Below, in pieces: positions 1 through 64,000 of a stretch of 64,000 nucleotides of DNA (positions within the stretch are counted from its first letter, which is position 1; each line of letters begins with the position of its first letter). Origin of the DNA: Acidimicrobiia bacterium (GTDB taxonomy: Bacteria > Actinomycetota > Acidimicrobiia > Acidimicrobiales > Poriferisodalaceae); NCBI GenBank assembly GCA_022826045.1, contig JAJDVQ010000023.1:62001-126000 (forward strand). The letters run 5' to 3'. The position numbers were made by a program, and so were the translations under genes. The notes under the pieces are model-generated. The model saw nothing but the letters and a program-made list of their open reading frames with translations. It searched no databases and had not been told where the DNA came from.

Positions 1-1
1 C

Positions 2-3000
2 GGAGGCGGAGTCGCAGCGCTTGAGGCGCAGGGTCACGACTCCTCGGCGGAGCCAAGAGTGCTCAGCGATTTCAGAAGCGAGCACGCATACGTGCTCCTG
101 GGCGATGCAGGCCTCGGCAAGACAACCGAGTTTCGCAACGAACGCGCTCAGCTTGGCGACAGCGCGACGTACGTCAGCGCCCGCGATCTCGTGACGCTCG
201 AGATCAAGCCCGAATGGCGTGACAAGACGCTGTTCATCGATGGTCTTGATGAGATCAGGGCTGGTACGGCCGATGGTCGGACGTCTCTGGACCAGATCCG
301 CAACCGACTTGATCAACTCGGCTGGCCGAGTTACCGCATTTCCTGCCGCGAAGCTGACTGGCTCGGCGGCAACGACCGACGAAGTCTTGAGAGCGCCACT
401 CCTGGCGGCACCGTGGCCGTGCTGCGCCTCGACCCTCTAGACCACCGCGCCAAACATGAACTTGTGGCGTCCCACCTCGAAATCGATAACACCTCGGCGT
501 TCTTCGATGAGGCCGCACAGCGTGGACTCGGCGGCATGTTGGACAATCCGCTGACGTTGGAATTGCTCACCGGTGCCTTCGTTCACGGGGGCGAAACGTG
601 GCCGGAGAGCCGGCGCGAGACTTTCGAGCTTGCCTGTGAGCGCATGGCTCGTGAGCACAACGACGAACACGTCGCCGCCGCGGGTGCCATACCACCGCTT
701 GAGGTCGTGCTTGCAGCGGTCGGCAGACTCGCCGCCCTTCAGTTGCTCGCAGGTGTCGAAGGCTTCTCGCTTGGGCCTGAAGACGACGACTCGCCCTACG
801 TCGCGCTCGACAGGATCCAACTATCGCCGGCCGAGTCCTTCGACGGAGATGCTCACTCTCTTCGGCACGTGCTTGGCACCAAGCTCTTCTCGGCAACTCC
901 CGATTCGGATGCCGCGGTTGGCTGGCCGCGCAGAACGCCGTTTCACCGGCGTATCGCAGAATTCCTCGGCGGCCGATACCTGGCACGACTGGTCAAGCGT
1001 GGTCTACCTGCACGACGTGTGGTCGCGCTCATGACCAGTCCACACGACGGACGAGTCGTGACATCGCTGCGCGGATTGTCGGCTTGGTTCGCAGCGCACT
1101 CTGACGAGGCACTCGACCGACTCATCGACGCTGATCCCGTCGGCATTGGCCTGTATGGCGACATCGCATGGCTCACCGGCGAGCAGAAAATTCAGCTACT
1201 GCGAGCCATTGCGGAATATGCAACCGACGGTCCGCTCCTCGGCCACGAATGGCGAGACGGCCGGGAAGTTGGCTATCGAGAGTTGACAGCGTGGGCGTTC
1301 CGTTCGATCGTCGAGAACGGGACCGTCGAGGCCATCGCTGAGCTGCTTCGCGCAACACCCGGTGACGCTCCGAGTGATCGGATCGCAGACTTTCTGCTTC
1401 GGGTTCTCGCTGAAACGGAGGCGCTGAGCGCAGATGCTGCCGAGCCGCTGTCGACGTTGGCGCTGGCCGTTGCACGCGAACCGATCTGGTCGGCGCAGAC
1501 CCGTCGTGCCGCGCTTGGCGCATTCATTCGGCTCGAATCCAAACGCGAAACGCGCGACGACGCGTTGGCGGCGCTGCTCACCGACATCGCAGAACGTCGG
1601 CTCACCGATCCCAAAGATGACCTCGCGGGACTCACGTTGCGCGAGCTGTATCCCCATCGGGTGCGGCCTGACGAAATCTGGTCCTACCTGGAGATCCGCA
1701 CTCGCGAGAGCTACCACGGTGCCTTCGCTTCGTTCTGGAACCGTGCCATCGTCAATCAGTCGTCGGCTCACGATGCGGCGGACGCACTGGACGCGCTATG
1801 GGCGAATCTGCGGCAAGAGGGCCTTCGGTTCGGCATCGACGAAGTGCTCCGTCGTCGAGCACAGGACATGATGCCCGTCGATCTGCTCGTGAAAGCACTT
1901 GACGAACTCGGTGACGACGTCGACGTCGCCCGTCTCTTCGGCTGGCTAGCGGCGGCCGCTATTTGCGGAAGAGACATTCGGCCCCATGCACGCCAAGGGC
2001 TCCGTGACGCCGTGTCGAGTGCTCTGGAAGGCCTGAGTGCGGAAGAGACAGAGCAGTCAGGCCATCTAGGGGGTGAGGGCCAAGCTGTCACGGATCGGTA
2101 TGCCGATCCAGCAGGCCCGGTCCGCGCTTGGCTCGAAAAACGTCCCGAGACCCAACGCCGGCTCTACTTGGAATGGCTCAAGATTCGATGCGGTGACAGC
2201 CCCATTTGGAACCGGGCTTGGTTCCTAGGGGTGCCCTTGTTCTACAGCAGGTTGCCCCGTGATCTCGGCCGATGGTGTCTCGAACAGGCACTCGCGCTCA
2301 AAGCCAGCAACCCAGAACTCGCGGTCGACATTCTGGGGCACGTCGTCAGGCAGCAGCTCACGGATGCTGAGATCAATGAGGGTTTGACGCTCGATTCTGT
2401 GAGCGACGCGACGAAGAGCAGCCCGCTGCTGAGTGCCGGGTTGGAGGGTCTGCTGGCAGCATCGCCACTAGATGGGAAGCGCGCCGCATTCGAAGCCGAG
2501 ATGCGGGTCTTGGATCGTGAGAACCGCCGAAAGGAGCACAAGCACCGTCAGGAGCGGGCCGATCACATTCGAGACAACCTCTACGCGCTCAGCGACGGCT
2601 CATTTCCGGTCCATCACTTGCACGATCTCGCGCATGTCTATTTCGGCCATCGGCGCACCGACGATCCAGACACCAGCGGTCGAGAACGCTTGAGGGAGTT
2701 CCTGCAGGGCGATGAGCGCCTCGCGGCAGCTGTCATGGATGCGCTGGCCGATGTGGTGTTTCGAGCCGAGCTGCCGACAGTTGACGAGACGGTCTCGCTC
2801 GCTGCGGAGTCGAAGCACGCCTGGGTTGCATGGCCGTTGTTCGCCGGCCTGCACATTGGCGAACACATCGACGCAGAGAGCCCAGGTGGCTCTCATGTTG
2901 ACGCTTGCCGTCAAGCGGGCCATACGGAGACACAGACGGCCGCCAGCCGTGACGCCAGCTGCCAGGCCGTGCCCTTGGACTCGCTCAGTGACGAGCGCAA

Positions 3001-4402
3001 GCGACGAGTGATCGCGACGTATCTGTGTGTGCCCCACGGCCTTGACCGCTCGCCGTCGTGGCTGACGAGATGGCTCACCGACGACCCCGAGCTGGCCGAA
3101 GACGTGTTCGTCAGCTGTGCGACCGGTGAGGTGCGCGCTGGCAGCGAGTCGAGCCGCGCGCTCGACGAACTGCAACCGTCGGGCTTCGACGACTCGACCC
3201 AGCACCGGATTCGCCTGAGGGTCCTGAAGTCCTTTCCGACGGCAGCGCCTCAGCGTCAGCTGTCGCTGCTGGACTCGTTGTTCTTCGCCGTGATCGCCAG
3301 CGGTCGGACTGAAGGGGTCCGTGACCTGGTCGACGCAAAGCTGGCTGCGAAGAGCTTGACGGTGGCGCAGCGTGCTCGCTGGCTCGCGGCAGCCGTCTTC
3401 TTGTTCGAAGACCAGTACGTGGATCGGCTTGCCGAGTACGCGGCGGGACATCCCTCCGGTGCCCGGTGCCTTGCCGATTTCCTCCACAACAGCCTCGGAC
3501 TTCGATGGGGGAGAGATACACACTTTGTGGCCCGGCTTGAATTGGCGACGCTCGAGACGTTCATCGAGGTGCTCGGAGGTGCCTTCGCGCCGTTCGATCA
3601 CTTCGGCGCTGCGTACACCGTCACCGCTGAGATCAGGGCTGCCGAATGGGTCGAGAACCTCATTCTTGTGCTCTCGCGCTCGCCCGATCCCGCGGCCACC
3701 AGCGCGCTGCATCGGCTTGAGCAGTTGTCAGAGCTGGCGGCATGGCACGACGCCCTGCGACGGGCCCGAGAAGATCAGAGCATCGAGCGACGCAACGCCG
3801 AGTATCGCCCTCCGACCGTGGACGAGGTTCATCAGACGCTTCGGGGCGGGGCACCGGCAAACGCCGCTGATCTAGCGGCGCTGCTGCTGGCTCGGCTTGA
3901 CGACATCGCCGACGAATTCCGGGGCAGCTCCGATGATCCGTGGCGGCCATTCTGGAATGAGGACGCACACGGCCGCCCGACGGAGCCCAAGCCCGAGAAC
4001 TCCTGCCGAGACGCGTTGAAGTCGCTGCTGCAGCCTCGGATGCCGCCCGATGTGGAGGTCGTCGGCGAGGGCAGCTACGCCGCTGGCAAGCGAGCTGATC
4101 TGCGGGTGAGCCGCGCTGGCTTCAACGTGCCTGTCGAGATCAAGAAGAACACGTCGCGCGATCTGTGGCATGCGATGCGCAGGCAGCTCATGGGCCAGTA
4201 CACCATCGATCCGGCCACAGACGGTTACGGCGTCTATCTGGTGCTGTGGTTCGGAGACGAGCAGATGCCGACACCGGCTTCCGGTCTACGCCCGACAGCA
4301 CCCGACGAGCTGCGCAGACAGATCGAACAAGAACTCGACATCGACGAGACGCGCAAAATCGCCGTCCGGGTCATCGACCTCACCAAGCCCGGTGCGGCCT
4401 GA
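2..4402 (+). CDS. Giant NACHT/STAND-like P-loop NTPase with C-terminal PD-(D/E)xK nuclease-like domain; frame is open to the left window edge so the 5' end may lie outside (called start GTG at 59)
   Basis: Walker A VLLGDAGLGKTTEF, Walker B LFIDGLDEI (NACHT-like), long alpha-helical middle, C-terminus GEGSYAAGKRADLRVSRAGFNVPVEIKKN resembling D-(x)n-ExK. Reading frame upstream of 59 (GGGVAALEAQGHDSSAEPR) has no stop. Confidence 0.75.
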   Translation, partial: GGGVAALEAQGHDSSAEPRVLSDFRSEHAYVLLGDAGLGKTTEFRNERAQLGDSATYVSARDLVTLEIKPEWRDKTLFIDGLDEIRAGTADGRTSLDQIRNRLDQLGWPSYRISCREADWLGGNDRRSLESATPGGTVAVLRLDPLDHRAKHELVASHLEIDNTSAFFDEAAQRGLGGMLDNPLTLELLTGAFVHGGETWPESRRETFELACERMAREHNDEHVAAAGAIPPLEVVLAAVGRLAALQLLAGVEGFSLGPEDDDSPYVALDRIQLSPAESFDGDAHSLRHVLGTKLFSATPDSDAAVGWPRRTPFHRRIAEFLGGRYLARLVKRGLPARRVVALMTSPHDGRVVTSLRGLSAWFAAHSDEALDRLIDADPVGIGLYGDIAWLTGEQKIQLLRAIAEYATDGPLLGHEWRDGREVGYRELTAWAFRSIVENGTVEAIAELLRATPGDAPSDRIADFLLRVLAETEALSADAAEPLSTLALAVAREPIWSAQTRRAALGAFIRLESKRETRDDALAALLTDIAERRLTDPKDDLAGLTLRELYPHRVRPDEIWSYLEIRTRESYHGAFASFWNRAIVNQSSAHDAADALDALWANLRQEGLRFGIDEVLRRRAQDMMPVDLLVKALDELGDDVDVARLFGWLAAAAICGRDIRPHARQGLRDAVSSALEGLSAEETEQSGHLGGEGQAVTDRYADPAGPVRAWLEKRPETQRRLYLEWLKIRCGDSPIWNRAWFLGVPLFYSRLPRDLGRWCLEQALALKASNPELAVDILGHVVRQQLTDAEINEGLTLDSVSDATKSSPLLSAGLEGLLAASPLDGKRAAFEAEMRVLDRENRRKEHKHRQERADHIRDNLYALSDGSFPVHHLHDLAHVYFGHRRTDDPDTSGRERLREFLQGDERLAAAVMDALADVVFRAELPTVDETVSLAAESKHAWVAWPLFAGLHIGEHIDAESPGGSHVDACRQAGHTETQTAASRDASCQAVPLDSLSDERKRRVIATYLCVPHGLDRSPSWLTRWLTDDPELAEDVFVSCATGEVRAGSESSRALDELQPSGFDDSTQHRIRLRVLKSFPTAAPQRQLSLLDSLFFAVIASGRTEGVRDLVDAKLAAKSLTVAQRARWLAAAVFLFEDQYVDRLAEYAAGHPSGARCLADFLHNSLGLRWGRDTHFVARLELATLETFIEVLGGAFAPFDHFGAAYTVTAEIRAAEWVENLILVLSRSPDPAATSALHRLEQLSELAAWHDALRRAREDQSIERRNAEYRPPTVDEVHQTLRGGAPANAADLAALLLARLDDIADEFRGSSDDPWRPFWNEDAHGRPTEPKPENSCRDALKSLLQPRMPPDVEVVGEGSYAAGKRADLRVSRAGFNVPVEIKKNTSRDLWHAMRRQLMGQYTIDPATDGYGVYLVLWFGDEQMPTPASGLRPTAPDELRRQIEQELDIDETRKIAVRVIDLTKPGAA

Positions 4403-4577
4403 CAAGGCTCAAGGAACCTATGTAGCGAATCCCCGGTCGGCGCGCGCCAACAGCCCGAGCACCAGGCCGACAGATCACGAACAAGGCACACCGGCCCGTA
4501 ACACCCAGAGCCAGACCCAGGCCCGCACTGCTGACCCCAACATCATGACTGTCACACCGGATTCGTACCTTGCGCCT

Positions 4578-5771
4578 ATGGATGTCTCGCGGAACCACAG
4601 GCGCGTGGTCGGAGTTCAGCTGAGCCTGAAGCCCTATCTGCATATGCGCGCCGATGCTGCAACGACGGGCCACACTGAACCGGTGGAGGTCGGGTCGGCG
4701 ATTTCGTTGTTCTCAGGAGCAGGCGGGCTCGACCTTGGTGTCGAGCGAGCGGGGTTCCGAACTACCGTCGCGGTCGAGTGGGACGCTGACGCGGCGGACA
4801 CCATGGAGAAGAACGCCAGCGCGCACTTCCCCGGCCTGCGGGAGGTCGTGCGCGCCGACCTGTACCCGCTTGCTGCGCGACGCGATGGCGGCGTGACGAC
4901 CAGAGAGCTTCTCCATGCTGGGGGTTTCACCAGCCGCGACCGGCCGGACCTGCTGGTTGGGGGGCCTCCCTGCGTCGCGTTCTCGAAGTCGGGGTTCTGG
5001 CTCGACTGGAAGAGGGAGGGCGTCGATCCCGCAGCGAGCCTGCTGCAGGCGTACACCGCAGTGCTGGCACAAGCGCGGCCGCGATTCTTCATCCTCGAGA
5101 ATGTGTATGCGTTGACGTTCGACAACAAGGCCAGCCGCCCGGCCTTCGAGCGGCTGCAGAAGGAGTTGAGCGCAGCGGGCTACGACTCTCGCTGGGGCGT
5201 GCTGAACGCAGCCGACTATGGCGTTCCTCAATCTCGACCGCGTCTGTTCATTGTTGGCGCGAATCACGGCGAGACCGTTCCAGAGCTTCCCGCCCCTACC
5301 CACCACGGTGATTGGGAGCGGCGCAAGACGGTCGGCGGCGAACTGCCGCACACGACCGCTGGTGAGGCATTGGCGGATCTTGCCACGGTGCCCGAGCCCG
5401 AGGAAGTGGTCCGGGGCCGCTGGGGGCACCTGCTCCCTGAGATTCCACCGGGCGACAACTATCTCCACTTCACCGCAAAGCGCGGGCATCCCGAGCCCAT
5501 TTTCGAGTGGCGCTCGCGGTTCTGGTCCTTCCTGCTCAAGCTGGACCCACATAGACCATCGCCCACCATTCAGGCACAACCGGGTCCCAACGTCGGCCCG
5601 TTCCATTGGGAGAATCGCCGGTTGCGAGTGCCGGAGCTCAAGCGGCTCTTCACGTTTCCTGACGACTTCGATTTTGTAGGCCGTCGTGCTTCGATCCAGT
5701 CTCAGGTCGGCAACGCAGTGCCTCCCGAACTGGCGAAGCAGGTGGCAGCCACGGTTGCAACGGTGGCTTGA
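4578..5771 (+). CDS. DNA (cytosine-5) methyltransferase
   Basis: AISLFSGAGGLDLGVERAGF (motif I), GGPPCVAFSKSG (motif IV PC), ENVYAL (motif VI), QSRPRLFIVG (motif VIII), C-terminal QVGNAVPPELA (motif X). Start chosen at internal ATG of the longer ORF. Confidence 0.95.
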   Translation: MDVSRNHRRVVGVQLSLKPYLHMRADAATTGHTEPVEVGSAISLFSGAGGLDLGVERAGFRTTVAVEWDADAADTMEKNASAHFPGLREVVRADLYPLAARRDGGVTTRELLHAGGFTSRDRPDLLVGGPPCVAFSKSGFWLDWKREGVDPAASLLQAYTAVLAQARPRFFILENVYALTFDNKASRPAFERLQKELSAAGYDSRWGVLNAADYGVPQSRPRLFIVGANHGETVPELPAPTHHGDWERRKTVGGELPHTTAGEALADLATVPEPEEVVRGRWGHLLPEIPPGDNYLHFTAKRGHPEPIFEWRSRFWSFLLKLDPHRPSPTIQAQPGPNVGPFHWENRRLRVPELKRLFTFPDDFDFVGRRASIQSQVGNAVPPELAKQVAATVATVA

Positions 5772-5831
5772 GGTCGCGCGCTGCTCGCGCCCACTGCAAC
5801 GGGTTGACATGGAATGTTGCACACTTGCTCC

Positions 5832-6126
5832 GTGGATTCCCTGCTTCTGAACTGGCTGCGAAACGAGACCCGCGACTGGCGTCCGTCCATCGTCGGCGTC
5901 TTCCGGGAGCAAGCAGCGCACAGCGGCTGGCCACTCACGGCACAGTCGCCCGGTGATCTCCGGGAGCAGCTGACAGCCCTCGGTCACCTGTTGCCGCGCC
6001 GGTGATGGCGAGTTCGCTACGGCTGAAGAGTTCTATGCACATTGGCGTGCGCCGAGCATCGGCTGGAAGAGGTCGCCGGAAGCTGAGCGTCTGCTGCGGC
6101 GAGCACTGGAAGCTCACGACTCCTGA
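5832..6126 (+). pseudogene. Small ORF interrupted by a frameshift (VDSLLLNWLRNETRDWRPSIVGVFREQ...LLPR / GDGEFATAEEFYAHWRAPSIGWKRSPEAERLLRRALEAHDS)
   Basis: Two protein-like segments in adjacent frames joined by a +1 shift at about 6000, directly after the methyltransferase. Confidence 0.4.
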
Positions 6127-6179
6127 GCAGGGCACCGGAACAGTCGCATAGCCCGCACCGGCCGAGGCTGCGCTGAGCG

Positions 6180-6974
6180 TTACTCGGGCCAGTCGGTGAG
6201 GGTGACGACGTCGAATGTCGCGCCGACGGGGTCGGCGATCGTGGCCATGCGGCCCGGGCCCCAGTCGAAGGGTGGAACGATCACATTGCCGCCGTTGGCC
6301 GTCGCCGCAGCGCAGGCGGCGTCGACGTCGTTCACCCCGAAGCTCACCCGCCAGTGCGGAGGCACACCGGGAGGCGGTGCCAGCGACGTGCTCGCCACCG
6401 GCTCCCCGTCAAGCGTGAACACCGTCGGAGAGTCGGGCACGCCTTCCATCGTTCCCGCTTCCCAGCCGAACAGCTCGCAGTAGAAGGCCTCTGCGGTGTC
6501 GTTGTCGTGCGTGGCGACCTCGGCCCACGTGAACGCACCCGGGGCATTCACGATGCCCGCACCGATCGCGGTAATCGGCGTCCACGTGCAGAACACGGCT
6601 CCTGTCGGGTCGGCAGCGATGACCATGCGGCCGGCGGCGTCCGGACCCGGCTCGGGCACGTCGATGGCCGGCCGCATGACCGCTCCGCCGGCCGCCGCAA
6701 CCTGACCGGCGAACTCGTCGGCATCGTCCACGGTGACGTAAACGTTCCAGCAAGGCGGCACACCTTCGCTGAGCATCTCGGGGGGTATGTCGAACACTCC
6801 GGCGGCCGGGTGCCCGTCCACCACAGCCATGACGTAGTTGATCTCGCCGGTGGGGTCGCGCTCGTACTCCCAGCCCATGACCGCCCCGTAGAAGTCGATG
6901 GCGCCCTCCACGTCGGTGGTCGCCAAGTCGACCCACGAGGGCGTCCCGGCCCGGTGGCTGTCTCGTACTGGCAT
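6180..6974 (-). CDS. VOC family protein with two glyoxalase-like domains
   Basis: Two repeats of the pattern WVDLATTDVEGAIDFYGAVMGWEYE / WAEVATHDNDTAEAFYCELFGWE. Confidence 0.9.
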   Translation of the reverse strand: MPVRDSHRAGTPSWVDLATTDVEGAIDFYGAVMGWEYERDPTGEINYVMAVVDGHPAAGVFDIPPEMLSEGVPPCWNVYVTVDDADEFAGQVAAAGGAVMRPAIDVPEPGPDAAGRMVIAADPTGAVFCTWTPITAIGAGIVNAPGAFTWAEVATHDNDTAEAFYCELFGWEAGTMEGVPDSPTVFTLDGEPVASTSLAPPPGVPPHWRVSFGVNDVDAACAAATANGGNVIVPPFDWGPGRMATIADPVGATFDVVTLTDWPE

Positions 6975-7029
6975 GTCTTCCGTCTCTCTTCGCTGATGTC
7001 GCCGTGTCGTTCTCGTCGGTCGGTTTCCG

Positions 7030-8019
7030 TCAGTCGGCCTCGGGGGCTGCGAGGGCACGCCGCATCGCGATGGCGGTGAGCTCCTGAGCCTCGTGTGCTT
7101 GATCCAGGAAGCGGGTCATGCCGAAGAAACCGTGGAACTGGCCGGGGTATTCGATGAGCGTGGTGGGCACTCCGGCATCGGCGAGCTTCTGCGCGTACTC
7201 GACGCCCTCGTCCCGCAGCGGATCGTGACCGGCCACGATGACCAATGCAGGCGCCGCGCCCGACGGGTCGTCGACTGCGAGCGGGGCTGCGTACGGGTTG
7301 CTGCGCTCTGACGGCGGGCAGTAATGATCGTCGAACCACGCCATCGTGTCGCGTGTCAGCAGGTAGCCCTCGGCGTTGGCGATCATCGAATGGGTGTCGC
7401 GGTCGAAGTCGGTGACCGGGTAGATGAGCACCTGCAGCGCCGGTTGACCGCAAGCGTCGCCGTTCGCTGCGCCGTCGCGGCACATGAGCGCCACGGCGGC
7501 GGCGAGATTGCCGCCGGCGCTGTCGCCGCCGATCGCCACCCGTGCCGGATCGACGCTCAGCTCGCCGGCATTGTCGATCACCCACTGTGTGGCAGCGCAG
7601 CAGTCATCAGCCGGCGCTGGGAACGGATCCTCGGGTGCGAGCCGGTAGTCCACCGACACCGTCACCACTCCGGCCAGCATGGTCAGCGCCCGGCACGTGC
7701 GGTCGTGAGTCTCGATGCTGCCGACCACCCAGCCGCCGCCATGGAAGTACACGAGGCAGCCGAGCGTGCCGCTTGCGTCGGCAGTGGCCGCGCCGTCGCC
7801 AGGCCGGTAGATCCGCACGGCAATGTCGTTGCCGTCGGGGCCGGGAATCGTCCGGTCCTCGGTGGTGGCAACCTCGACGAACTCGCCGGAAGGCGGCATT
7901 TCCTCGAAGCCTGCTCGGGCACGCTCGTGGCCGACATCTTCGAACGACGGCCGGCCCAGGGCATTCAACTGGTCGATGACTTGGGATGCTTCTGCTTCAA
8001 GTGTCACGGCGCGCAGCAT
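7030..8019 (-). CDS. Alpha/beta hydrolase, HSL-type esterase
   Basis: YFHGGGWVVGSIETHD oxyanion HGGG, GDSAGGNLAAAV nucleophile elbow. Confidence 0.92.
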   Translation of the reverse strand: MLRAVTLEAEASQVIDQLNALGRPSFEDVGHERARAGFEEMPPSGEFVEVATTEDRTIPGPDGNDIAVRIYRPGDGAATADASGTLGCLVYFHGGGWVVGSIETHDRTCRALTMLAGVVTVSVDYRLAPEDPFPAPADDCCAATQWVIDNAGELSVDPARVAIGGDSAGGNLAAAVALMCRDGAANGDACGQPALQVLIYPVTDFDRDTHSMIANAEGYLLTRDTMAWFDDHYCPPSERSNPYAAPLAVDDPSGAAPALVIVAGHDPLRDEGVEYAQKLADAGVPTTLIEYPGQFHGFFGMTRFLDQAHEAQELTAIAMRRALAAPEAD

Positions 8020-8147
8020 ATGAGGCGGGACGGGAGCCTCGCCGGGCCGTTTGGGGCCGAGCGTCCGCCGGTTCCCGACCTCCCGCTGCCGTACGCTGAT
8101 GCGGGCACGGCCGCGTGCGGATGCGGCGGCGATGACGGGGGCACGAC

Positions 8148-9866
8148 ATGGGTGATCTGCTGATCTCGGGCGGGAGTCTGATCGACGGCACGGGCGCTGA
8201 GCCGCGTCGGGCCGACGTACTCATTTCCGACGGCGTGATTGCCGAGATCGGCGAGTCGCCCGGCGATCTCGCAGGCCGCCGGGTCGACCGGACGATCGAC
8301 GCCGAGGGCCATGTGGTCACACCCGGGTTCATCGACGTGCATACCCATATGGACGCACAGATCGCCTGGGATCCCATGGGCGAAAGCTCCTGCTTCCACG
8401 GCGTGACCACAGCGGTGATGGGCAACTGCGGCTTCACGCTGGCACCCGCCCGCGCCGACGCCCGCCACCTGGTGGTCCGCAATCTCGAGCGGGCCGAGGA
8501 CATCTCCGCCGAAGCCATGGCTGCAGGCATCGACTGGACGTGGGAGACGTTCCCCGAATACCTCGACTTCGTGGATGCAACTCCCAAGGGCATCAACTAC
8601 GCGGGCTACTTAGGGCACTCGGCGCTGCGCACGTGGGCCATGGGCGAAGCTGCGTTCGACCGCGGTGCCAACGACGACGAGCTCGCGCTGATGCTGCAGC
8701 AGCTGCGCGACTCGCTGCGTGCCGGCGCCATCGGCTTCACCACCTCCATCTCGTACAACCATGAGACCGCCGACGACCGCCCGGTTGCCTCGCGCCTGGC
8801 GGAATGGTCGGAGATCGATGCGCTGGTCAGCGAGATGGGCGTCATGGGCGCTGGCATCTTCGAGCTGGCCAATCACGGCGATCTGCGCTCACGCGACACC
8901 GAACGGAACGACGCCTATGTGGCCAAGATCGTCGAGCTGGGCGCCCGTACCCGGGTGCCGATCACCTACGGCATGCTCGCCCCCTCCAGCGAGGACCACC
9001 ACTGGAAGCCGGTGATCAAGCTGCTCGACGGCATCAACGCCGCCGGCGGCACTTCGTGGGGGCAGGCGCATTCCCGTTGCCTGGGCACGCTGCTGTCGTT
9101 CAAGACCTCGCTGCCGTTCGATGCTCTGCCGCTGTGGCGCGAGCTGCGCGCCGACTCTCGGGGCGAGCAGTGGTCGGCGCTCCGAGACCCCGAGATCCGG
9201 GCTCGGCTGGTGGACGAGGCTGAGAATGGCGACTACGGCAGGGCCCTCGGGCCCGAAGCCCGCAAGCCGATCTGGTCGCACATCTACCCGTTGACGCAGC
9301 CGCTGCCGCCGTTCCGCACGATGGACGTGATCGCTGCCGAGCGTGGTACGACGCCGATGGAAGCGTTCGTCGATCTTGCGCTCGACAGCGATTTGGAGAT
9401 GTTCTTCGTCCAGGCCCTCGCCAATCAGGACCAGGATCTGGTGCTGCACTTGTTGAAGCACCCCCGGGCGATCCCGACGTTTTCCGACAGCGGTGCGCAC
9501 GTCACACAGATCATGGACTCGTCGCTGCAGACGCACCTGCTGGGCTACTGGGTACGCGATCGTCAGGAGTTCACGCTGGAAGACGCCGTGCACCGCATCA
9601 CGCAGCTGCCCGCGACGGCATGGGGTTTCGATGACCGTGGGGTGCTGGCGGTCGGCAAGGCCGCCGATGTCAACGTGTTCGACCCCGAGACGGTGTCGCC
9701 CGACATGCCCAGGCTGGTGCACGACCTCCCGGCAGGGGCGCCCCGCCTACGCCAGACGGCCACCGGCTTCGCCGCCACCATCGTCAACGGCGAAGTCATC
9801 ACCGAGAACGGCAAAGTGACCGGCGCCGTGCCGGGTCAGCTCCTGCGCGGCCCGCTGGCCCGCTGA
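8148..9866 (+). CDS. N-acyl-D-amino-acid deacylase-like amidohydrolase
   Basis: GFIDVHTHMDAQIAWDPMGESSCFHGVTTAVMGNCGFTLAP; C-terminal GKAADVNVFDPETVS. Confidence 0.9.
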   Translation: MGDLLISGGSLIDGTGAEPRRADVLISDGVIAEIGESPGDLAGRRVDRTIDAEGHVVTPGFIDVHTHMDAQIAWDPMGESSCFHGVTTAVMGNCGFTLAPARADARHLVVRNLERAEDISAEAMAAGIDWTWETFPEYLDFVDATPKGINYAGYLGHSALRTWAMGEAAFDRGANDDELALMLQQLRDSLRAGAIGFTTSISYNHETADDRPVASRLAEWSEIDALVSEMGVMGAGIFELANHGDLRSRDTERNDAYVAKIVELGARTRVPITYGMLAPSSEDHHWKPVIKLLDGINAAGGTSWGQAHSRCLGTLLSFKTSLPFDALPLWRELRADSRGEQWSALRDPEIRARLVDEAENGDYGRALGPEARKPIWSHIYPLTQPLPPFRTMDVIAAERGTTPMEAFVDLALDSDLEMFFVQALANQDQDLVLHLLKHPRAIPTFSDSGAHVTQIMDSSLQTHLLGYWVRDRQEFTLEDAVHRITQLPATAWGFDDRGVLAVGKAADVNVFDPETVSPDMPRLVHDLPAGAPRLRQTATGFAATIVNGEVITENGKVTGAVPGQLLRGPLAR

Positions 9867-9905
9867 ACGGCCCTGCGAGGCTCGCTCGCGGATCGGCTCA
9901 GCCGC

Positions 9906-11072
9906 TCAACTGCCGGCCGGCCCGGCTCGAGACTCGGCGGCGTTCAGGCTCTGGCGCTTGTCGGTGACACCCGGGTTGGGGCGGTTGCCGACGTAGGCGC
10001 TGCCGTAGTTCGGCTCGCTGGACCATTCGATGCTGTCCAGCGCTGTCCTGAACCCGCGGCGGGCGTCCTTCCATGCCGCGACCAGTCGGTCCTCAGCCTC
10101 GTAGTCGAAGGGATCGCCGAGCCGCTGCTCGAGCGCCCCGCCGCGTTCGAGCGGGTTCTCGGCCAGCCAGCGGGTGGCGGCCCGCCACGCAGCGACGGGC
10201 GCCAGCACGTCGTGGTAGCCGAGATCCCGCACCGTTGGCCCGATGTCGAGCACCCGGTGGGTGGTGGACCAACTGCCCACCAGCGGCCGCGCCGGCGCTG
10301 CCAGCTCGCAGGGGAGCGACACCAGTTCCCAGCTATGGCCAAGCTCGTCCGCCACGACCTCGGCGATTTGGGCGATTGACAGTGCTGACGAGTCGGCCAC
10401 GTTGTAGATGCCGCCGAGCGCGGCGACAGGTGCATCACACGCCAGCAGCGTGGCGTGCGCGGCGTTGCCGATCCATCCCTGGCTCTTCACCGTCAAGCCC
10501 CCGTCGGCCACCACGACGTGCGGGCGCCGGTCAAGCGCCCGTCGCACCAGTGGCCATTCGCGGGGCAGTGGCTGGCGCGGCCCGTAGAGCTGGGGGTACC
10601 GCAGGTGGATCGCGCTGGGGTGGTGCTCGAACACGGTTTCCTCGGTGACCCGGATCATCCGCAGCTTGCGGAACTCCTCGCCGTCGCCGACCAGCGGCGC
10701 ATCGTGCGGCAGCGGCACCGGCATGCCGAGCGGGAACAGGTCGTCGGGGCTGCCGAATCCCCGGTACACGCCGACGCCGCCGATCGACACAAAATGGTCG
10801 CAGCGTCCTGCCAGCAGCGGTGCGAGCACCCGCAGCCGGCCGTACATGGCCACGACGAGATCGAACGACTCGCCGCCGAGTGCTCCGGCAGTGGCCTCGC
10901 CGTCGAAGGGGTCGCTGTGGATGTGGCGGACCTCGGGGCCGATCAGGTCGGTCTCGTGCCGCCCGGTGTGCAAGATGGTCACGTTGAGGCCGCGCTCGAT
11001 CAGCCCGTTGACGACAAGCGGTCCTGTCGGGCCGGTTCCCCCGACGACGAGCGCTGTGCTGTGCGACGTCAC
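9906..11072 (-). CDS. NAD-dependent epimerase/dehydratase-like protein
   Basis: ALVVGGTGPTGPLVVNGLIERG Rossmann motif; start taken at GTG 11072. Confidence 0.8.
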   Translation of the reverse strand: MTSHSTALVVGGTGPTGPLVVNGLIERGLNVTILHTGRHETDLIGPEVRHIHSDPFDGEATAGALGGESFDLVVAMYGRLRVLAPLLAGRCDHFVSIGGVGVYRGFGSPDDLFPLGMPVPLPHDAPLVGDGEEFRKLRMIRVTEETVFEHHPSAIHLRYPQLYGPRQPLPREWPLVRRALDRRPHVVVADGGLTVKSQGWIGNAAHATLLACDAPVAALGGIYNVADSSALSIAQIAEVVADELGHSWELVSLPCELAAPARPLVGSWSTTHRVLDIGPTVRDLGYHDVLAPVAAWRAATRWLAENPLERGGALEQRLGDPFDYEAEDRLVAAWKDARRGFRTALDSIEWSSEPNYGSAYVGNRPNPGVTDKRQSLNAAESRAGPAGS

Positions 11073-11212
11073 CGGATCATTGTGCCGTCTCGTCCCGGAT
11101 GGATCTGGTGGGCCGGGTTCGAGGGTGCTCACGGCGAGGTATTGCCGAGGCGCGGCGTGTAGCTTCATACGGACCACATTTCGCATTAACACGATGAGAC
11201 CAGGGGGATGCT

Positions 11213-11455
11213 GTGGCGACCAAGGCTGGAGAGCGTCTGGACTTCGACGGCGGCGTACAGGTCATCGTCACCAAGGGCGGCGAGGCTGACATTTCGGCGT
11301 CGTCTGGCGGCGAGGGACTGAAGGTCGGCAAGCGCTACCAGGACGAGGATTCCGGTATCGAGGTGCTCGTCACCAAGCCGGGCGCAGTGACGTTGCAGTG
11401 CAACGGCAAGGACATGGCGCTGCAGGAGCCCAAGAAGACCAAGTCGGCCGATTAA
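11213..11455 (+). CDS. Small conserved-looking hypothetical protein (80 aa) with an internal pseudo-repeat
   Basis: ORF with GVQVIVTKGG / GIEVLVTKPG internal similarity. Confidence 0.65.
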   Translation: MATKAGERLDFDGGVQVIVTKGGEADISASSGGEGLKVGKRYQDEDSGIEVLVTKPGAVTLQCNGKDMALQEPKKTKSAD

Positions 11456-11575
11456 GGGCAACCTGCGCCGGCCACCCGAGGGGGTGGTGGCACCCTGAAA
11501 CGCATCGAGCACACACTGCGAGGCGGCGCGCTGGACCGCGCCGCAGCGCGTGCACTGACTGATCTGTGCGCGTCG

Positions 11576-12190
11576 GTGCGCGAGGCGCGCGAGCCGGCGG
11601 TGCTGGTGCTGCGCAATGAGCCCGGCAGTGACTTCTGCTCGGGCGTTGGCTTCGACCCGCTTGAGCTGCAGCCCGACCCGGCGTCGGCGTTGGCTGCGGT
11701 TCGAAACCCGGTGGTGTGCGCAATTTCGGGTGGATGCGCTGGCGCGGGTCTCGAGATCGCGCTGGCCTGCGATGTGCGGTTGTGCGATTCGAGTGCACGA
11801 TTCGCGATGCGCGATGCGCTGGAGGGGCGGCTGCCGGCATGGGGCGGCACCCAGCGATTGCCGCGCGCGATCGGCGCTTCACGGGCGAGTTCGATGCTGC
11901 TGCTTGGAACCGAATTGGATGCGGCGACAGCGCTGGAGTGGGGGCTGACGCACGCCGTCGAGGCCGACCTGGACGAGGCGGTGGATCGCTGGCTGGACGA
12001 GCTGGCTGGCGCCGGACCGTTGGCGCTGGAGTTTGCCAAGGAGGCCGTGCACCGGGGCTCGGAGCTGCCGCTGGCTGACGGCCTGCGACTCGAAGGTGAC
12101 CTCAACCACCAGCTCGCGGCAACCGAAGACCGCGCCGAGGGTCTCGCCGCCTTCTTCGACAAACGCCCGCCCGACTTCTCAGGGCGTTAG
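11576..12190 (+). CDS. Enoyl-CoA hydratase/isomerase family protein (start may be further upstream)
   Basis: ISGGCAGAGLEIALACDVRLCDSSARFAMRDALEGRLPAWGGTQRLPRAIG crotonase signature; frame open upstream to about 11495. Confidence 0.88.
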   Translation: MREAREPAVLVLRNEPGSDFCSGVGFDPLELQPDPASALAAVRNPVVCAISGGCAGAGLEIALACDVRLCDSSARFAMRDALEGRLPAWGGTQRLPRAIGASRASSMLLLGTELDAATALEWGLTHAVEADLDEAVDRWLDELAGAGPLALEFAKEAVHRGSELPLADGLRLEGDLNHQLAATEDRAEGLAAFFDKRPPDFSGR

Positions 12191-12227
12191 CCATGAGCAC
12201 CATCAGACACAGTTCAGGGCGTCAGCT

Positions 12228-13238
12228 GTGAGCGATTGGCTGCCGCCGGGCCTGTTCGACTACGGCGCTGTGCTCGCAGTGGAGATCGACCGACGGCTGG
12301 GCACCGGTGTGGTGGGCGACGCCGAGAACTGGATCGAGATGCCCCGCCATCTCGACAACGCCGACCCGGCGACTCAGCCGGTTCCGTGGGGTGATGGAGC
12401 GCTGTGCGTGGACCTCGGCCCCGACGACGCCGGGACTTGGGAACGCTTCGCTGAGGTGCATCGCAGCGAAACGAATCCAGAAGCCGTTGCCGTTGCTGCG
12501 CAGGAATGGCGCCTGCCGGTGACGCCGTACCGCCGGCTTCCCGCTGCGTCGGCCCAGCGGGGTGGGATCTCAGCAGGGGGCACGGTGCCATTTGCGTCCG
12601 GCATTGATGACGTCGACGTGGTGGACCTGACGTCGATGTGGGCCGGCCCGCTCTGCACCGAGTTGCTCGGTCGAGCGGGCGCCCACGTGCGCAAGGTCGG
12701 CTCAGTGGCACGACCTGACGGCCTCGTGGGCACACCGATGTACGACGAGCTGAACGCACACAAGACTGCGGTCGAGCTCGATCCCCGGCACCCGGAAGGC
12801 CGCCGGAGCCTTGATGAGCTGTTGGCGACTGCGGATTTGCTGGTGACTTCGCTCTCGCCACGGGCGCTTGCCAATCTCGAGTTGCTGCCAGAGCAGCTCT
12901 GTGCTCGCCACCCGCGGCTTCGCACCTTGGCGATTACCGCGTTCGAGCCGGACTCACCGGAGCGCGACTGGATCGCGTACGGCACGGGTGTGCATGCCGC
13001 GTCAGGCTTGGGCTGGCTGGGCGACAAACCGCAGGCACCAGCATATTCCTATCCCGATCCACTCGCCGGACTGCAGGCGGCGCGCGTCGCGGTCGATCAG
13101 CTCAAGGACATCGCTTCCCAGCACACACGTGTGTCGCTGGCAGGCGCTATTGCGCCGATCGTCACCCGGGCAACCTGCAGCAGTACCGCGATCGCCGCGG
13201 TCGGTGCAGCAGGGTTTGATAGTAAGCATCATGGCTGA
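12228..13238 (+). CDS. CoA-transferase family III (CaiB/BaiF-like)
   Basis: VVDLTSMWAGPLCTELLGRAGAHVRKV, HKTAVELDPRHPEGR; GTG start at 12228. Confidence 0.85.
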   Translation: MSDWLPPGLFDYGAVLAVEIDRRLGTGVVGDAENWIEMPRHLDNADPATQPVPWGDGALCVDLGPDDAGTWERFAEVHRSETNPEAVAVAAQEWRLPVTPYRRLPAASAQRGGISAGGTVPFASGIDDVDVVDLTSMWAGPLCTELLGRAGAHVRKVGSVARPDGLVGTPMYDELNAHKTAVELDPRHPEGRRSLDELLATADLLVTSLSPRALANLELLPEQLCARHPRLRTLAITAFEPDSPERDWIAYGTGVHAASGLGWLGDKPQAPAYSYPDPLAGLQAARVAVDQLKDIASQHTRVSLAGAIAPIVTRATCSSTAIAAVGAAGFDSKHHG

Positions 13239-13303
13239 ATTTGGCGGCGTCGGCAGATCGAATGCTTGCGAACCGCCCGTTGCCGAGCCGCGTGGCGATC
13301 GGC

Positions 13304-14023
13304 ATGGCTGAGCGGGTACGGCTGGTGTTCGGCCATGACGGCGTGGCCACGATCACGCTGTGCCACCCGCCGCTCAACATCTACGACCTCGACATGCGCG
13401 ACGGGCTCATCGAGGCAATCACCGCCGTCCGCGACGTGCCCGATGTGCGCTGCGTGGTGCTCGCCGCCGACGGCAAGCACTTCAGCGCAGGCGCTGACCT
13501 TGCCGAGTTCGGCACCGCCGAGTCGATCTTCGACGCCCGGCGCATCCGCTGGGACCGCGATCCGTGGCTGCCGCTGGTGAACCTGCCAGTGCCCACTTTG
13601 TGCGCCTTGCACGGCTACGCGCTCGGCTCGGGCCTGGAGATGTCGCTGCTGTGCGACCTGCGCATCGCCAGCGAGGACGCCGTGCTGGGTCTGCCCGAGA
13701 CCAAGCTCGGCATGCTGCCCGCAGCCGGCGGCACGCAGAGCCTCACCGCAGCCATCGGCCCTGCGGCTGCCCTGCCGCTGGTGCTCAGCGGGCGAAACAT
13801 CGACGCAGCCGAAGCTCACCGGCTCGGCATCGTCTGCGAGGTCGTGCCGACCGACGATCTCGACAGCCGCACGGCGGAGTTAGCGGGTCAGCTCGCCCGG
13901 ATCGATCAGCCAGTAGCGCGGGCGCTGCGCCGTTGCCTGAGCGCCGCGAACGACCTGCCGCTGACCGATGGCCTCGCCGTCGAGAGGCGCTCGGCCCGGC
14001 TCGCCGCCGCCGCTTGGCAATAG
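13304..14023 (+). CDS. Enoyl-CoA hydratase/isomerase family protein
   Basis: LCALHGYALGSGLEMSLLCDLRIASEDAVLGLPETKLGMLPAAGGTQSL. Confidence 0.92.
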   Translation: MAERVRLVFGHDGVATITLCHPPLNIYDLDMRDGLIEAITAVRDVPDVRCVVLAADGKHFSAGADLAEFGTAESIFDARRIRWDRDPWLPLVNLPVPTLCALHGYALGSGLEMSLLCDLRIASEDAVLGLPETKLGMLPAAGGTQSLTAAIGPAAALPLVLSGRNIDAAEAHRLGIVCEVVPTDDLDSRTAELAGQLARIDQPVARALRRCLSAANDLPLTDGLAVERRSARLAAAAWQ

Positions 14024-14178
14024 TCCTCATGGCGGTACGGATACTGAGCGTGCGGACTTGGTCGTTTACGAAGCGGCCGAGAGGGCTCCACTCGGTCACT
14101 CGGCGGTAGCACTTCACGGTACACCGCGCCTGCTCGGCGAGCGGTGCAGCGCTCGAGGTTGCGATTCCTTGGGGGGTT

Positions 14179-14290
14179 ATACCGGATAGTGCCAAACCGC
14201 AGGTCAGAGCGTCTTCGCCCGCCGTCCCATCCGACGGCATAACCGCAGGTCAGCGGCCGAATGGCCGATCCTGTGGGCACTATTCCGTAT
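14179..14290. repeat. Possible MITE-like element: imperfect terminal inverted repeats flanking about 112 bp, with a 13-bp internal direct repeat
   Basis: ATACCGGATAGTGCC (14179-14193) versus reverse complement of GGCACTATTCCGTAT (14276-14290), 2 mismatches in 15; AACCGCAGGTCAG at 14195 and 14241. Confidence 0.45.
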
Positions 14291-14432
14291 AGGCCCCATT
14301 GCTACGACATCTCGCATAATCCACTGCTGCGCGTCGAATGAGGCCTACTCGTCCCGTGATTGCCGCCGCAGGCCTCCGGGACACCGGAGAACTTCTTGGC
14401 GCGCGATCCGAATTCGTCAGCTGGCGGCTGTG

Positions 14433-15707
14433 TTACGCGCCGAGCAGCGCGGCGGGGACCACTCCTATGCCGTCTTGGCGGCGGTAGGCCTCGTGACCGG
14501 TGCTGATCACCGCCGCATCGAGCAGGTTGTCACCGATCCGGTCCGCCAGCCAGCGCAGGTGCCGCACGTCACCGTCATCGACAGTGGCAGTGAGCTTCAC
14601 CTCCAGCGCGACGACTCTGCCGTCACGTCGTTCGGCGATCAGGTCCACCTCGTGCTCGCCGCCGCGGGTGCGTAGATGCGATACGCGCGCTCGCGAGGCT
14701 TGCGCGTAGACCTGCACCGACTGGGCCACGAGCGACTCGAACAGGTTGCCCAGCAACGCGCCGTCGCGCAGGGCTACCTGTGGCGTGGCTATGCCGTCGA
14801 GCAGTGCCTCTGCATCGATGCCTAGGGCGCTCATGGCAAGCGCAGGGTCGGTGAGATGGTGCTTGGGCGATGCCGCCAAGCGGCGCAGGCGGCTGCGTGT
14901 GGGCAGCCAAGCTGGCAGTTCTTCGACGATCCACATCTGTTCCATGACGCGTCGGTACACGGCGACTGTGGCCATCGACGGTGGGTCGCCGGCGCCGGGC
15001 GTGGCTGCGCCGCGAATCGAGGTGTAGGTGGCGGTGGTGGCGGTGGCGGCGGCGAAGGCTTGCAGCCAGCGTTGCAGCGATGCACGGTCTCGCACGCCGG
15101 TGCCGAGTTCGTTGAGGTCGTGCTCCACGACTCGGTCGAGGTAGCTGCCGATCTGGTGTTCCCGTAGACCGCGGTCGAGTTCGCGGATCGCAGGAAAGCC
15201 CGATCGCTCGATCTCGAGCGCGTAGTCGGAGAGCTTCATGGCTGAGCGGCCCGCCAGCCGGGGCCGGCTGCCGCTCAGCAGTTCGGCCAGGCTGACCGTC
15301 GGTTCTGTGATGCCTCGTTCTGCCAGAGACATCGGGCGCATCCGCAGCGTGACGAAACGGCCAGCGCCTGAGTGCGTCGGCAGCGTTGCCGGAGCGGCTG
15401 AGCCGGTGAGCAGAAAGCGCGCTGTGCCAGGACCAGCGTCGACTCGGCGCCGGACCATGTCCCACGAGTCAGGATAGCGCTGCCATTCGTCGATCAGGAT
15501 TGGAGGGTTGCCAGCGAGCAGGCGCTCGGGATCGCCCCGCACGATGGCCAGTTGCCTGCTGTCGTCGAGTCGGTGAACCGTGCGAGCGCGCCGTAGGGCC
15601 GTCTCGGTCTTGCCCACAGCACGTGGCCCCTCGATGACCACGGCGGGCAGTCCGTCGGTGAGCAGGTCCAGTTCCGCGTCGACGATGCGGGGCAAATATG
15701 CGTTCAC
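14433..15707 (-). CDS. AAA_14/DUF4143-type ATP-binding protein
   Basis: AVVIEGPRAVGKTETALRRA Walker A, PPILIDEWQRYP Walker B, C-terminal GGEHEVDLIAERRDGRVVALEVKL; GTG start. Confidence 0.9.
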   Translation of the reverse strand: MNAYLPRIVDAELDLLTDGLPAVVIEGPRAVGKTETALRRARTVHRLDDSRQLAIVRGDPERLLAGNPPILIDEWQRYPDSWDMVRRRVDAGPGTARFLLTGSAAPATLPTHSGAGRFVTLRMRPMSLAERGITEPTVSLAELLSGSRPRLAGRSAMKLSDYALEIERSGFPAIRELDRGLREHQIGSYLDRVVEHDLNELGTGVRDRASLQRWLQAFAAATATTATYTSIRGAATPGAGDPPSMATVAVYRRVMEQMWIVEELPAWLPTRSRLRRLAASPKHHLTDPALAMSALGIDAEALLDGIATPQVALRDGALLGNLFESLVAQSVQVYAQASRARVSHLRTRGGEHEVDLIAERRDGRVVALEVKLTATVDDGDVRHLRWLADRIGDNLLDAAVISTGHEAYRRQDGIGVVPAALLGA

Positions 15708-15724
15708 GCCGCAAGTTTACTCAC

Positions 15725-15816
15725 TGGACGGTTTGAATTATGCGAATTGGACGGATGTAATTATATGGACTGGACGGTCTCAGTTATGTGAATTGGACGA
15801 TAATGTGCCCGGACAG
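15725..15816. promoter_or_regulatory. 23-bp tandem direct repeats (about 3.5 copies) immediately upstream of the DUF4143 ATPase start
   Basis: TGGACG recurs at 15725, 15748, 15771 and 15794 with exact 23-bp spacing: TGGACGGTTTGAATTATGCGAAT / TGGACGGATGTAATTATATGGAC / TGGACGGTCTCAGTTATGTGAAT / TGGACGATAATG... Confidence 0.7.
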
Positions 15817-15858
15817 AGCACCGCATCGGCGTGATGCGGGAGCGGTTGGTTCAGTTCC

Positions 15859-16284
15859 CTAGCGAGAGACGACGCAGAACTCCGAGCCCTCGGGATCGGC
15901 CATGACGGTGGCCCGGAAGCCGAGGTGACCGGCGACCTCCTCTGCGGCCGGAACTAGCACCGATGCGCCGAGCGCCACGAGGCGGGCGACCTCGGTGTCC
16001 ATGTCGCCCGTGAACAGGTCCAGATGTGCCCGCAGCTTGGCCGTCTTGGCCTCGGGCACACGCTGGATGGTCAGGTGGTTGAGCATCCGGCCGCCGCCGG
16101 CTTCTGACAGCGTGATGTAGGGATGTCCGTTGCCGACCCGCGTGTTGAAGCCGATGGCGGCCTGCCAGAAGTCGGCGATGCGCTCCGGATCGGCGCAGTC
16201 GATCGTCACCCCCACCGCCCGCAATTGCGGTGCGTCGGCCATGTCATCGGTTGTGTCAGGTGTAGCTGCGGCCGGTTCGCTCAT
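15859..16284 (-). CDS. VOC family protein
   Basis: LRAVGVTIDCADPERIADFWQAAIGF ... ATVMADPEGSEFCVV; ATG start at 16284. Confidence 0.88.
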   Translation of the reverse strand: MSEPAAATPDTTDDMADAPQLRAVGVTIDCADPERIADFWQAAIGFNTRVGNGHPYITLSEAGGGRMLNHLTIQRVPEAKTAKLRAHLDLFTGDMDTEVARLVALGASVLVPAAEEVAGHLGFRATVMADPEGSEFCVVSR

Positions 16285-16295
16285 GTCAGCGGAAA

Positions 16296-17096
16296 TTACT
16301 GCACCCGTTCGGTGCCCTCTGCGGCGGGCAACGCTGGATCGCAGACGAAGCGGATGGCGGGTATCTCGACGTCCTCCAGTGACACCGAGCAGCTCACGGC
16401 CCAGTACGGATCCAGCAGCGGCTGCCCCCAAGCGCCTGCATCGAACGCATCGATCCGGGCCGCCAGCCGCTCGACACGCGACGGCTCGTGATGCGTCTCG
16501 ACTTGGACGAGTCGGAGCCCCAGCGGTGTGTGCGCCAGGTTCATCGAGCCGACGTGCTGGAGGTCGCCGACCGACAGCGGATCGGGATCGAGTGCGCTGA
16601 GGGCCAGCATCAATCCGTTGCCTCTGCCGTTGCGGCCGGCGCTGCCGCCCTCGCCGCCGACGTGACTCCTGCCGTCGTCGTCTTCGGCTGACACCCGCAG
16701 ATCGACCTCGTCGTAGTGCCGTCGCAGCGAGATTTCGGCCTGGTGGGCCGGGAAACCGAACTGCGACCGCAAGCCCGCAACGGCGTCGTGGGTGGAAGCG
16801 GCTGCGCCGACGCAGAACGTCCGGGCGCGGGCGCCGCTGCGGCACACCACCCGCACGAACGCAGCGCTGAAAGCTCCCCACGGGCTCTCGGAAACATCCC
16901 ACGCCAGCAGCGACATAGCGGGCGGCACGATGGGGTGCAATCCCGGCGGCAGCACAGCTTCACGCGCCGGGCGCCGCAGCTCGGCAACCAGCGACAGGCC
17001 CGTCACCCCGCCGAGCCGCACCGACTCTGTGCCGAAAGCAGCGATCTCGGGAGCGCCGGCGGCCAGCTCGTCGACTGAGGCCGTTCCCGAGATCAT
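16296..17096 (-). CDS. Acetoacetate decarboxylase-like protein
   Basis: C-terminal part of the called ORF is protein-like from MISGTASVDELA; overall pattern resembles ADC fold; stop/start overlap with the upstream gene. Confidence 0.55.
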   Translation of the reverse strand: MISGTASVDELAAGAPEIAAFGTESVRLGGVTGLSLVAELRRPAREAVLPPGLHPIVPPAMSLLAWDVSESPWGAFSAAFVRVVCRSGARARTFCVGAAASTHDAVAGLRSQFGFPAHQAEISLRRHYDEVDLRVSAEDDDGRSHVGGEGGSAGRNGRGNGLMLALSALDPDPLSVGDLQHVGSMNLAHTPLGLRLVQVETHHEPSRVERLAARIDAFDAGAWGQPLLDPYWAVSCSVSLEDVEIPAIRFVCDPALPAAEGTERVQ

Positions 17097-18298
17097 CGGC
17101 TCGCCCCGGCGGGCATCGTGGAGGGCGCCGGCGCACCAGTAGCGCTGACGTCGGGAACGGAGGTGGGTGCCTGCACCCGCGCAGCCCGCTCGTCCGGAGT
17201 CTGGAACTGCGGGATCACCTCGGTCGCGAACAACCGCAGGCTGTCGAGCACCTGCTCCTGGGGGATCATCTCCATGGCGTTGAGCAGGAAGTTGATGCCG
17301 GTCACGCCGACGTCCTCCCACTTGCGGATGGTCCGCACGAGATGGTCGGGGTCGCCGATGCCGACGCCTTCGGGCAAGCCCTTGGCCACGCTCGGGTCGT
17401 CGACAGGTGCGCTGCCGTTCGGGGTCCCGCGGCTGCGCAGCGCAGCACCGGCATTGCCGAGCGTCTGGTACGCCCGGGTCGGGTACGCCTCGCGGGTGAA
17501 GTACAGGTGCGCGTTCGACATGCTGAATGCACCCACCATCGGCAGGCCCAGCGCTGCCGCCTGGCGGTAGTCCTCGTGGCAGTAGAGGAAGTTGAGCGTG
17601 TGGACCTGGTCGTTCACGAAGCTGCCGACCGGATCGCAATTCGCCACCCGCCGGTAGTACTCGGTGGTGCGGCGTTCCTGCTCGGCAAACGGGGCGGCGC
17701 TCACGCCCAGGCACCCCAACCCTCGCTCGGCAGCGTCCAGTTCGGTGCCGGGCGTGGTCACGGTCACCCACATCGGCGGGTGCGGCTCCTGGAACGGCTT
17801 GGGGATGACGTTGCGGGCCGGCATCTCGAAGCGGGCGCCCTCCCAGCCGAAGTCGTCATCGGTCCACATCTGCGGGATCACCCGGCAGAACTCGTCCCAG
17901 GTCTTCTTCGTGTCGTCGGGGTCGGCGCAGAACCCGCCGAGCTCAGTCCACGTGCTCGAGCGGGCTGTGCCCAGCTCCAGGCGGCCGTTCGAGATGATGT
18001 CGAGCGCTGCCGCCCGCTCCGCAACCCGGATCGGATTGTTCATCTCGGGCACGCACACCACCGCACCGTGGCCCACCCGGATGCGCTGCGTCTGCGCCGC
18101 GACGGCCGTGAGGAACACCTCAGGCGCAGGGCAGTGCGAGTACTCCTCGAGGAAGTGATGCTCCACCGCCCAGACGTGGTCGAACCCCAGTTCGTCGGCC
18201 ACCCGGCACTGCTCGAGCGCGTTGTGGTACGTCAGCCGCTCATTCGCCCGGCTGAACGGCCGCGGCACCGACAGCTCGTAGAAGATCCCGAACTTCAT
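17093..18298 (-). CDS. LLM-class flavin-dependent oxidoreductase (luciferase-like)
   Basis: MKFGIFYELSVPRPF, GFDHVWAVEHHFLEEYSHCPAPEVFLTAVAAQTQRIRVGHGAVV. Confidence 0.93.
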   Translation of the reverse strand: MKFGIFYELSVPRPFSRANERLTYHNALEQCRVADELGFDHVWAVEHHFLEEYSHCPAPEVFLTAVAAQTQRIRVGHGAVVCVPEMNNPIRVAERAAALDIISNGRLELGTARSSTWTELGGFCADPDDTKKTWDEFCRVIPQMWTDDDFGWEGARFEMPARNVIPKPFQEPHPPMWVTVTTPGTELDAAERGLGCLGVSAAPFAEQERRTTEYYRRVANCDPVGSFVNDQVHTLNFLYCHEDYRQAAALGLPMVGAFSMSNAHLYFTREAYPTRAYQTLGNAGAALRSRGTPNGSAPVDDPSVAKGLPEGVGIGDPDHLVRTIRKWEDVGVTGINFLLNAMEMIPQEQVLDSLRLFATEVIPQFQTPDERAARVQAPTSVPDVSATGAPAPSTMPAGASR

Positions 18299-18372
18299 CG
18301 TCACGTTCTATCGCGGCGGCACCATGGCAGCCTGTCCGGCTTGTGTCGCGGTCGCTCGCGGCACCCGGAGAA

Positions 18373-18413
18373 GCAAGTCGTGACTTGCCTGCAAGTAAAA
18401 GCTTGCCTATAGT
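18373..18413 (+). promoter_or_regulatory. ArsR-type operator overlapping a sigma70-like promoter
   Basis: Perfect palindrome GCAAGTCGTGACTTGC (18373-18388), overlapping ACTTGCCTGCAAGT (18383-18396) and a fourth CTTGC half-site at 18402; -35 TTGCCT (18385) and -10 TATAGT (18408) spaced 17 bp. Confidence 0.7.
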
Positions 18414-18421
18414 GCCTGGTC

Positions 18422-18703
18422 GTGGCCGATGTCTTCGATGCACTGAACGCACCGGCCCGCCGAGCGATCTTGGACGTCTTGGTCGCTCGGGACGACCAGA
18501 CCCTGTTCGAGATCTGCGGCCGCCTCGCGGCCGAACATGACATCGGACTCAGCCGGCAAGCGATCTCGCAGCATCTCGCCGTTCTCGAAGAGGCGCAGCT
18601 CGTTCGCAGCCGGCGAGACGGTCGCTGCAAATTCCACACCATCGACACCGCCCCGCTGCGAGCGGCAATGGCTCGATGGCTCAACGAGGAGACCAACCCA
18701 TGA
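18422..18703 (+). CDS. ArsR-family HTH transcriptional regulator
   Basis: VFDALNAPARRAILDVLVARDDQTLFEICGRL...LSRQAISQHLAVLEEAQLVRSRRDGRCKFHTID. Confidence 0.93.
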   Translation: MADVFDALNAPARRAILDVLVARDDQTLFEICGRLAAEHDIGLSRQAISQHLAVLEEAQLVRSRRDGRCKFHTIDTAPLRAAMARWLNEETNP

Positions 18704-19086
18704 CTATCCGCCTTCACCTGACCGGCGTGTTCGTCGACGACCAAGACGAAGCACTCCGCTTCTACACCGAGGTGCTCGGCTTCGAGGTGCGCACCGACGT
18801 GCCGGTCGGTAACGGCGACCGGTGGCTCACCGTCGGCGCCGAAGGCCAAGACGTCGAGCTGCTCCTCGAGCCATCCGGCCATCCCGCTGTCGCGCCGTAC
18901 CGCGATGCCCTGATCGCCGACGGGATCCCGCTGGCGTCCTTCGCCGTCGACGACATCCAATCGGAGTACGAGCGCCTCCTCGCCGCCGGGGTGACCTTCA
19001 CCCAGCTCCCCACGGAGATGGGACCGGTCACGACCGCAGTTCTCGACGACGGTTGCGGCAACCTCGTCCAACTCCTCGCCTACTGA
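18700..19086 (+). CDS. VOC family protein, translationally coupled (ATGA) to ArsR
   Basis: TGVFVDDQDEALRFYTEVLGFEVRTDVPVGNGDRWLTV. Confidence 0.93.
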   Translation: MTIRLHLTGVFVDDQDEALRFYTEVLGFEVRTDVPVGNGDRWLTVGAEGQDVELLLEPSGHPAVAPYRDALIADGIPLASFAVDDIQSEYERLLAAGVTFTQLPTEMGPVTTAVLDDGCGNLVQLLAY

Positions 19087-19202
19087 CATCGATACCTCGT
19101 CTAGCAGCCGCAGCAGTTACTCGGCACCACGGTCAACGGCGTGAGCTTCGTTGGAGCATTCGCTGACCTATCAAGTCGTTCATTGCTGACTAATCTGGTC
19201 AT

Positions 19203-19487
19203 ATGAGTGCCGGCGCAGTATCCGTTTCCGAGCTGAAGGCCAATCTGTCCCGCTACCTGCGTGAGGCTCGACGAGGCGGCGAGATACAGGTGACTGATCG
19301 CGGCACGCCGGTGGCAAGGCTCGTGCCGCCCGCCGAGGCCGAGGACGAGCACCTCAGCCGGCTGATCAAGTCGGGCGTGCTGCGAGCGGGACACGGAGAT
19401 GCCGCGGCCGTGCTCGACGAGCCTCCCTTGCAGGTCCCGACCAGCCTCTCCGAAGCGTTGGCGGCCGAGAGAGAGGATCGTGTGTGA
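19203..19487 (+). CDS. Phd/VapB-type antitoxin
   Basis: VSVSELKANLSRYLREARRGGEIQVTDRGTPVARLVP. Confidence 0.92.
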   Translation: MSAGAVSVSELKANLSRYLREARRGGEIQVTDRGTPVARLVPPAEAEDEHLSRLIKSGVLRAGHGDAAAVLDEPPLQVPTSLSEALAAEREDRV

Positions 19488-19909
19488 GGTACTGGGATAC
19501 CTCGGCGCTCGTGCCGCTCTTCGTTGCCGAATCGACGTCTGACACGGTGCGGTCGTGGCTGCGTGAGGACAGTGTCATCGCAACATGGGCATGGACGCGC
19601 GTCGAGATCGCAAGCGCCATAGAGCGACGGACGCGTGAGGGCGAACTCTCGCGGGAGCAGCGCCGCAGCATCGCGAGCCGATTGGGCGAATTCAGCGCGA
19701 CATGGCACGAAGCGGTCGAGATGCTGCCCGTGCGTTCGCGTGCGACATCGGTGCTGGCACGGCATCCGCTCCGTGCAGCCGACGCCGCCCAACTCGGCGC
19801 CGCACTGCATGTGCAAGAACAACTCGGCGTCCGGTTGCAGTTCGTGAGCCTGGACCAACGCCTCACCGAAGCAGCCGAACGCGAAGGACTCGCCATCGTC
19901 TCCGCATGA
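19484..19909 (+). CDS. PIN-domain toxin (VapC-like)
   Basis: MRYWDTSALVPLFVAE..., overlaps antitoxin stop (ATGA-like coupling), C-terminal FVSLDQRLTEAAEREGLAIV. Confidence 0.92.
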   Translation: MRYWDTSALVPLFVAESTSDTVRSWLREDSVIATWAWTRVEIASAIERRTREGELSREQRRSIASRLGEFSATWHEAVEMLPVRSRATSVLARHPLRAADAAQLGAALHVQEQLGVRLQFVSLDQRLTEAAEREGLAIVSA

Positions 19910-20002
19910 GCCGCGGGTGTCAGATACTCCCTTGCAAGCGGGTTCGTCAGGCTGGCAGGGCTGTTCCTTGGTCGCGGAGGTGGATGACTCCCTTCCTGTC
20001 GG

Positions 20003-20422
20003 TCAGTCCGGAGCGGTCGGCTCGGCTGGCTCGGTGCCGACGAGGAGGTGGACGGGTTCTGCGTCGGGATAGGTGGCGATCAGGTGGAGGTCGCCGCCTG
20101 TGGCGCGCACGAACGAGCGCAGTGTCGACAGCAGCATGTTGCTGCGGTTCTCGAGCCGGGAGACCTCTGACTGGTCCATGCGCAGATGTTCGGCGATGTG
20201 CTGTTGGGTGAGCGTGCGGGCCTTGCGCACTTGCGCCAGGGTGGCCTGGTGCCGCTCGATCTCGGCTCGCACTGCCTCGTAACGCGCTCGGGCTTCCGGG
20301 TGGGATTGGATTCGTTCGTGCACCGGTCCCATCGAGAGGTCCCGTTCCCATGCGCCCGGCGGTACGTCATCGACGTCGGCGGTGTCCACGGGGACCTGTT
20401 CAAGTCGTTCGCTGTCGTGCAT
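20003..20422 (-). CDS. XRE-family HTH antitoxin (HigA-like)
   Basis: LAQVRKARTLTQQHIAEHLRMDQSEVSRLENRSNMLLSTLRSFVRATGGDLHLIA. Confidence 0.9.
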   Translation of the reverse strand: MHDSERLEQVPVDTADVDDVPPGAWERDLSMGPVHERIQSHPEARARYEAVRAEIERHQATLAQVRKARTLTQQHIAEHLRMDQSEVSRLENRSNMLLSTLRSFVRATGGDLHLIATYPDAEPVHLLVGTEPAEPTAPD

Positions 20423-20936
20423 TGTGTCCCTTCTTGCTTCCTTCTGGGCGAAGATGCTCGGCGCGCAATTGGCGCCTAGTTGCGTCCTCGCTTGACAATC
20501 GGGCGAAGCCGGGGTTCCGGCTGCACCATTGATCAAGTCGCTGCTGCGCATGATCAAGTCGCTGCTGCGCACGCTCGACGTTGGCCGGATACCAGCGATT
20601 GCCGAGCGTCGTCTTGTCGCCGCCGACCAATGCGACTGCGATGGTGTGTCCACTCTCGTTTCGAGCGAACCCCACGAGAACCCGGATCACGGGCGGCCCG
20701 GTGGCGTAGGGCGTGGTTTCCGTCGGAGGCGTTCGTCTCAGCGCCCGAATGTCGTACCGCGCCGAGACCACCTCGTGGCACTCCGGATCGCCGAGGCTCC
20801 TGCCATGGAGCTCAAGCGCTCCCAGCAGCGCTGCGATCTCCGCGGTGACCTCCCACCAGTCCACGCCTCCCGTGAGTGAGCCGTCGGTGAGGCTTGTGAG
20901 CCAAGTCTCGAAGAGCGGATGGAGAACGACCTCCAT
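20400..20936 (-). CDS. RelE/HigB-like toxin (Gp49-type) with C-terminal extension
   Basis: MEVVLHPLFETWLTSL...HGRSLGDPECHEVVSARYDIRALRRTPP...RVLVGFARNESGHTIAVALVGGDKT; precedes the XRE gene. Confidence 0.75.
   Translation of the reverse strand: MEVVLHPLFETWLTSLTDGSLTGGVDWWEVTAEIAALLGALELHGRSLGDPECHEVVSARYDIRALRRTPPTETTPYATGPPVIRVLVGFARNESGHTIAVALVGGDKTTLGNRWYPANVERAQQRLDHAQQRLDQWCSRNPGFARLSSEDATRRQLRAEHLRPEGSKKGHNARQRTT
20531..20572. repeat. 21-bp in-frame tandem duplication inside the toxin gene
   Basis: GATCAAGTCGCTGCTGCGCAT / GATCAAGTCGCTGCTGCGCAC, encoding AQQRLDH-AQQRLDQ. Confidence 0.85.
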
Positions 20937-20960
20937 GTCATGCACTCTAGCGCATATGCA

Positions 20961-21263
20961 ATGAAACTCATATCGGCTGCGGGCCGCCATCCGGCGACGG
21001 CAGCGGGGACTGGCTGGCCGAGGGCGACATCGGCGAGTGCGCCTACTTCGCCAACGCCGCCACGCTCGCTGAACTCGAGGCCATGATTCGAGAGGCCGCC
21101 GACCTAGCCGGCGCAGAACCCGAGATCGTCATCATGTCGGAGACTGTCACCGACCCAGTCACAGCCTGATCCCATCGGGCCGAACAAGACTCGCTGGATG
21201 CGGAGGGGCTGCGGGGGCTCGCGGCCCGAGTTGCCGACGGCGAGTCCGTCACCCTTCGCACTT
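20961..21263 (+). pseudogene. Frameshifted remnant resembling a HicB-type antitoxin
   Basis: MKLIS... in one frame, then DWLAEGDIGECAYFANAATLAELEAMIREAADLAG in another, then an in-frame TGA followed by further protein-like sequence DSLDAEGLRGLAARVADGESVTLRTS. Confidence 0.4.
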
Positions 21264-21403
21264 CCTGAACTGTGTCCTGGGGCACTTCCCCCCGTTGGCC
21301 GGTCAGGTGGATAGGGCGGGCTGGTTGCCCGGTGGCTCTCACCCGACTGCCGAGTGGGGTCTGCCGCTGTCGGGAGGGCGGCCGATGACCGGGCCGAGAT
21401 GTG

Positions 21404-22576
21404 TCAGATGTCGATGCGGTAGAGCTCGGCGGCGTTGAGGGACATGATGCGCTCGACGTCGTCGCGGGGGATTCCTTCGAGGGCTTTGACCAGGTCGTGG
21501 TCGTCGCGGGGGTAGAGGCAGGTGGGGTGGGGGAAGTCGGTCTCGAACATGAGTGACTGGGCGCCTACGTACTCGAGCGTGGGCCTAACCGTTGAGCGTT
21601 CGAACCAGAAGCAACCGTAGAACTGGCGGCGGAAGTAGTCCGACGGCAGCATCGACAGTTCGGCCAGCTCGTTCGGCGCCGTCTCGTGCATCTGGTGGTC
21701 GAGCACTTCGAGGAAGAAGGGCAGCCAGCCCACTCCGCTCTCGACCGAGACGAACTTCACGTCCGGGAAGCGTTCGGGCACGCCGGAGTAGATCATGTTG
21801 CCGACAATCCGGGCGTTGCCCATGAACAGGTTCGCCGAGCCCACCGCCAGCCTCCGCTCGGGCCCGAACGACGGCCATGGCGCCTTGCCGTAGTAGTCGA
21901 GGTTCCCCTTCGACGAGCCGATGTGGAAGTTGACCGGTATCGCGAGGTCTGAGCACACCTGCCAGACCGGATCCCAGTGCGATGTCGCCATATCGGGCAG
22001 CCCGGCTTCCTCGGGATTGGAGCAGGTCACGATGCCGCGCAGGCCGTTGGCGTGGCAGCGCTCGATCTCGCGCACCGCAGCGTCGAGGTCCCACCACGGC
22101 AGCAGCGCCATGCCGAAGACCCGCTGGTTGCTGGCCTCCTGGAACTCCGCGAGGGCGTCGTTGTAGATCTCCACCGAGATGAGCCGCAGGGCGTCGTCGG
22201 GCGACTTCAGGAAGTTCTGGTTGCCGAAGCCGGCCACGTTCGGATACATGATCTGCGCGTCGAGGCCGAGCTCGTCGAGCATGGCAACCCGGGCCTCGGC
22301 GTCATAGCTGGCACGGTGCACCATCTCGTTGTCGAAGTCGAAGAACACCGTGCCGGTGACCTTCTGGCCGTCGGGATCGACGACCGACGAGGCGATCGGC
22401 AGCCCAATAGGAATGGCGTCGTCGAACCACCAGCGGCGCTTGCCGTCGCGCTCAGTCATGCGTGGCACGCGGTCGCGGTACTTCGCCGGCGCGCGCGACG
22501 TCCACAGGTCGTACGGCTCCGACCAGTGGCTGTCGGTGTCGATGATCTTGAGATCGTCGAGGATCGTGCCGCTCAT
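21404..22576 (-). CDS. Amidohydrolase-family (TIM-barrel) metal-dependent hydrolase
   Basis: LKIIDTDSHWSEPYDLW, C-terminal LMFETDFPHPTCLYPRDDHDLVKALEGIPRDDVERIMSLNAAELYRI. Confidence 0.92.
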   Translation of the reverse strand: MSGTILDDLKIIDTDSHWSEPYDLWTSRAPAKYRDRVPRMTERDGKRRWWFDDAIPIGLPIASSVVDPDGQKVTGTVFFDFDNEMVHRASYDAEARVAMLDELGLDAQIMYPNVAGFGNQNFLKSPDDALRLISVEIYNDALAEFQEASNQRVFGMALLPWWDLDAAVREIERCHANGLRGIVTCSNPEEAGLPDMATSHWDPVWQVCSDLAIPVNFHIGSSKGNLDYYGKAPWPSFGPERRLAVGSANLFMGNARIVGNMIYSGVPERFPDVKFVSVESGVGWLPFFLEVLDHQMHETAPNELAELSMLPSDYFRRQFYGCFWFERSTVRPTLEYVGAQSLMFETDFPHPTCLYPRDDHDLVKALEGIPRDDVERIMSLNAAELYRIDI

Positions 22577-22601
22577 CGACCTAGAACCTCTGCAGGGATC
22601 C

Positions 22602-23264
22602 TCAGCCGACTGGCGGGACGGTGACCGGGCGTTCGCCGAACTCGGGACGCTCGGTGCGGGTCTTCTTCAGCTCCCAGAAACCGTCGATGTCCATCATGGC
22701 CACCATGCCGTCCCACAGCTTCAGGGCGTCTTCGCCCTTGGGCGCCCGCGTGATGACCGGGCCGAAGATGCCCACCCGCTCGCCGTCGCTGCGGTCGAGG
22801 GCGATGATCGGCGTGCCGACATCGGTGCCCACGAGCGCCAAGCCCTCGTCCATGCGGGTGCGGATCTCGGCATCCCACTTCTCATCCGCGGCTGCCTTGG
22901 CGTGCTCGGGATCGATGCCCAACTCCTCGAGCGCCTTCGCGATGTCGAAGTCACGGTCACCGTCGTGGTGGATGCGGCTGGCAAAGTCCCAGTAGACGCC
23001 GAACACTGCATCGTCGCCCTCGGCGGCCCGGATCGACTCCATGACCCGCAGCTGACCGTGCGTGCCCACCACCGCGTCATAGTACGGGCTGTCTGTCGGA
23101 GGCTCATTCTTGAAGAGCAGGCTGATCGGCTGCCACTTCACCTTCAGGTTGCGCTCGGAAGCAACGTCATCGACGACCCACCTGGCCGTCACCCAGCACC
23201 AAGGTCAGATGGGGTCTACCCAGAACTCGATCTCGGCGGCTTCGGTTCCCGTGTCAGTTGCCAT
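22602..23264 (-). CDS. Probable selenoprotein: DsbA-fold, Rv2466c/mycothiol-nitroreductase-like protein with UGA at the catalytic Cys position (U-P-W-C)
   Basis: ORF track begins at 23192, but the same frame extends to ATG 23264 through one TGA: MATDTGTEAAEIEFWVDPI-[UGA]-PWCWVTARWVVDDV. Flanking residues match the DsbA/Rv2466c active-site context FWxDPxCPWCW. Confidence 0.8.
23205..23207 (-). other. Candidate recoded UGA (selenocysteine) codon
   Basis: Single in-frame TGA at residue 20, exactly replacing the nucleophilic Cys of CPWC; G-leading hairpin candidates lie immediately downstream. Confidence 0.75.
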
Positions 23265-23365
23265 GCGGGCAATCTACCCGTGCTGCGCGGCCCCCAACCG
23301 GGGCGTCTGCTCTCCCCGCTCTTGTTCGTTGCGCTCACGGGCCGCTCGGGCCCTTGGCTGCGCGG

Positions 23366-26119
23366 CTACATCGACGAGCCGTCGGGGTTGAGGTAGTCGC
23401 GGGTGATGTGACCCTCGTCGCACAGCGCCTGCCACTCAGCGTCGTCGAGGCCCAGGAGGTCCCGGTAGACGTACTCGTTCGCGTCGCCGAGGATGCCGAT
23501 GGGCCGCCATGGCATCTCGGGGCCGTCCCAGCGCCACTGCCGGCCCGGGTAGCTGTGCCAGCCCTGCTCGACCGAGCCGTTCTCGCGGAACCAGCAGCGA
23601 TCGCTCATCTGCGGGTCGGCACGCAGCTGCGATTCGCGCAGCACCGGCCCGGCGGGCACGCCTGCTTGCTGGCACAGGTGGAAGACCTCAGCGGAGGTGC
23701 GAGCCGAGGTCCAGGCGCTGATGCGCTGGTCGATGTGGTCGTGGTGCTCGAAGCGCCCGGCCAGTGTTGCCAGTCGTTCGTCGTCGGCAAGAGCGGATTG
23801 ATCGGCGTTGTCGGGCGCCCGCGCCGCTCCGTCCGTGCCACTGTCACTGGCATCTCCGACGAGTGAGGACTGGTTTCCGCTGCCGCCGTCGATCAGCCGC
23901 GCCAACCCATGCCAGTGGTCGTCGGTCTCGCAGGCGATCACCGCCCACTCGTCGTCGTGGTCTGGCCGGGCGGGGTCGACAGCGCACGGGTAGCAGCCCT
24001 GCGGAGCGCGCGCGATCGAGCGGTTCCCGACGGGCCGATGGCGAGTGCCGGTGGCCGCAGCGTCGATGAAGTACTCCCCGATGTGCTGCATGACGTTCTC
24101 CGATTGGGAGAACTCGATCAGCTCGCCGACGCCCGTGCCCCCGTTCCCTTCAGCGCCGTCGCGGCGCCGCAGCACGGCCAGTAGTGCAAACGCTGCGGTC
24201 GCGGCACTGGCGGGGTCCATGTGGAAGACAGACGTCAGGCTTGTGGGGTCCTCGTCGGCGTAGCCGCGCAGCCCAGTCAGCCCGCAGAGCGCCTCGAAGT
24301 TGGCGCCGAAGCCGACCCAATCCGAGTACGGGCCTTCGAGGCCCATGGGCGGCATCCGCAGCACAATCGTCCGTGGGTTGACCGAATGCACGGTGTCCCA
24401 GTCGAGGCCCAGCTTCGGCAGCACGCCGAGCGAATTGTTCTCGACGATCACATCGCACTCGCGCACGAGGCGGTGCAGCGTGGCGCGTCCGAGCTCGGTC
24501 CGAGGGTCGAGGGTGCAGCTCAGCTTGCCTCGGGCATGCGCGCTGAACAGGTTCTGGCGGTTCCAGGGGCGACGACCCGGGTCGTGATCGGGATAGCCCG
24601 ACAGAGGGCCCAACTCGGGGTTGATCTCCCGGGGCGGGCGGGGCATCAGTCCGCGGGTGGCCGTCGGGAACACGAACGGATTGTCCACCCGGATGACCTG
24701 CGCTCCGAGGTCTCCCAGATACATCGTGCAGGCAGGCCCGGCCCACACCACCGTCAGGTCCAGCACTCGTATGCCGTCCAGCGGCAGTCCCGCGGGCGGT
24801 CTCGCGCTGGGCGTGACAGGTGCTGGCGGGTTGCTGCTCGGATCATCGCCATGAGCACCTGCTCGCAGCTGCTCGGCGACTGCAGCCCGTATGTCGGCAT
24901 CGTGTTCTCCGAGCAGCGGTGCAGGGCGTGGTGCAGCACGTGCGGGCTGCGGAGAACCTGTCGCTGGCGATCCGTGCACCCGGAACGGTGCGTCGAGCTG
25001 CGTGACGGTGCCGGCTGCAGCATGCTCGACCGGCACGAAGAAGCCGCGAGCCACGAAGTGCGGATCGTCGAGCAGGTCAATGGGCGCATTCAGCGGCGTC
25101 ACGCCCCACTTGTTGACCTGCGCTGCGGCTGCCACCGTGTCCTGGGTGTGCCCTGCCAGCCAAACGAACAATGACGTCTCGACGATGTCGGGCAGATCCG
25201 GATCAGCGATCCAGGCCGGATTCGAGAAGCGCTCCGCCAGCGAAGCGCCGCCGCCCTCATCGCCTCCCAGACCGGCGTCGGTGAGCGTCTTCACCATGCG
25301 CGGCGCCCACGACGGCAAGGTGAACACCAGTGCCCAGCCGTTCGAAGTGGGGTAGAAGCCCACCGGCGACGCACGCTGGGGCTGGCGGGCGTCGCGGCCC
25401 ACGTCCGAGCCGGTGTAGGCCTCATAGAGCAGGTACGACGCCCGGCGGTCGATCGTGCCCGCCTGCGCTTCGAAGGCCGACACGTCGATGTGCGCCGAGC
25501 GCCCGCTGCGCTGGCTCGTCATCAGCGCCGCCAGCGTCGGCACCGCCGCCAGGTTGCCCACCTGGTAGGAGGTGACGTCGCCGCTGAGCTTGACGGGTTC
25601 GCGCTCTTCGATGCCAGTGCCCCACATCGGTCCGCCCATGGCGTACGTCACGATGTCGCTGCCTCGATAGCCGGCCACGGCGTAGGGGCCGGCCTGGCCG
25701 AACGGCGTGATCGAGGTGAGCACGATGCCCGGCCGCAGACCGCACATGGCGTCGTAGCCCAGCCCGACGGCATCGAGATGACCGGGAGCGAATGCCTCGA
25801 TCACGATGTCGGACTCGGCAACGAGCGACCGGACGAATTCGATGTCGCCGGCGTTGGGCGATCCGCTGCCGATGTCGGCGATCACGCTGCGCTTGTTGGT
25901 GTTCAGGTGCAGGAAGAGCGGCGACCGCTCCGAGCTGTCGGTGCCCTGTGGCGGCGTCGCATTCTCGCCCCACGGGCCATGACGGCGCGCCGGATCCCCG
26001 CCGGGCGGCTCCACTTTGATGACATCGGCGCCATGGTCGGCGAAGAGCTTCCCCAGAAACGGACCCGAGATTCCCGAAGCGAGCTCCAGCACCCGTATGC
26101 CGGCCAACAACTGACTCAC
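23366..26119 (-). CDS. Tandem fused CoA-transferase family III protein (two CaiB/BaiF domains)
   Basis: Domain 1 GIRVLELASGISGPFLGKLFADHGADVIKVEPPGGDPAR; domain 2 GIRVLDLTVVWAGPACTMYLGDLGAQVIRVDNP. Confidence 0.92.
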   Translation of the reverse strand: MSQLLAGIRVLELASGISGPFLGKLFADHGADVIKVEPPGGDPARRHGPWGENATPPQGTDSSERSPLFLHLNTNKRSVIADIGSGSPNAGDIEFVRSLVAESDIVIEAFAPGHLDAVGLGYDAMCGLRPGIVLTSITPFGQAGPYAVAGYRGSDIVTYAMGGPMWGTGIEEREPVKLSGDVTSYQVGNLAAVPTLAALMTSQRSGRSAHIDVSAFEAQAGTIDRRASYLLYEAYTGSDVGRDARQPQRASPVGFYPTSNGWALVFTLPSWAPRMVKTLTDAGLGGDEGGGASLAERFSNPAWIADPDLPDIVETSLFVWLAGHTQDTVAAAAQVNKWGVTPLNAPIDLLDDPHFVARGFFVPVEHAAAGTVTQLDAPFRVHGSPATGSPQPARAAPRPAPLLGEHDADIRAAVAEQLRAGAHGDDPSSNPPAPVTPSARPPAGLPLDGIRVLDLTVVWAGPACTMYLGDLGAQVIRVDNPFVFPTATRGLMPRPPREINPELGPLSGYPDHDPGRRPWNRQNLFSAHARGKLSCTLDPRTELGRATLHRLVRECDVIVENNSLGVLPKLGLDWDTVHSVNPRTIVLRMPPMGLEGPYSDWVGFGANFEALCGLTGLRGYADEDPTSLTSVFHMDPASAATAAFALLAVLRRRDGAEGNGGTGVGELIEFSQSENVMQHIGEYFIDAAATGTRHRPVGNRSIARAPQGCYPCAVDPARPDHDDEWAVIACETDDHWHGLARLIDGGSGNQSSLVGDASDSGTDGAARAPDNADQSALADDERLATLAGRFEHHDHIDQRISAWTSARTSAEVFHLCQQAGVPAGPVLRESQLRADPQMSDRCWFRENGSVEQGWHSYPGRQWRWDGPEMPWRPIGILGDANEYVYRDLLGLDDAEWQALCDEGHITRDYLNPDGSSM

Positions 26120-26206
26120 TGCTGCCCCCTTGCCCGGCTCCGAGGACCGGTCGGACGGGGAAAGTATGGCCGAAGACCTCGAGCGGCTCGCCGGCCCGCC
26201 GCCCCC

Positions 26207-27589
26207 TCAGTTCATTGCAGCCAGGATCGGGGCCAGCGATTCGAACAACCCCCCGACATCGTCGTCACCCTCGAGACCCAGCAGGTTGGTCGTCAGCGCG
26301 ACGCCGAGGTCGAACGCGGGCGCGTAGGCAGCGATAGTGCGGAAGCCCGGCACGCCGCCCCCGTGGGTGTAGATCGTCAGGCCGGGCATCTCGTCGGTCG
26401 AGATGCCCAAGCCGTAGTCGTTGGCGGGATCCGGATGGCCCGCAGTCATGAGCGCGACCTGGTCTTCATCGAGGATGTCGGTCGCGAAGAGTCCCCGGAT
26501 CAGCAGCGCCACATCGCCGATCTGCGCTTCGATGCCGCCGCCGGTCCATCCCGCGGAACGCGCGAATTCGCTCGCCATGGTGCCGATGTCCACGAAGATA
26601 GCGTCGTTGTGGGCGATCTGGTTGTCGGGGGTGAGCCCCAGCAGCGGCGCCATCAGGTAGCCGATCGTGCTGCCGACGTACCCGTTTGCCGTGGGCTCGG
26701 GCGGGAACTCGTCCGGAGTGAGGTAGGTGTGTTCGAGGCCGAGCGGCTCGAACACGCGAGCCCGCAGTTCCGCGGCTGCCGAATTGCCGGTCACCGCTTC
26801 GATGAGCAGGCCCGCGGCGAGATAGCCAGTGGTGTTGTAGTGGAACTCGGTGCCCAGCTCTGCCACGGGTCCGTACTCGGCGGCGAATTCCAAGATCTCC
26901 TCTGGTGAGATCTGCTCGGCCAGCCGGGGCGCTGCGAGCTGGTAGAAGCTGACGTCGAACGCGTACTCGACGAAGCCCGAGGTATGCCCAAGCAGGTCAC
27001 GCACGGTGACTGCGGCGGCGTGCTCGTACCCCGGCGCCCAGTCGTCGCCCAGGTACTGCGCAACGGGCGCGTCGAGCTCGAGCAGGCCTTCGGAGACGAG
27101 CTGCAGCACGACAGCAGCGGTGACCGACTTGGTGACCGAGCCGATGCGCACATGGTGGTCGACGGTCATGGGAGCGCCAGTCGCGATGTCGCTCACACCC
27201 CAAGCGAAGGTGTTGGGCTCGGCACCGCCTTGCGTGATGGCCAGTACGAGGCCGGGCGCGCCAGTGCGCTCCATCCAGTCCCCAATAGCGGCGTCGAGCG
27301 GATCCGCCGGCTCGGCATCGGGCTCGGCGCCGGACTCGTCGGCTGACGCAGCCTCCGGCTCGTCGGCTGACGCAGCCGTCGCGGTCGGCGTGGCAGTGGT
27401 GGCAAGCGGTGCCTCGGCGGCGGCTGGAGGCATGGCCGCAGTCGTGGGCGCCGGGGCCGCGGTCGTCGGCGCTGGCGCCTCGGTGGTCGCCGGAGGTGGG
27501 GCGGTGCTGGTCGGCGTTGCCTCTTCGGCGCTGCTGCAGGCGGCAGCCAGCAGGCCGAGTGCCAGCAAGGCGGATGCGAGTCGCTTCAT
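26207..27589 (-). CDS. Beta-lactamase/serine-hydrolase family lipoprotein with Ala/Thr/Pro-rich linker
   Basis: Signal with lipobox LLAAACSS; low-complexity linker; SVTKSVTA (SxxK), HTSGF, C-terminal THGGGVPGF. Confidence 0.9.
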   Translation of the reverse strand: MKRLASALLALGLLAAACSSAEEATPTSTAPPPATTEAPAPTTAAPAPTTAAMPPAAAEAPLATTATPTATAASADEPEAASADESGAEPDAEPADPLDAAIGDWMERTGAPGLVLAITQGGAEPNTFAWGVSDIATGAPMTVDHHVRIGSVTKSVTAAVVLQLVSEGLLELDAPVAQYLGDDWAPGYEHAAAVTVRDLLGHTSGFVEYAFDVSFYQLAAPRLAEQISPEEILEFAAEYGPVAELGTEFHYNTTGYLAAGLLIEAVTGNSAAAELRARVFEPLGLEHTYLTPDEFPPEPTANGYVGSTIGYLMAPLLGLTPDNQIAHNDAIFVDIGTMASEFARSAGWTGGGIEAQIGDVALLIRGLFATDILDEDQVALMTAGHPDPANDYGLGISTDEMPGLTIYTHGGGVPGFRTIAAYAPAFDLGVALTTNLLGLEGDDDVGGLFESLAPILAAMN

Positions 27590-27761
27590 GCAGGCAGCGT
27601 AAGAGGCTGAACCGAGAGGCCAAGCCATGAGGTGCGAGATGGCCGGCGAGTCATTGGCGGCCTCGATGGGCAGACTGTGTCGCTGCTTCGTTGGCGCGCG
27701 GGCAGTGACTTTTGCGAGTATCTGCCGCGACATCTGCTCGAGCGGGCCGTAGGGGGTCGAC

Positions 27762-29336
27762 GTGAATCTCGGAATGCTGCTCTTCATGCCGGCGACGATT
27801 GCCGGCGAACAGGTCATCTTGATCGACACCTCAACCGAAGTCGGCGGAGGCACCGCACGCGAGGTCACCTACCAGGAGCTCCTCGACAACGTGGGCCGCA
27901 CGGCCGGGATGCTGACGATGCTGGGCGTCGGCGTCGGCGACCGGGTCGGCGTCTTCGCCACCAACAGCGTGGAGTGTGTCGAGGCCATCTTCGGAGGTGC
28001 GTTCGTGGGCGCCACCGTCGTGCCGATGAACTTCCGCGCCGGTGCGGAGGAGACAGCCCACCTGCTGAGCGACAGCGAGATCAGCGTCTTGTTCACCGAG
28101 TCTCGCTACAGCGACATGATCGAGCAGAACAAGCCCGACGACCTCGAGCATGTCCTGGTGCTCGACGATCCGTCGTCGTATGCCGCTGCCCGCGACGAGG
28201 CGTTCGAGCTCCCGGTGCCCGAAGACGTCGACCCCGACGGTCTGTGCGCGCTGCTGTACACGAGCGGCACCACGGCCATGCCCAAGGGCGTCAAGCTCAC
28301 CAACGGCGCCATCACCGGCTACGTCATGGGCACCAACGACGCCGCCACCGGCGAGGACATGGGCCGCATGGCCGTCGCAGCGCCGCTGTACCACATTGCC
28401 GGGCTGACTTCGATGCTGAATGCTCTCTACAGCGGGCGAGTGGTGGTGCTGCTGCCCCAGTTCGAGGCATCGTCATGGATCGACTGCGTGCAGGCGCACT
28501 CGGTGACGCACGCCTTCCTGGTGCCCACCATGCTCGCCCGGGTGCTCGAAGCCCCCAACTTCGGCCACGGAGCATTCGGCGGACTCGAAGCGGTCACGTA
28601 CGGCGCTGCGCCGATGCCGCCGTCGGTCATACGCAGGGCCATCGACATGTTCCCGCCGAACGTGGCGTTCGCCGGCGCCTACGGCCAGACCGAGACGACA
28701 TCCACGGTGGCAGTCCTCGACCCCGACGATCACCGCATCGAGGGCACCGATGAGGAAAAGGAGCGCAAGCTGCACCGGCTGTCGTCGGTGGGCCAGGTGC
28801 TCGAGGACGTGCAGGTGCGCGTCGTCGATGCTGACAGCGGCGACGTCGTCGCGCCCGGCGTGATCGGCGAGGTGCAGCTGCAGACATTCCGCGCCATGGA
28901 CGGCTACTGGGGCAACGAGGAGAAGACCCGCGTCACCATCGACGACGAGGGCTGGGTGCATACGGGCGACCTCGGCTACCTCGACGACGACGACTACCTG
29001 TTCCTCCACGGCCGTACCGGCGACATGATCATCAGGGGCGGCGAGAACGTGCTGCCCGATGAGGTCGAGGCCGTCCTGTACGACCATCCCGATGTACTCG
29101 AGGCTGCCGTGGTGGGCCTCCCCAGCGAGGAATGGGGCGAGCGCGTGGCAGCAGCGGCCGTCGTGCGACCCGGCGGCGCCACGTCCGGCGACGATCTGGT
29201 TGCGCACGCCCGTGAGCGCCTCGCCCCGTTCAAGCGCCCCGAGTTCGTGCACCTGATGGACGAGTTGCCACGGACCTCCACCGGCAAGCTGCTGCGCCGC
29301 GACCTCATCCCCATGCTCGACGAGCTGGGCATCTGA
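27762..29336 (+). CDS. AMP-dependent acyl-CoA synthetase/ligase
   Basis: LLYTSGTTAMPKGVKLTN, YGQTETTSTV, GWVHTGDLGYLDDDDYLFLHGR, RTSTGKLLRRDL. Confidence 0.95.
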   Translation: MNLGMLLFMPATIAGEQVILIDTSTEVGGGTAREVTYQELLDNVGRTAGMLTMLGVGVGDRVGVFATNSVECVEAIFGGAFVGATVVPMNFRAGAEETAHLLSDSEISVLFTESRYSDMIEQNKPDDLEHVLVLDDPSSYAAARDEAFELPVPEDVDPDGLCALLYTSGTTAMPKGVKLTNGAITGYVMGTNDAATGEDMGRMAVAAPLYHIAGLTSMLNALYSGRVVVLLPQFEASSWIDCVQAHSVTHAFLVPTMLARVLEAPNFGHGAFGGLEAVTYGAAPMPPSVIRRAIDMFPPNVAFAGAYGQTETTSTVAVLDPDDHRIEGTDEEKERKLHRLSSVGQVLEDVQVRVVDADSGDVVAPGVIGEVQLQTFRAMDGYWGNEEKTRVTIDDEGWVHTGDLGYLDDDDYLFLHGRTGDMIIRGGENVLPDEVEAVLYDHPDVLEAAVVGLPSEEWGERVAAAAVVRPGGATSGDDLVAHARERLAPFKRPEFVHLMDELPRTSTGKLLRRDLIPMLDELGI

Positions 29337-29344
29337 GGCCGAGC

Positions 29345-29617
29345 TCAGGTCTGCGGATTGCCGCTGGGCACGCCTGCGCCGGCTGCGGTAGCAGCAGCTT
29401 CGACCGGTATCCCGATGCCCAAAAAGCCCTCGATGCGGGCCAGCCGCTCGCGGCCGTCTTTCACGTCGACCCGCACTTCACCGATCTCGGCTCGCACGGC
29501 GGTGAACTCGGCTCGCATCTCGGCCCGCAGTCGCTCTGTGGACCGCTGTTGGTGCCACACGATGGCAAGCACGGCTACTGCCGCCGAGATGACTTGGGTG
29601 AGGATCACCGCGTCCAC
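29345..29617 (-). CDS. Small protein: N-terminal TM segment plus coiled coil
   Basis: VISAAVAVLAIVWHQQ then RLRAEMRAEFTAVRAEIGEVRVDVKDGRERLARIEGFLGI. Confidence 0.6.
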   Translation of the reverse strand: MDAVILTQVISAAVAVLAIVWHQQRSTERLRAEMRAEFTAVRAEIGEVRVDVKDGRERLARIEGFLGIGIPVEAAATAAGAGVPSGNPQT

Positions 29618-29733
29618 GCCTTAAACATAGCACCGCACCATACTGGTGAGAGCGGCAGACTCAAAGTTATTTATTCAAATACATTGAAAATTAGTTGCTG
29701 CTGTCACGCTGTTGACAGTGTCGTGTAGCGGCG

Positions 29734-30969
29734 ATGGGTTCTATTGCGCTATGCACGACGGCTGTGGCGACCGGGTATCGAGACGATCACCTGCATTTGC
29801 TGGCGTGTGCCGCCGCACGCCGATCGGTGGATGTCCAGGCGGCGGCATCGGTGGGGGAGATGCTTGACATCGTCGGACATGCCGCGCGCAGTTCTGCCTC
29901 ACTGAGGATGCGCCAAGACTGCCAGGACAGCGCTGAAGGCAACGGGGGCGATTCGCGTCAGTGGCTCCGGGTTTGGGGTTACGACGATTCACTGCTCGCT
30001 GAACGTCGCCACCCGACCGCCTCTGAGCTCGACGCTGTCACGCACGCTGTTCCGACCGTGCTGCATCACGTCACCGGTCATGTGGCGGTGGTGAACACGG
30101 CCGCGGGCCGCGCCTTGGGCCTGACGTCAGGCGAGGTGCTTGTCGAGCGTCAGGATCTGCTGGCAGCGGTGCCCCGGGACGATCACAGCGCGACGGTGGC
30201 GTGTGTCGCCGAGATTCTGGCCGACTTGGCTGCCGCGGGCATCACCGCATGCACGGACGCGACGCACACCAACGACGTCGCCGCGCTGGAGCTGCTGGCA
30301 GAAGCCGCCGCTGAGGTGCCCTCCGTGAACGTCACGGTGATGGTGGGCGCCGACCGACTCGACTCGTTGGGCGATCTTGATTTTGGCGAGACGGTTCTGT
30401 CGTCTGAGGGCGCGGACGATGCCGACGCGGTGCGGGTCGGACACGCCAAGGTCATGCCGCCTCACGATGACGACAGCGCTATCGCCGACCTTGTAGCGGC
30501 GGCGCGCGCTCATCGATTTCCGGTCGCCGTCCATGTCATGGACATCGACACACTGCAAGCGACCTTGGATGCCTTGGAGGCGCACCCGCCGCTGCCGGCC
30601 GGAATGGCGACGAGCGGCGCCCGCCGCACAGTGCCCGACCGCATTGAACATTGCGCGCTCGCACTGCCCGAACAGCTCGACCGCATTGCCCGGCTCGGCG
30701 TCAAGGTCGTGACCCAGCCCAGCTTCGTGACCCGGCGCGCGCAGAAGTACCGCGATCAGCTCTCGACGACCGAACAGGAGTGGCTCTGGCCGCTCGGCAG
30801 TCTGCTGCGTCGCGGCATCTGCGTCACGCTGTCCTCCGACGCTCCGACGGCTCCTTCTGATCCGGCCGAGTGGATAGAAGCGGCCACGAGTCGGGATCTC
30901 GCACCCGCCGAACGCGTCGACGTCGAGACCGCTCGCCGACTGTGCTTGAGAGGCGGCGCAGACCGCTGA
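29734..30969 (+). CDS. Amidohydrolase-family protein (YtcJ-like), apparently lacking usual N- and C-terminal segments
   Basis: GYRDDHLHLL metal motif, RIEHCALALPEQLDRIARLGVKVVTQPSF, CVTLSSDAPTAPSDP. Confidence 0.8.
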   Translation: MGSIALCTTAVATGYRDDHLHLLACAAARRSVDVQAAASVGEMLDIVGHAARSSASLRMRQDCQDSAEGNGGDSRQWLRVWGYDDSLLAERRHPTASELDAVTHAVPTVLHHVTGHVAVVNTAAGRALGLTSGEVLVERQDLLAAVPRDDHSATVACVAEILADLAAAGITACTDATHTNDVAALELLAEAAAEVPSVNVTVMVGADRLDSLGDLDFGETVLSSEGADDADAVRVGHAKVMPPHDDDSAIADLVAAARAHRFPVAVHVMDIDTLQATLDALEAHPPLPAGMATSGARRTVPDRIEHCALALPEQLDRIARLGVKVVTQPSFVTRRAQKYRDQLSTTEQEWLWPLGSLLRRGICVTLSSDAPTAPSDPAEWIEAATSRDLAPAERVDVETARRLCLRGGADR

Positions 30970-31078
30970 GTACGCTGCCGCCTCGGTGCTTCGCCAGCAC
31001 GGTGCAGCCGACACTTCGCAAGAAGCAACCAGCACAGGGCATGAAGCGATCAGCACAGGATGAGCAGGGGGAGGACCG

Positions 31079-32275
31079 ATGGCCGGGCCGATGGAGGGCA
31101 TCCGCGTCGTCGAGTTGGGCGTGTGGATCGCTGGACCCGCCTGTGGCGCGATCCTTGCCGACTGGGGTGCAGACGTCCTCAAGGTGGAGACGCCCGACGG
31201 CGACCCGTTCCGTTCGCTGGACTGGCTGTATCAGGGCGACGGCAACCCGCCGTTCGATCTCGACAACCGCGGCAAGCGCAGCATCGCTCTCGACTTGCGG
31301 CAGCCGGACGGGCTCGCCGCCCTGCACTCCCTGCTGGCTGACGCCGATGTCTTCCTGTCCAACATCCGACCCGGCGGGCTCGAACGCATGGGTCTCGACT
31401 ACCCGTCGCTCGCGCAGCGTTACCCGCGCCTGATCTACGCCAGCGTCACAGGACTCTCGCTGCGAGGCGACGAACGGGATCGCCAGACCTATGACGTGGG
31501 TGCGTTCTGGTCGCGGGCAGGGATCGTCCGGTCGTTGACCCCCGAAGACGCCGACCTGCCGTACCAGCGCGGTGGCATGGGCGACCACATGACCGGTCTG
31601 GCGGCAGCGGCCGGGGTCGCGGCTGCCCTGTTCCACCGCACCAGCACGGGCAAGGGTCAGCTCGTGGAGTCGTCGCTGTTGCGCCTGGGCACCTACCTGC
31701 TGGGCTGGGACCACAACGTCACTGCCATGACGGGCACCGATACCGAGGCCTGGGGCCGCGACAGCCCGCCCAACCCGCTCATCAACTGCTACCGCTGTGG
31801 CGACGGCGAATGGCTCTGGATGCTGGGTCTCGAAGGCGACCGACATTGGCCGTATGTCGTGAGCGCGCTGGAACGGCCGGAGTGGGAGGACGATCCCCGT
31901 TTCGCCGACATCGTGCTCCGCCTCGAGAACACGGCTGCCCTCACCGCGGAGATGGACGCCGTCATGGCGACGCGCACGCGCGCCGAGTGGGGCGAGATCT
32001 TCGATGCAAACGACGTCTGGTGGGCCCCCGTGCAGTCCACCTTGGAGATGCGGTCCGACCCCCAGGCCCACGCTGCGGGCTGCTGGGTGAAGGTGCCGAC
32101 GCATGATGGCCGGACGACTGAGATGGTCGCGACACCGGTGGATTTCTCCGAGAGTGCGTGGGCTCCTGGCGGTCCGCCGCCCGAGCTCGGCCAGCACACC
32201 GAGCTGATCCTGCTCGAGCACGGCTACGACTGGGATGACATCGAGCAGCTGAAGCAGGCGGGCGTGATCCCCTGA
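31079..32275 (+). CDS. CoA-transferase family III
   Basis: GIRVVELGVWIAGPACGAILADWGADVLKVETPDGDPFR; NRGKRSIALDLRQPDG. Confidence 0.94.
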   Translation: MAGPMEGIRVVELGVWIAGPACGAILADWGADVLKVETPDGDPFRSLDWLYQGDGNPPFDLDNRGKRSIALDLRQPDGLAALHSLLADADVFLSNIRPGGLERMGLDYPSLAQRYPRLIYASVTGLSLRGDERDRQTYDVGAFWSRAGIVRSLTPEDADLPYQRGGMGDHMTGLAAAAGVAAALFHRTSTGKGQLVESSLLRLGTYLLGWDHNVTAMTGTDTEAWGRDSPPNPLINCYRCGDGEWLWMLGLEGDRHWPYVVSALERPEWEDDPRFADIVLRLENTAALTAEMDAVMATRTRAEWGEIFDANDVWWAPVQSTLEMRSDPQAHAAGCWVKVPTHDGRTTEMVATPVDFSESAWAPGGPPPELGQHTELILLEHGYDWDDIEQLKQAGVIP

Positions 32276-32315
32276 CCAAGGTGTCCTCGCGTTGCAGCGC
32301 ATCTCGACGAGCGGA

Positions 32316-32969
32316 TCAGGGCGCTGGTGTCAGCGTTGCCGTGCCGATCCTTCCCGACGCCAAGAGTGGGCACAAGAAAGTCGGAAAAGAGCTCCTTCCG
32401 TAGAAGCCGTCGAAGGTGACGCGGTCGCCTTCGACCATCGGCCCACTCTGTTTGACCCAGAGTGCGCGGGATTTTGGGTCATACCGAACGAGGTTGTAAC
32501 CCAGCTTGAGAAGGTACACCGACTGCGACAAGCTGTCGGGTGCGCGGTCCATGTCCTCACCGAACTGGAAGACGAGATTGGCCGAGACTGACTGTGCATC
32601 GCGCGTAGGCAAGCTATGAATTGCATCTTGGCCTTGTTGGAGGACAAGCGAGTGAACATATGCGCACGCGCCGTCGAATTTGAGTATTCCGGTTCCTCGC
32701 ACTCTCGGCAAATCGTTCATTCCACTGGACCCGTCGCCGTGAAAGGCTCCGTCGGGTTCGACATAGTGCATTCCGGCGAGATTGCGTGTGAGTGTCGGTT
32801 GGGTGGCTGATGTCTGAACGGGTTGAATTGTTGGCGCACTGGCGGCCGTGCAGGCTGGGCAAAGCGTCAGCACGGCGATAAGCGCGGCAGCGATGCCGAG
32901 ACGCCATCGGCCGAGTTCGGTCGCACGCGCGGGTCTGGCCATCGAAATCGGCACAAGCCGATCAGACAC
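32316..32969 (-). CDS. Exported/lipoprotein-like hypothetical protein, paralogue of the adjacent upstream gene
   Basis: Hydrophobic signal with Cys; shared block LWVKQSGPMVEGDRVTFDGF with next gene. Confidence 0.65.
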   Translation of the reverse strand: MSDRLVPISMARPARATELGRWRLGIAAALIAVLTLCPACTAASAPTIQPVQTSATQPTLTRNLAGMHYVEPDGAFHGDGSSGMNDLPRVRGTGILKFDGACAYVHSLVLQQGQDAIHSLPTRDAQSVSANLVFQFGEDMDRAPDSLSQSVYLLKLGYNLVRYDPKSRALWVKQSGPMVEGDRVTFDGFYGRSSFPTFLCPLLASGRIGTATLTPAP

Positions 32970-33615
32970 AGGGCTGATCCTCTCCAGCCCCCGGCATCCA
33001 GCCGGATACTCCTACTCCGTCTCCTCGGCACAGGATCTCCGCCAGGCCCGGAATCAACGTTCCCACAAGCCTCCCGCCGACTGCCAAAGGACAGCGCTCC
33101 GAGGGTTCGACCGCGTCGAGTCGACCGACGGCCGTCGCCTTGTCACCGTTCGCTATTGGGCCGTGCTGCTCGACCCACAGCCTTTGTGTCTGCGGTTCGT
33201 ATCGGGTCAGCGTATACGGCAACGCCAGCAGGTATGTCTGTATGGCCCCGGTACTGTCTCTGTGGAAACTGCCATCGTCCCATGTTTCAAGCTGATGAAT
33301 GTAAGGACATGGACTGTCGATCTCCACAATGCCGTGTATCACATCGTCGGCAACGTCATGCTCTTCCGGTCTCTTATCGGGTGCGAGCAGATCCAACTTG
33401 TCAACAGGCATCTTGTAATACATCTCCACGAAATCCGCGAATGGAATTGTGGTGGTCGTGGTGGTGATCGGCGCATTCGTGTCCAGCGAGGCCGATGTGC
33501 TCTGTGATTCGTCGGCGTCACATGCCGAAGCGACGATGAGCGCAGCGATTGTCAGTGTCAGCGCCAGCCGTGCCAAGGGGGAGCACCACGCTGCTGCGGC
33601 TCGTGGCCGATGCAT
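32962..33615 (-). CDS. Exported lipoprotein-like hypothetical protein, paralogue of adjacent gene
   Basis: LTIAALIVASACDADES lipobox, Thr-rich linker TTTTTT, LWVEQHGPIANGDKATAVGR. Confidence 0.7.
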   Translation of the reverse strand: MHRPRAAAAWCSPLARLALTLTIAALIVASACDADESQSTSASLDTNAPITTTTTTIPFADFVEMYYKMPVDKLDLLAPDKRPEEHDVADDVIHGIVEIDSPCPYIHQLETWDDGSFHRDSTGAIQTYLLALPYTLTRYEPQTQRLWVEQHGPIANGDKATAVGRLDAVEPSERCPLAVGGRLVGTLIPGLAEILCRGDGVGVSGWMPGAGEDQPCV

Positions 33616-33629
33616 GGATCCGTCTCTAG

Positions 33630-35117
33630 TCAGCCGATGAAACGCACTGTCTGACGGTGCAGAATGTCGACACCCAAGAATTGCTCAACCTCGCCGACTG
33701 ATGAGAAGCTGGCATAAACGCCGGTCAGGCTGCAGTCGTTGCCGCTATTGCTGCCCCTATGGATGCCGTAGGCGACCGAACCTCGGTACCACGGTCCGCC
33801 GCTGTCACCTTCACATGATCGCAACGAGTCACCGTGCACGCGAACGAATACTGCATTGCACGTCAATTGCACAGTGCTTTCATTATTGGTGCATGGTGCC
33901 TTGCTGAGGTCTTGATGCCTAGCTGGCTGGTAGTGAATGCTGACAACTGTGCCGCAGGAGAAGTTGCTGCGGTTTCCGGTGTGGCACACGTAGTTTCCGG
34001 CCATCCGGTATCGCGGTTTTTCGGAGGCTACATCGCAATTTCCTTGCGCCCCGAAGACGTTGCACCGGAATGTCGAGCGCAATGTATGGCCTGAACCCTC
34101 AACTACCCGGTGGAACTGGGCATCCGCTGAGATGTTCTGGTACCCGACGACCCATGGCAGGTTGACACCGTTGAGGGAGAGCGAGTTGCGGCAGTGTCCG
34201 GCAGTGATGATGCCGTAGTTGCCAGTCCGCTGGTGCTGTGCCGCAAAGCCCGAGGTGCATCCGCCCATTTCTCGCCCGCCATCGAGCATCGCGTCGGTGC
34301 CAATGCCGCGCCCGTCGACTATCTCGTACGTGACCTCGATGTTCCCTGCGAGCGCTGTGGTAAGCATCGCCTGCATTGCTTGGAGCTGCGCATCCGACGC
34401 GCTCGCGTCATCGGCGGTTCCGACGGCACCGATCCCTCCGGGACCCTTGAACTCATCCGGCTCCGTGGCGTTCGCAAGCGCTGGGTCAACGCCGATGTGC
34501 AGAGCGTTGTCGCTCATGTCGAGCAGCGTAAAAGTCACCACATCAGCGATATCGACGCCGGTGCCAAGGCCGTCCGTTGCAGATCCTACTGGGCCGAGGC
34601 CTGAGCCGCCCGCGAACGTGTGCTGTGCGGTCATGAGTTCCGCGAGCGTGTGCGCAGCGCCGATGCGAATTGTCACATCGGAGTGCAGGTCTGCGATGTC
34701 CGTTGCAGCAGCACTTGCAGGTTGGTCACCTGCCAGCAGAACCCAGCCGGTCAGTCCCCCCGTGTGGTCGATGCCCCAGCCTGCCACTCTGTCAGACTCA
34801 ATGCTGCGTATTGACTCCAACTCCAAGTGCAGCGGGTCGATCCGGTCGAGCCTCCGATTCGCCTCTGCGAGTGTCACGCCGTAGTCGAGCGCATATGAAG
34901 CGGCTGCCGCATCGCCCGCAAGCGGGTCGTTGGGACCTCGAGGCTGCTGTTCCTGCGTTGTCTGCGATTGCTCACTGATGGCGGGGAGTACTGGGTCTGG
35001 GCTCGTGGCGCCAGCTGACACAGGAGCGAGTGCAGCTGCCGAGACGGCCAACACTGCAAGCAGCGCACCGAGACGCATAGAGCCTGCACGGCACCGGCGG
35101 TTCCTTGGCGAGGACAT
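33630..35117 (-). CDS. Secreted trypsin-like (S1-fold) serine protease with long propeptide
   Basis: Signal peptide-like N-terminus; IITAGHC (His), SCEGDSGGPWY (Ser), multiple Cys. Confidence 0.9.
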   Translation of the reverse strand: MSSPRNRRCRAGSMRLGALLAVLAVSAAALAPVSAGATSPDPVLPAISEQSQTTQEQQPRGPNDPLAGDAAAASYALDYGVTLAEANRRLDRIDPLHLELESIRSIESDRVAGWGIDHTGGLTGWVLLAGDQPASAAATDIADLHSDVTIRIGAAHTLAELMTAQHTFAGGSGLGPVGSATDGLGTGVDIADVVTFTLLDMSDNALHIGVDPALANATEPDEFKGPGGIGAVGTADDASASDAQLQAMQAMLTTALAGNIEVTYEIVDGRGIGTDAMLDGGREMGGCTSGFAAQHQRTGNYGIITAGHCRNSLSLNGVNLPWVVGYQNISADAQFHRVVEGSGHTLRSTFRCNVFGAQGNCDVASEKPRYRMAGNYVCHTGNRSNFSCGTVVSIHYQPARHQDLSKAPCTNNESTVQLTCNAVFVRVHGDSLRSCEGDSGGPWYRGSVAYGIHRGSNSGNDCSLTGVYASFSSVGEVEQFLGVDILHRQTVRFIG

Positions 35118-35460
35118 GACAGTTCCCTTCAGTTCTTGAGCACGTCGAATACCGGACCCGACCGAGCGTGTCCGGTGTTGCGCTCTGCCCGTAGCGGGCA
35201 CGAGAAGCGACCTGCCTTGGTGCTGGTCTTCGGAAGAAGGAACCAACCAGGCGCATCGCCGCCTCCGAGCCTGACCGTACACCCGTGGTGCAAGGTCTCA
35301 GAACCACGGTGCCGAACGCACTGCCGAGGGAGCCGCGCGTCGAACCTGCTGCTGGGCGTGAGATAACTTCGATCCGCCGCATCGCCGTGCGCCCAGAGCT
35401 CATCAGGGCGGGGCTCGACAACCCGGGTGCGCGAGATGGGGCGGCGGGGAGGTAGAGCGG

Positions 35461-36636
35461 ATGATCGAGCCGGTCAGCGCTCGTGTGTTGACGCCTGAAT
35501 GGGCGCCGACGGTGATCCCCGCGCCGTACGACTCGCTCACCCCCGACGAGCACGCCCAGCACCTCGCCGACAATCCCGACTCCTTTGCCCATGTGGCCGG
35601 ATTGCCGCCGGAGAGCTTCGGCCATCCCAGCGAGCACCTGCAGCACGCCACGCGCAGCACGCAGGCACTCGAACGGCTCATCGGTCTGGGCGTGTTCGGT
35701 GGCGCCCGGGAGCCAGGCCTGTACGTGCAATGCGTGGAGGCCGACGGCCACGCGCAGCACGCGTTGCTGGGCGGCGTGCGCCTCGCCTCCCATGAACTGC
35801 GCCCGCACGAGGACACCCAGCCGGGCAGGGTGCACGGCCTGGCCGTGCACTTCACCGAGGTCGGCCGCATGTCGAGCCCCGTGGTTGTCACCGCGCCGCG
35901 ACTGACGATGGTCTCCGACGTCATCGAAGCCACCCTTGCCGCAGCCGGGGCCTCCACACCGCTGGAGCCGCTGCTCGACACCAAGACCGCCGACGGTGCG
36001 CGGGTCACGCTGTGGCCGGCCGTCGTCGGGGGTGGCGAGGGTGCCAGCGTCGGCCTCGACGGCCCGCTGTACATCGTGGACGGGCACCATCGCGTCGCAG
36101 CCGCCAGGCAGGCCGGCTTCTCGCACGTGCTCGTGGCATGCGCACCCACCGACGAACTGCACCTCGGCAGCTTTGACCGCGAACTGAGCGAACTCGACAT
36201 GATGCCCAGGCGCGTCATGGAATTGATGAGGGCTCGGTGCGATGTCGAAGAAGTGTCCGACGCGGTCGCAGCGCGCCCGGGGGCGCCGGGATGGGTCGGC
36301 GTGGGCGTGGCAGGCCACTGGTTCCGCGCTCGTCTGCGCCACGCCGGACCCGCCGACGACACGTCTCCCGTCCAGAACCCGGCGACCCGGCTGGATGCCG
36401 CATTCGTTCACGAGTTCATACTCGGCGACATCTTCGGCGTGGAGAGTGCTTCGGATCCGCGGCTCACCTACCGGCCTACGACCGTGGAAGCCGCCCCAGC
36501 GCCGGTCACGATCCTGCTGGCGCCGGTGCCGCTCGATTCGGTGTTCGAAGTTGCCGACTTCGGCGGTGTGATGCCGCCGAAGACCACCTACTTCCTGCCC
36601 AAGGCTCGCTCCGGGTTGCTGCTGGTTCGCTGCTGA
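35461..36636 (+). CDS. DUF1015-family protein
   Basis: IPAPYDSLTPDE, YIVDGHHRVAAARQAG, FILGDIFGVESASDPRLTYRPT. Confidence 0.85.
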   Translation: MIEPVSARVLTPEWAPTVIPAPYDSLTPDEHAQHLADNPDSFAHVAGLPPESFGHPSEHLQHATRSTQALERLIGLGVFGGAREPGLYVQCVEADGHAQHALLGGVRLASHELRPHEDTQPGRVHGLAVHFTEVGRMSSPVVVTAPRLTMVSDVIEATLAAAGASTPLEPLLDTKTADGARVTLWPAVVGGGEGASVGLDGPLYIVDGHHRVAAARQAGFSHVLVACAPTDELHLGSFDRELSELDMMPRRVMELMRARCDVEEVSDAVAARPGAPGWVGVGVAGHWFRARLRHAGPADDTSPVQNPATRLDAAFVHEFILGDIFGVESASDPRLTYRPTTVEAAPAPVTILLAPVPLDSVFEVADFGGVMPPKTTYFLPKARSGLLLVRC

Positions 36637-36660
36637 TCCGCTGCAGATGCTGTTTCGCTC

Positions 36661-36836
36661 GTGCTGATCGCGTTCACTGGGGGTGCTCGCAGCGGGAAAT
36701 CCACTGCCGCGCTGAGCGCCGCGACGTCGGCCGGTGCACCGGTGACGTTCTGGGTGCCATCGCCCAAGTCAGCCAGATGGCCGCGCTGGTGGCGGTGTCG
36801 CAGCTGCTCGACGACGTCGGCTGGTTCTGGACCTAG
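36661..36836 (+). pseudogene. Truncated CobU-like (adenosylcobinamide kinase) N-terminal remnant
   Basis: MLIAFTGGARSGKSTAALSAATSAGAPVTFW, then frame change into AIAQVSQMAALVAVSQLLDDVGWFWT and stop. Confidence 0.45.
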
Positions 36837-36863
36837 AGTCCGGTCCGAAAGAGCAGACAGCGG

Positions 36864-36986
36864 ATGCGCAAACCGACCGAACCATCAGCAGAGGACAAAA
36901 CGAATCGCGACGGATTTGCTGCGATGGCCGTCTTGGCGCTGACCATCGTGTTCATCGTGGCGATCATCGTGTTCGCGATCGCCTAG
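36864..36986 (+). CDS. 40-aa single-TM microprotein (absent from ORF track)
   Basis: ATG...TAG encoding MRKPTEPSAEDKTNRDGFAAMAVLALTIVFIVAIIVFAIA. Confidence 0.5.
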   Translation: MRKPTEPSAEDKTNRDGFAAMAVLALTIVFIVAIIVFAIA

Positions 36987-37127
36987 CACCTGCGCGCAGT
37001 GCCGCACATGCCGGGTGCCTGAACCCCCGGCAGCCGGTCGACGGCTGTGCTTGAATGACCCACTTGGCAGGCGGCGGTCGCATCGGCCCGCCATCGGGTC
37101 TGCCGTGTCCCTAGGGAGGGGAACCAC

Positions 37128-38453
37128 ATGACGACCAGTGAACGTGCTGCGACGCGCCATTCGAGGCGGCGAGCGTGGCGGACGGTGGCGGCACTTCTCG
37201 CTGTCTTCGCACTGATTGCCGCTGCATGCGGCAGCGATGACGGTGAGGACGATGGCGCGACTGCAACCGAACCCGCGCCCACAACCACCGAGGCAGCAGC
37301 CCCCGAGACCACGCAAGCGCCTGCCGATGCGGCGCCGAGCGGCGAGCCCATCAAGGTCATGACCGTGACCACCCTGAACGCGGCGGGTCCGACGTATCAC
37401 AACATCGCGAACACGGCGATGGCCTACGCCGACTACATCAACGCACGGGGCGGCATCGGCGGCCGGCCGCTCGAGGTCACCGTCTGCGACGAGATGTTCG
37501 ACCCTGCGGTGGCTGCGGCATGTGCCCGCGAAGCCGTCGAGGAGAACATGGTGTCGGTCGTCGGCTCGTTCACGTTCTTCGCGGAGAGCATCGTGCCGGT
37601 GATTGCCGAGTCCGACATCACCTGGTTCGGCCCGTGCTGCCCGATCACGCCGTCTGAGCTGACGAGCCCGCACTCGTTCCCCATCGGCAACCAGCCGATG
37701 TACGCGGTCGGCATCATCAAGCGAGCCATCGACGACGGATGCCTGGCGATCAACGCCGTGATCATCGACGGCGCCCAGATTTTCCTGCCGCCGATGGAGA
37801 ACGCGATAGCAGCCCTCGGCCAGAGCTTCGGCGACATCATCATCCTGCCGCCGACCGCGCAGGACTACTCGTCGGAGGTCGCCCAGGCGACGACCGGTGC
37901 CGACTGCGTGATCGGCATCGTCTCTGAGACGCCGTACATCACCTGGAATACCGCGTGGACCCAGTCGGGCACCGACGCTCGCCAGTACGGCCCGCAGGGC
38001 AACCTGAACGAGATCTCTGCCGCAGGAAACGAGGAGTCCACCGACGGCGACATCATCGGCGGCATGTACCCCGACATCTCGACTGCGCCGTGGGACGAGT
38101 ACCGGCTGGCCCTTGAAGAGGGCGGCTGGGACACCACCGAGCACGACTACAACAGCCTGGGCGGCATGGGTACGTGGGCGGCGTTCGCTGCCTTCACCCT
38201 GATCGCCGAGACCATCGACGGCGAGATCAATGCGACCTCGTTCTTCGAAGCTGCATCGGCCACCGACAACCTCGATCTCGGCGGCATGGTCCCGGTGCTC
38301 GACTTCACCCAGGAGTGGACCGATGGTCTCCCGGGATTCCAGCGCTTGTTCAACCGCAGCGTCGTGTTCAGCAAGCTCGAGAATGGCAAGGTCGTGCCGC
38401 TGACCACCGAGTTCGAAGACGTCGGCGACCTGGCCACCGGCAACGCCGGCTGA
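37128..38453 (+). CDS. ABC transporter substrate-binding lipoprotein, branched-chain amino-acid type
   Basis: LLAVFALIAAACGSDDGED lipobox; ADYINARGGIGGRPLEVTVCDEMFDPAVAAACAREAVEE. Confidence 0.92.
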   Translation: MTTSERAATRHSRRRAWRTVAALLAVFALIAAACGSDDGEDDGATATEPAPTTTEAAAPETTQAPADAAPSGEPIKVMTVTTLNAAGPTYHNIANTAMAYADYINARGGIGGRPLEVTVCDEMFDPAVAAACAREAVEENMVSVVGSFTFFAESIVPVIAESDITWFGPCCPITPSELTSPHSFPIGNQPMYAVGIIKRAIDDGCLAINAVIIDGAQIFLPPMENAIAALGQSFGDIIILPPTAQDYSSEVAQATTGADCVIGIVSETPYITWNTAWTQSGTDARQYGPQGNLNEISAAGNEESTDGDIIGGMYPDISTAPWDEYRLALEEGGWDTTEHDYNSLGGMGTWAAFAAFTLIAETIDGEINATSFFEAASATDNLDLGGMVPVLDFTQEWTDGLPGFQRLFNRSVVFSKLENGKVVPLTTEFEDVGDLATGNAG

Positions 38454-38468
38454 CCGTCAACTGAGACA

Positions 38469-38526
38469 CCACGCCCCTCGCTGGGGTGGTCCGGGTGAGC
38501 GATCGCCCGCCACCCCGGCGCCGGGG
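38469..38526. promoter_or_regulatory. GC-rich hairpins between substrate-binding protein and permease genes
   Basis: CCACGCCCC-TCGC-TGGGGTGG near 38469-38489 and perfect palindrome CCCCGGCGCCGGGG at 38513-38526. Confidence 0.45.
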
Positions 38527-38561
38527 CACGCCGGCCGAGCGCCGTTGCAACGGGAGCATCA

Positions 38562-41303
38562 TTGGACGAGGTCATCCGATTCGCTCTGCTGGGTTTCGGG
38601 GTCGGCGCCTTGTACGCGCTGGCCTCCCAAGGCTTGATCGTCGTCTACCGCGGCACCGGCGTACTGAACTTCTCCCTTGGCGCAACGGCAATCGCGGGCG
38701 TGTTCCTGCAGTGGGAACTGCAGAACCGGGCCGGCTGGCCGTTCCTGATCTCGGCGCTGACGGGCGTCGCGCTGTCAGCGCTGCTCGGCGCCCTGACGCA
38801 CTGGGTGATCATGCGGCCGCTGCGGCGCGCCAGCACGCTGATCCGCGTCATCGCGACTCTCGGTGTGCTCATCTTGATCCAGGCCGGCGTGGTCATCCGG
38901 TACGGCTCCAATGCCCGTCAGGTGGCCAGTTGGCTGCCCACCAACCGGGTGACGCTGTGGGGCGAGGTTGCGATCACCGTCGACCGGCTGATCCTGTTCG
39001 GAGTGGCATGCGTGTTCGCCGTGCTGCTGTGGTCGATGTATCGACGGAGCCACTTCGGCCTCGCCACCGAGGCGGTATCCGAGAGCGAGCGAGCCGCCTC
39101 GGCCATCGGCTTGTCGCCGAATGCGATTGCCATCAAGAACTGGGCGCTGGGCTCGGCCATCGCTGCCGTCGCGGGCATCTTGGTGGTGCCCATCATCACG
39201 TTGCAGGTCACAGCCATGACATCGCTGGTGCTCGCAGCCTTGGCAGCGGCGCTGGTCGGGGACTTCCGGTCATTCCCCATCGCCACCGCTGCCGGCCTGG
39301 CGTTGGGCATCGGTCAGACACTTGTGGGCCGCTACGTCGACCAGCAAGGGCTGGGGCAGTCGCTGCCCTTCCTGGTGATTGTGGCTGTGCTGGTGTTCAA
39401 GGGCCGGTCGCTGCCGCTGCGGGACTACTTCCTGCGCGAGCTGCCGATGATCGGCAACGGACGCATGTCGTGGGACTGGACGATCTTCGGCATCGGCACG
39501 GTGGCGTTCCTGATGCTCACCAAGCAGGCCAAGTGGATCGACGCGCTGACCGTCACCATGGGCGTTGCGATCGTGCTGCTGTCGATCGTGCTGCTGACTG
39601 GCTACGCAGGTCAGCTGTCGCTGGCGCAGTACACGATCGCGGGGTTCGGCGCGTACGTGTCAGGACGCCTCGTTGCGGTGTTCGACATCCCGTTCCTGTT
39701 GGCGCTGGTCGCCGGCGTGCTGGCCGCGGTGCCGCTGGGATTCATCTTCGCCTTGCCGGCTGCACGAACTCGCGGCATCAATCTGGCCATTGTCACGTTG
39801 GGACTCGGTACCACCATCGAGCTGATGCTGTTCCGCAACCGCCAATACACCGGCGGCGTGCAAGGCACTCAGGTGGGCAGCCCTGAGCTGTTCGGCCTCG
39901 ACATCGGCTCCATTCGCTACCCGGAGCGATACGGCCTCTTCGTGCTGGCGATGGCGCTGCTGGCGGTGTGGGTGGTGTCGAACGTGCGTCGTGGGCGCAG
40001 CGGGCGGCGGTTGCTCGCCATTCGGACCAACGAGCGGGCCGCTACGGCGCTCGGCATCGACGTGCCCAAGGCGAAGCTGTTCGCCTTCTCGCTGAGCTCG
40101 GCTATCGCGGCGCTGGGCGGGATAGTGCTGGCATTCCGGCTGACCTCGGTCAGCTACACGTCGTTCACCAACCTCACCTCGATCCTGTTTGTGGGCCTCG
40201 CAATCGTGGGCGGCGTCGGTCACCTGCTCGGTGCGTTCGTGGGCGCCACCATGGCGACCGCAGCCTTCAGCCAGGAAGTGCTCGAATCGACGTGGGATGG
40301 GGTGGGCCGCTGGACCCAGCTCATCAGCGGAATCGCCATCTTGCTCATGGTCCTCGGGTACAAGGACGGTGTCGCCGCCGAGTGGGTGAAGATCTTCCGG
40401 TTGGTGAAGCGAGCTCGCAAGTGGGGCCGCTCATACTTCATCGAGCTGGAAGACGTCTCCGATCCGAACGCCTCTGAGAGCGAACAGTCGAAGGTCCCGG
40501 CTCGCGTGCTGAGCATCGAGAACATGACCGTGCGCTACGGGGCCGTCGTCGCGGTCAACGATGTCAGCTTCAACCTCACTCCGGGCACCATCACGGGGCT
40601 GATCGGCCCGAACGGCGCCGGCAAGACGTCGCTGATTGACGCCGTGTGCGGCTTCGCACCGGCGGAGGGTCGAGTGGTGCTCGACGGCGAGGACATCTCG
40701 CGCATGGCGCCCTCCAAGCGTGCCCGCAACGGCATTGCTCGTTCGTTCCAGACGCTCGAGCTGTTCGAAGATGCGACGGTGTTCGAGAACATCAGCGTTG
40801 CCGCGGACCCTCAAGACATGCGGTCGTACCTGCGCGATCTGGTGGCACCGGCGAGTCCCCCGTTCCCGCCGGAGGTCGTGCGGGCGATCATCGAGTTCCA
40901 GCTCGACGGCGACTTGCACCGCGACGTGAAGGATCTCTCCTACGGAAAGCACCGGCTGCTGGCGATTGCCCGAGCGGTTGCGATGCACCCGAGCGTGCTG
41001 TTGCTCGATGAGCCGGCCGCTGGCCTGAGCACCGCCGAGAGCGAAGAGCTGGCCGAGGTGGTTCGCCGCCTGGCCCAGGACTGGGGCATGGCAGTGCTGG
41101 TGGTCGAGCACGACATGAACTTCGTCAACGAGGTGTGCGACGAGGTGGTGGTGCTGGACTTCGGCAACAAGATCGCCGTCGGGAGTCCCGAGGAAATCCG
41201 TCTTGACCCAGCTGTCGTGGCCGCATATCTGGGCACGGACGCCGACGAGCGCGACAGCGAAGCCGAGCCCCGTACGACGCAAGCTGTGGGAGGTGGCGCA
41301 TGA
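38562..41303 (+). CDS. LivH-LivM-LivG-type fusion: two permease domains plus ABC ATPase in one polypeptide
   Basis: ALLGFGVGALYALASQGLIVVYRGTGVLNFSLGA (LivH-like), LLTGYAGQLSLAQYTIAGFGAYVSG (LivM-like), GLIGPNGAGKTSLIDAVCGF (ATPase). Confidence 0.92.
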   Translation: MDEVIRFALLGFGVGALYALASQGLIVVYRGTGVLNFSLGATAIAGVFLQWELQNRAGWPFLISALTGVALSALLGALTHWVIMRPLRRASTLIRVIATLGVLILIQAGVVIRYGSNARQVASWLPTNRVTLWGEVAITVDRLILFGVACVFAVLLWSMYRRSHFGLATEAVSESERAASAIGLSPNAIAIKNWALGSAIAAVAGILVVPIITLQVTAMTSLVLAALAAALVGDFRSFPIATAAGLALGIGQTLVGRYVDQQGLGQSLPFLVIVAVLVFKGRSLPLRDYFLRELPMIGNGRMSWDWTIFGIGTVAFLMLTKQAKWIDALTVTMGVAIVLLSIVLLTGYAGQLSLAQYTIAGFGAYVSGRLVAVFDIPFLLALVAGVLAAVPLGFIFALPAARTRGINLAIVTLGLGTTIELMLFRNRQYTGGVQGTQVGSPELFGLDIGSIRYPERYGLFVLAMALLAVWVVSNVRRGRSGRRLLAIRTNERAATALGIDVPKAKLFAFSLSSAIAALGGIVLAFRLTSVSYTSFTNLTSILFVGLAIVGGVGHLLGAFVGATMATAAFSQEVLESTWDGVGRWTQLISGIAILLMVLGYKDGVAAEWVKIFRLVKRARKWGRSYFIELEDVSDPNASESEQSKVPARVLSIENMTVRYGAVVAVNDVSFNLTPGTITGLIGPNGAGKTSLIDAVCGFAPAEGRVVLDGEDISRMAPSKRARNGIARSFQTLELFEDATVFENISVAADPQDMRSYLRDLVAPASPPFPPEVVRAIIEFQLDGDLHRDVKDLSYGKHRLLAIARAVAMHPSVLLLDEPAAGLSTAESEELAEVVRRLAQDWGMAVLVVEHDMNFVNEVCDEVVVLDFGNKIAVGSPEEIRLDPAVVAAYLGTDADERDSEAEPRTTQAVGGGA

Positions 41304-42190
41304 GGCCGCTGCTGCAGACGCGAAGCCTCAAGTGCGGGTACCTCAACCGGGCAGTCGTCCAAGGAGTGAACCTGAAGGTCCACCAGGGCGAGGTGGTCTG
41401 CCTGCTCGGGCCGAATGGCGCCGGAAAGACCACCACGCTGCTGACCATCGCCGGCGAGCTGACGCCGGTCGACGGAATCGTGATGTTCGGCAACACGCCG
41501 ACATTCACGCCCATGTACCAGCGCATCCGGCGAGGGGGAATCGGGCTGGTGACCGAGGAGCGCCTGGTGTTCACCAAGCTGTCGGCTCGGGACAATCTGC
41601 GAGTGGGCGGCGGTTCGGTGGAGGCAGCGCTGGAACTGTTCCCCGAACTCGAGCCTCGGCTGGGGGTGCGCGGCGGCATGCTCTCGGGCGGCGAGCAGCA
41701 GATGCTTGCGCTGGCACGGGCGCTCAGCCGTCAACCGTCGATCCTGCTGGCCGACGAGCTGTCGCTCGGGCTGGCGCCGATCATCGTCGATCGGCTGCTG
41801 GGAGCGGTCCGCAAGGTGGCCGATACCACGGGCACCGGCGCCCTGATCGTCGAGCAGCATGCCCGCAAGGCGCTGGCGGTGTCTGATCGGATGTACCTGA
41901 TGGCCCGCGGCCAGATCCTGCTGGAACTGCCGGCTGCCGATGCCCTCAGCCGCCTCGACGAGATCGAGGAGACGTACCTGACCGGCACATCTGAGACCGA
42001 GGAAGACCACATCGAGCGCTTGCGGCGCAAGAACAAGAGGAAAGCCTGGAGGCGCCTGCGGGTGCGCGAGCGCGAGCTGACACGGCTGTCGGGCAAGCTC
42101 GCCTCGACCCGCACCGCCGCCGAGGACGACTTCTATTTCGAGCGCGAACGACAGCGACGACACGCGGCGATGGTCCGCCGAAAGAGGTAA
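41300..42190 (+). CDS. LivF-type ABC ATPase with a basic C-terminal extension
   Basis: LLGPNGAGKTTTLLTIAGEL, LSGGEQQMLALARALSRQPSILLADELSLGLAP; tail RRKNKRKAWRRLRVRERELTRLSGKLASTRTAAEDDFYFERERQRRHAAMVRRKR. Confidence 0.92.
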   Translation: MRPLLQTRSLKCGYLNRAVVQGVNLKVHQGEVVCLLGPNGAGKTTTLLTIAGELTPVDGIVMFGNTPTFTPMYQRIRRGGIGLVTEERLVFTKLSARDNLRVGGGSVEAALELFPELEPRLGVRGGMLSGGEQQMLALARALSRQPSILLADELSLGLAPIIVDRLLGAVRKVADTTGTGALIVEQHARKALAVSDRMYLMARGQILLELPAADALSRLDEIEETYLTGTSETEEDHIERLRRKNKRKAWRRLRVRERELTRLSGKLASTRTAAEDDFYFERERQRRHAAMVRRKR

Positions 42191-42195
42191 CCACC

Positions 42196-44106
42196 ATGGG
42201 GTATCGAACAGCTGAGCTGCCCGATGTCGATCTCGACGAGTTTGCGAAGATCCCGTTTTTCGAACGGATGAAGCTGCTGCAGTTGCACTGGGTCGAGCAC
42301 GGCTTCGGGACGCCCAAGCAGACCGGCACGTTCTACGCGTGGAAGATCTTCCTGTACGCGCTGTTCGGGCTGATCGTGGCCGGAGCGTTCACTGCCGGAC
42401 TCGAGTTCAACGACATCGGCGGCTGGTGGGACGAGCCGATCCTCTACCAGAAGCTGATGATCTGGACAATCCTGCTCGAGATCACGGGTCTGGCGGCCAC
42501 CTGCGGCCCGCTGGCCTTCCACTTCGACCCGCCCATCGGCGGAATCCTCTACTGGTGGCAGAACGACACCCTGCGTGTGCCGCCGTACCCCAACCATGTG
42601 CCGTTCACCAAGGGCAATCGCCGCACGCCGTGGGACACCGGGCTGTACAAGCTGATCCTGGCCAGCCTGATCCTGCTGCTGGTGCTGTCGCCGGAGCAGG
42701 TGGACGGGCTGCCCGACGGCCGCACCGGCATCCTGCCGCAGTGGGCGACGCTGATCTACTGCGGATTGATCTTGCTGATGGCCATGCGCGACAAGATCAT
42801 CTTCCTGTCGTCGCGGGCCGAGCAGTACGTGCCCACGCTGCTGTGCTTCTCACTGTTCAGCAACTTCGTCGACATGATCATCGCCGCCAAGGTCTTCATC
42901 GTCATCATCTGGATGGGCGCCGGCTTCTCGAAGCTGCAGCACGGGTTCTCTTCGACGGTGTCGATCATGGTGCAGAACACGCCGTGGGTGGTGTGGGACC
43001 GATTCCGCAAAGCGACCGTCAAGGACTATCCCCGCGACATCCGGCCGGCTCGAACGACGCACCTGCTGGCCCATATCGGCGGCACCACCTGCGAGCTCAT
43101 CATGCCGTTGGTGCTGCTGTTCTCTCCGTGGGGATGGGCGACGTGGATTGCCATCGTGTCCATCTGGATGCTGCACACCTTCATCATCTCGACGTTCCCG
43201 CTGGCGGTTCCGCTCGAGTGGAACGTGTTCTTCATCTTCTGCTCAGCGTTCCTGTTCTCGAACTTCCACGCCGGCAACGGCTACGCGGTGTGGGACATGG
43301 AGCCGGTGCTGCTGGTCGTGGTGCTGGTTGCGGCGCTGTCGCCCATCGTGCTCGGAGCCTTCCGCCCGCAGTACGTGAGCTTCTTGGTGGGCATGAAGCA
43401 GTACGCCGGCAACTGGGCGGCGGCGACGTTCTCGCTTCGCAACAAGGAGATTGAAGACCGGATCAACGACAAGATCGTGAAATCCGCCGACAACCAGATC
43501 GACCAGCTCGAGCCGCTGTTCGGCCCTGAGATCTCGGAGATCTTCATTCAGAAGGCGGTGGCGTTCCGCATGATGCACCCGATGGGCCGCATGCACATCT
43601 CGGGCCTGATGTGCCACGTCGACGATCTCGACAAGCGCATCCAGCGCGAGGGCGAGTTCTTGAGCAACGTTCTGACGGGGTGGAACTTCGGCGACGGGCA
43701 CTGCCTCGACGAGCGGCTGATCGCGGCGTGGCAGGAGCGGTGCCAGTACGAGCCCGGCGATGTGATTGCAGTGTTCACCGAGTCGCGGCCGGCATACACC
43801 AACCGCGTGCAGTACCGGGTGATCGACGCAGCATTGGGGACCGTCGAGAAAGGCTGGTATCGCCACGACGACGCCTACAACTCCCAGCCGTGGCTGCCTG
43901 ACGGTCCGATTCCGCACACGGTGACGTGGCGGAAGGAGGGCTACGAGCCCCAGGGCGTGCCGCATCCCGGCAATGCCCGCAAAGTGCCGTCGATCGATCA
44001 CAACGGGAACTGGCTGATCCCCCGCCAGACGGCCGACGGTGTCGTGATGCCCCAAGCTGACACCGGCGAGGCCGCCGAACAGTCGCAATCAGAAGCGGAC
44101 GCTTGA
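42196..44106 (+). CDS. DUF3556-family multi-pass membrane protein
   Basis: GFGTPKQTGTFYAWKIFLYALFGLIVAG...YWWQNDTLRVPPYPNHVPFTKGNRRTPWD. Confidence 0.85.
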   Translation: MGYRTAELPDVDLDEFAKIPFFERMKLLQLHWVEHGFGTPKQTGTFYAWKIFLYALFGLIVAGAFTAGLEFNDIGGWWDEPILYQKLMIWTILLEITGLAATCGPLAFHFDPPIGGILYWWQNDTLRVPPYPNHVPFTKGNRRTPWDTGLYKLILASLILLLVLSPEQVDGLPDGRTGILPQWATLIYCGLILLMAMRDKIIFLSSRAEQYVPTLLCFSLFSNFVDMIIAAKVFIVIIWMGAGFSKLQHGFSSTVSIMVQNTPWVVWDRFRKATVKDYPRDIRPARTTHLLAHIGGTTCELIMPLVLLFSPWGWATWIAIVSIWMLHTFIISTFPLAVPLEWNVFFIFCSAFLFSNFHAGNGYAVWDMEPVLLVVVLVAALSPIVLGAFRPQYVSFLVGMKQYAGNWAAATFSLRNKEIEDRINDKIVKSADNQIDQLEPLFGPEISEIFIQKAVAFRMMHPMGRMHISGLMCHVDDLDKRIQREGEFLSNVLTGWNFGDGHCLDERLIAAWQERCQYEPGDVIAVFTESRPAYTNRVQYRVIDAALGTVEKGWYRHDDAYNSQPWLPDGPIPHTVTWRKEGYEPQGVPHPGNARKVPSIDHNGNWLIPRQTADGVVMPQADTGEAAEQSQSEADA

Positions 44107-44148
44107 CTGGCGCGCGGGCATCGGGTGCGGTAGACGCCTGATGAGCCA

Positions 44149-45576
44149 GTGACCTCCGCCATTGTCGTCGGCAGCGGGCCGAACGGTCTCGCTGCTGCTG
44201 TTCACTTGGCCCGGGCCGGTGTCGAGGTGACGGTTCTCGAAGCCGCCGAGACCATCGGCGGGGGCACCCGCAGCACCGAGGCCATCGTGCCGGGCCTGGT
44301 GCATGACCAGTGTTCTGCCGTGCATCCGGTGGCTGCCGCGTCGCCGTTCCTGCGTTCGCTCGATCTCGAACGTCACGGCCTGCGCTGGCGCGCGCCGCTC
44401 GTCGATTGCGCGCATCCGCTGGATGACGGTTCGGCCAGCCTCCTGTACCGGTCTATCGACGACACCGCAGCGGGGCTCGGCCGCGACGGAGCGCGCTGGC
44501 GCTGGCTGTTCGGGGCACTGACTGCCGACCTCGACAGCTTGTTCGAAGACATCACTCAGCCGCTGGTGCGAGTTCCCCGTCACCCGGTGCTGACGGCCCG
44601 GTTCGGTGTGGCGGCGATGACTCCTGCCACCGTCATGGCCCGTCTGTGGCGTGACGAGCCCGCTCGGGCGTTGTGGGCGGGCGTCGCCGCGCATGCGTTC
44701 TGGCGCCTGGATCACCCCATGTCCAGTGCGGTCGGGCTCATGATCCTGGCCGCAGGACACGAGTACGGCTGGGTTGTCGCCGAGGGCGGTTCGCAGGCGA
44801 TCGCGAACGCGCTCGTGGCCGACTTGACCGCACACGGCGGCCGGACCGAGACCGGAGTTCGCGTCTGGTCCGCAGCCGAACTGCCGCCGACCGACCTGCT
44901 GCTGCTCGACGTGTCACCGTCGATCGCGGCCGACATCCTGGGCGACCGGTTGCCGCCCCGGGTCGCCCGTGCCTACCGCCGGTTCCATCACGGACCCGGC
45001 GCGTTCAAGGTCGACTTCGCCATCGAGGGCGACGTGCCGTGGCGGGCACCGGCCGCGGGCGACGCGGGCACGGTGCACCTCGGCGGGGATGCAGCCGAAG
45101 TGATCGCCAACGAACTCGCAGTGCACCGCGGCCAGATGCCAGAGCGACCTTTCGTCCTTGTCGGCCAGCAGTACCGCGCCGATCCAGTCCGCTCAGTCGG
45201 CAATGTTCACCCACTGTGGGCCTACGCCCATGTCCCGCACGGCTACACCGGCGACGCCACCGAGGCGATCATCGCCCAGATCGAACGCTTCGCTCCTGGA
45301 TTCTCCGAGCGGGTGGTGGGAACGGCGGTGCGCTCCACCACCGAGATGTCGGTCTACAACCCGAACTTCATCGGCGGCGACATCCTGAGCGGTGCGTCGT
45401 CGCCCCTCCAGCTGCTGTTCAGGCCCCGACTCGCCCAGGATCCCTACTTCACCGGTATTCCGGGCACCTACCTGTGCTCGGCGTCCACCCCGCCCGGAGC
45501 GGGAGCCCACGGCCTGTGCGGCCTGAACGCCGCGACCCGAGCGCTCGCAGCTCTGGGAACATCCCGGTCAGGGTGA
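44149..45576 (+). CDS. Phytoene dehydrogenase-like FAD-dependent oxidoreductase
   Basis: AIVVGSGPNGLAAAVHLARAGVEVTVLEAAETIGGGTRS; C-terminal STPPGAGAHGLCGLNAA. Confidence 0.93.
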   Translation: MTSAIVVGSGPNGLAAAVHLARAGVEVTVLEAAETIGGGTRSTEAIVPGLVHDQCSAVHPVAAASPFLRSLDLERHGLRWRAPLVDCAHPLDDGSASLLYRSIDDTAAGLGRDGARWRWLFGALTADLDSLFEDITQPLVRVPRHPVLTARFGVAAMTPATVMARLWRDEPARALWAGVAAHAFWRLDHPMSSAVGLMILAAGHEYGWVVAEGGSQAIANALVADLTAHGGRTETGVRVWSAAELPPTDLLLLDVSPSIAADILGDRLPPRVARAYRRFHHGPGAFKVDFAIEGDVPWRAPAAGDAGTVHLGGDAAEVIANELAVHRGQMPERPFVLVGQQYRADPVRSVGNVHPLWAYAHVPHGYTGDATEAIIAQIERFAPGFSERVVGTAVRSTTEMSVYNPNFIGGDILSGASSPLQLLFRPRLAQDPYFTGIPGTYLCSASTPPGAGAHGLCGLNAATRALAALGTSRSG

Positions 45577-45736
45577 AGCCATGAGACCACAAGCAAGGCG
45601 GCATCATTCGAGGCTGCTGGCGATCCCATTTGGAGCGTCCCGTTCGTCCTGATCCGAGGCGGCTCGCAGGTCGCTGCGAGCGGGCTCCACGCAGTTCATG
45701 CCCTGTGCAGCGATGGACGCGTAGCGTGGCTGCGAC

Positions 45737-48700
45737 ATGCTGGACTTCTACGAGCAGCCGATCCTCAACTCGCCCTACGAGGCTCCGACGCGCCATTGGA
45801 AGCTTGACGACAACCGGCAGCCGACCGGCGAGATTCGGGAGTGGCGGCGCGACGCTTCGTTCATCTCGCCGATTCCCGCGCCGCGTAAGCACGCCAAGAA
45901 GGGCGTCAAGGCCGACAAGTCGTCGCAGCAGGCCTTGGTATTCGACGAGCAGGCTGAGTCGCTGGCTGACGCAAGCCAGCAGTACGACCTGTCGGAACTG
46001 ATCAACACGATCCGCGTTGAGGTGGCCAAGTGGCGGGCAGAGCCCGACGAGCGGCGCTGGCACGTCACCGCGGAGACGGCACGCTTGCTCAAGCACTGGC
46101 GGCATTTCGAGTTCCTCGGCATCCGACCGTTCTTCTGCCAGGTCGAGGCGGTCGAAACCGTCATCTGGCTCACCGAGGTTGCCCCGAACACCGTCGTCGG
46201 CCGTCGCCTGCGCGATCGGATTGCAGCCGCGAGCGAGCAGGCCAACCCTGGCATCGCTCGCCTTGCGCTGAAGATGGCGACCGGCTCGGGCAAGACAACC
46301 GTGATGGCGATGCTCATTGCGTGGCAGACCATCAACGCCGTGCGGCACCCCCAGAGCCAGAGATTCACCCGCGGCTTCCTCGTGGTCACTCCCGGCATCC
46401 CGATCCGCGACCGGCTCCGTGTGCTGCAGCCCAACGATCCAGACAGCTACTACCGCAGCCGTGATCTCGTCCCGGCCGACATGGCCAGCGAACTCGGCAA
46501 GGCCAGGATCGTCATCACCAACTATCACGCGTTCATCCGGCGCGAGACGATGAGCCTCGCGAAGGGCAGCCGGGCGTTGCTGCAAGGCCACGGGCCCGAG
46601 ATCGACACGCGCGAGACCGAGGGCCAGATACTCCAGCGGGTGATGCCCGAGCTGATGGGCACCAAGGGCGTGATGGTGCTGAACGACGAGGCGCACCACT
46701 GCTACCGGGAGAAGCCGGATTCGGCCGACGAATCGGATGAAGCCGACCTGGCCGGCGACGCCCGCAGGGAAGCCGAGGACAACTCCGAGGCCGCCCGCGT
46801 CTGGATGACCGGCATCGAGGCCGTGCGGAACAGGCTCGGGCTGAAACGGGTGATCGACCTGTCGGCCACGCCGTTCTTCCTCAGCGGCTCGGGCTACGCC
46901 GAAGGCACCTTGTTCGGCTGGGTCGCCAGCGATTTCTCGCTGATGGATGCCATCGAGTGCGGCATCGTGAAGCTGCCGAGAGTGCCGGTGGCCGACAACA
47001 TCCCCGGCAACGAGATGCCCACTTACCGTGAGCTGTGGAAGCACATCGGCCCCAAGATGCCGAAGAAGGGCTTGAAGGCGGTCGGCCAACTCGATCCCGA
47101 TGCGGCACTGCCGGTTGAGCTGAAGTCTGCGCTCGATGCGCTCTACGGCCACTACGAGCAAGTGTTCGACCAGTGGGCAGCAAACGACGACATCGACGTG
47201 CCGCCGTGCTTCATCGTGGTCTGCAACAACACGGCCACGTCGAAGGTCGTCTACGACTACATCTGCGGCTACCGGCGCGACCTGCCCGACGGAACGGAGA
47301 CGTTCCACAACGGCAGGCTGGAGCTGTTCCGCAACTTCGGTGACAACGGCGAGGCACTGGCCCGCCCGCGCACGCTGCTGATCGACAGCCGCCAGCTGGA
47401 ATCGGGCGACGCCCTCGACTCGAACTTCCGTGCAGCGGCATCGGATGAGATCGAGCGGTTCCGGCGCGAGATCATCGAGCGCGGCGGCACCAGCCACGAG
47501 GCGCAGAACCTCAGCGATCAAGACCTGCTGCGCGAGGTGATGAACACCGTCGGCAAGCCGGGCCGCCTCGGCGGCGACACCAGGTGCGTGGTGTCGGTGG
47601 CGATGCTGACCGAGGGCTGGGATGCCAACACCGTCACGCACGTGCTGGGCGTCCGAGCTTTCGGCACGCAGCTGCTGTGCGAGCAGGTGGTGGGCCGTGC
47701 CCTGCGCCGACAGTCGTACGACCTCAATGAGCACGGGCTGTTCGAGACCGAGTACGCCGACGTGTTCGGTGTGCCGTTCGACTTCACGGCTGAGCCGGTG
47801 ATCGTGAAGCCCAAGCCGCCGAAACCGACAGTGCAGGTGCATGCCGTCAGTCCCGAGCGCGACGCCTGCGAGATCCGCTTCCCGCGGGTCGCCGGCTATC
47901 GAGTGGAGCTGCCCGACGACAAGCTGGAGGCGCACTTCACCGACGACTCGACGCTGCGGCTGACGCCCGACATGGTCGGGCCGACGCGCACACGCAACGA
48001 AGGCATAGTCGGCGAGGGCGTCGACTTCGGCCTCACCGACACGGGCAAGGCCCGCCGCTCCACCATCGTCTATCACCTCACGAACTATCTCCTGAGGACG
48101 AAATGGTGCGACCGGAACGGCCAGCCTCGACTGCACTTGTTCGTACAGCTGAAGTGCATCACCGAGCGCTGGCTCGACGAGCACTTGGTGTGCGAGGGCG
48201 GCACCACCCTGTCTCAGTTGGTCAATCTGCAACTTCTGGATCAGGCGTGTGAGCGCATCACCACAGCGATTGTCGAAGCTGAGCGGAGCGTGGGTGGGGC
48301 CGTAACGGCATCGCTCGACCCGTTCTCTCCCGTCGGCACAACGCGCGACGTCAACTTCACCACATCGAAGACGCGGCGCTGGCGCACCCGCGCCGACCGC
48401 AGCCACGTCAACTGGGCGATCGGCGACAGCGACTGGGAGCTGGAGTTCTGCCAAGTGGCCGAAGCCAATCCCGATGTGCTGGCCTACGTCAAGAACGTCG
48501 GCATGGGCTTCGAGGTGCCGTATCGCACCGGCGGCCAGAACCGCACCTACGTGCCCGACTTCATCCTGCGGGTAGGCGACGGCGATGGTGGAGGCGAACC
48601 GCTGCATCTCGTGGCGGAGGTCAAGGGCTTCCGCGGCGAGGACGCCAAGGACAAGGCCGCCACCATGCGCAACTACTGGGTGCCCGGCGTCAACCGTCTC

Positions 48701-49117
48701 GGCACGTTCGGCTACTGGCAGTTCGCCGAACTGCGGAACAACTGGGATTTCGCGAAGGATCTCGAGACTGCCATCGCTCAGGCGCGACGGGAAGCGAGCG
48801 CATTTCGCGACGGCCGGCAGACGCTCAACAGCCGTGATGCGGTGCTTGCCGCGTTGCGAGAGCTCAAGCCGCGCCTGCAAGAGGAGTTCGGCATTGCGAG
48901 TCTCAAGCTGTTCGGGTCGTTCGCCCGTGACGAGGCTCATCTCACCAGTGATATCGACCTCATTGTCGAATATCACACCGAGCCGGAGAGCTGGGGCAAT
49001 TTTGGCGAGGGCCCATTCTTGGAGGACGCACTCGGTCGCAGAGTTGACATCGCGGTCAGCAGGAAGCTGCGCGACCATGTGCGCCCGAACGCAGAGCGGG
49101 AAGCGATCGATGTATAG
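45737..49117 (+). CDS. Type III restriction enzyme Res subunit fused to a C-terminal MntA-like nucleotidyltransferase domain (about 48835-49117)
   Basis: Helicase MATGSGKTTVMAML and NDEAHHCY; nuclease YVPDFILRVGD...LVAEVKGF; C-terminal LKLFGSFARDEAHLTSDIDLIVEY = exact GSx10DxD. Confidence 0.9.
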   Translation: MLDFYEQPILNSPYEAPTRHWKLDDNRQPTGEIREWRRDASFISPIPAPRKHAKKGVKADKSSQQALVFDEQAESLADASQQYDLSELINTIRVEVAKWRAEPDERRWHVTAETARLLKHWRHFEFLGIRPFFCQVEAVETVIWLTEVAPNTVVGRRLRDRIAAASEQANPGIARLALKMATGSGKTTVMAMLIAWQTINAVRHPQSQRFTRGFLVVTPGIPIRDRLRVLQPNDPDSYYRSRDLVPADMASELGKARIVITNYHAFIRRETMSLAKGSRALLQGHGPEIDTRETEGQILQRVMPELMGTKGVMVLNDEAHHCYREKPDSADESDEADLAGDARREAEDNSEAARVWMTGIEAVRNRLGLKRVIDLSATPFFLSGSGYAEGTLFGWVASDFSLMDAIECGIVKLPRVPVADNIPGNEMPTYRELWKHIGPKMPKKGLKAVGQLDPDAALPVELKSALDALYGHYEQVFDQWAANDDIDVPPCFIVVCNNTATSKVVYDYICGYRRDLPDGTETFHNGRLELFRNFGDNGEALARPRTLLIDSRQLESGDALDSNFRAAASDEIERFRREIIERGGTSHEAQNLSDQDLLREVMNTVGKPGRLGGDTRCVVSVAMLTEGWDANTVTHVLGVRAFGTQLLCEQVVGRALRRQSYDLNEHGLFETEYADVFGVPFDFTAEPVIVKPKPPKPTVQVHAVSPERDACEIRFPRVAGYRVELPDDKLEAHFTDDSTLRLTPDMVGPTRTRNEGIVGEGVDFGLTDTGKARRSTIVYHLTNYLLRTKWCDRNGQPRLHLFVQLKCITERWLDEHLVCEGGTTLSQLVNLQLLDQACERITTAIVEAERSVGGAVTASLDPFSPVGTTRDVNFTTSKTRRWRTRADRSHVNWAIGDSDWELEFCQVAEANPDVLAYVKNVGMGFEVPYRTGGQNRTYVPDFILRVGDGDGGGEPLHLVAEVKGFRGEDAKDKAATMRNYWVPGVNRLGTFGYWQFAELRNNWDFAKDLETAIAQARREASAFRDGRQTLNSRDAVLAALRELKPRLQEEFGIASLKLFGSFARDEAHLTSDIDLIVEYHTEPESWGNFGEGPFLEDALGRRVDIAVSRKLRDHVRPNAEREAIDV

Positions 49118-49472
49118 CTGCACTCGACCTGAGGAATGGCTGCCGCACATCAAGCGCATGTCGGAAGCTGCTGAGAAGGCATCCGAATACGCTCAAGGCG
49201 TTCAGGAATCCGATTTCCTTCCGGGCACGCTGGAGTATGACGCGTCGCTCATGCAGCTCATGGTCCTTGCGGAAGCGGCCAATCGGGTGCCGCCGCCAGT
49301 ACGAGAAGCGCTCAGCGCCATCCTCTGGCACAAGATTCGCGGTCTGCGAAACCGCATCGCCCACGACTACGAGGGCATCGAAGAAGACTCAGTGTGGAAC
49401 ACAGTGACGGTCCTAGTGCCGCAGCTCATCACGACACTGCGCGAAGTGCTCGCACTGCACAGCGAGGAGTGA
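49110..49472 (+). CDS. HepT-like HEPN-domain protein (DUF86-type), overlaps the Res-MNT 3' end by 8 bp
   Basis: 120 aa; SAILWHKIRGLRNRIAHDYEGI containing RNRIAHDY = RX4HXY motif. Confidence 0.9.
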   Translation: MYSCTRPEEWLPHIKRMSEAAEKASEYAQGVQESDFLPGTLEYDASLMQLMVLAEAANRVPPPVREALSAILWHKIRGLRNRIAHDYEGIEEDSVWNTVTVLVPQLITTLREVLALHSEE

Positions 49473-49475
49473 TCG

Positions 49476-52406
49476 ATGGCCAAGCGTGGCGCAAAATCGA
49501 AGGAAGTCGAGAGCCTCACGCACGACGAGTCGGCGCGGCTGAATATCCCGACAGCCGAATATCAGACGCAGTCGTCATCCGAGGCGGCGGCTGCGATCCA
49601 AGTGGCATACAAGCGCCTCAATCGAGACCTCGACCCGCAGTTGGTGTGGCGTGGCAAGGACATGACCGACTGGGCCGATCTTGAGGTGTCCGCGCCGCCG
49701 CTGTACATCCAAGAAAAGGTGCATCCCAAAGCGCTGGTGGAAGATCTGCAACGGCTGAGCCGTCTGCGCAGCGCCGAACAGGCAGCCTCCGAGGCGGGCT
49801 TCCAGATCGAATTGTTCTCCGACTTCGACGGACTTCCTGCTGGCGATGCGAAGACAGAGTTCTACCAGCACCAGATGAACTGGTCGAACCGCATGATCCT
49901 CGGGGACAGCTTGCAGGTAATGGCGAGCCTGGCCGAGCGCGAAGGCCTGCGCGGCCAGGTGCAGTGCATCTACATCGATCCGCCGTACGGCATTAAGTTC
50001 AATTCCAACTTCCAATGGTCAACGACCAGCCGCGACGTACGAGATGGCAAGGCCAATCACATCACCCGCGAGCCGGAGCAAGTGCGTGCGTTCAGAGATA
50101 CTTGGCGCGACGGTATCCACAGTTACCTGACGTACCTGCGTGACCGGTTGACGGCTGCCCGTGACCTCTTGACGGAGAGCGGATCGATCTTCGTGCAAAT
50201 CGGTGATGAGAACGTTCATCGCGTGCGTAGTTTGATGGATGAGATCTTTGGTGCAGACAACTTTTGCTCACAGATCCAATACCGAGCCCTTAGCCCGCTC
50301 GGCTCGCAGAGTCTCGCTAACACCTATGATTACGTGCTGTGGTACGCCAAGGATAAAGCAAACAGAAAATACCGAAGCATCTTGGTGGCTAGGCCAGTTG
50401 AAGCTGAATCTGAGTTCAACTACATTGATGATGGCACTGGGCACTATTCTCGGCCATCAGATGCATACACAAAGGTTTCGACTGTTTTCAAGAGATCGTC
50501 GCTATATTCCTCTGGTTATACCCCGACGTGCATATACGACTTTGCCTTCAATGGGTCACAAGTTGTGCCACAAGGCAAGAAGAGTTGGCGTACGAACCGC
50601 GACGGTCTAGAGCGGGTCATACGAGCTAACCGTCTCTTTGACCTTGGAATCTCGACGTACTTCCGACAGTATTTTCGAGATTCTCCGACTCAGCAACTGG
50701 AAAGCGTCTGGACTGACACCGCTGCCGGTTTCTCTGAGCCAAAGGTCTATGTCGTCCAAACACATGCCAAAATCATTGCTCGCTGCATGTTGATGACAAC
50801 TGATCCAGGCGATTTGGTGCTCGACCCGACATGCGGTTCAGGGACGGCCGCATACGTGGCGGAGCAGTGGGGAAGACGCTGGATCACTATCGACACCTCG
50901 CGGGTCGCATTGGCCTTGGCGCGGGCGAGGCTGATGGGCGCTCGTTATCCGTTCTACCTGCTGTCGGACAGTCCCGAAGGACAGCAGAAGGAAGCCGATC
51001 TCAGCCACACCGAACCGTCCGGTGCGCTGACGTACGGCGATGTGAGGCAGGGCTTCGTCTACGAACGCGTCCCGCACATCACGCTGCGATCGATTGCCAA
51101 CAACGCCGAGATCGACGTCATTTACGAACAGCGTCAGCCGGTTGTCGAGAGGGTGCTCGCCGATCTCAACTCGGCGCTCCGTGCAGACCCGCCGGGGCCG
51201 TTCGATGTCTCGGTTGGGGGCCGCAAGGGCGAACGGATCGATTTCACTCAGTCACCCGATGCGACCGTGCCGTTGCCGTCCGGCGAGGAGGCACCGGCGA
51301 GTGGCCTGCTCGAATGGGAGGTGCCACGCGACCGACCTGAAGATTGGCCCGCCGAGGCTGCCGACCCGCACGAGCGGTTCTGGCAGGCCCGCCTCGACCG
51401 ACAGCGGGCAATCGACGAGTCCATCGCCGCCAAGGCCGACTTCGAGTACCTCTACGACAAGCCGTACGAGGACAACTCGAAGGTGCGCGTGGCCGGCCCG
51501 TTCACCGTCGAGAGCATCTCGCCGCACCGTTACCAGGCCCTCGATGCCGACGATCAGTTGATGGACCCCGTCGCCGAAGCCCGGAGCAACGGCGAGGCAC
51601 CGCAGGACTTCGTCTCCCTCATCCTCGACAACCTGCGAGCCGCAGGCGTACAGCAGGTCCACAAGGCAGACCGCATCGACTTCGTCTCGCTCCAGCCCTG
51701 GCCCGGCGAATACGTTTGCGCCGAGGGCGCCTACAACGAGGCCGCCGCCGAAGCCGAGACACGAAGGGCGGCGATCTTCGTCGGCCCCGAGTTCGGCACA
51801 GTCACCCGGCCCGACCTCGTGGCTGCCTCGCGTGAGGCGGCCGAGGCGGGCTTCGACGTGCTCATCGCCTGCGCCTTCAACTACGACGCGCACGCATCGG
51901 AGTTCACCAAGTCAGGACCGCTGCAGGTGCTACAGGCCAGGATGAACGCCGACCTGCACATGGCGAGCGAGCTCAAGAGCACCGGCAGCGGCAACCTGTT
52001 CGTGATCTTCGGCGAACCCGACATCGAGCTGCTGACGGCGCATCCCACCAGCGACGGTGCCGAGCAATTCTGCGTGAAGCTGAAAGGGATCGACGTGTTC
52101 GACCCCACCACCGGCGACATCCGCAGCGACGAGCCCGACTCCATCGCCTGCTGGTTCGTCGACACCAACTACGACCACGAGAGCTTCTTCGTCCGCCATG
52201 CCTACTTCCTCGGCGCCAACGACCCCTACAAGTCGCTGAAGACCACCCTCAAGGCCGAGATCGACGAAGACGCCTGGTCCTCCCTCCACAGCGACATGTC
52301 GCGCCCATTCCGAGCCCCCGAGACCGGTCACATAGCCGTCAAGGTCATCAACCACCTAGGCGACGAAGTCATGAAGGTTTTCCGCGTCCCGACCGCCGCC
52401 AGCTGA
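49476..52406 (+). CDS. Type III DNA methyltransferase Mod subunit (N6-adenine type)
   Basis: CIYIDPPYGIKFNSNFQ (DPPY), LVLDPTCGSGTAAYVAEQWGRRWITIDTSR (FxGxG-like). Confidence 0.93.
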   Translation: MAKRGAKSKEVESLTHDESARLNIPTAEYQTQSSSEAAAAIQVAYKRLNRDLDPQLVWRGKDMTDWADLEVSAPPLYIQEKVHPKALVEDLQRLSRLRSAEQAASEAGFQIELFSDFDGLPAGDAKTEFYQHQMNWSNRMILGDSLQVMASLAEREGLRGQVQCIYIDPPYGIKFNSNFQWSTTSRDVRDGKANHITREPEQVRAFRDTWRDGIHSYLTYLRDRLTAARDLLTESGSIFVQIGDENVHRVRSLMDEIFGADNFCSQIQYRALSPLGSQSLANTYDYVLWYAKDKANRKYRSILVARPVEAESEFNYIDDGTGHYSRPSDAYTKVSTVFKRSSLYSSGYTPTCIYDFAFNGSQVVPQGKKSWRTNRDGLERVIRANRLFDLGISTYFRQYFRDSPTQQLESVWTDTAAGFSEPKVYVVQTHAKIIARCMLMTTDPGDLVLDPTCGSGTAAYVAEQWGRRWITIDTSRVALALARARLMGARYPFYLLSDSPEGQQKEADLSHTEPSGALTYGDVRQGFVYERVPHITLRSIANNAEIDVIYEQRQPVVERVLADLNSALRADPPGPFDVSVGGRKGERIDFTQSPDATVPLPSGEEAPASGLLEWEVPRDRPEDWPAEAADPHERFWQARLDRQRAIDESIAAKADFEYLYDKPYEDNSKVRVAGPFTVESISPHRYQALDADDQLMDPVAEARSNGEAPQDFVSLILDNLRAAGVQQVHKADRIDFVSLQPWPGEYVCAEGAYNEAAAEAETRRAAIFVGPEFGTVTRPDLVAASREAAEAGFDVLIACAFNYDAHASEFTKSGPLQVLQARMNADLHMASELKSTGSGNLFVIFGEPDIELLTAHPTSDGAEQFCVKLKGIDVFDPTTGDIRSDEPDSIACWFVDTNYDHESFFVRHAYFLGANDPYKSLKTTLKAEIDEDAWSSLHSDMSRPFRAPETGHIAVKVINHLGDEVMKVFRVPTAAS

Positions 52407-52530
52407 CCCGCTCGCAGTACGGGCCAGGCTTCGCAATCTGGCTATCTGCAATGTCACACCGGAGCGGCAGACTGGCTGGTGCCGGAGGCGACGAACTCAA
52501 CCGGCACTGGCAATTGGAGTCGAGGCAGCG

Positions 52531-55500
52531 ATGGCGAAGGCGATGCCTGGCGGGGGAGCCGAAAAGGCTGGCAATCTGAATGAGCATCTGTGGACGGCGC
52601 TGCGCCTCGCCGAGATGCTCCAAGGGAAGGCGCGTCGGATCCGCCTTGAGCCGTTCGGCGAAGCAGGGACCGGCATCGAGTTCGAACTTGTCGACGATGA
52701 GGGCGTCGCCTGGGTTGAGCAGGTCAAGAGCGGAACAGCGACCTGGACTCCCCGGAGGCTCCGAGCGGAGGGAGTGCTTGCGGATGCGAAGCTGCAGGTT
52801 GAACGCGGGCGTCTCTTCCGCTTCATTGCGCTGGGTGCCGGCGCTGTAGCTCTCGACACGCTCACAAGCCGTTCCCGGCAGTCGGAGAGTGTCGACGAGT
52901 TCGTTGCGTCGCTCTCCCAGGACGACAAATCCGCCTTGGGCATAATCGTCGATTCGTGGAACACCACGCATGATGAGGCTTGGCGCTTGCTTCGCGGGAT
53001 CCATGTGGATCATCACACGATCGACGATCTGCGCATGATCGTGGATGTGAATCTGCGGTTGCTCTACACCGACGATCCTGATCTGGTCCGAGGTGAGCTA
53101 CGAAACCTGTGCGACGACGACATGCATCAGGCACTGACGTCTCCAGTCGTTCGTGATCATTTCGAATCGCAGAACTTCACACGTCGCCTGATCCGGGGAG
53201 ACCGCAACGTCATCGACGCCCTCCACAAGTCGCTGGCCCGTCATCAGCGCCGCATCGAGTTCTCGGAACCAGCCTTCGGTCTCGTCAGCCGCCAAGACGC
53301 GAACACCGTCGTCGACAAGCTGTGCGATCCGCAGAGCGGTCAGGTCGTCGTCATTGACGGCAGCGCGGGCTCTGGCAAGTCGACTATCGCCAGCCAGACA
53401 GCGGCCCTTCTCGAGCGCCGCGGCTGGCATGTGGCTGTCGCGCGGATGGATTTGGACGGTCGTGTTGCCACATCAGCGCAATTGGGCCAAGCGATGGATC
53501 TGGACGAGTCCCCGACTGTGCTGCTGGCGGGCATCTCGGGCGACGAACCCGCGCTGCTCGCCATCGACCAGCTCGACGCTGTCAGCACCTACAGCGGCCG
53601 GATGCCAGACAACTTCGACGCAGTTGACGAGGTCATCACCGAAGTCAAGTGTGCGCCGAACATCAAGGTGCTTCTCGTAACCCGGTCGGCTGATCTCGAG
53701 GCCGATCCGCGTTTGTGCGCTTTGCTCGACGCTCAGGGGAGCTTCGGCAGGCATACCGTCGGCGAACTCGCAATGGAGGACGTGACGGCCTTGCTGGAGC
53801 AGGCAGGAGTGCCAGTGCCTTCGTCGGAGGCGACTCTTCGACTGCTTTGTACCCCACTACACCTGTCGGTGTTCAGCCGCTTGTCCGAGTCCGCCCGAGG
53901 CCGCGACTATTCGACGCTGCAGCAGATGTACGAGCAGTACACCGGGGAAGTGTGTCGCCGCGCTGACCAACGAGCAGGTCACTTGGACTGGGATGCGGTC
54001 ACTGTGCCGATCGTCGAGTACATGAACGAGCACGAGGTTCTCGCCGTCCCCGCGTCGGTTCTGGATGGGGCGAACCGGCTGGAAGTAGGGGCTCTCGAGT
54101 CGGAGTCCGTCTTGGTGCGTGACGAGACGCATTACGCGTTCTTCCACGAGTCGTACTTCGATTTTCTCTTCGCGCGCTCGTTCGTCGCGAAGGGGAACGA
54201 TCTGCGCTCGTTTCTATTGAGCGACGGGCAGGCCCTGTTCCGCCGGGCACAGACCCGCCAGGTGCTGGACCACCTCTTGGCGACCGATCTACCCGCGTTC
54301 TACGGGACCGTCGTGGACCTCTTGGAACATGATCAGATCCGTTCCCACATCAAGGCACTGGTCGTCAATCTGCTGCGACAGGTCCCCGCTGAATCGGCGG
54401 ACTGGACGCGGATCGGCCCGCTGGCCTGGTCCGATTCGTGGCTTGCTCGCAAGCTCGTGAGCCTGCTCTGCCAACCGGCATGGTTCGATGCCGCCGACGG
54501 CCTCGGCCTGTGGGAACAATGGCTCGACGACGCTGAGAAAGCCGAGATGGCGTTCAACCAACTCGTGTCCGCCGCACGAACTCGGCCCATGCGAATCGTC
54601 AGCCTGTTGAAGCCCCGCATCGAGGAAACCGATGAGTGGCGCGCTCGCCTCGCGTCATTGGTTTCGTTCTCGCTTGGCAGCGATCTCGTTGAGTTCACCC
54701 TGGAGCTCATGGAACTCGGGTATCTCGACAACTTCGGCACGGCACTCGGCGGCCTCCCAGAAATCTGGTGGATCGTTGACGCGCTCAGGAGCGAAGATCC
54801 CTCCGACGCGGCCCGGCTCGTCGGAGCGATCCTCCAGCGCGGCCTCGCCCGGGCGCAGGCCGACGGCCGTGGCGACCCGTTCGAGACCGGGCACCTGTCG
54901 ACCGACCCGCAGCTGCGTTCTTCGATTGTCGAAATCGCACGTGACGCCCCTGAGGCTTTTGTGGGCTCAGTGTTGCCCTTCGTGATTGACGTCGCCATGG
55001 TCGGGCAGCGGCAGCATGACGAGTTCCTTCCGATCGGCAGCCGTTGGGGGTATCGGCATGTGTCATCGAACTACTCCGTTGACGACATCGTGTTCAATGC
55101 CACCGACGATGCGCTGCGAAACCTTGCTGCGGCGGACCCCGCGATGTGTGCGGCAACACTTGGGCCGCTGTTGATCGCTGAGAGCGCTGAATTGCGATTC
55201 CTCGCTTGCCGGGCGTTCGAGGCTGGCGACGATCACGAAAGTGCCGTCGAGTGGTTGGTGTCCGATCCACGCAATCTCAGGCTCGGATGGCTGGACGGCA
55301 ACTGCTGGGCTTCCCGCGATCTCATCGAGAAGCACTCACCGCGCTGCTCGGCCGAACTGTTGGTCCGGCTTGAAGAAGTTGTGCTCAGCCACAACCCTGA
55401 GTTCGAGAAGGAGAATCGCCGGTGGAGAGACCGGGACAAGTACGACCTTCTCTCTGCGCTTGATCCAACACGCATGTCGACGCATGCACGCGGACTGCTG

Positions 55501-56946
55501 CGAGAACTTGAACGACGCTTCGTCGAGTCGCCTCCGACCCCTCCGCAACCAATCGAGGCCTACTCGGTCGGCTCGCCCATCGACGACGATTCCGCGACCC
55601 ACATGTCGGACGAGAACTGGCTTCGGGCGCTCCGAAAACACACCAGTCTCGAGCCAGCATGGGGCCGGCGCACCGAACGGGGCATCGGCGGTGCCCGAGA
55701 ACTGGCCCAGCAACTCGGCGGGCACGCCCAGGCTGAACCGGAGCGCTTCGCCGGGCTCGCTATGCGATTCGACGCTCAGATCCCCGCAGTCGCCATGGAC
55801 AACATCTTGACCAATGTCGCGAAGGGTCTCGACGCCGACAAGTTGGCTGTCCTCTGCCAGCACGCGCGTGATGTGTACGGGGAGGAATGCAGCCTCTCGA
55901 TCTGCCGGGCGATCGCTGACGCACTCATTGTCAACCCAAATCTCGTTGAGATGCTCCGCGATTGCGCGGGCGACGCTGACCCTGAACATGAACTGGCGCG
56001 AACACCTGCAAACGGCGGGGGTGTCTACTTCGGCGGTGACCTTCTGACGGCCGGGATCAACTCGACACGAGGCGAAGTTGGGCATGTCATTGCCCGGCTT
56101 CTTGCCCGTGGCCCGGACTATGCCGATGACTTGGCAGACACGGTCGAGGCGCTGTCCACAGACCGGATCATGGCTGTGCGGGTGTGTGCCGCCGAGGCTG
56201 TCAGCGCGTTGGCTCGGTACACTCCGCAGACCGCACTGGACGTCGCACACAGGCTGCTCGGCGATGAACTCGAGCTTCTGGACGCACCAACCGTGCAACA
56301 CCTGCTCCGGAACGCCGTCCTGAAGGATCCCGATCGCTTCGGGCCGTACCTCGCGGCTGCGCTCGCACACGGCGGCGAGATTTCAAGTCAGGCAGGCCGC
56401 ATTTGGGCGATCGCGCGTTGGAACGACCGAATGCCTGAAGCATGCACCAACGACTTCGTAGACCTCCAGCCGGATGCCAGACGCGGGGCAGCAGTGGTGT
56501 ACGCCAACAGCCTCCCGGACTGCATGGACGACCTGACTGTCGCCCTCTGTGACGACGAAGATGCCGTCCGAAGCGCCGCCGCCGATGCTGCTCGGCACCT
56601 CGACGGACTTGACGAACTCGATGCGCAACGCCTCATCGAAGCGCTGTTGGGCAGCCCGGCGTTCTCGCAGGCCAGCAAGGGTCTCCTGCGTTCACTCGCA
56701 CGCCGGGAAGGAAAGCTGCCAGCGAGTTCGCTGAACGTGTGCGAATGCGTCGTCGAGATCAGCGGTGCCGACATTGGCGACATCCGTACTTCGAGCGCCC
56801 TGATGGGACGTGATCTCACGGCTCTCGTGCTACACCTCTACCGACAAGGCACTCCGTCCGTCAGAACGCGGTGCCTCAACATAGTGGACCGACTCGTCGA
56901 GACCGATGTCTACGACACGATGGAAGCCATCGACGAAGAACGCTGA
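52531..56946 (+). CDS. Giant STAND-like NTPase with N-terminal PD-(D/E)xK/Cap4-like domain and helical-repeat C-terminus
   Basis: N-term GTGIEFELVDDEGVAWVEQVKSG; Walker A VVVIDGSAGSGKSTIA; ALLAIDQLDAVS; long alpha-helical region with HEAT-like stretches. Confidence 0.75.
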   Translation: MAKAMPGGGAEKAGNLNEHLWTALRLAEMLQGKARRIRLEPFGEAGTGIEFELVDDEGVAWVEQVKSGTATWTPRRLRAEGVLADAKLQVERGRLFRFIALGAGAVALDTLTSRSRQSESVDEFVASLSQDDKSALGIIVDSWNTTHDEAWRLLRGIHVDHHTIDDLRMIVDVNLRLLYTDDPDLVRGELRNLCDDDMHQALTSPVVRDHFESQNFTRRLIRGDRNVIDALHKSLARHQRRIEFSEPAFGLVSRQDANTVVDKLCDPQSGQVVVIDGSAGSGKSTIASQTAALLERRGWHVAVARMDLDGRVATSAQLGQAMDLDESPTVLLAGISGDEPALLAIDQLDAVSTYSGRMPDNFDAVDEVITEVKCAPNIKVLLVTRSADLEADPRLCALLDAQGSFGRHTVGELAMEDVTALLEQAGVPVPSSEATLRLLCTPLHLSVFSRLSESARGRDYSTLQQMYEQYTGEVCRRADQRAGHLDWDAVTVPIVEYMNEHEVLAVPASVLDGANRLEVGALESESVLVRDETHYAFFHESYFDFLFARSFVAKGNDLRSFLLSDGQALFRRAQTRQVLDHLLATDLPAFYGTVVDLLEHDQIRSHIKALVVNLLRQVPAESADWTRIGPLAWSDSWLARKLVSLLCQPAWFDAADGLGLWEQWLDDAEKAEMAFNQLVSAARTRPMRIVSLLKPRIEETDEWRARLASLVSFSLGSDLVEFTLELMELGYLDNFGTALGGLPEIWWIVDALRSEDPSDAARLVGAILQRGLARAQADGRGDPFETGHLSTDPQLRSSIVEIARDAPEAFVGSVLPFVIDVAMVGQRQHDEFLPIGSRWGYRHVSSNYSVDDIVFNATDDALRNLAAADPAMCAATLGPLLIAESAELRFLACRAFEAGDDHESAVEWLVSDPRNLRLGWLDGNCWASRDLIEKHSPRCSAELLVRLEEVVLSHNPEFEKENRRWRDRDKYDLLSALDPTRMSTHARGLLRELERRFVESPPTPPQPIEAYSVGSPIDDDSATHMSDENWLRALRKHTSLEPAWGRRTERGIGGARELAQQLGGHAQAEPERFAGLAMRFDAQIPAVAMDNILTNVAKGLDADKLAVLCQHARDVYGEECSLSICRAIADALIVNPNLVEMLRDCAGDADPEHELARTPANGGGVYFGGDLLTAGINSTRGEVGHVIARLLARGPDYADDLADTVEALSTDRIMAVRVCAAEAVSALARYTPQTALDVAHRLLGDELELLDAPTVQHLLRNAVLKDPDRFGPYLAAALAHGGEISSQAGRIWAIARWNDRMPEACTNDFVDLQPDARRGAAVVYANSLPDCMDDLTVALCDDEDAVRSAAADAARHLDGLDELDAQRLIEALLGSPAFSQASKGLLRSLARREGKLPASSLNVCECVVEISGADIGDIRTSSALMGRDLTALVLHLYRQGTPSVRTRCLNIVDRLVETDVYDTMEAIDEER

Positions 56947-56971
56947 CTCGCCCTACAGCAAATCGTGGATG

Positions 56972-57054
56972 CGGGATCAGCTGAGCAGTTCTGCGTGAAG
57001 CTGCGAGGGATCGACGTGTTCGACGCGACCACCGGCGGCATCCTCATCACATAA
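56972..57054 (+). pseudogene. Short degenerate copy of the mod gene 3' region
   Basis: GSAEQFCVKLRGIDVFDATTGGILIT* versus Mod DGAEQFCVKLKGIDVFDPTTGDIRS; nucleotides at 56972 on closely match about 52051-52122. Confidence 0.75.
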
Positions 57055-57108
57055 CCTGACCCCACCGAGCCCAGCAGCCCGATCCCAAAAAATCGCGAAG
57101 GCTCGGCA

Positions 57109-57984
57109 ATGAAGCAGGCCGCTACGTTCAGATCCCGCGCAACGCGCCAAGAGCGCCTTCCCTACGCTCTGGGCGTGCCAATACAGCAGATTCCTCTCTT
57201 CTCGCCGCCGTTCGTCGAGAAGGTTGCGAAAGTGCTCGGCGACGGCATGACTGGCACCGAACTCGGCATCGTGTTTGCCGCTTCCAGCATCAGCGACGTC
57301 GACGGTCTTGGTCAGACGAAGTGGAAGCGGATCGCTAACGGCCTGCTGCATCGCCAACATCAGGACCGACTGGGCAACTGCGTTGTTCGCTTCATCACCG
57401 AAGCCATGTCGCCCGTGCGGTTTCACGACGACCCTGCTGGCTTCGGCCGGCTCCAGAGCGCGCTCAACGCTGTGCTCGTGTTCGAAGGGCTGAAAGTCAA
57501 CGACAAAGGGCAGGTCGCCCGGGATTCACAAGGCGCAGCACGCACGCTCGACGAAGCGGCCGAACGCTCCAGCGCCGTACACGCCGAGCTCGTCAGACGC
57601 GAAGCGCACGCCGATGCACTCCGCTATTGCACCGCTGAGATTTTCGCCAAGGACAATTTCCATGCCGTGTTCGAAGCCACCAAGAGCATCACAGCGCGGT
57701 TGCGCACCATGACGGGACTGACAGACGACGGCACGCAACTCGTCAACGCGACCTTGCTGCCGAAAGCCAACCCGCGCATCGCCATCAACCATCTCGCAGA
57801 CGAGACCGACCGATCTGAACAGAATGGATTCGCTGGCATCGTCAACGGAATGATCGGGCTGTACCGCAACCCACCTGCACATGTGCCCAGACTGGAACGC
57901 GACGTAACCGATCCCGAACTGCTCGAAGCGTTCGCCGTCATCTCGATGATCCACCGCCGGCTCGACCACGCCATCGTTCGCTGA
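57109..57984 (+). CDS. TIGR02391-like protein of unknown function
   Basis: C-terminal NGFAGIVNGMIGLYRNPPAHVPRLERDVTDPELLEAFAVISMIHRRLDHA; pattern RNPxAH. Confidence 0.7.
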   Translation: MKQAATFRSRATRQERLPYALGVPIQQIPLFSPPFVEKVAKVLGDGMTGTELGIVFAASSISDVDGLGQTKWKRIANGLLHRQHQDRLGNCVVRFITEAMSPVRFHDDPAGFGRLQSALNAVLVFEGLKVNDKGQVARDSQGAARTLDEAAERSSAVHAELVRREAHADALRYCTAEIFAKDNFHAVFEATKSITARLRTMTGLTDDGTQLVNATLLPKANPRIAINHLADETDRSEQNGFAGIVNGMIGLYRNPPAHVPRLERDVTDPELLEAFAVISMIHRRLDHAIVR

Positions 57985-58130
57985 GACGGCCACGGCTGGG
58001 CCTGTCGGATGATTCGCGCTGGGTTCTTCGCGGAGTTCAAGATGGCGGAGACTCACCTCCCCGTACGAAGGCGGAATCCTGGGCGACGGCCAGCTTGGCT
58101 AAGCTGTCTCACTTGTGATACCATGCCGCG

Positions 58131-58367
58131 ATGGACGAGGTGACTATCCGGCAGCTTCGCAACCACGGGGGCGACGTCGTGGATCGGGTGCAGGCGGGTG
58201 AACGGCTTACGGTGACACGGTCTGGTCGTCCGGTGGCGGAGTTGCGGCCGTTGCCCCGTCGGGCGCTTGATGCGTCGGCTTTGCTCGAGCGCTGGCGGTG
58301 CCTGCCGCTGGTCGACCCTGATCGGCTTCGCTCCGATATCGATGACGTGTTGGACCCGAGCTTGTGA
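58131..58367 (+). CDS. Phd/VapB-type antitoxin
   Basis: VTIRQLRNHGGDVVDRVQAGERLTVTRSGRPVAELRPL. Confidence 0.93.
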   Translation: MDEVTIRQLRNHGGDVVDRVQAGERLTVTRSGRPVAELRPLPRRALDASALLERWRCLPLVDPDRLRSDIDDVLDPSL

Positions 58368-58786
58368 GTGCGGTGTACCGGCGCGGCGTGCTCGACACGA
58401 ACACGGTCATCGGATTGCCGCGGATCGTCGATGCCGATGCGCTGCCTGCGGAACCGGCCATCACCGCCATCACGCTGGCCGAGCTCGCCGTCGGGCCGCT
58501 CGCAACCGCTGACGAGACCGAGCGCAGCCGCCGTCAGGCTCATCTGCAGCAAGCCGAGGCCGATTTTGATCCGCTGCCGTTCGACGACGCTGCGGCCCGG
58601 GCCTTTGGCCGGGTCGCTGCAGATCTGCGTGCAGCGGGCCGCAAGCCCGCGGCGCGTGCCTACGACGCGTTGATCGCAGCCACGGCCATCGCCAACGGTT
58701 TGCCCTTGTACACCGCCAATCCCAGCGACTTCGAGGGCATCACCGAACTCGAAGTCGTAGCTGTGCCCATCGGCAGCCCTACCTGA
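58364..58786 (+). CDS. PIN-domain toxin (VapC-like)
   Basis: GVLDTNTVIGLPR...AYDALIAATAIANGLPLYTANPSDFEGI; overlaps antitoxin stop. Confidence 0.94.
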   Translation: MSAVYRRGVLDTNTVIGLPRIVDADALPAEPAITAITLAELAVGPLATADETERSRRQAHLQQAEADFDPLPFDDAAARAFGRVAADLRAAGRKPAARAYDALIAATAIANGLPLYTANPSDFEGITELEVVAVPIGSPT

Positions 58787-58804
58787 GAACCGCAGTGGCT
58801 CTGC

Positions 58805-59371
58805 TCAGAAGTCAGGCTCGAAGTAGTCGACACGAATCTGACCGTCGTGCACAGGCCGAAGCCAGCGATCCGCCGCTGCCATGTCGTCTGCGATGTCGAC
58901 TGCATCCTGGGCCGTGATGATGTCCTGCTCGACGGCGCTGCGGAGGATCTCGACTGTGTCGATCACCCTTGAGTGCCCGAGTTCCGGGCGGCGGGTCGCG
59001 AACTGGTAGGCCGCGTTGTCATCGGTCGCGAGCATCCCGTCGTGTTTCTCGGCCAGCACGATGCTCTGTGCTTCGCCTCGGTGGCCTTGGGGCGGTCGCC
59101 GGCCGTCGGAGAGAGCGATGCGCAGATTGTTGACGAGTCGTCGCTCGTCGCGAGTGAGTTCCGGAGGATCGCCGAGCCACGATTCAGCCAGGATCTGCGT
59201 GCAATGCGCCTCGCCCTCATCAGCCGCGGCACCGATCTCATCAAGAACCGCCGGCGCCACTCTGGGCTCGGGCAGCGACCCATGGACGCCCTCGAGAACG
59301 TCGAGACAGTCCGCTGCCGAGAAATGACGCAAGGTGACGGCGTCGTGCAGTACCGGTCTGTCGTCCACCAC
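58805..59371 (-). CDS. PIN-like nuclease-fold protein partnered with the upstream XRE-ImmA/IrrE gene
   Basis: ALSDGRRPPQGHRGEAQSIVLAEKHDGMLATDDNAAYQFA; same strand, 21-bp gap. Confidence 0.65.
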   Translation of the reverse strand: MVDDRPVLHDAVTLRHFSAADCLDVLEGVHGSLPEPRVAPAVLDEIGAAADEGEAHCTQILAESWLGDPPELTRDERRLVNNLRIALSDGRRPPQGHRGEAQSIVLAEKHDGMLATDDNAAYQFATRRPELGHSRVIDTVEILRSAVEQDIITAQDAVDIADDMAAADRWLRPVHDGQIRVDYFEPDF

Positions 59372-59392
59372 GCCGCCTCGGTTGTGTCGCCG

Positions 59393-60604
59393 CTATACAG
59401 CTACGGGGTCGGCGTCGTAGGCCTGCCTCACGATGTCGGGCGAGTCCTTGGGCGTCGAGTAGTCCTCGGTGATGGCGTCGGCCGTCTCCCACGCCTTGCT
59501 CAGTTTCTCGACGAGCTCGTCGGTCTCCACATCGAGCAGTCCTGCCAGCGGCGCTGCGCTGATGGTGCCGTCCCAGATTCCGCGGATGCAGCGGGTGGTG
59601 AGGTGATGCGGCGGCTTTCGAGGCGGCCGCTCGCGGGCCGCCAGCAGCATTGCCGATTCCTCGGTGTCACAGAGCGCCCGGAGCAGGCCGTGGAGCCCGG
59701 CGTTCTTGAGCGCATCACGCCCGGCGGCGTTGATGACCTGCAAGTTGTGCAGCCTGTAGATCAGCGACTCGAAGCTCACCCCGAAGTAGCGGATCATCAT
59801 TGCCAAGCACCTCGCGTCGCGCCCGTGTTCTTCGATCAACGAGTTGATTCCCTGCTGAGGCATCAGCAACGCTGCGGCGAAGGCATTCGCCAACCGCTCC
59901 TCGTCGTTGTTGCCCCTCAGGTCTTCGTCGATCTTGATCTCAGAACCATCCACAGCGAGCACATGGCCGAGCTCATGGGCCAACGTGAACATCGCTCGAG
60001 GTCGAATCACGTCTGCGTTGATGAGGATGAAGGGAAACTCGGGATCTGTCAGGGACATTCCCAGCGGCCCGTCTTCGCCCAACGACTCAACCATGACATC
60101 TACGCCGAACTGGTACTCAATCGCCGTTGTGAGGGAGGCAAATCGGTCCGCTTCTGGCGGACCGCTTGTCAGATCACCGAGGCGCTGGCCGGCCCATTCG
60201 GCCAACTGATTCGCCCGATCCAACCACCGCCCGTCGTCGCCCGCCGGCACGCTCGCAACTGCCGGCTGAGCCTCGTGGCCGCCGTCGCGAAGCACGTGAT
60301 GAATCTCCGCGAGCGCGATCAGCCTCCGGTGCGCCTCTCGTGCGGACACCGTCGCGTCCCCAACGCGAGGGGCAACAGCGAGTCGGCCGAGCAACGAGTC
60401 CGGCTCCAGGATCGCCAGCTCTGAGACGCCGACAAGATCCGCGAATGTCGTGAGTTCTGCGTCACCGATATCGAGAGCGCCGCGCTCGACGGCAGTCAAC
60501 TCCTCGGCCGTCAAACCGAGCGCGCCAGCCACATCGTCGAGCGGTGCCCCGGCTTCAACCCGCAGCTGCTGCACCCGACGGCCGATGTCGGCCGCTTCCC
60601 CCAT
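59393..60604 (-). CDS. XRE HTH plus ImmA/IrrE-type metallopeptidase
   Basis: HTH at VQQLRVEAGAPLDDVAGALGLTAEELTAVERG; FTLAHELGHVLA (HExxH); NNDEERLANAFAAALLMP. Confidence 0.93.
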   Translation of the reverse strand: MGEAADIGRRVQQLRVEAGAPLDDVAGALGLTAEELTAVERGALDIGDAELTTFADLVGVSELAILEPDSLLGRLAVAPRVGDATVSAREAHRRLIALAEIHHVLRDGGHEAQPAVASVPAGDDGRWLDRANQLAEWAGQRLGDLTSGPPEADRFASLTTAIEYQFGVDVMVESLGEDGPLGMSLTDPEFPFILINADVIRPRAMFTLAHELGHVLAVDGSEIKIDEDLRGNNDEERLANAFAAALLMPQQGINSLIEEHGRDARCLAMMIRYFGVSFESLIYRLHNLQVINAAGRDALKNAGLHGLLRALCDTEESAMLLAARERPPRKPPHHLTTRCIRGIWDGTISAAPLAGLLDVETDELVEKLSKAWETADAITEDYSTPKDSPDIVRQAYDADPVAV

Positions 60605-60864
60605 CACCCTCAAGTATCGGATGCTTGGGCCTGCCCTGCAAGCACCGCGGCGCGAACGAGGGGTGCCGTCGGGCGTTGAGACGTACCGCAGCGATGCAGG
60701 CGAAGAGGCGCCTTGGAGTCGTGTGCGCAAGCGAGAGCCGGTGCGAGGAGCCTGATGGCGGGTGACTCTACGAGAATCATGCGACCCCGACGCACACTGC
60801 GCATCACCGTGCCGACGCTGGCGCTGCTGTACGCATCGGACAGGGCGCGGGTGCTTGCTGCCAC

Positions 60865-61065
60865 TCAGGCGTTGCCGATCAGTCGGCGCAACGCGTCGAG
60901 GTTGTCATCCTCGCCTTCATTGCCGAGATACAGCTTGCAGCACTCGGTGCCCTGATTCTTGATTTCGACGATCAGCGTGTCCGAGTCCCGGTCGATGTTG
61001 AACACAGCGCAGCAGCCGTCGCCTGTCTCCAAGACGAAACCGTCGGGGAAGCCAGAACGGTGCAT
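60865..61065 (-). CDS. Small hypothetical protein (66 aa, Cys-containing)
   Basis: MHRSGFPDGFVLETGDGCCAVFNIDRDSDTLIVEIKNQGTECCKLYLGNEGEDDNLDALRRLIGNA. Confidence 0.5.
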   Translation of the reverse strand: MHRSGFPDGFVLETGDGCCAVFNIDRDSDTLIVEIKNQGTECCKLYLGNEGEDDNLDALRRLIGNA

Positions 61066-61100
61066 GAGCCGACCGTAGCGGGGTTCAGCGCGACGCCGGT

Positions 61101-61529
61101 TCAGGGTTCGGGCGTGAGCAGCGAGATTGTGCGCTGGCCTGATGCCCGGTAGATGCGGAAATCGGAATCGAGGGTCAGGAGTTGCGCATCGGAGAAGCGC
61201 TCTGCCAGCCGCACCAGACATGCGTCTGCGAACGACATCGGAACGTTGCTGTACTGCTCCATGAGGCGGCGCAGGTGCGCCATGTCACGCTCGGACTCCG
61301 TGACAGCAACAGTGCTCACCATGCCGCGCTCTGCGAGGCGCAGCGGCAAGGCCTCGTTCGCGCCCGCACGCCGCAGCAGGAAGGCAGCCTCGGAGAGGAC
61401 GGCCTCGCAGGTCAACAGAGGCGGTTCGAGGCGCTCCAGTTGCGCTGCCGCCCAGTCGTGGTGAGGCTCGGAACGATCTAGCGCGGCGACGAGAGGGCCG
61501 GTGTCAATGAGCGAGACTGCGACGGCCAC
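61101..61529 (-). CDS. PIN-domain toxin (VapC-like)
   Basis: VSLIDTGPLVAALDRSEPHHDWA...MSFADACLVRLAERFSDAQLLTLDSDFRIYR. Confidence 0.93.
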   Translation of the reverse strand: MAVAVSLIDTGPLVAALDRSEPHHDWAAAQLERLEPPLLTCEAVLSEAAFLLRRAGANEALPLRLAERGMVSTVAVTESERDMAHLRRLMEQYSNVPMSFADACLVRLAERFSDAQLLTLDSDFRIYRASGQRTISLLTPEP

Positions 61530-61785
61530 GTTCGAAGTCCTCGACTATGGCGGCCTCGAGGTGGGCCGGATCGGCGGCCAAGTCGTCGATGCCGGAGTCC
61601 ACGCAGCCGATGAGATCACGCATGAGGTCGGCGCAGTTCACGCTTGGCTGCTCGACTTCTGGGTCGCCGAGGCCGTCTTCGATGAGTCGCCGGACCAGAT
61701 CCGATCTCGTGGTGTGGCGCCGACGGGCTTCCGCGCGCAACCGGGCTTCGAGCTCGGCCGAGACCCTGACAGTCAGCATGCTCAT
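61504..61785 (-). CDS. Ribbon-helix-helix antitoxin
   Basis: LTVRVSAELEARLRAEARRRHTTRSDLVRRLIEDGL; overlaps toxin start. Confidence 0.9.
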   Translation of the reverse strand: MSMLTVRVSAELEARLRAEARRRHTTRSDLVRRLIEDGLGDPEVEQPSVNCADLMRDLIGCVDSGIDDLAADPAHLEAAIVEDFERGRRSLAH

Positions 61786-61919
61786 GGCACAAGAACGTAT
61801 CACGGAGTTGTCATACGCAGGCTCGGCGGCTTCCCGCGCCCTGCACATGCGCAGGCGGGTTGCGGTACAGCCAGATGACTCCATTGGCGATGCTGCCTAT
61901 GCACTGAACTCGATGGTCC

Positions 61920-63197
61920 TCAGAGGTTGGCCTGCTCGGTGCGCGCAGCGTGAATCGTCAGCATCAGCTCGGCGTCGTCGAGGACCCGGTACTCGGGTTC
62001 CCGTCCTGCGAGCGCGGCGCTGTTGTCGAGGATGATCGGCACGCCCTCGCCGCGCTTCTCCATGAAGTGGGTTCGGCCCTCGGTGAGCCACGGCTCGTCG
62101 GGCGCAGGGCATCGCGTCAGCAAGCTGCAGACTGTCTCATTGCGTGCTGTTTGGCGGTAGCGCAGGGATTCGACGGTCAACGAGTTGGCCAGGGCGCCGG
62201 GCGAGAACAGCTCCAACCGGTCCGAGAACAGGCGCAGGCGAATCTTCGCCCCGTGTATCGCGTAGTCCCGGTGCGCGACGGCGTTCACCAGTGCTTCGAA
62301 TACGGCCGCCATGTCGAATTGCGGCTCGTCGACGCGCCCGACGGTTTTGGATGCTCCCCGACGCATGTTCTTGAGGACGAACCGGCTGGCCTCGATGATC
62401 TGCTGATCCAAGGGCCCCGTGATGTCAGCCGCGTCCAACTGGTAACTCGCGGCGACAGCATCAGCAGCGACTGAACTGCCCCGGTATGCCACGGCTTGCA
62501 CATACGCATTCGGCAGCCAGCGTTCGGGCGACTCGCTGCCCATCAGCACTCCGGCGACTGTCGGCCTGGCCTTGCCATCATCGGCTCGCATTGCCATCCC
62601 GAGCTTGACCAGGAACGTTTCCTGCTCGTAGTCCGAACGTTGTGTTCGGAATCTCGTCCACAGGCCCTGGGAGAGGTCATCGAGGTGTGCGCTGGCCACG
62701 GGCTGCTCGTCGAATCGGATCAGGCGTGTCTGGCTGCGCTGTTGGAAGAGGCGAGCGAGGAACTCCGGCGTCATGACCCGCTTCGAGTCGCCGACGCGAT
62801 GCCAGTAGCCGCCCGGGCTGCGATGAACGAACAGACTGCGAGGAACCTCGACCTTCACGATGCTCACCGTGCGCCCGCTGCCCGAAGGCACCGAGAGCCT
62901 GTCGAGCACGAGCTGCTCGATCGGCGGGGTGATCGAATCGTTGCAGATCTCCTTGACGTAGTCGACAACGGCATCGAGCCTGTCGTGAGGAATGCCAACG
63001 ATGTCGCGCGACTTGTCCTCCACGCCCAGCACGATCACCCCGCCTTGACTGTTCGCGAACGCCGCCAGCTCGTCCGCCAAGTCGTCGCGAGACGGTCCGG
63101 TCACCTTGCGCTCCGAGAAGCGTGCCTCCTTGAGTTCGAGAAAGCTCGTCTCTCCCAGCCGGATGGCTTCGAGCAATTCGTGACTGCTGTCAAGCAT
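61920..63197 (-). CDS. AlbA_2/Schlafen-type putative DNA-binding ATP-binding protein
   Basis: ETSFLELKEARFSERKVTGPSRDDLADELAAFANSQGGVIVLGVED; VFEALVNAVAHRDYAIHGAKIRLRLFSDRLELFSPG. Confidence 0.9.
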   Translation of the reverse strand: MLDSSHELLEAIRLGETSFLELKEARFSERKVTGPSRDDLADELAAFANSQGGVIVLGVEDKSRDIVGIPHDRLDAVVDYVKEICNDSITPPIEQLVLDRLSVPSGSGRTVSIVKVEVPRSLFVHRSPGGYWHRVGDSKRVMTPEFLARLFQQRSQTRLIRFDEQPVASAHLDDLSQGLWTRFRTQRSDYEQETFLVKLGMAMRADDGKARPTVAGVLMGSESPERWLPNAYVQAVAYRGSSVAADAVAASYQLDAADITGPLDQQIIEASRFVLKNMRRGASKTVGRVDEPQFDMAAVFEALVNAVAHRDYAIHGAKIRLRLFSDRLELFSPGALANSLTVESLRYRQTARNETVCSLLTRCPAPDEPWLTEGRTHFMEKRGEGVPIILDNSAALAGREPEYRVLDDAELMLTIHAARTEQANL

Positions 63198-63201
63198 TGG
63201 C

Positions 63202-64000
63202 TCAGCCGGCTTCAAGCCGCCGGTAGCGCCGTTCGAGTGCCACGCGGCCCCCTTCCATGACCTCGCAAACCTGATCTCGGACGGCGGGGTTCTGCAGTGA
63301 GCCCTCATTCAAGACGATGCATTGGCCGCGTGTGAAGTCCAGCACGTTCACCATCTCGGCATCTCCATTGACGACGATGTTCGGGTTGTGTGTCACTGCG
63401 ATGACTTGCCTGCGCAGCTTGTTCTCGCGAATCTGCTGGACGACGAGGTCATAGATGAGCTGGTTGTCCAAGTCGTCTTCGGGCTGATCCAGAACCAGCG
63501 GTTCGTCGCCGTGTGCGAGCAGGAATGCCAGCATCGCCGCGGCCCGCTGCCCTGCTGATCCTTGATCGATGGACCTGAATTCCTCGCGGCTGCCGGGCAT
63601 CCGATGCTTGACGTGCAGGCTGTCGGGCGGAAACCATGTCAATAGACGGTCCAAAAACTCCGGTGCTTTGTCATGCTTGTTCTTGAGGTGCCGGTCGAAG
63701 CGTGTACCGAAGACCGCCCTTGCTCCGGTGCAAGCATCCGTGAACTGCGCGCGAAGTTCGGCGAGTCGTCGCTCGACTTCGTTGCTGCGCATGTCCGATT
63801 CCTCGGGTAGCCCTGTGAGCAGTCGATTGACGATTGCATCGGCTGACGCGGCTTCGTTGCTGCCTCCGATCTCGCGCTCAAATGTGGTCCCATCGAGCCC
63901 GAGCGCTTCTCGCAGCGAGTGCTCCGCTGCACCCAGGTTGTCGCCATAGGGAACCAGATGGATGCGGACATACCAGTTCTCGGCCAGCGTGTCGGCGAGG
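63202..64000 (-). CDS. AAA/ABC-type ATPase (TrlF/SMC-like C-terminal half), 5' end truncated by window edge
   Basis: SAGQRAAAMLAFLLAHGDEPLVLDQPEDDLDNQLIYDLVVQQIRENKLRRQVIAVTHNPNIVVNGDAEMV; the frame stays open from 63792 to 64000. Confidence 0.8.
   Translation of the reverse strand, partial: LADTLAENWYVRIHLVPYGDNLGAAEHSLREALGLDGTTFEREIGGSNEAASADAIVNRLLTGLPEESDMRSNEVERRLAELRAQFTDACTGARAVFGTRFDRHLKNKHDKAPEFLDRLLTWFPPDSLHVKHRMPGSREEFRSIDQGSAGQRAAAMLAFLLAHGDEPLVLDQPEDDLDNQLIYDLVVQQIRENKLRRQVIAVTHNPNIVVNGDAEMVNVLDFTRGQCIVLNEGSLQNPAVRDQVCEVMEGGRVALERRYRRLEAG

Follow-up and report, generated by a model that had tools for sequence, protein, structure and literature searches.

A predicted selenocysteine codon in an Rv2466c-like gene

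The window (the whole stretch of 64,000 nucleotides analysed here) carries on its minus strand, at 22602..23264, a complete gene for an Rv2466c-like oxidoreductase of the DsbA fold, 220 residues long, which is almost certainly a selenoprotein gene in which the UGA at codon 20 is predicted to be read as selenocysteine (Sec). From the likely ATG start codon (23262..23264, minus strand), the frame runs from 23264 to 22602 as MATDTGTEAAEIEFWVDPI-TGA-PWCWVTARW and onwards to a terminal TGA stop (22602..22604, minus strand); relatives likewise have their start a few residues ahead of the conserved (I/V)EFWVDP. The internal TGA (23205..23207, minus strand) lies in the local peptide EFWVDPI-U-PWCWVTARW and is the single interruption in 220 residues, while the resolving Cys of the U-P-W-C motif, residue 23, is encoded by a TGC (23196..23198, minus strand) and is invariant in 82 Sec representatives. 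Calling ORFs with translation table 11 yields instead a 196-residue ORF that begins at a GTG at 23192 (22602..23192, minus strand) and lacks both the first strand and the active site. The initial annotation had read the same frame and placed the TGA at 23207-23205, had remarked that the called ORF begins only at 23192, and had warned that standard ORF calling would shorten the gene and remove its active site; our re-reading of the minus strand bears out each of these points.

Translated through the TGA, the protein matches PF22234 (Rv2466c-like) along the entire profile (149.8 bits against a gathering threshold of 27, E=1.2e-43, residues 19-201, profile positions 1-180 of 180), in agreement with the family originally proposed. 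PF01323 is also matched (E=7e-9), and no NCBIfam model matched the full-length protein. A sequence comparison also matched it to crystal structures of Rv2466c (E=8e-41 to 2e-35), and the TGA falls on the first Cys of their C-P-W-C, which confirms the earlier placement of the TGA at the nucleophilic Cys. The nucleophile of Rv2466c is Cys19, and Cys22 acts as its resolving Cys (as cited in PMC8280269). The nearest Cys homologues carry C-P-W/F-C at the position of the U-P-W-C found here. The host genome also encodes a Cys paralogue of the same Pfam family (L012, C9:8772-9416; 38% identity), which differs from the selenoprotein in having the motif C-P-F-A, with neither Sec nor a resolving Cys, and in branching in a separate clade of the tree.

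Regarding the genomic context, no order-wide conserved neighbour that would name a substrate was found: the amidohydrolase and CaiB genes that lie downstream and upstream, respectively, accompany the selenoprotein gene mainly in the family to which the window belongs. The 917-residue ORF at 23366-26119 (minus strand) resembles a tandem CaiB/BaiF-type CoA-transferase in which two domains are fused, and an ORF at 19484-19909 (plus strand) looks like a PIN-domain (VapC-like) protein.

Conservation of the active-site TGA across the order

The reading frame, the family, the Sec/Cys column, the Sec machinery, the conserved SECIS and the conservation across the order are established computationally. 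The order was sampled with 398 genomes, 321 of which had a match to the protein, and the active-site codon was read from the retrieved sequences. This codon is TGA in 87 of the 398 genomes, distributed over 11 families and down to about 50-60% protein identity, and TGC or TGT in other genomes. The homologues that the initial annotation had proposed to align therefore carry Cys codons at the Sec column, and never Trp or Ser. The last codon varies among TGA, TAG and TAA in the relatives, unlike the active-site TGA, and the codons on either side of the latter are under strong protein-level constraint. In the phylum-wide sample, also of 398 genomes, four matches were obtained outside the order at E <= 1e-50, none of them with an internal stop.

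In a public genome collection, the pattern DP-x-TGA-PWCW was found in at least 119 stretches; among the matches listed, about 109 belong to the present family and about 10 fit the pattern by chance in unrelated sequences, as judged from their translations. The carriers, again among the matches listed, are Acidimicrobiia/Acidimicrobiales, including records labelled Microthrixaceae, Ilumatobacter, Candidatus Microthrix and marine Acidimicrobiaceae. A second and very divergent Sec-bearing subfamily of PF22234, with the motif FYFDPL-U-PWCWQTARWV, was also observed, mostly in Acidimicrobiia MAGs (L109, L114, L117, L120, L121, L146, L154, L161, L168 and L169).

There is practically no chance that the gene is a decaying pseudogene or a sequencing error, in which the TGA would be a nonsense mutation and the protein dead or started at GTG 23192: the shortened ORF from standard calling and the draft state of the genome (104 contigs) could be read in that way, but exactly TGA, and not a mixture of lesions, is conserved in 87 genomes of 11 families with the frame intact and constrained on both sides, and a start at 23192 would remove the family active site in every TGA genome. 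The view of the initial annotation that this is recoding and not decay thus holds, and the misreading of a TGC or TGT at 23205-23207 that it had allowed for is excluded by the recurrence of TGA in many independent assemblies.

Selenocysteine machinery of the host

The host genome (3.64 Mb, 91% complete) contains all four components of the Sec machinery that the initial annotation had proposed to search for. selA (386 bits), the adjoining selB (268 bits) and selD (352 bits) score above their curated cut-offs, and a tRNA-Sec, located on the selA/selB contig, scores 67 bits, also above its cut-off, and is called by ARAGORN as tRNA-SeC(tca) with the anticodon TCA. The host selD (L022, G000:C90:12620-13573, minus strand) has an in-frame TGA of its own, in HGAG-U-ACKL, the usual Sec site of SelD; selD is thus a selenoprotein gene too. 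Across the order, a strong selA match is present in 84 of the 87 TGA genomes against 243 of the 398 overall (Fisher P=1.6e-17, a value that ignores relatedness, with counts inflated by kinship). The three TGA-bearing genomes without a selA match are just 73-76% complete.

A conserved SECIS-type hairpin downstream of the UGA

A SECIS-type hairpin lies at +15..+33 after the UGA (23172..23190, minus strand), with 7 bp here and 8 bp in most relatives, an apical loop AGGUG at 23183-23179 and a conserved G at +23 (23182). Its footprint is visible in the codons of the 82 Sec representatives (less than 90% identical at the DNA level): synonymous codon choice at positions 5-11 after the UGA is strongly skewed, with GTG for Val5 in 75 of 79 sequences, ACG for Thr6 in 71 of 82, only GCC or GCT for Ala7 and only CGT, AGG or CGG for Arg8, while usage elsewhere in the genes is broad. 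The conserved pairs are G15-C33, A16-U32, C17-G31, G18-C30, G19-U29, C20-G28, C21-G27 and (C/A)22-G26, closing on the loop G23-U/G24-U25. Pair 18-30 occurs as GC, AU, UA, CG, GU and UG by way of third codon positions, and pair 15-33 as GC, AU and GU, plus CG in the divergent Sec member L182, which keeps all 8 pairs on a largely different stem sequence. These compensatory changes are mostly synonymous.

The structure was also supported by covariation in 30 sequences, where 97.5% of cells are paired, three pairs are changed on both sides and none of 500 shuffles reaches the observed score (a result inflated by relatedness), and control structures slid along the same sequences pair at only 17-59%. 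Shuffling synonymous codons while keeping the proteins and the column codon usage gave 622.7 +/- 1.4 paired cells against the 638 observed, and the mean hairpin MFE is -12.6 against -7.4 under synonymous resampling. Codons within the hairpin show 18% synonymous change and those flanking it 41-44%, and RNAalifold recovers the same +15..+33 hairpin unprompted. The published bSECIS constraints are a loop of 3-9 nt, an upper stem of 4-16 bp, a G in the first two loop positions, a distance of 16-37 nt from the UGA and an MFE <= -7.5 kcal/mol (PMC13188914); the element in the window falls within all of them, with a 5-nt loop (AGGUG, G second and then G again), 7 bp, a spacing of 21 nt and -11.7 kcal/mol.

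The initial annotation had pointed to two other hairpins, and neither is conserved: CUGG-GUGACGG-CCAG requires CCAG at +19..+22, where most relatives have CCCG, and CGUC-GAU-GACG requires a run of Asp/Glu codons that is variable in relatives. The conserved hairpin lies between them.

These observations bear on the idea that the UGA is recoded as another residue, namely Trp (code 4), or Cys or Ser by an unusual UGA-reading tRNA. Indeed, bacteria have UGA-reading tRNAs besides tRNA-Sec, and the activity of SelA is here predicted from its sequence. Nevertheless, a TGA serves as the stop of this gene too, so that the codon has no general sense meaning, canonical selA, selB, selD and tRNA-Sec are present in the genome, the homologues have Cys and never Trp or Ser at the column, and a SECIS-type hairpin is conserved that ordinary suppressor decoding does not need; such recoding is thus very improbable.

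Proposed function

The substrate, the electron donor and a role in oxidative-stress defence are proposed by analogy with the Rv2466c family. The protein would be a cytosolic DsbA-fold reductase of the Rv2466c (DsbA-Mrx1) family, in whose synthesis SelB-bound Sec-tRNA(UCA), guided by the short bacterial SECIS at +15..+33, would decode the UGA at codon 20. The selenolate of U-P-W-C would then attack disulfides, the most likely targets being protein-mycothiol or other low-molecular-weight mixed disulfides; the intermediate would be resolved by Cys23 or by mycothiol, and the electrons would come from NADPH via mycothione reductase. A Sec nucleophile would be expected to react more readily and to withstand over-oxidation better. 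The characterised relatives Rv2466c and NCgl2478 reduce mycothiol mixed disulfides, with a preference for MSH/Mtr/NADPH as the electron source, and provide protection from oxidants (PMC8280269).

In the host, two MshC-like ligases were found (L211, G000:C84:55729; L212, C97:62746), which score 413 and 410 bits for MshC against an equivalog cut-off of 485, and fit MshC better than CysRS (413 vs 352 and 410 vs 341 bits). An Mtr-like reductase (L214, G000:C90:9309-10796) is recognised as two segments scoring 301+280 bits, the equivalog cut-off being 636. Since these MshC-like and Mtr-like genes are present but below the equivalog cut-offs, mycothiol use by the host is likely from its gene content, though not proved. 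The Mtr-like gene contains a repeat-like insert (RGGAA...) and is situated about 1.8 kb from selD on the same contig. An MshC match with one TGA was considered as a further selenoprotein and rejected, as this stop is the one that terminates the reading frame.

Whether the Sec protein works with mycothiol is less firmly indicated than its Sec residue. Its partner could instead be thioredoxin or a different thiol, and it might then serve as a general disulfide reductase or an arsenate/peroxide-related reductase, for instance; the low scores of the mycothiol genes would fit this, as would the Sec forms of PF22234 in MAGs of Desulfobacterales (L144, L174 and L201). To our knowledge, Desulfobacterales are not known for mycothiol. 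Those sequences, with the motif FYWDPV-U-PWCWITSRWM, seem out of place under a family name that reads 'mycothiol-dependent'. However, for both ligases the MshC score clearly exceeds the CysRS score, the genome has an Mtr-like reductase and the characterised relatives prefer MSH/Mtr/NADPH (PMC8280269). We consider a function apart from mycothiol possible but somewhat doubtful, and a mycothiol-linked disulfide reductase moderately probable.

Evolution of the Sec clade

In our reconstruction, 72 Sec sequences are held by a clade of 80 rows (98/90) that branches from within a Cys family; four Cys groups are in turn nested in this clade. This topology seems to fit one gain of Sec in the clade followed by about four reversions to Cys, and by the starred branches no fewer than three changes are needed in total. 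Cys homologues in which the peptide around the site is the same retain 4-6 of the 8 hairpin pairs, with the sole exception of L056, from a selA-positive genome (G135:C1), whose active-site codon is TGC and whose hairpin keeps 8 of 8 pairs at -15.9 kcal/mol. This hairpin is likely a fossil SECIS left by a recent change from Sec to Cys. We give about even weight to the overall reading that these proteins are the first recognised Sec form of the mycothiol-dependent DsbA-Mrx1 (Rv2466c) reductases, with one origin in Acidimicrobiia, a spread over much of the order, several losses to Cys and at least one fossil SECIS.

The clade offers a clean natural series of Sec/Cys exchange, comprising Sec members, several apparent Cys reversions and one Cys gene with an intact SECIS hairpin. 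The predicted nucleophile is Sec across much of a widespread and mostly uncultured actinobacterial order, in a family known from prodrug activation in M. tuberculosis and from oxidative-stress defence, and gene callers that read UGA as a stop would lose the active site there.

Relation to known selenoproteins and to the Rv2466c family

DsbA-like UxxC selenoproteins have been reported from metagenomes since 2005, with nine sequences of COG2761 in the Sargasso Sea (2005), DsbA 1-3 in GOS (2008) and 41 organisms in the ISME J (2016), according to these surveys (PMC1088965, PMC2398784, PMC5029168), and a 2026 review still has the entry 'DsbA-like form 1, UxxC'. The present protein is therefore a well-resolved addition to known selenoproteins and involves no new mechanism. 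Of the 'probable new selenoprotein' that had been annotated, the selenoprotein stands on the machinery, the conservation of the TGA and the Cys homologues, while 'new' applies rather to the subfamily. The survey passages on DsbA-like selenoproteins do not name Rv2466c or mycothiol, our literature search returned no paper joining Rv2466c with selenocysteine, and the papers on selenocysteine and Acidimicrobi- look unrelated by title and abstract.

The proteins of the 2005-2026 surveys share with ours a Sec in the UxxC of a PF01323-type DsbA protein. The survey tables name COG2761 or PF01323 only, and some of the earlier marine DsbA-like sequences may belong to the present clade. With the DsbA-Mrx1 cluster of Rv2466c, NCgl2339 and NCgl2478 (PF22234), the protein shares the fold, the length, the position of C-P-W/F-C and the C-terminal signature FGPV...ELK(R/K)TRT, and differs from it in the replacement of the nucleophilic Cys by a predicted Sec (TGA) and in the SECIS hairpin that follows.
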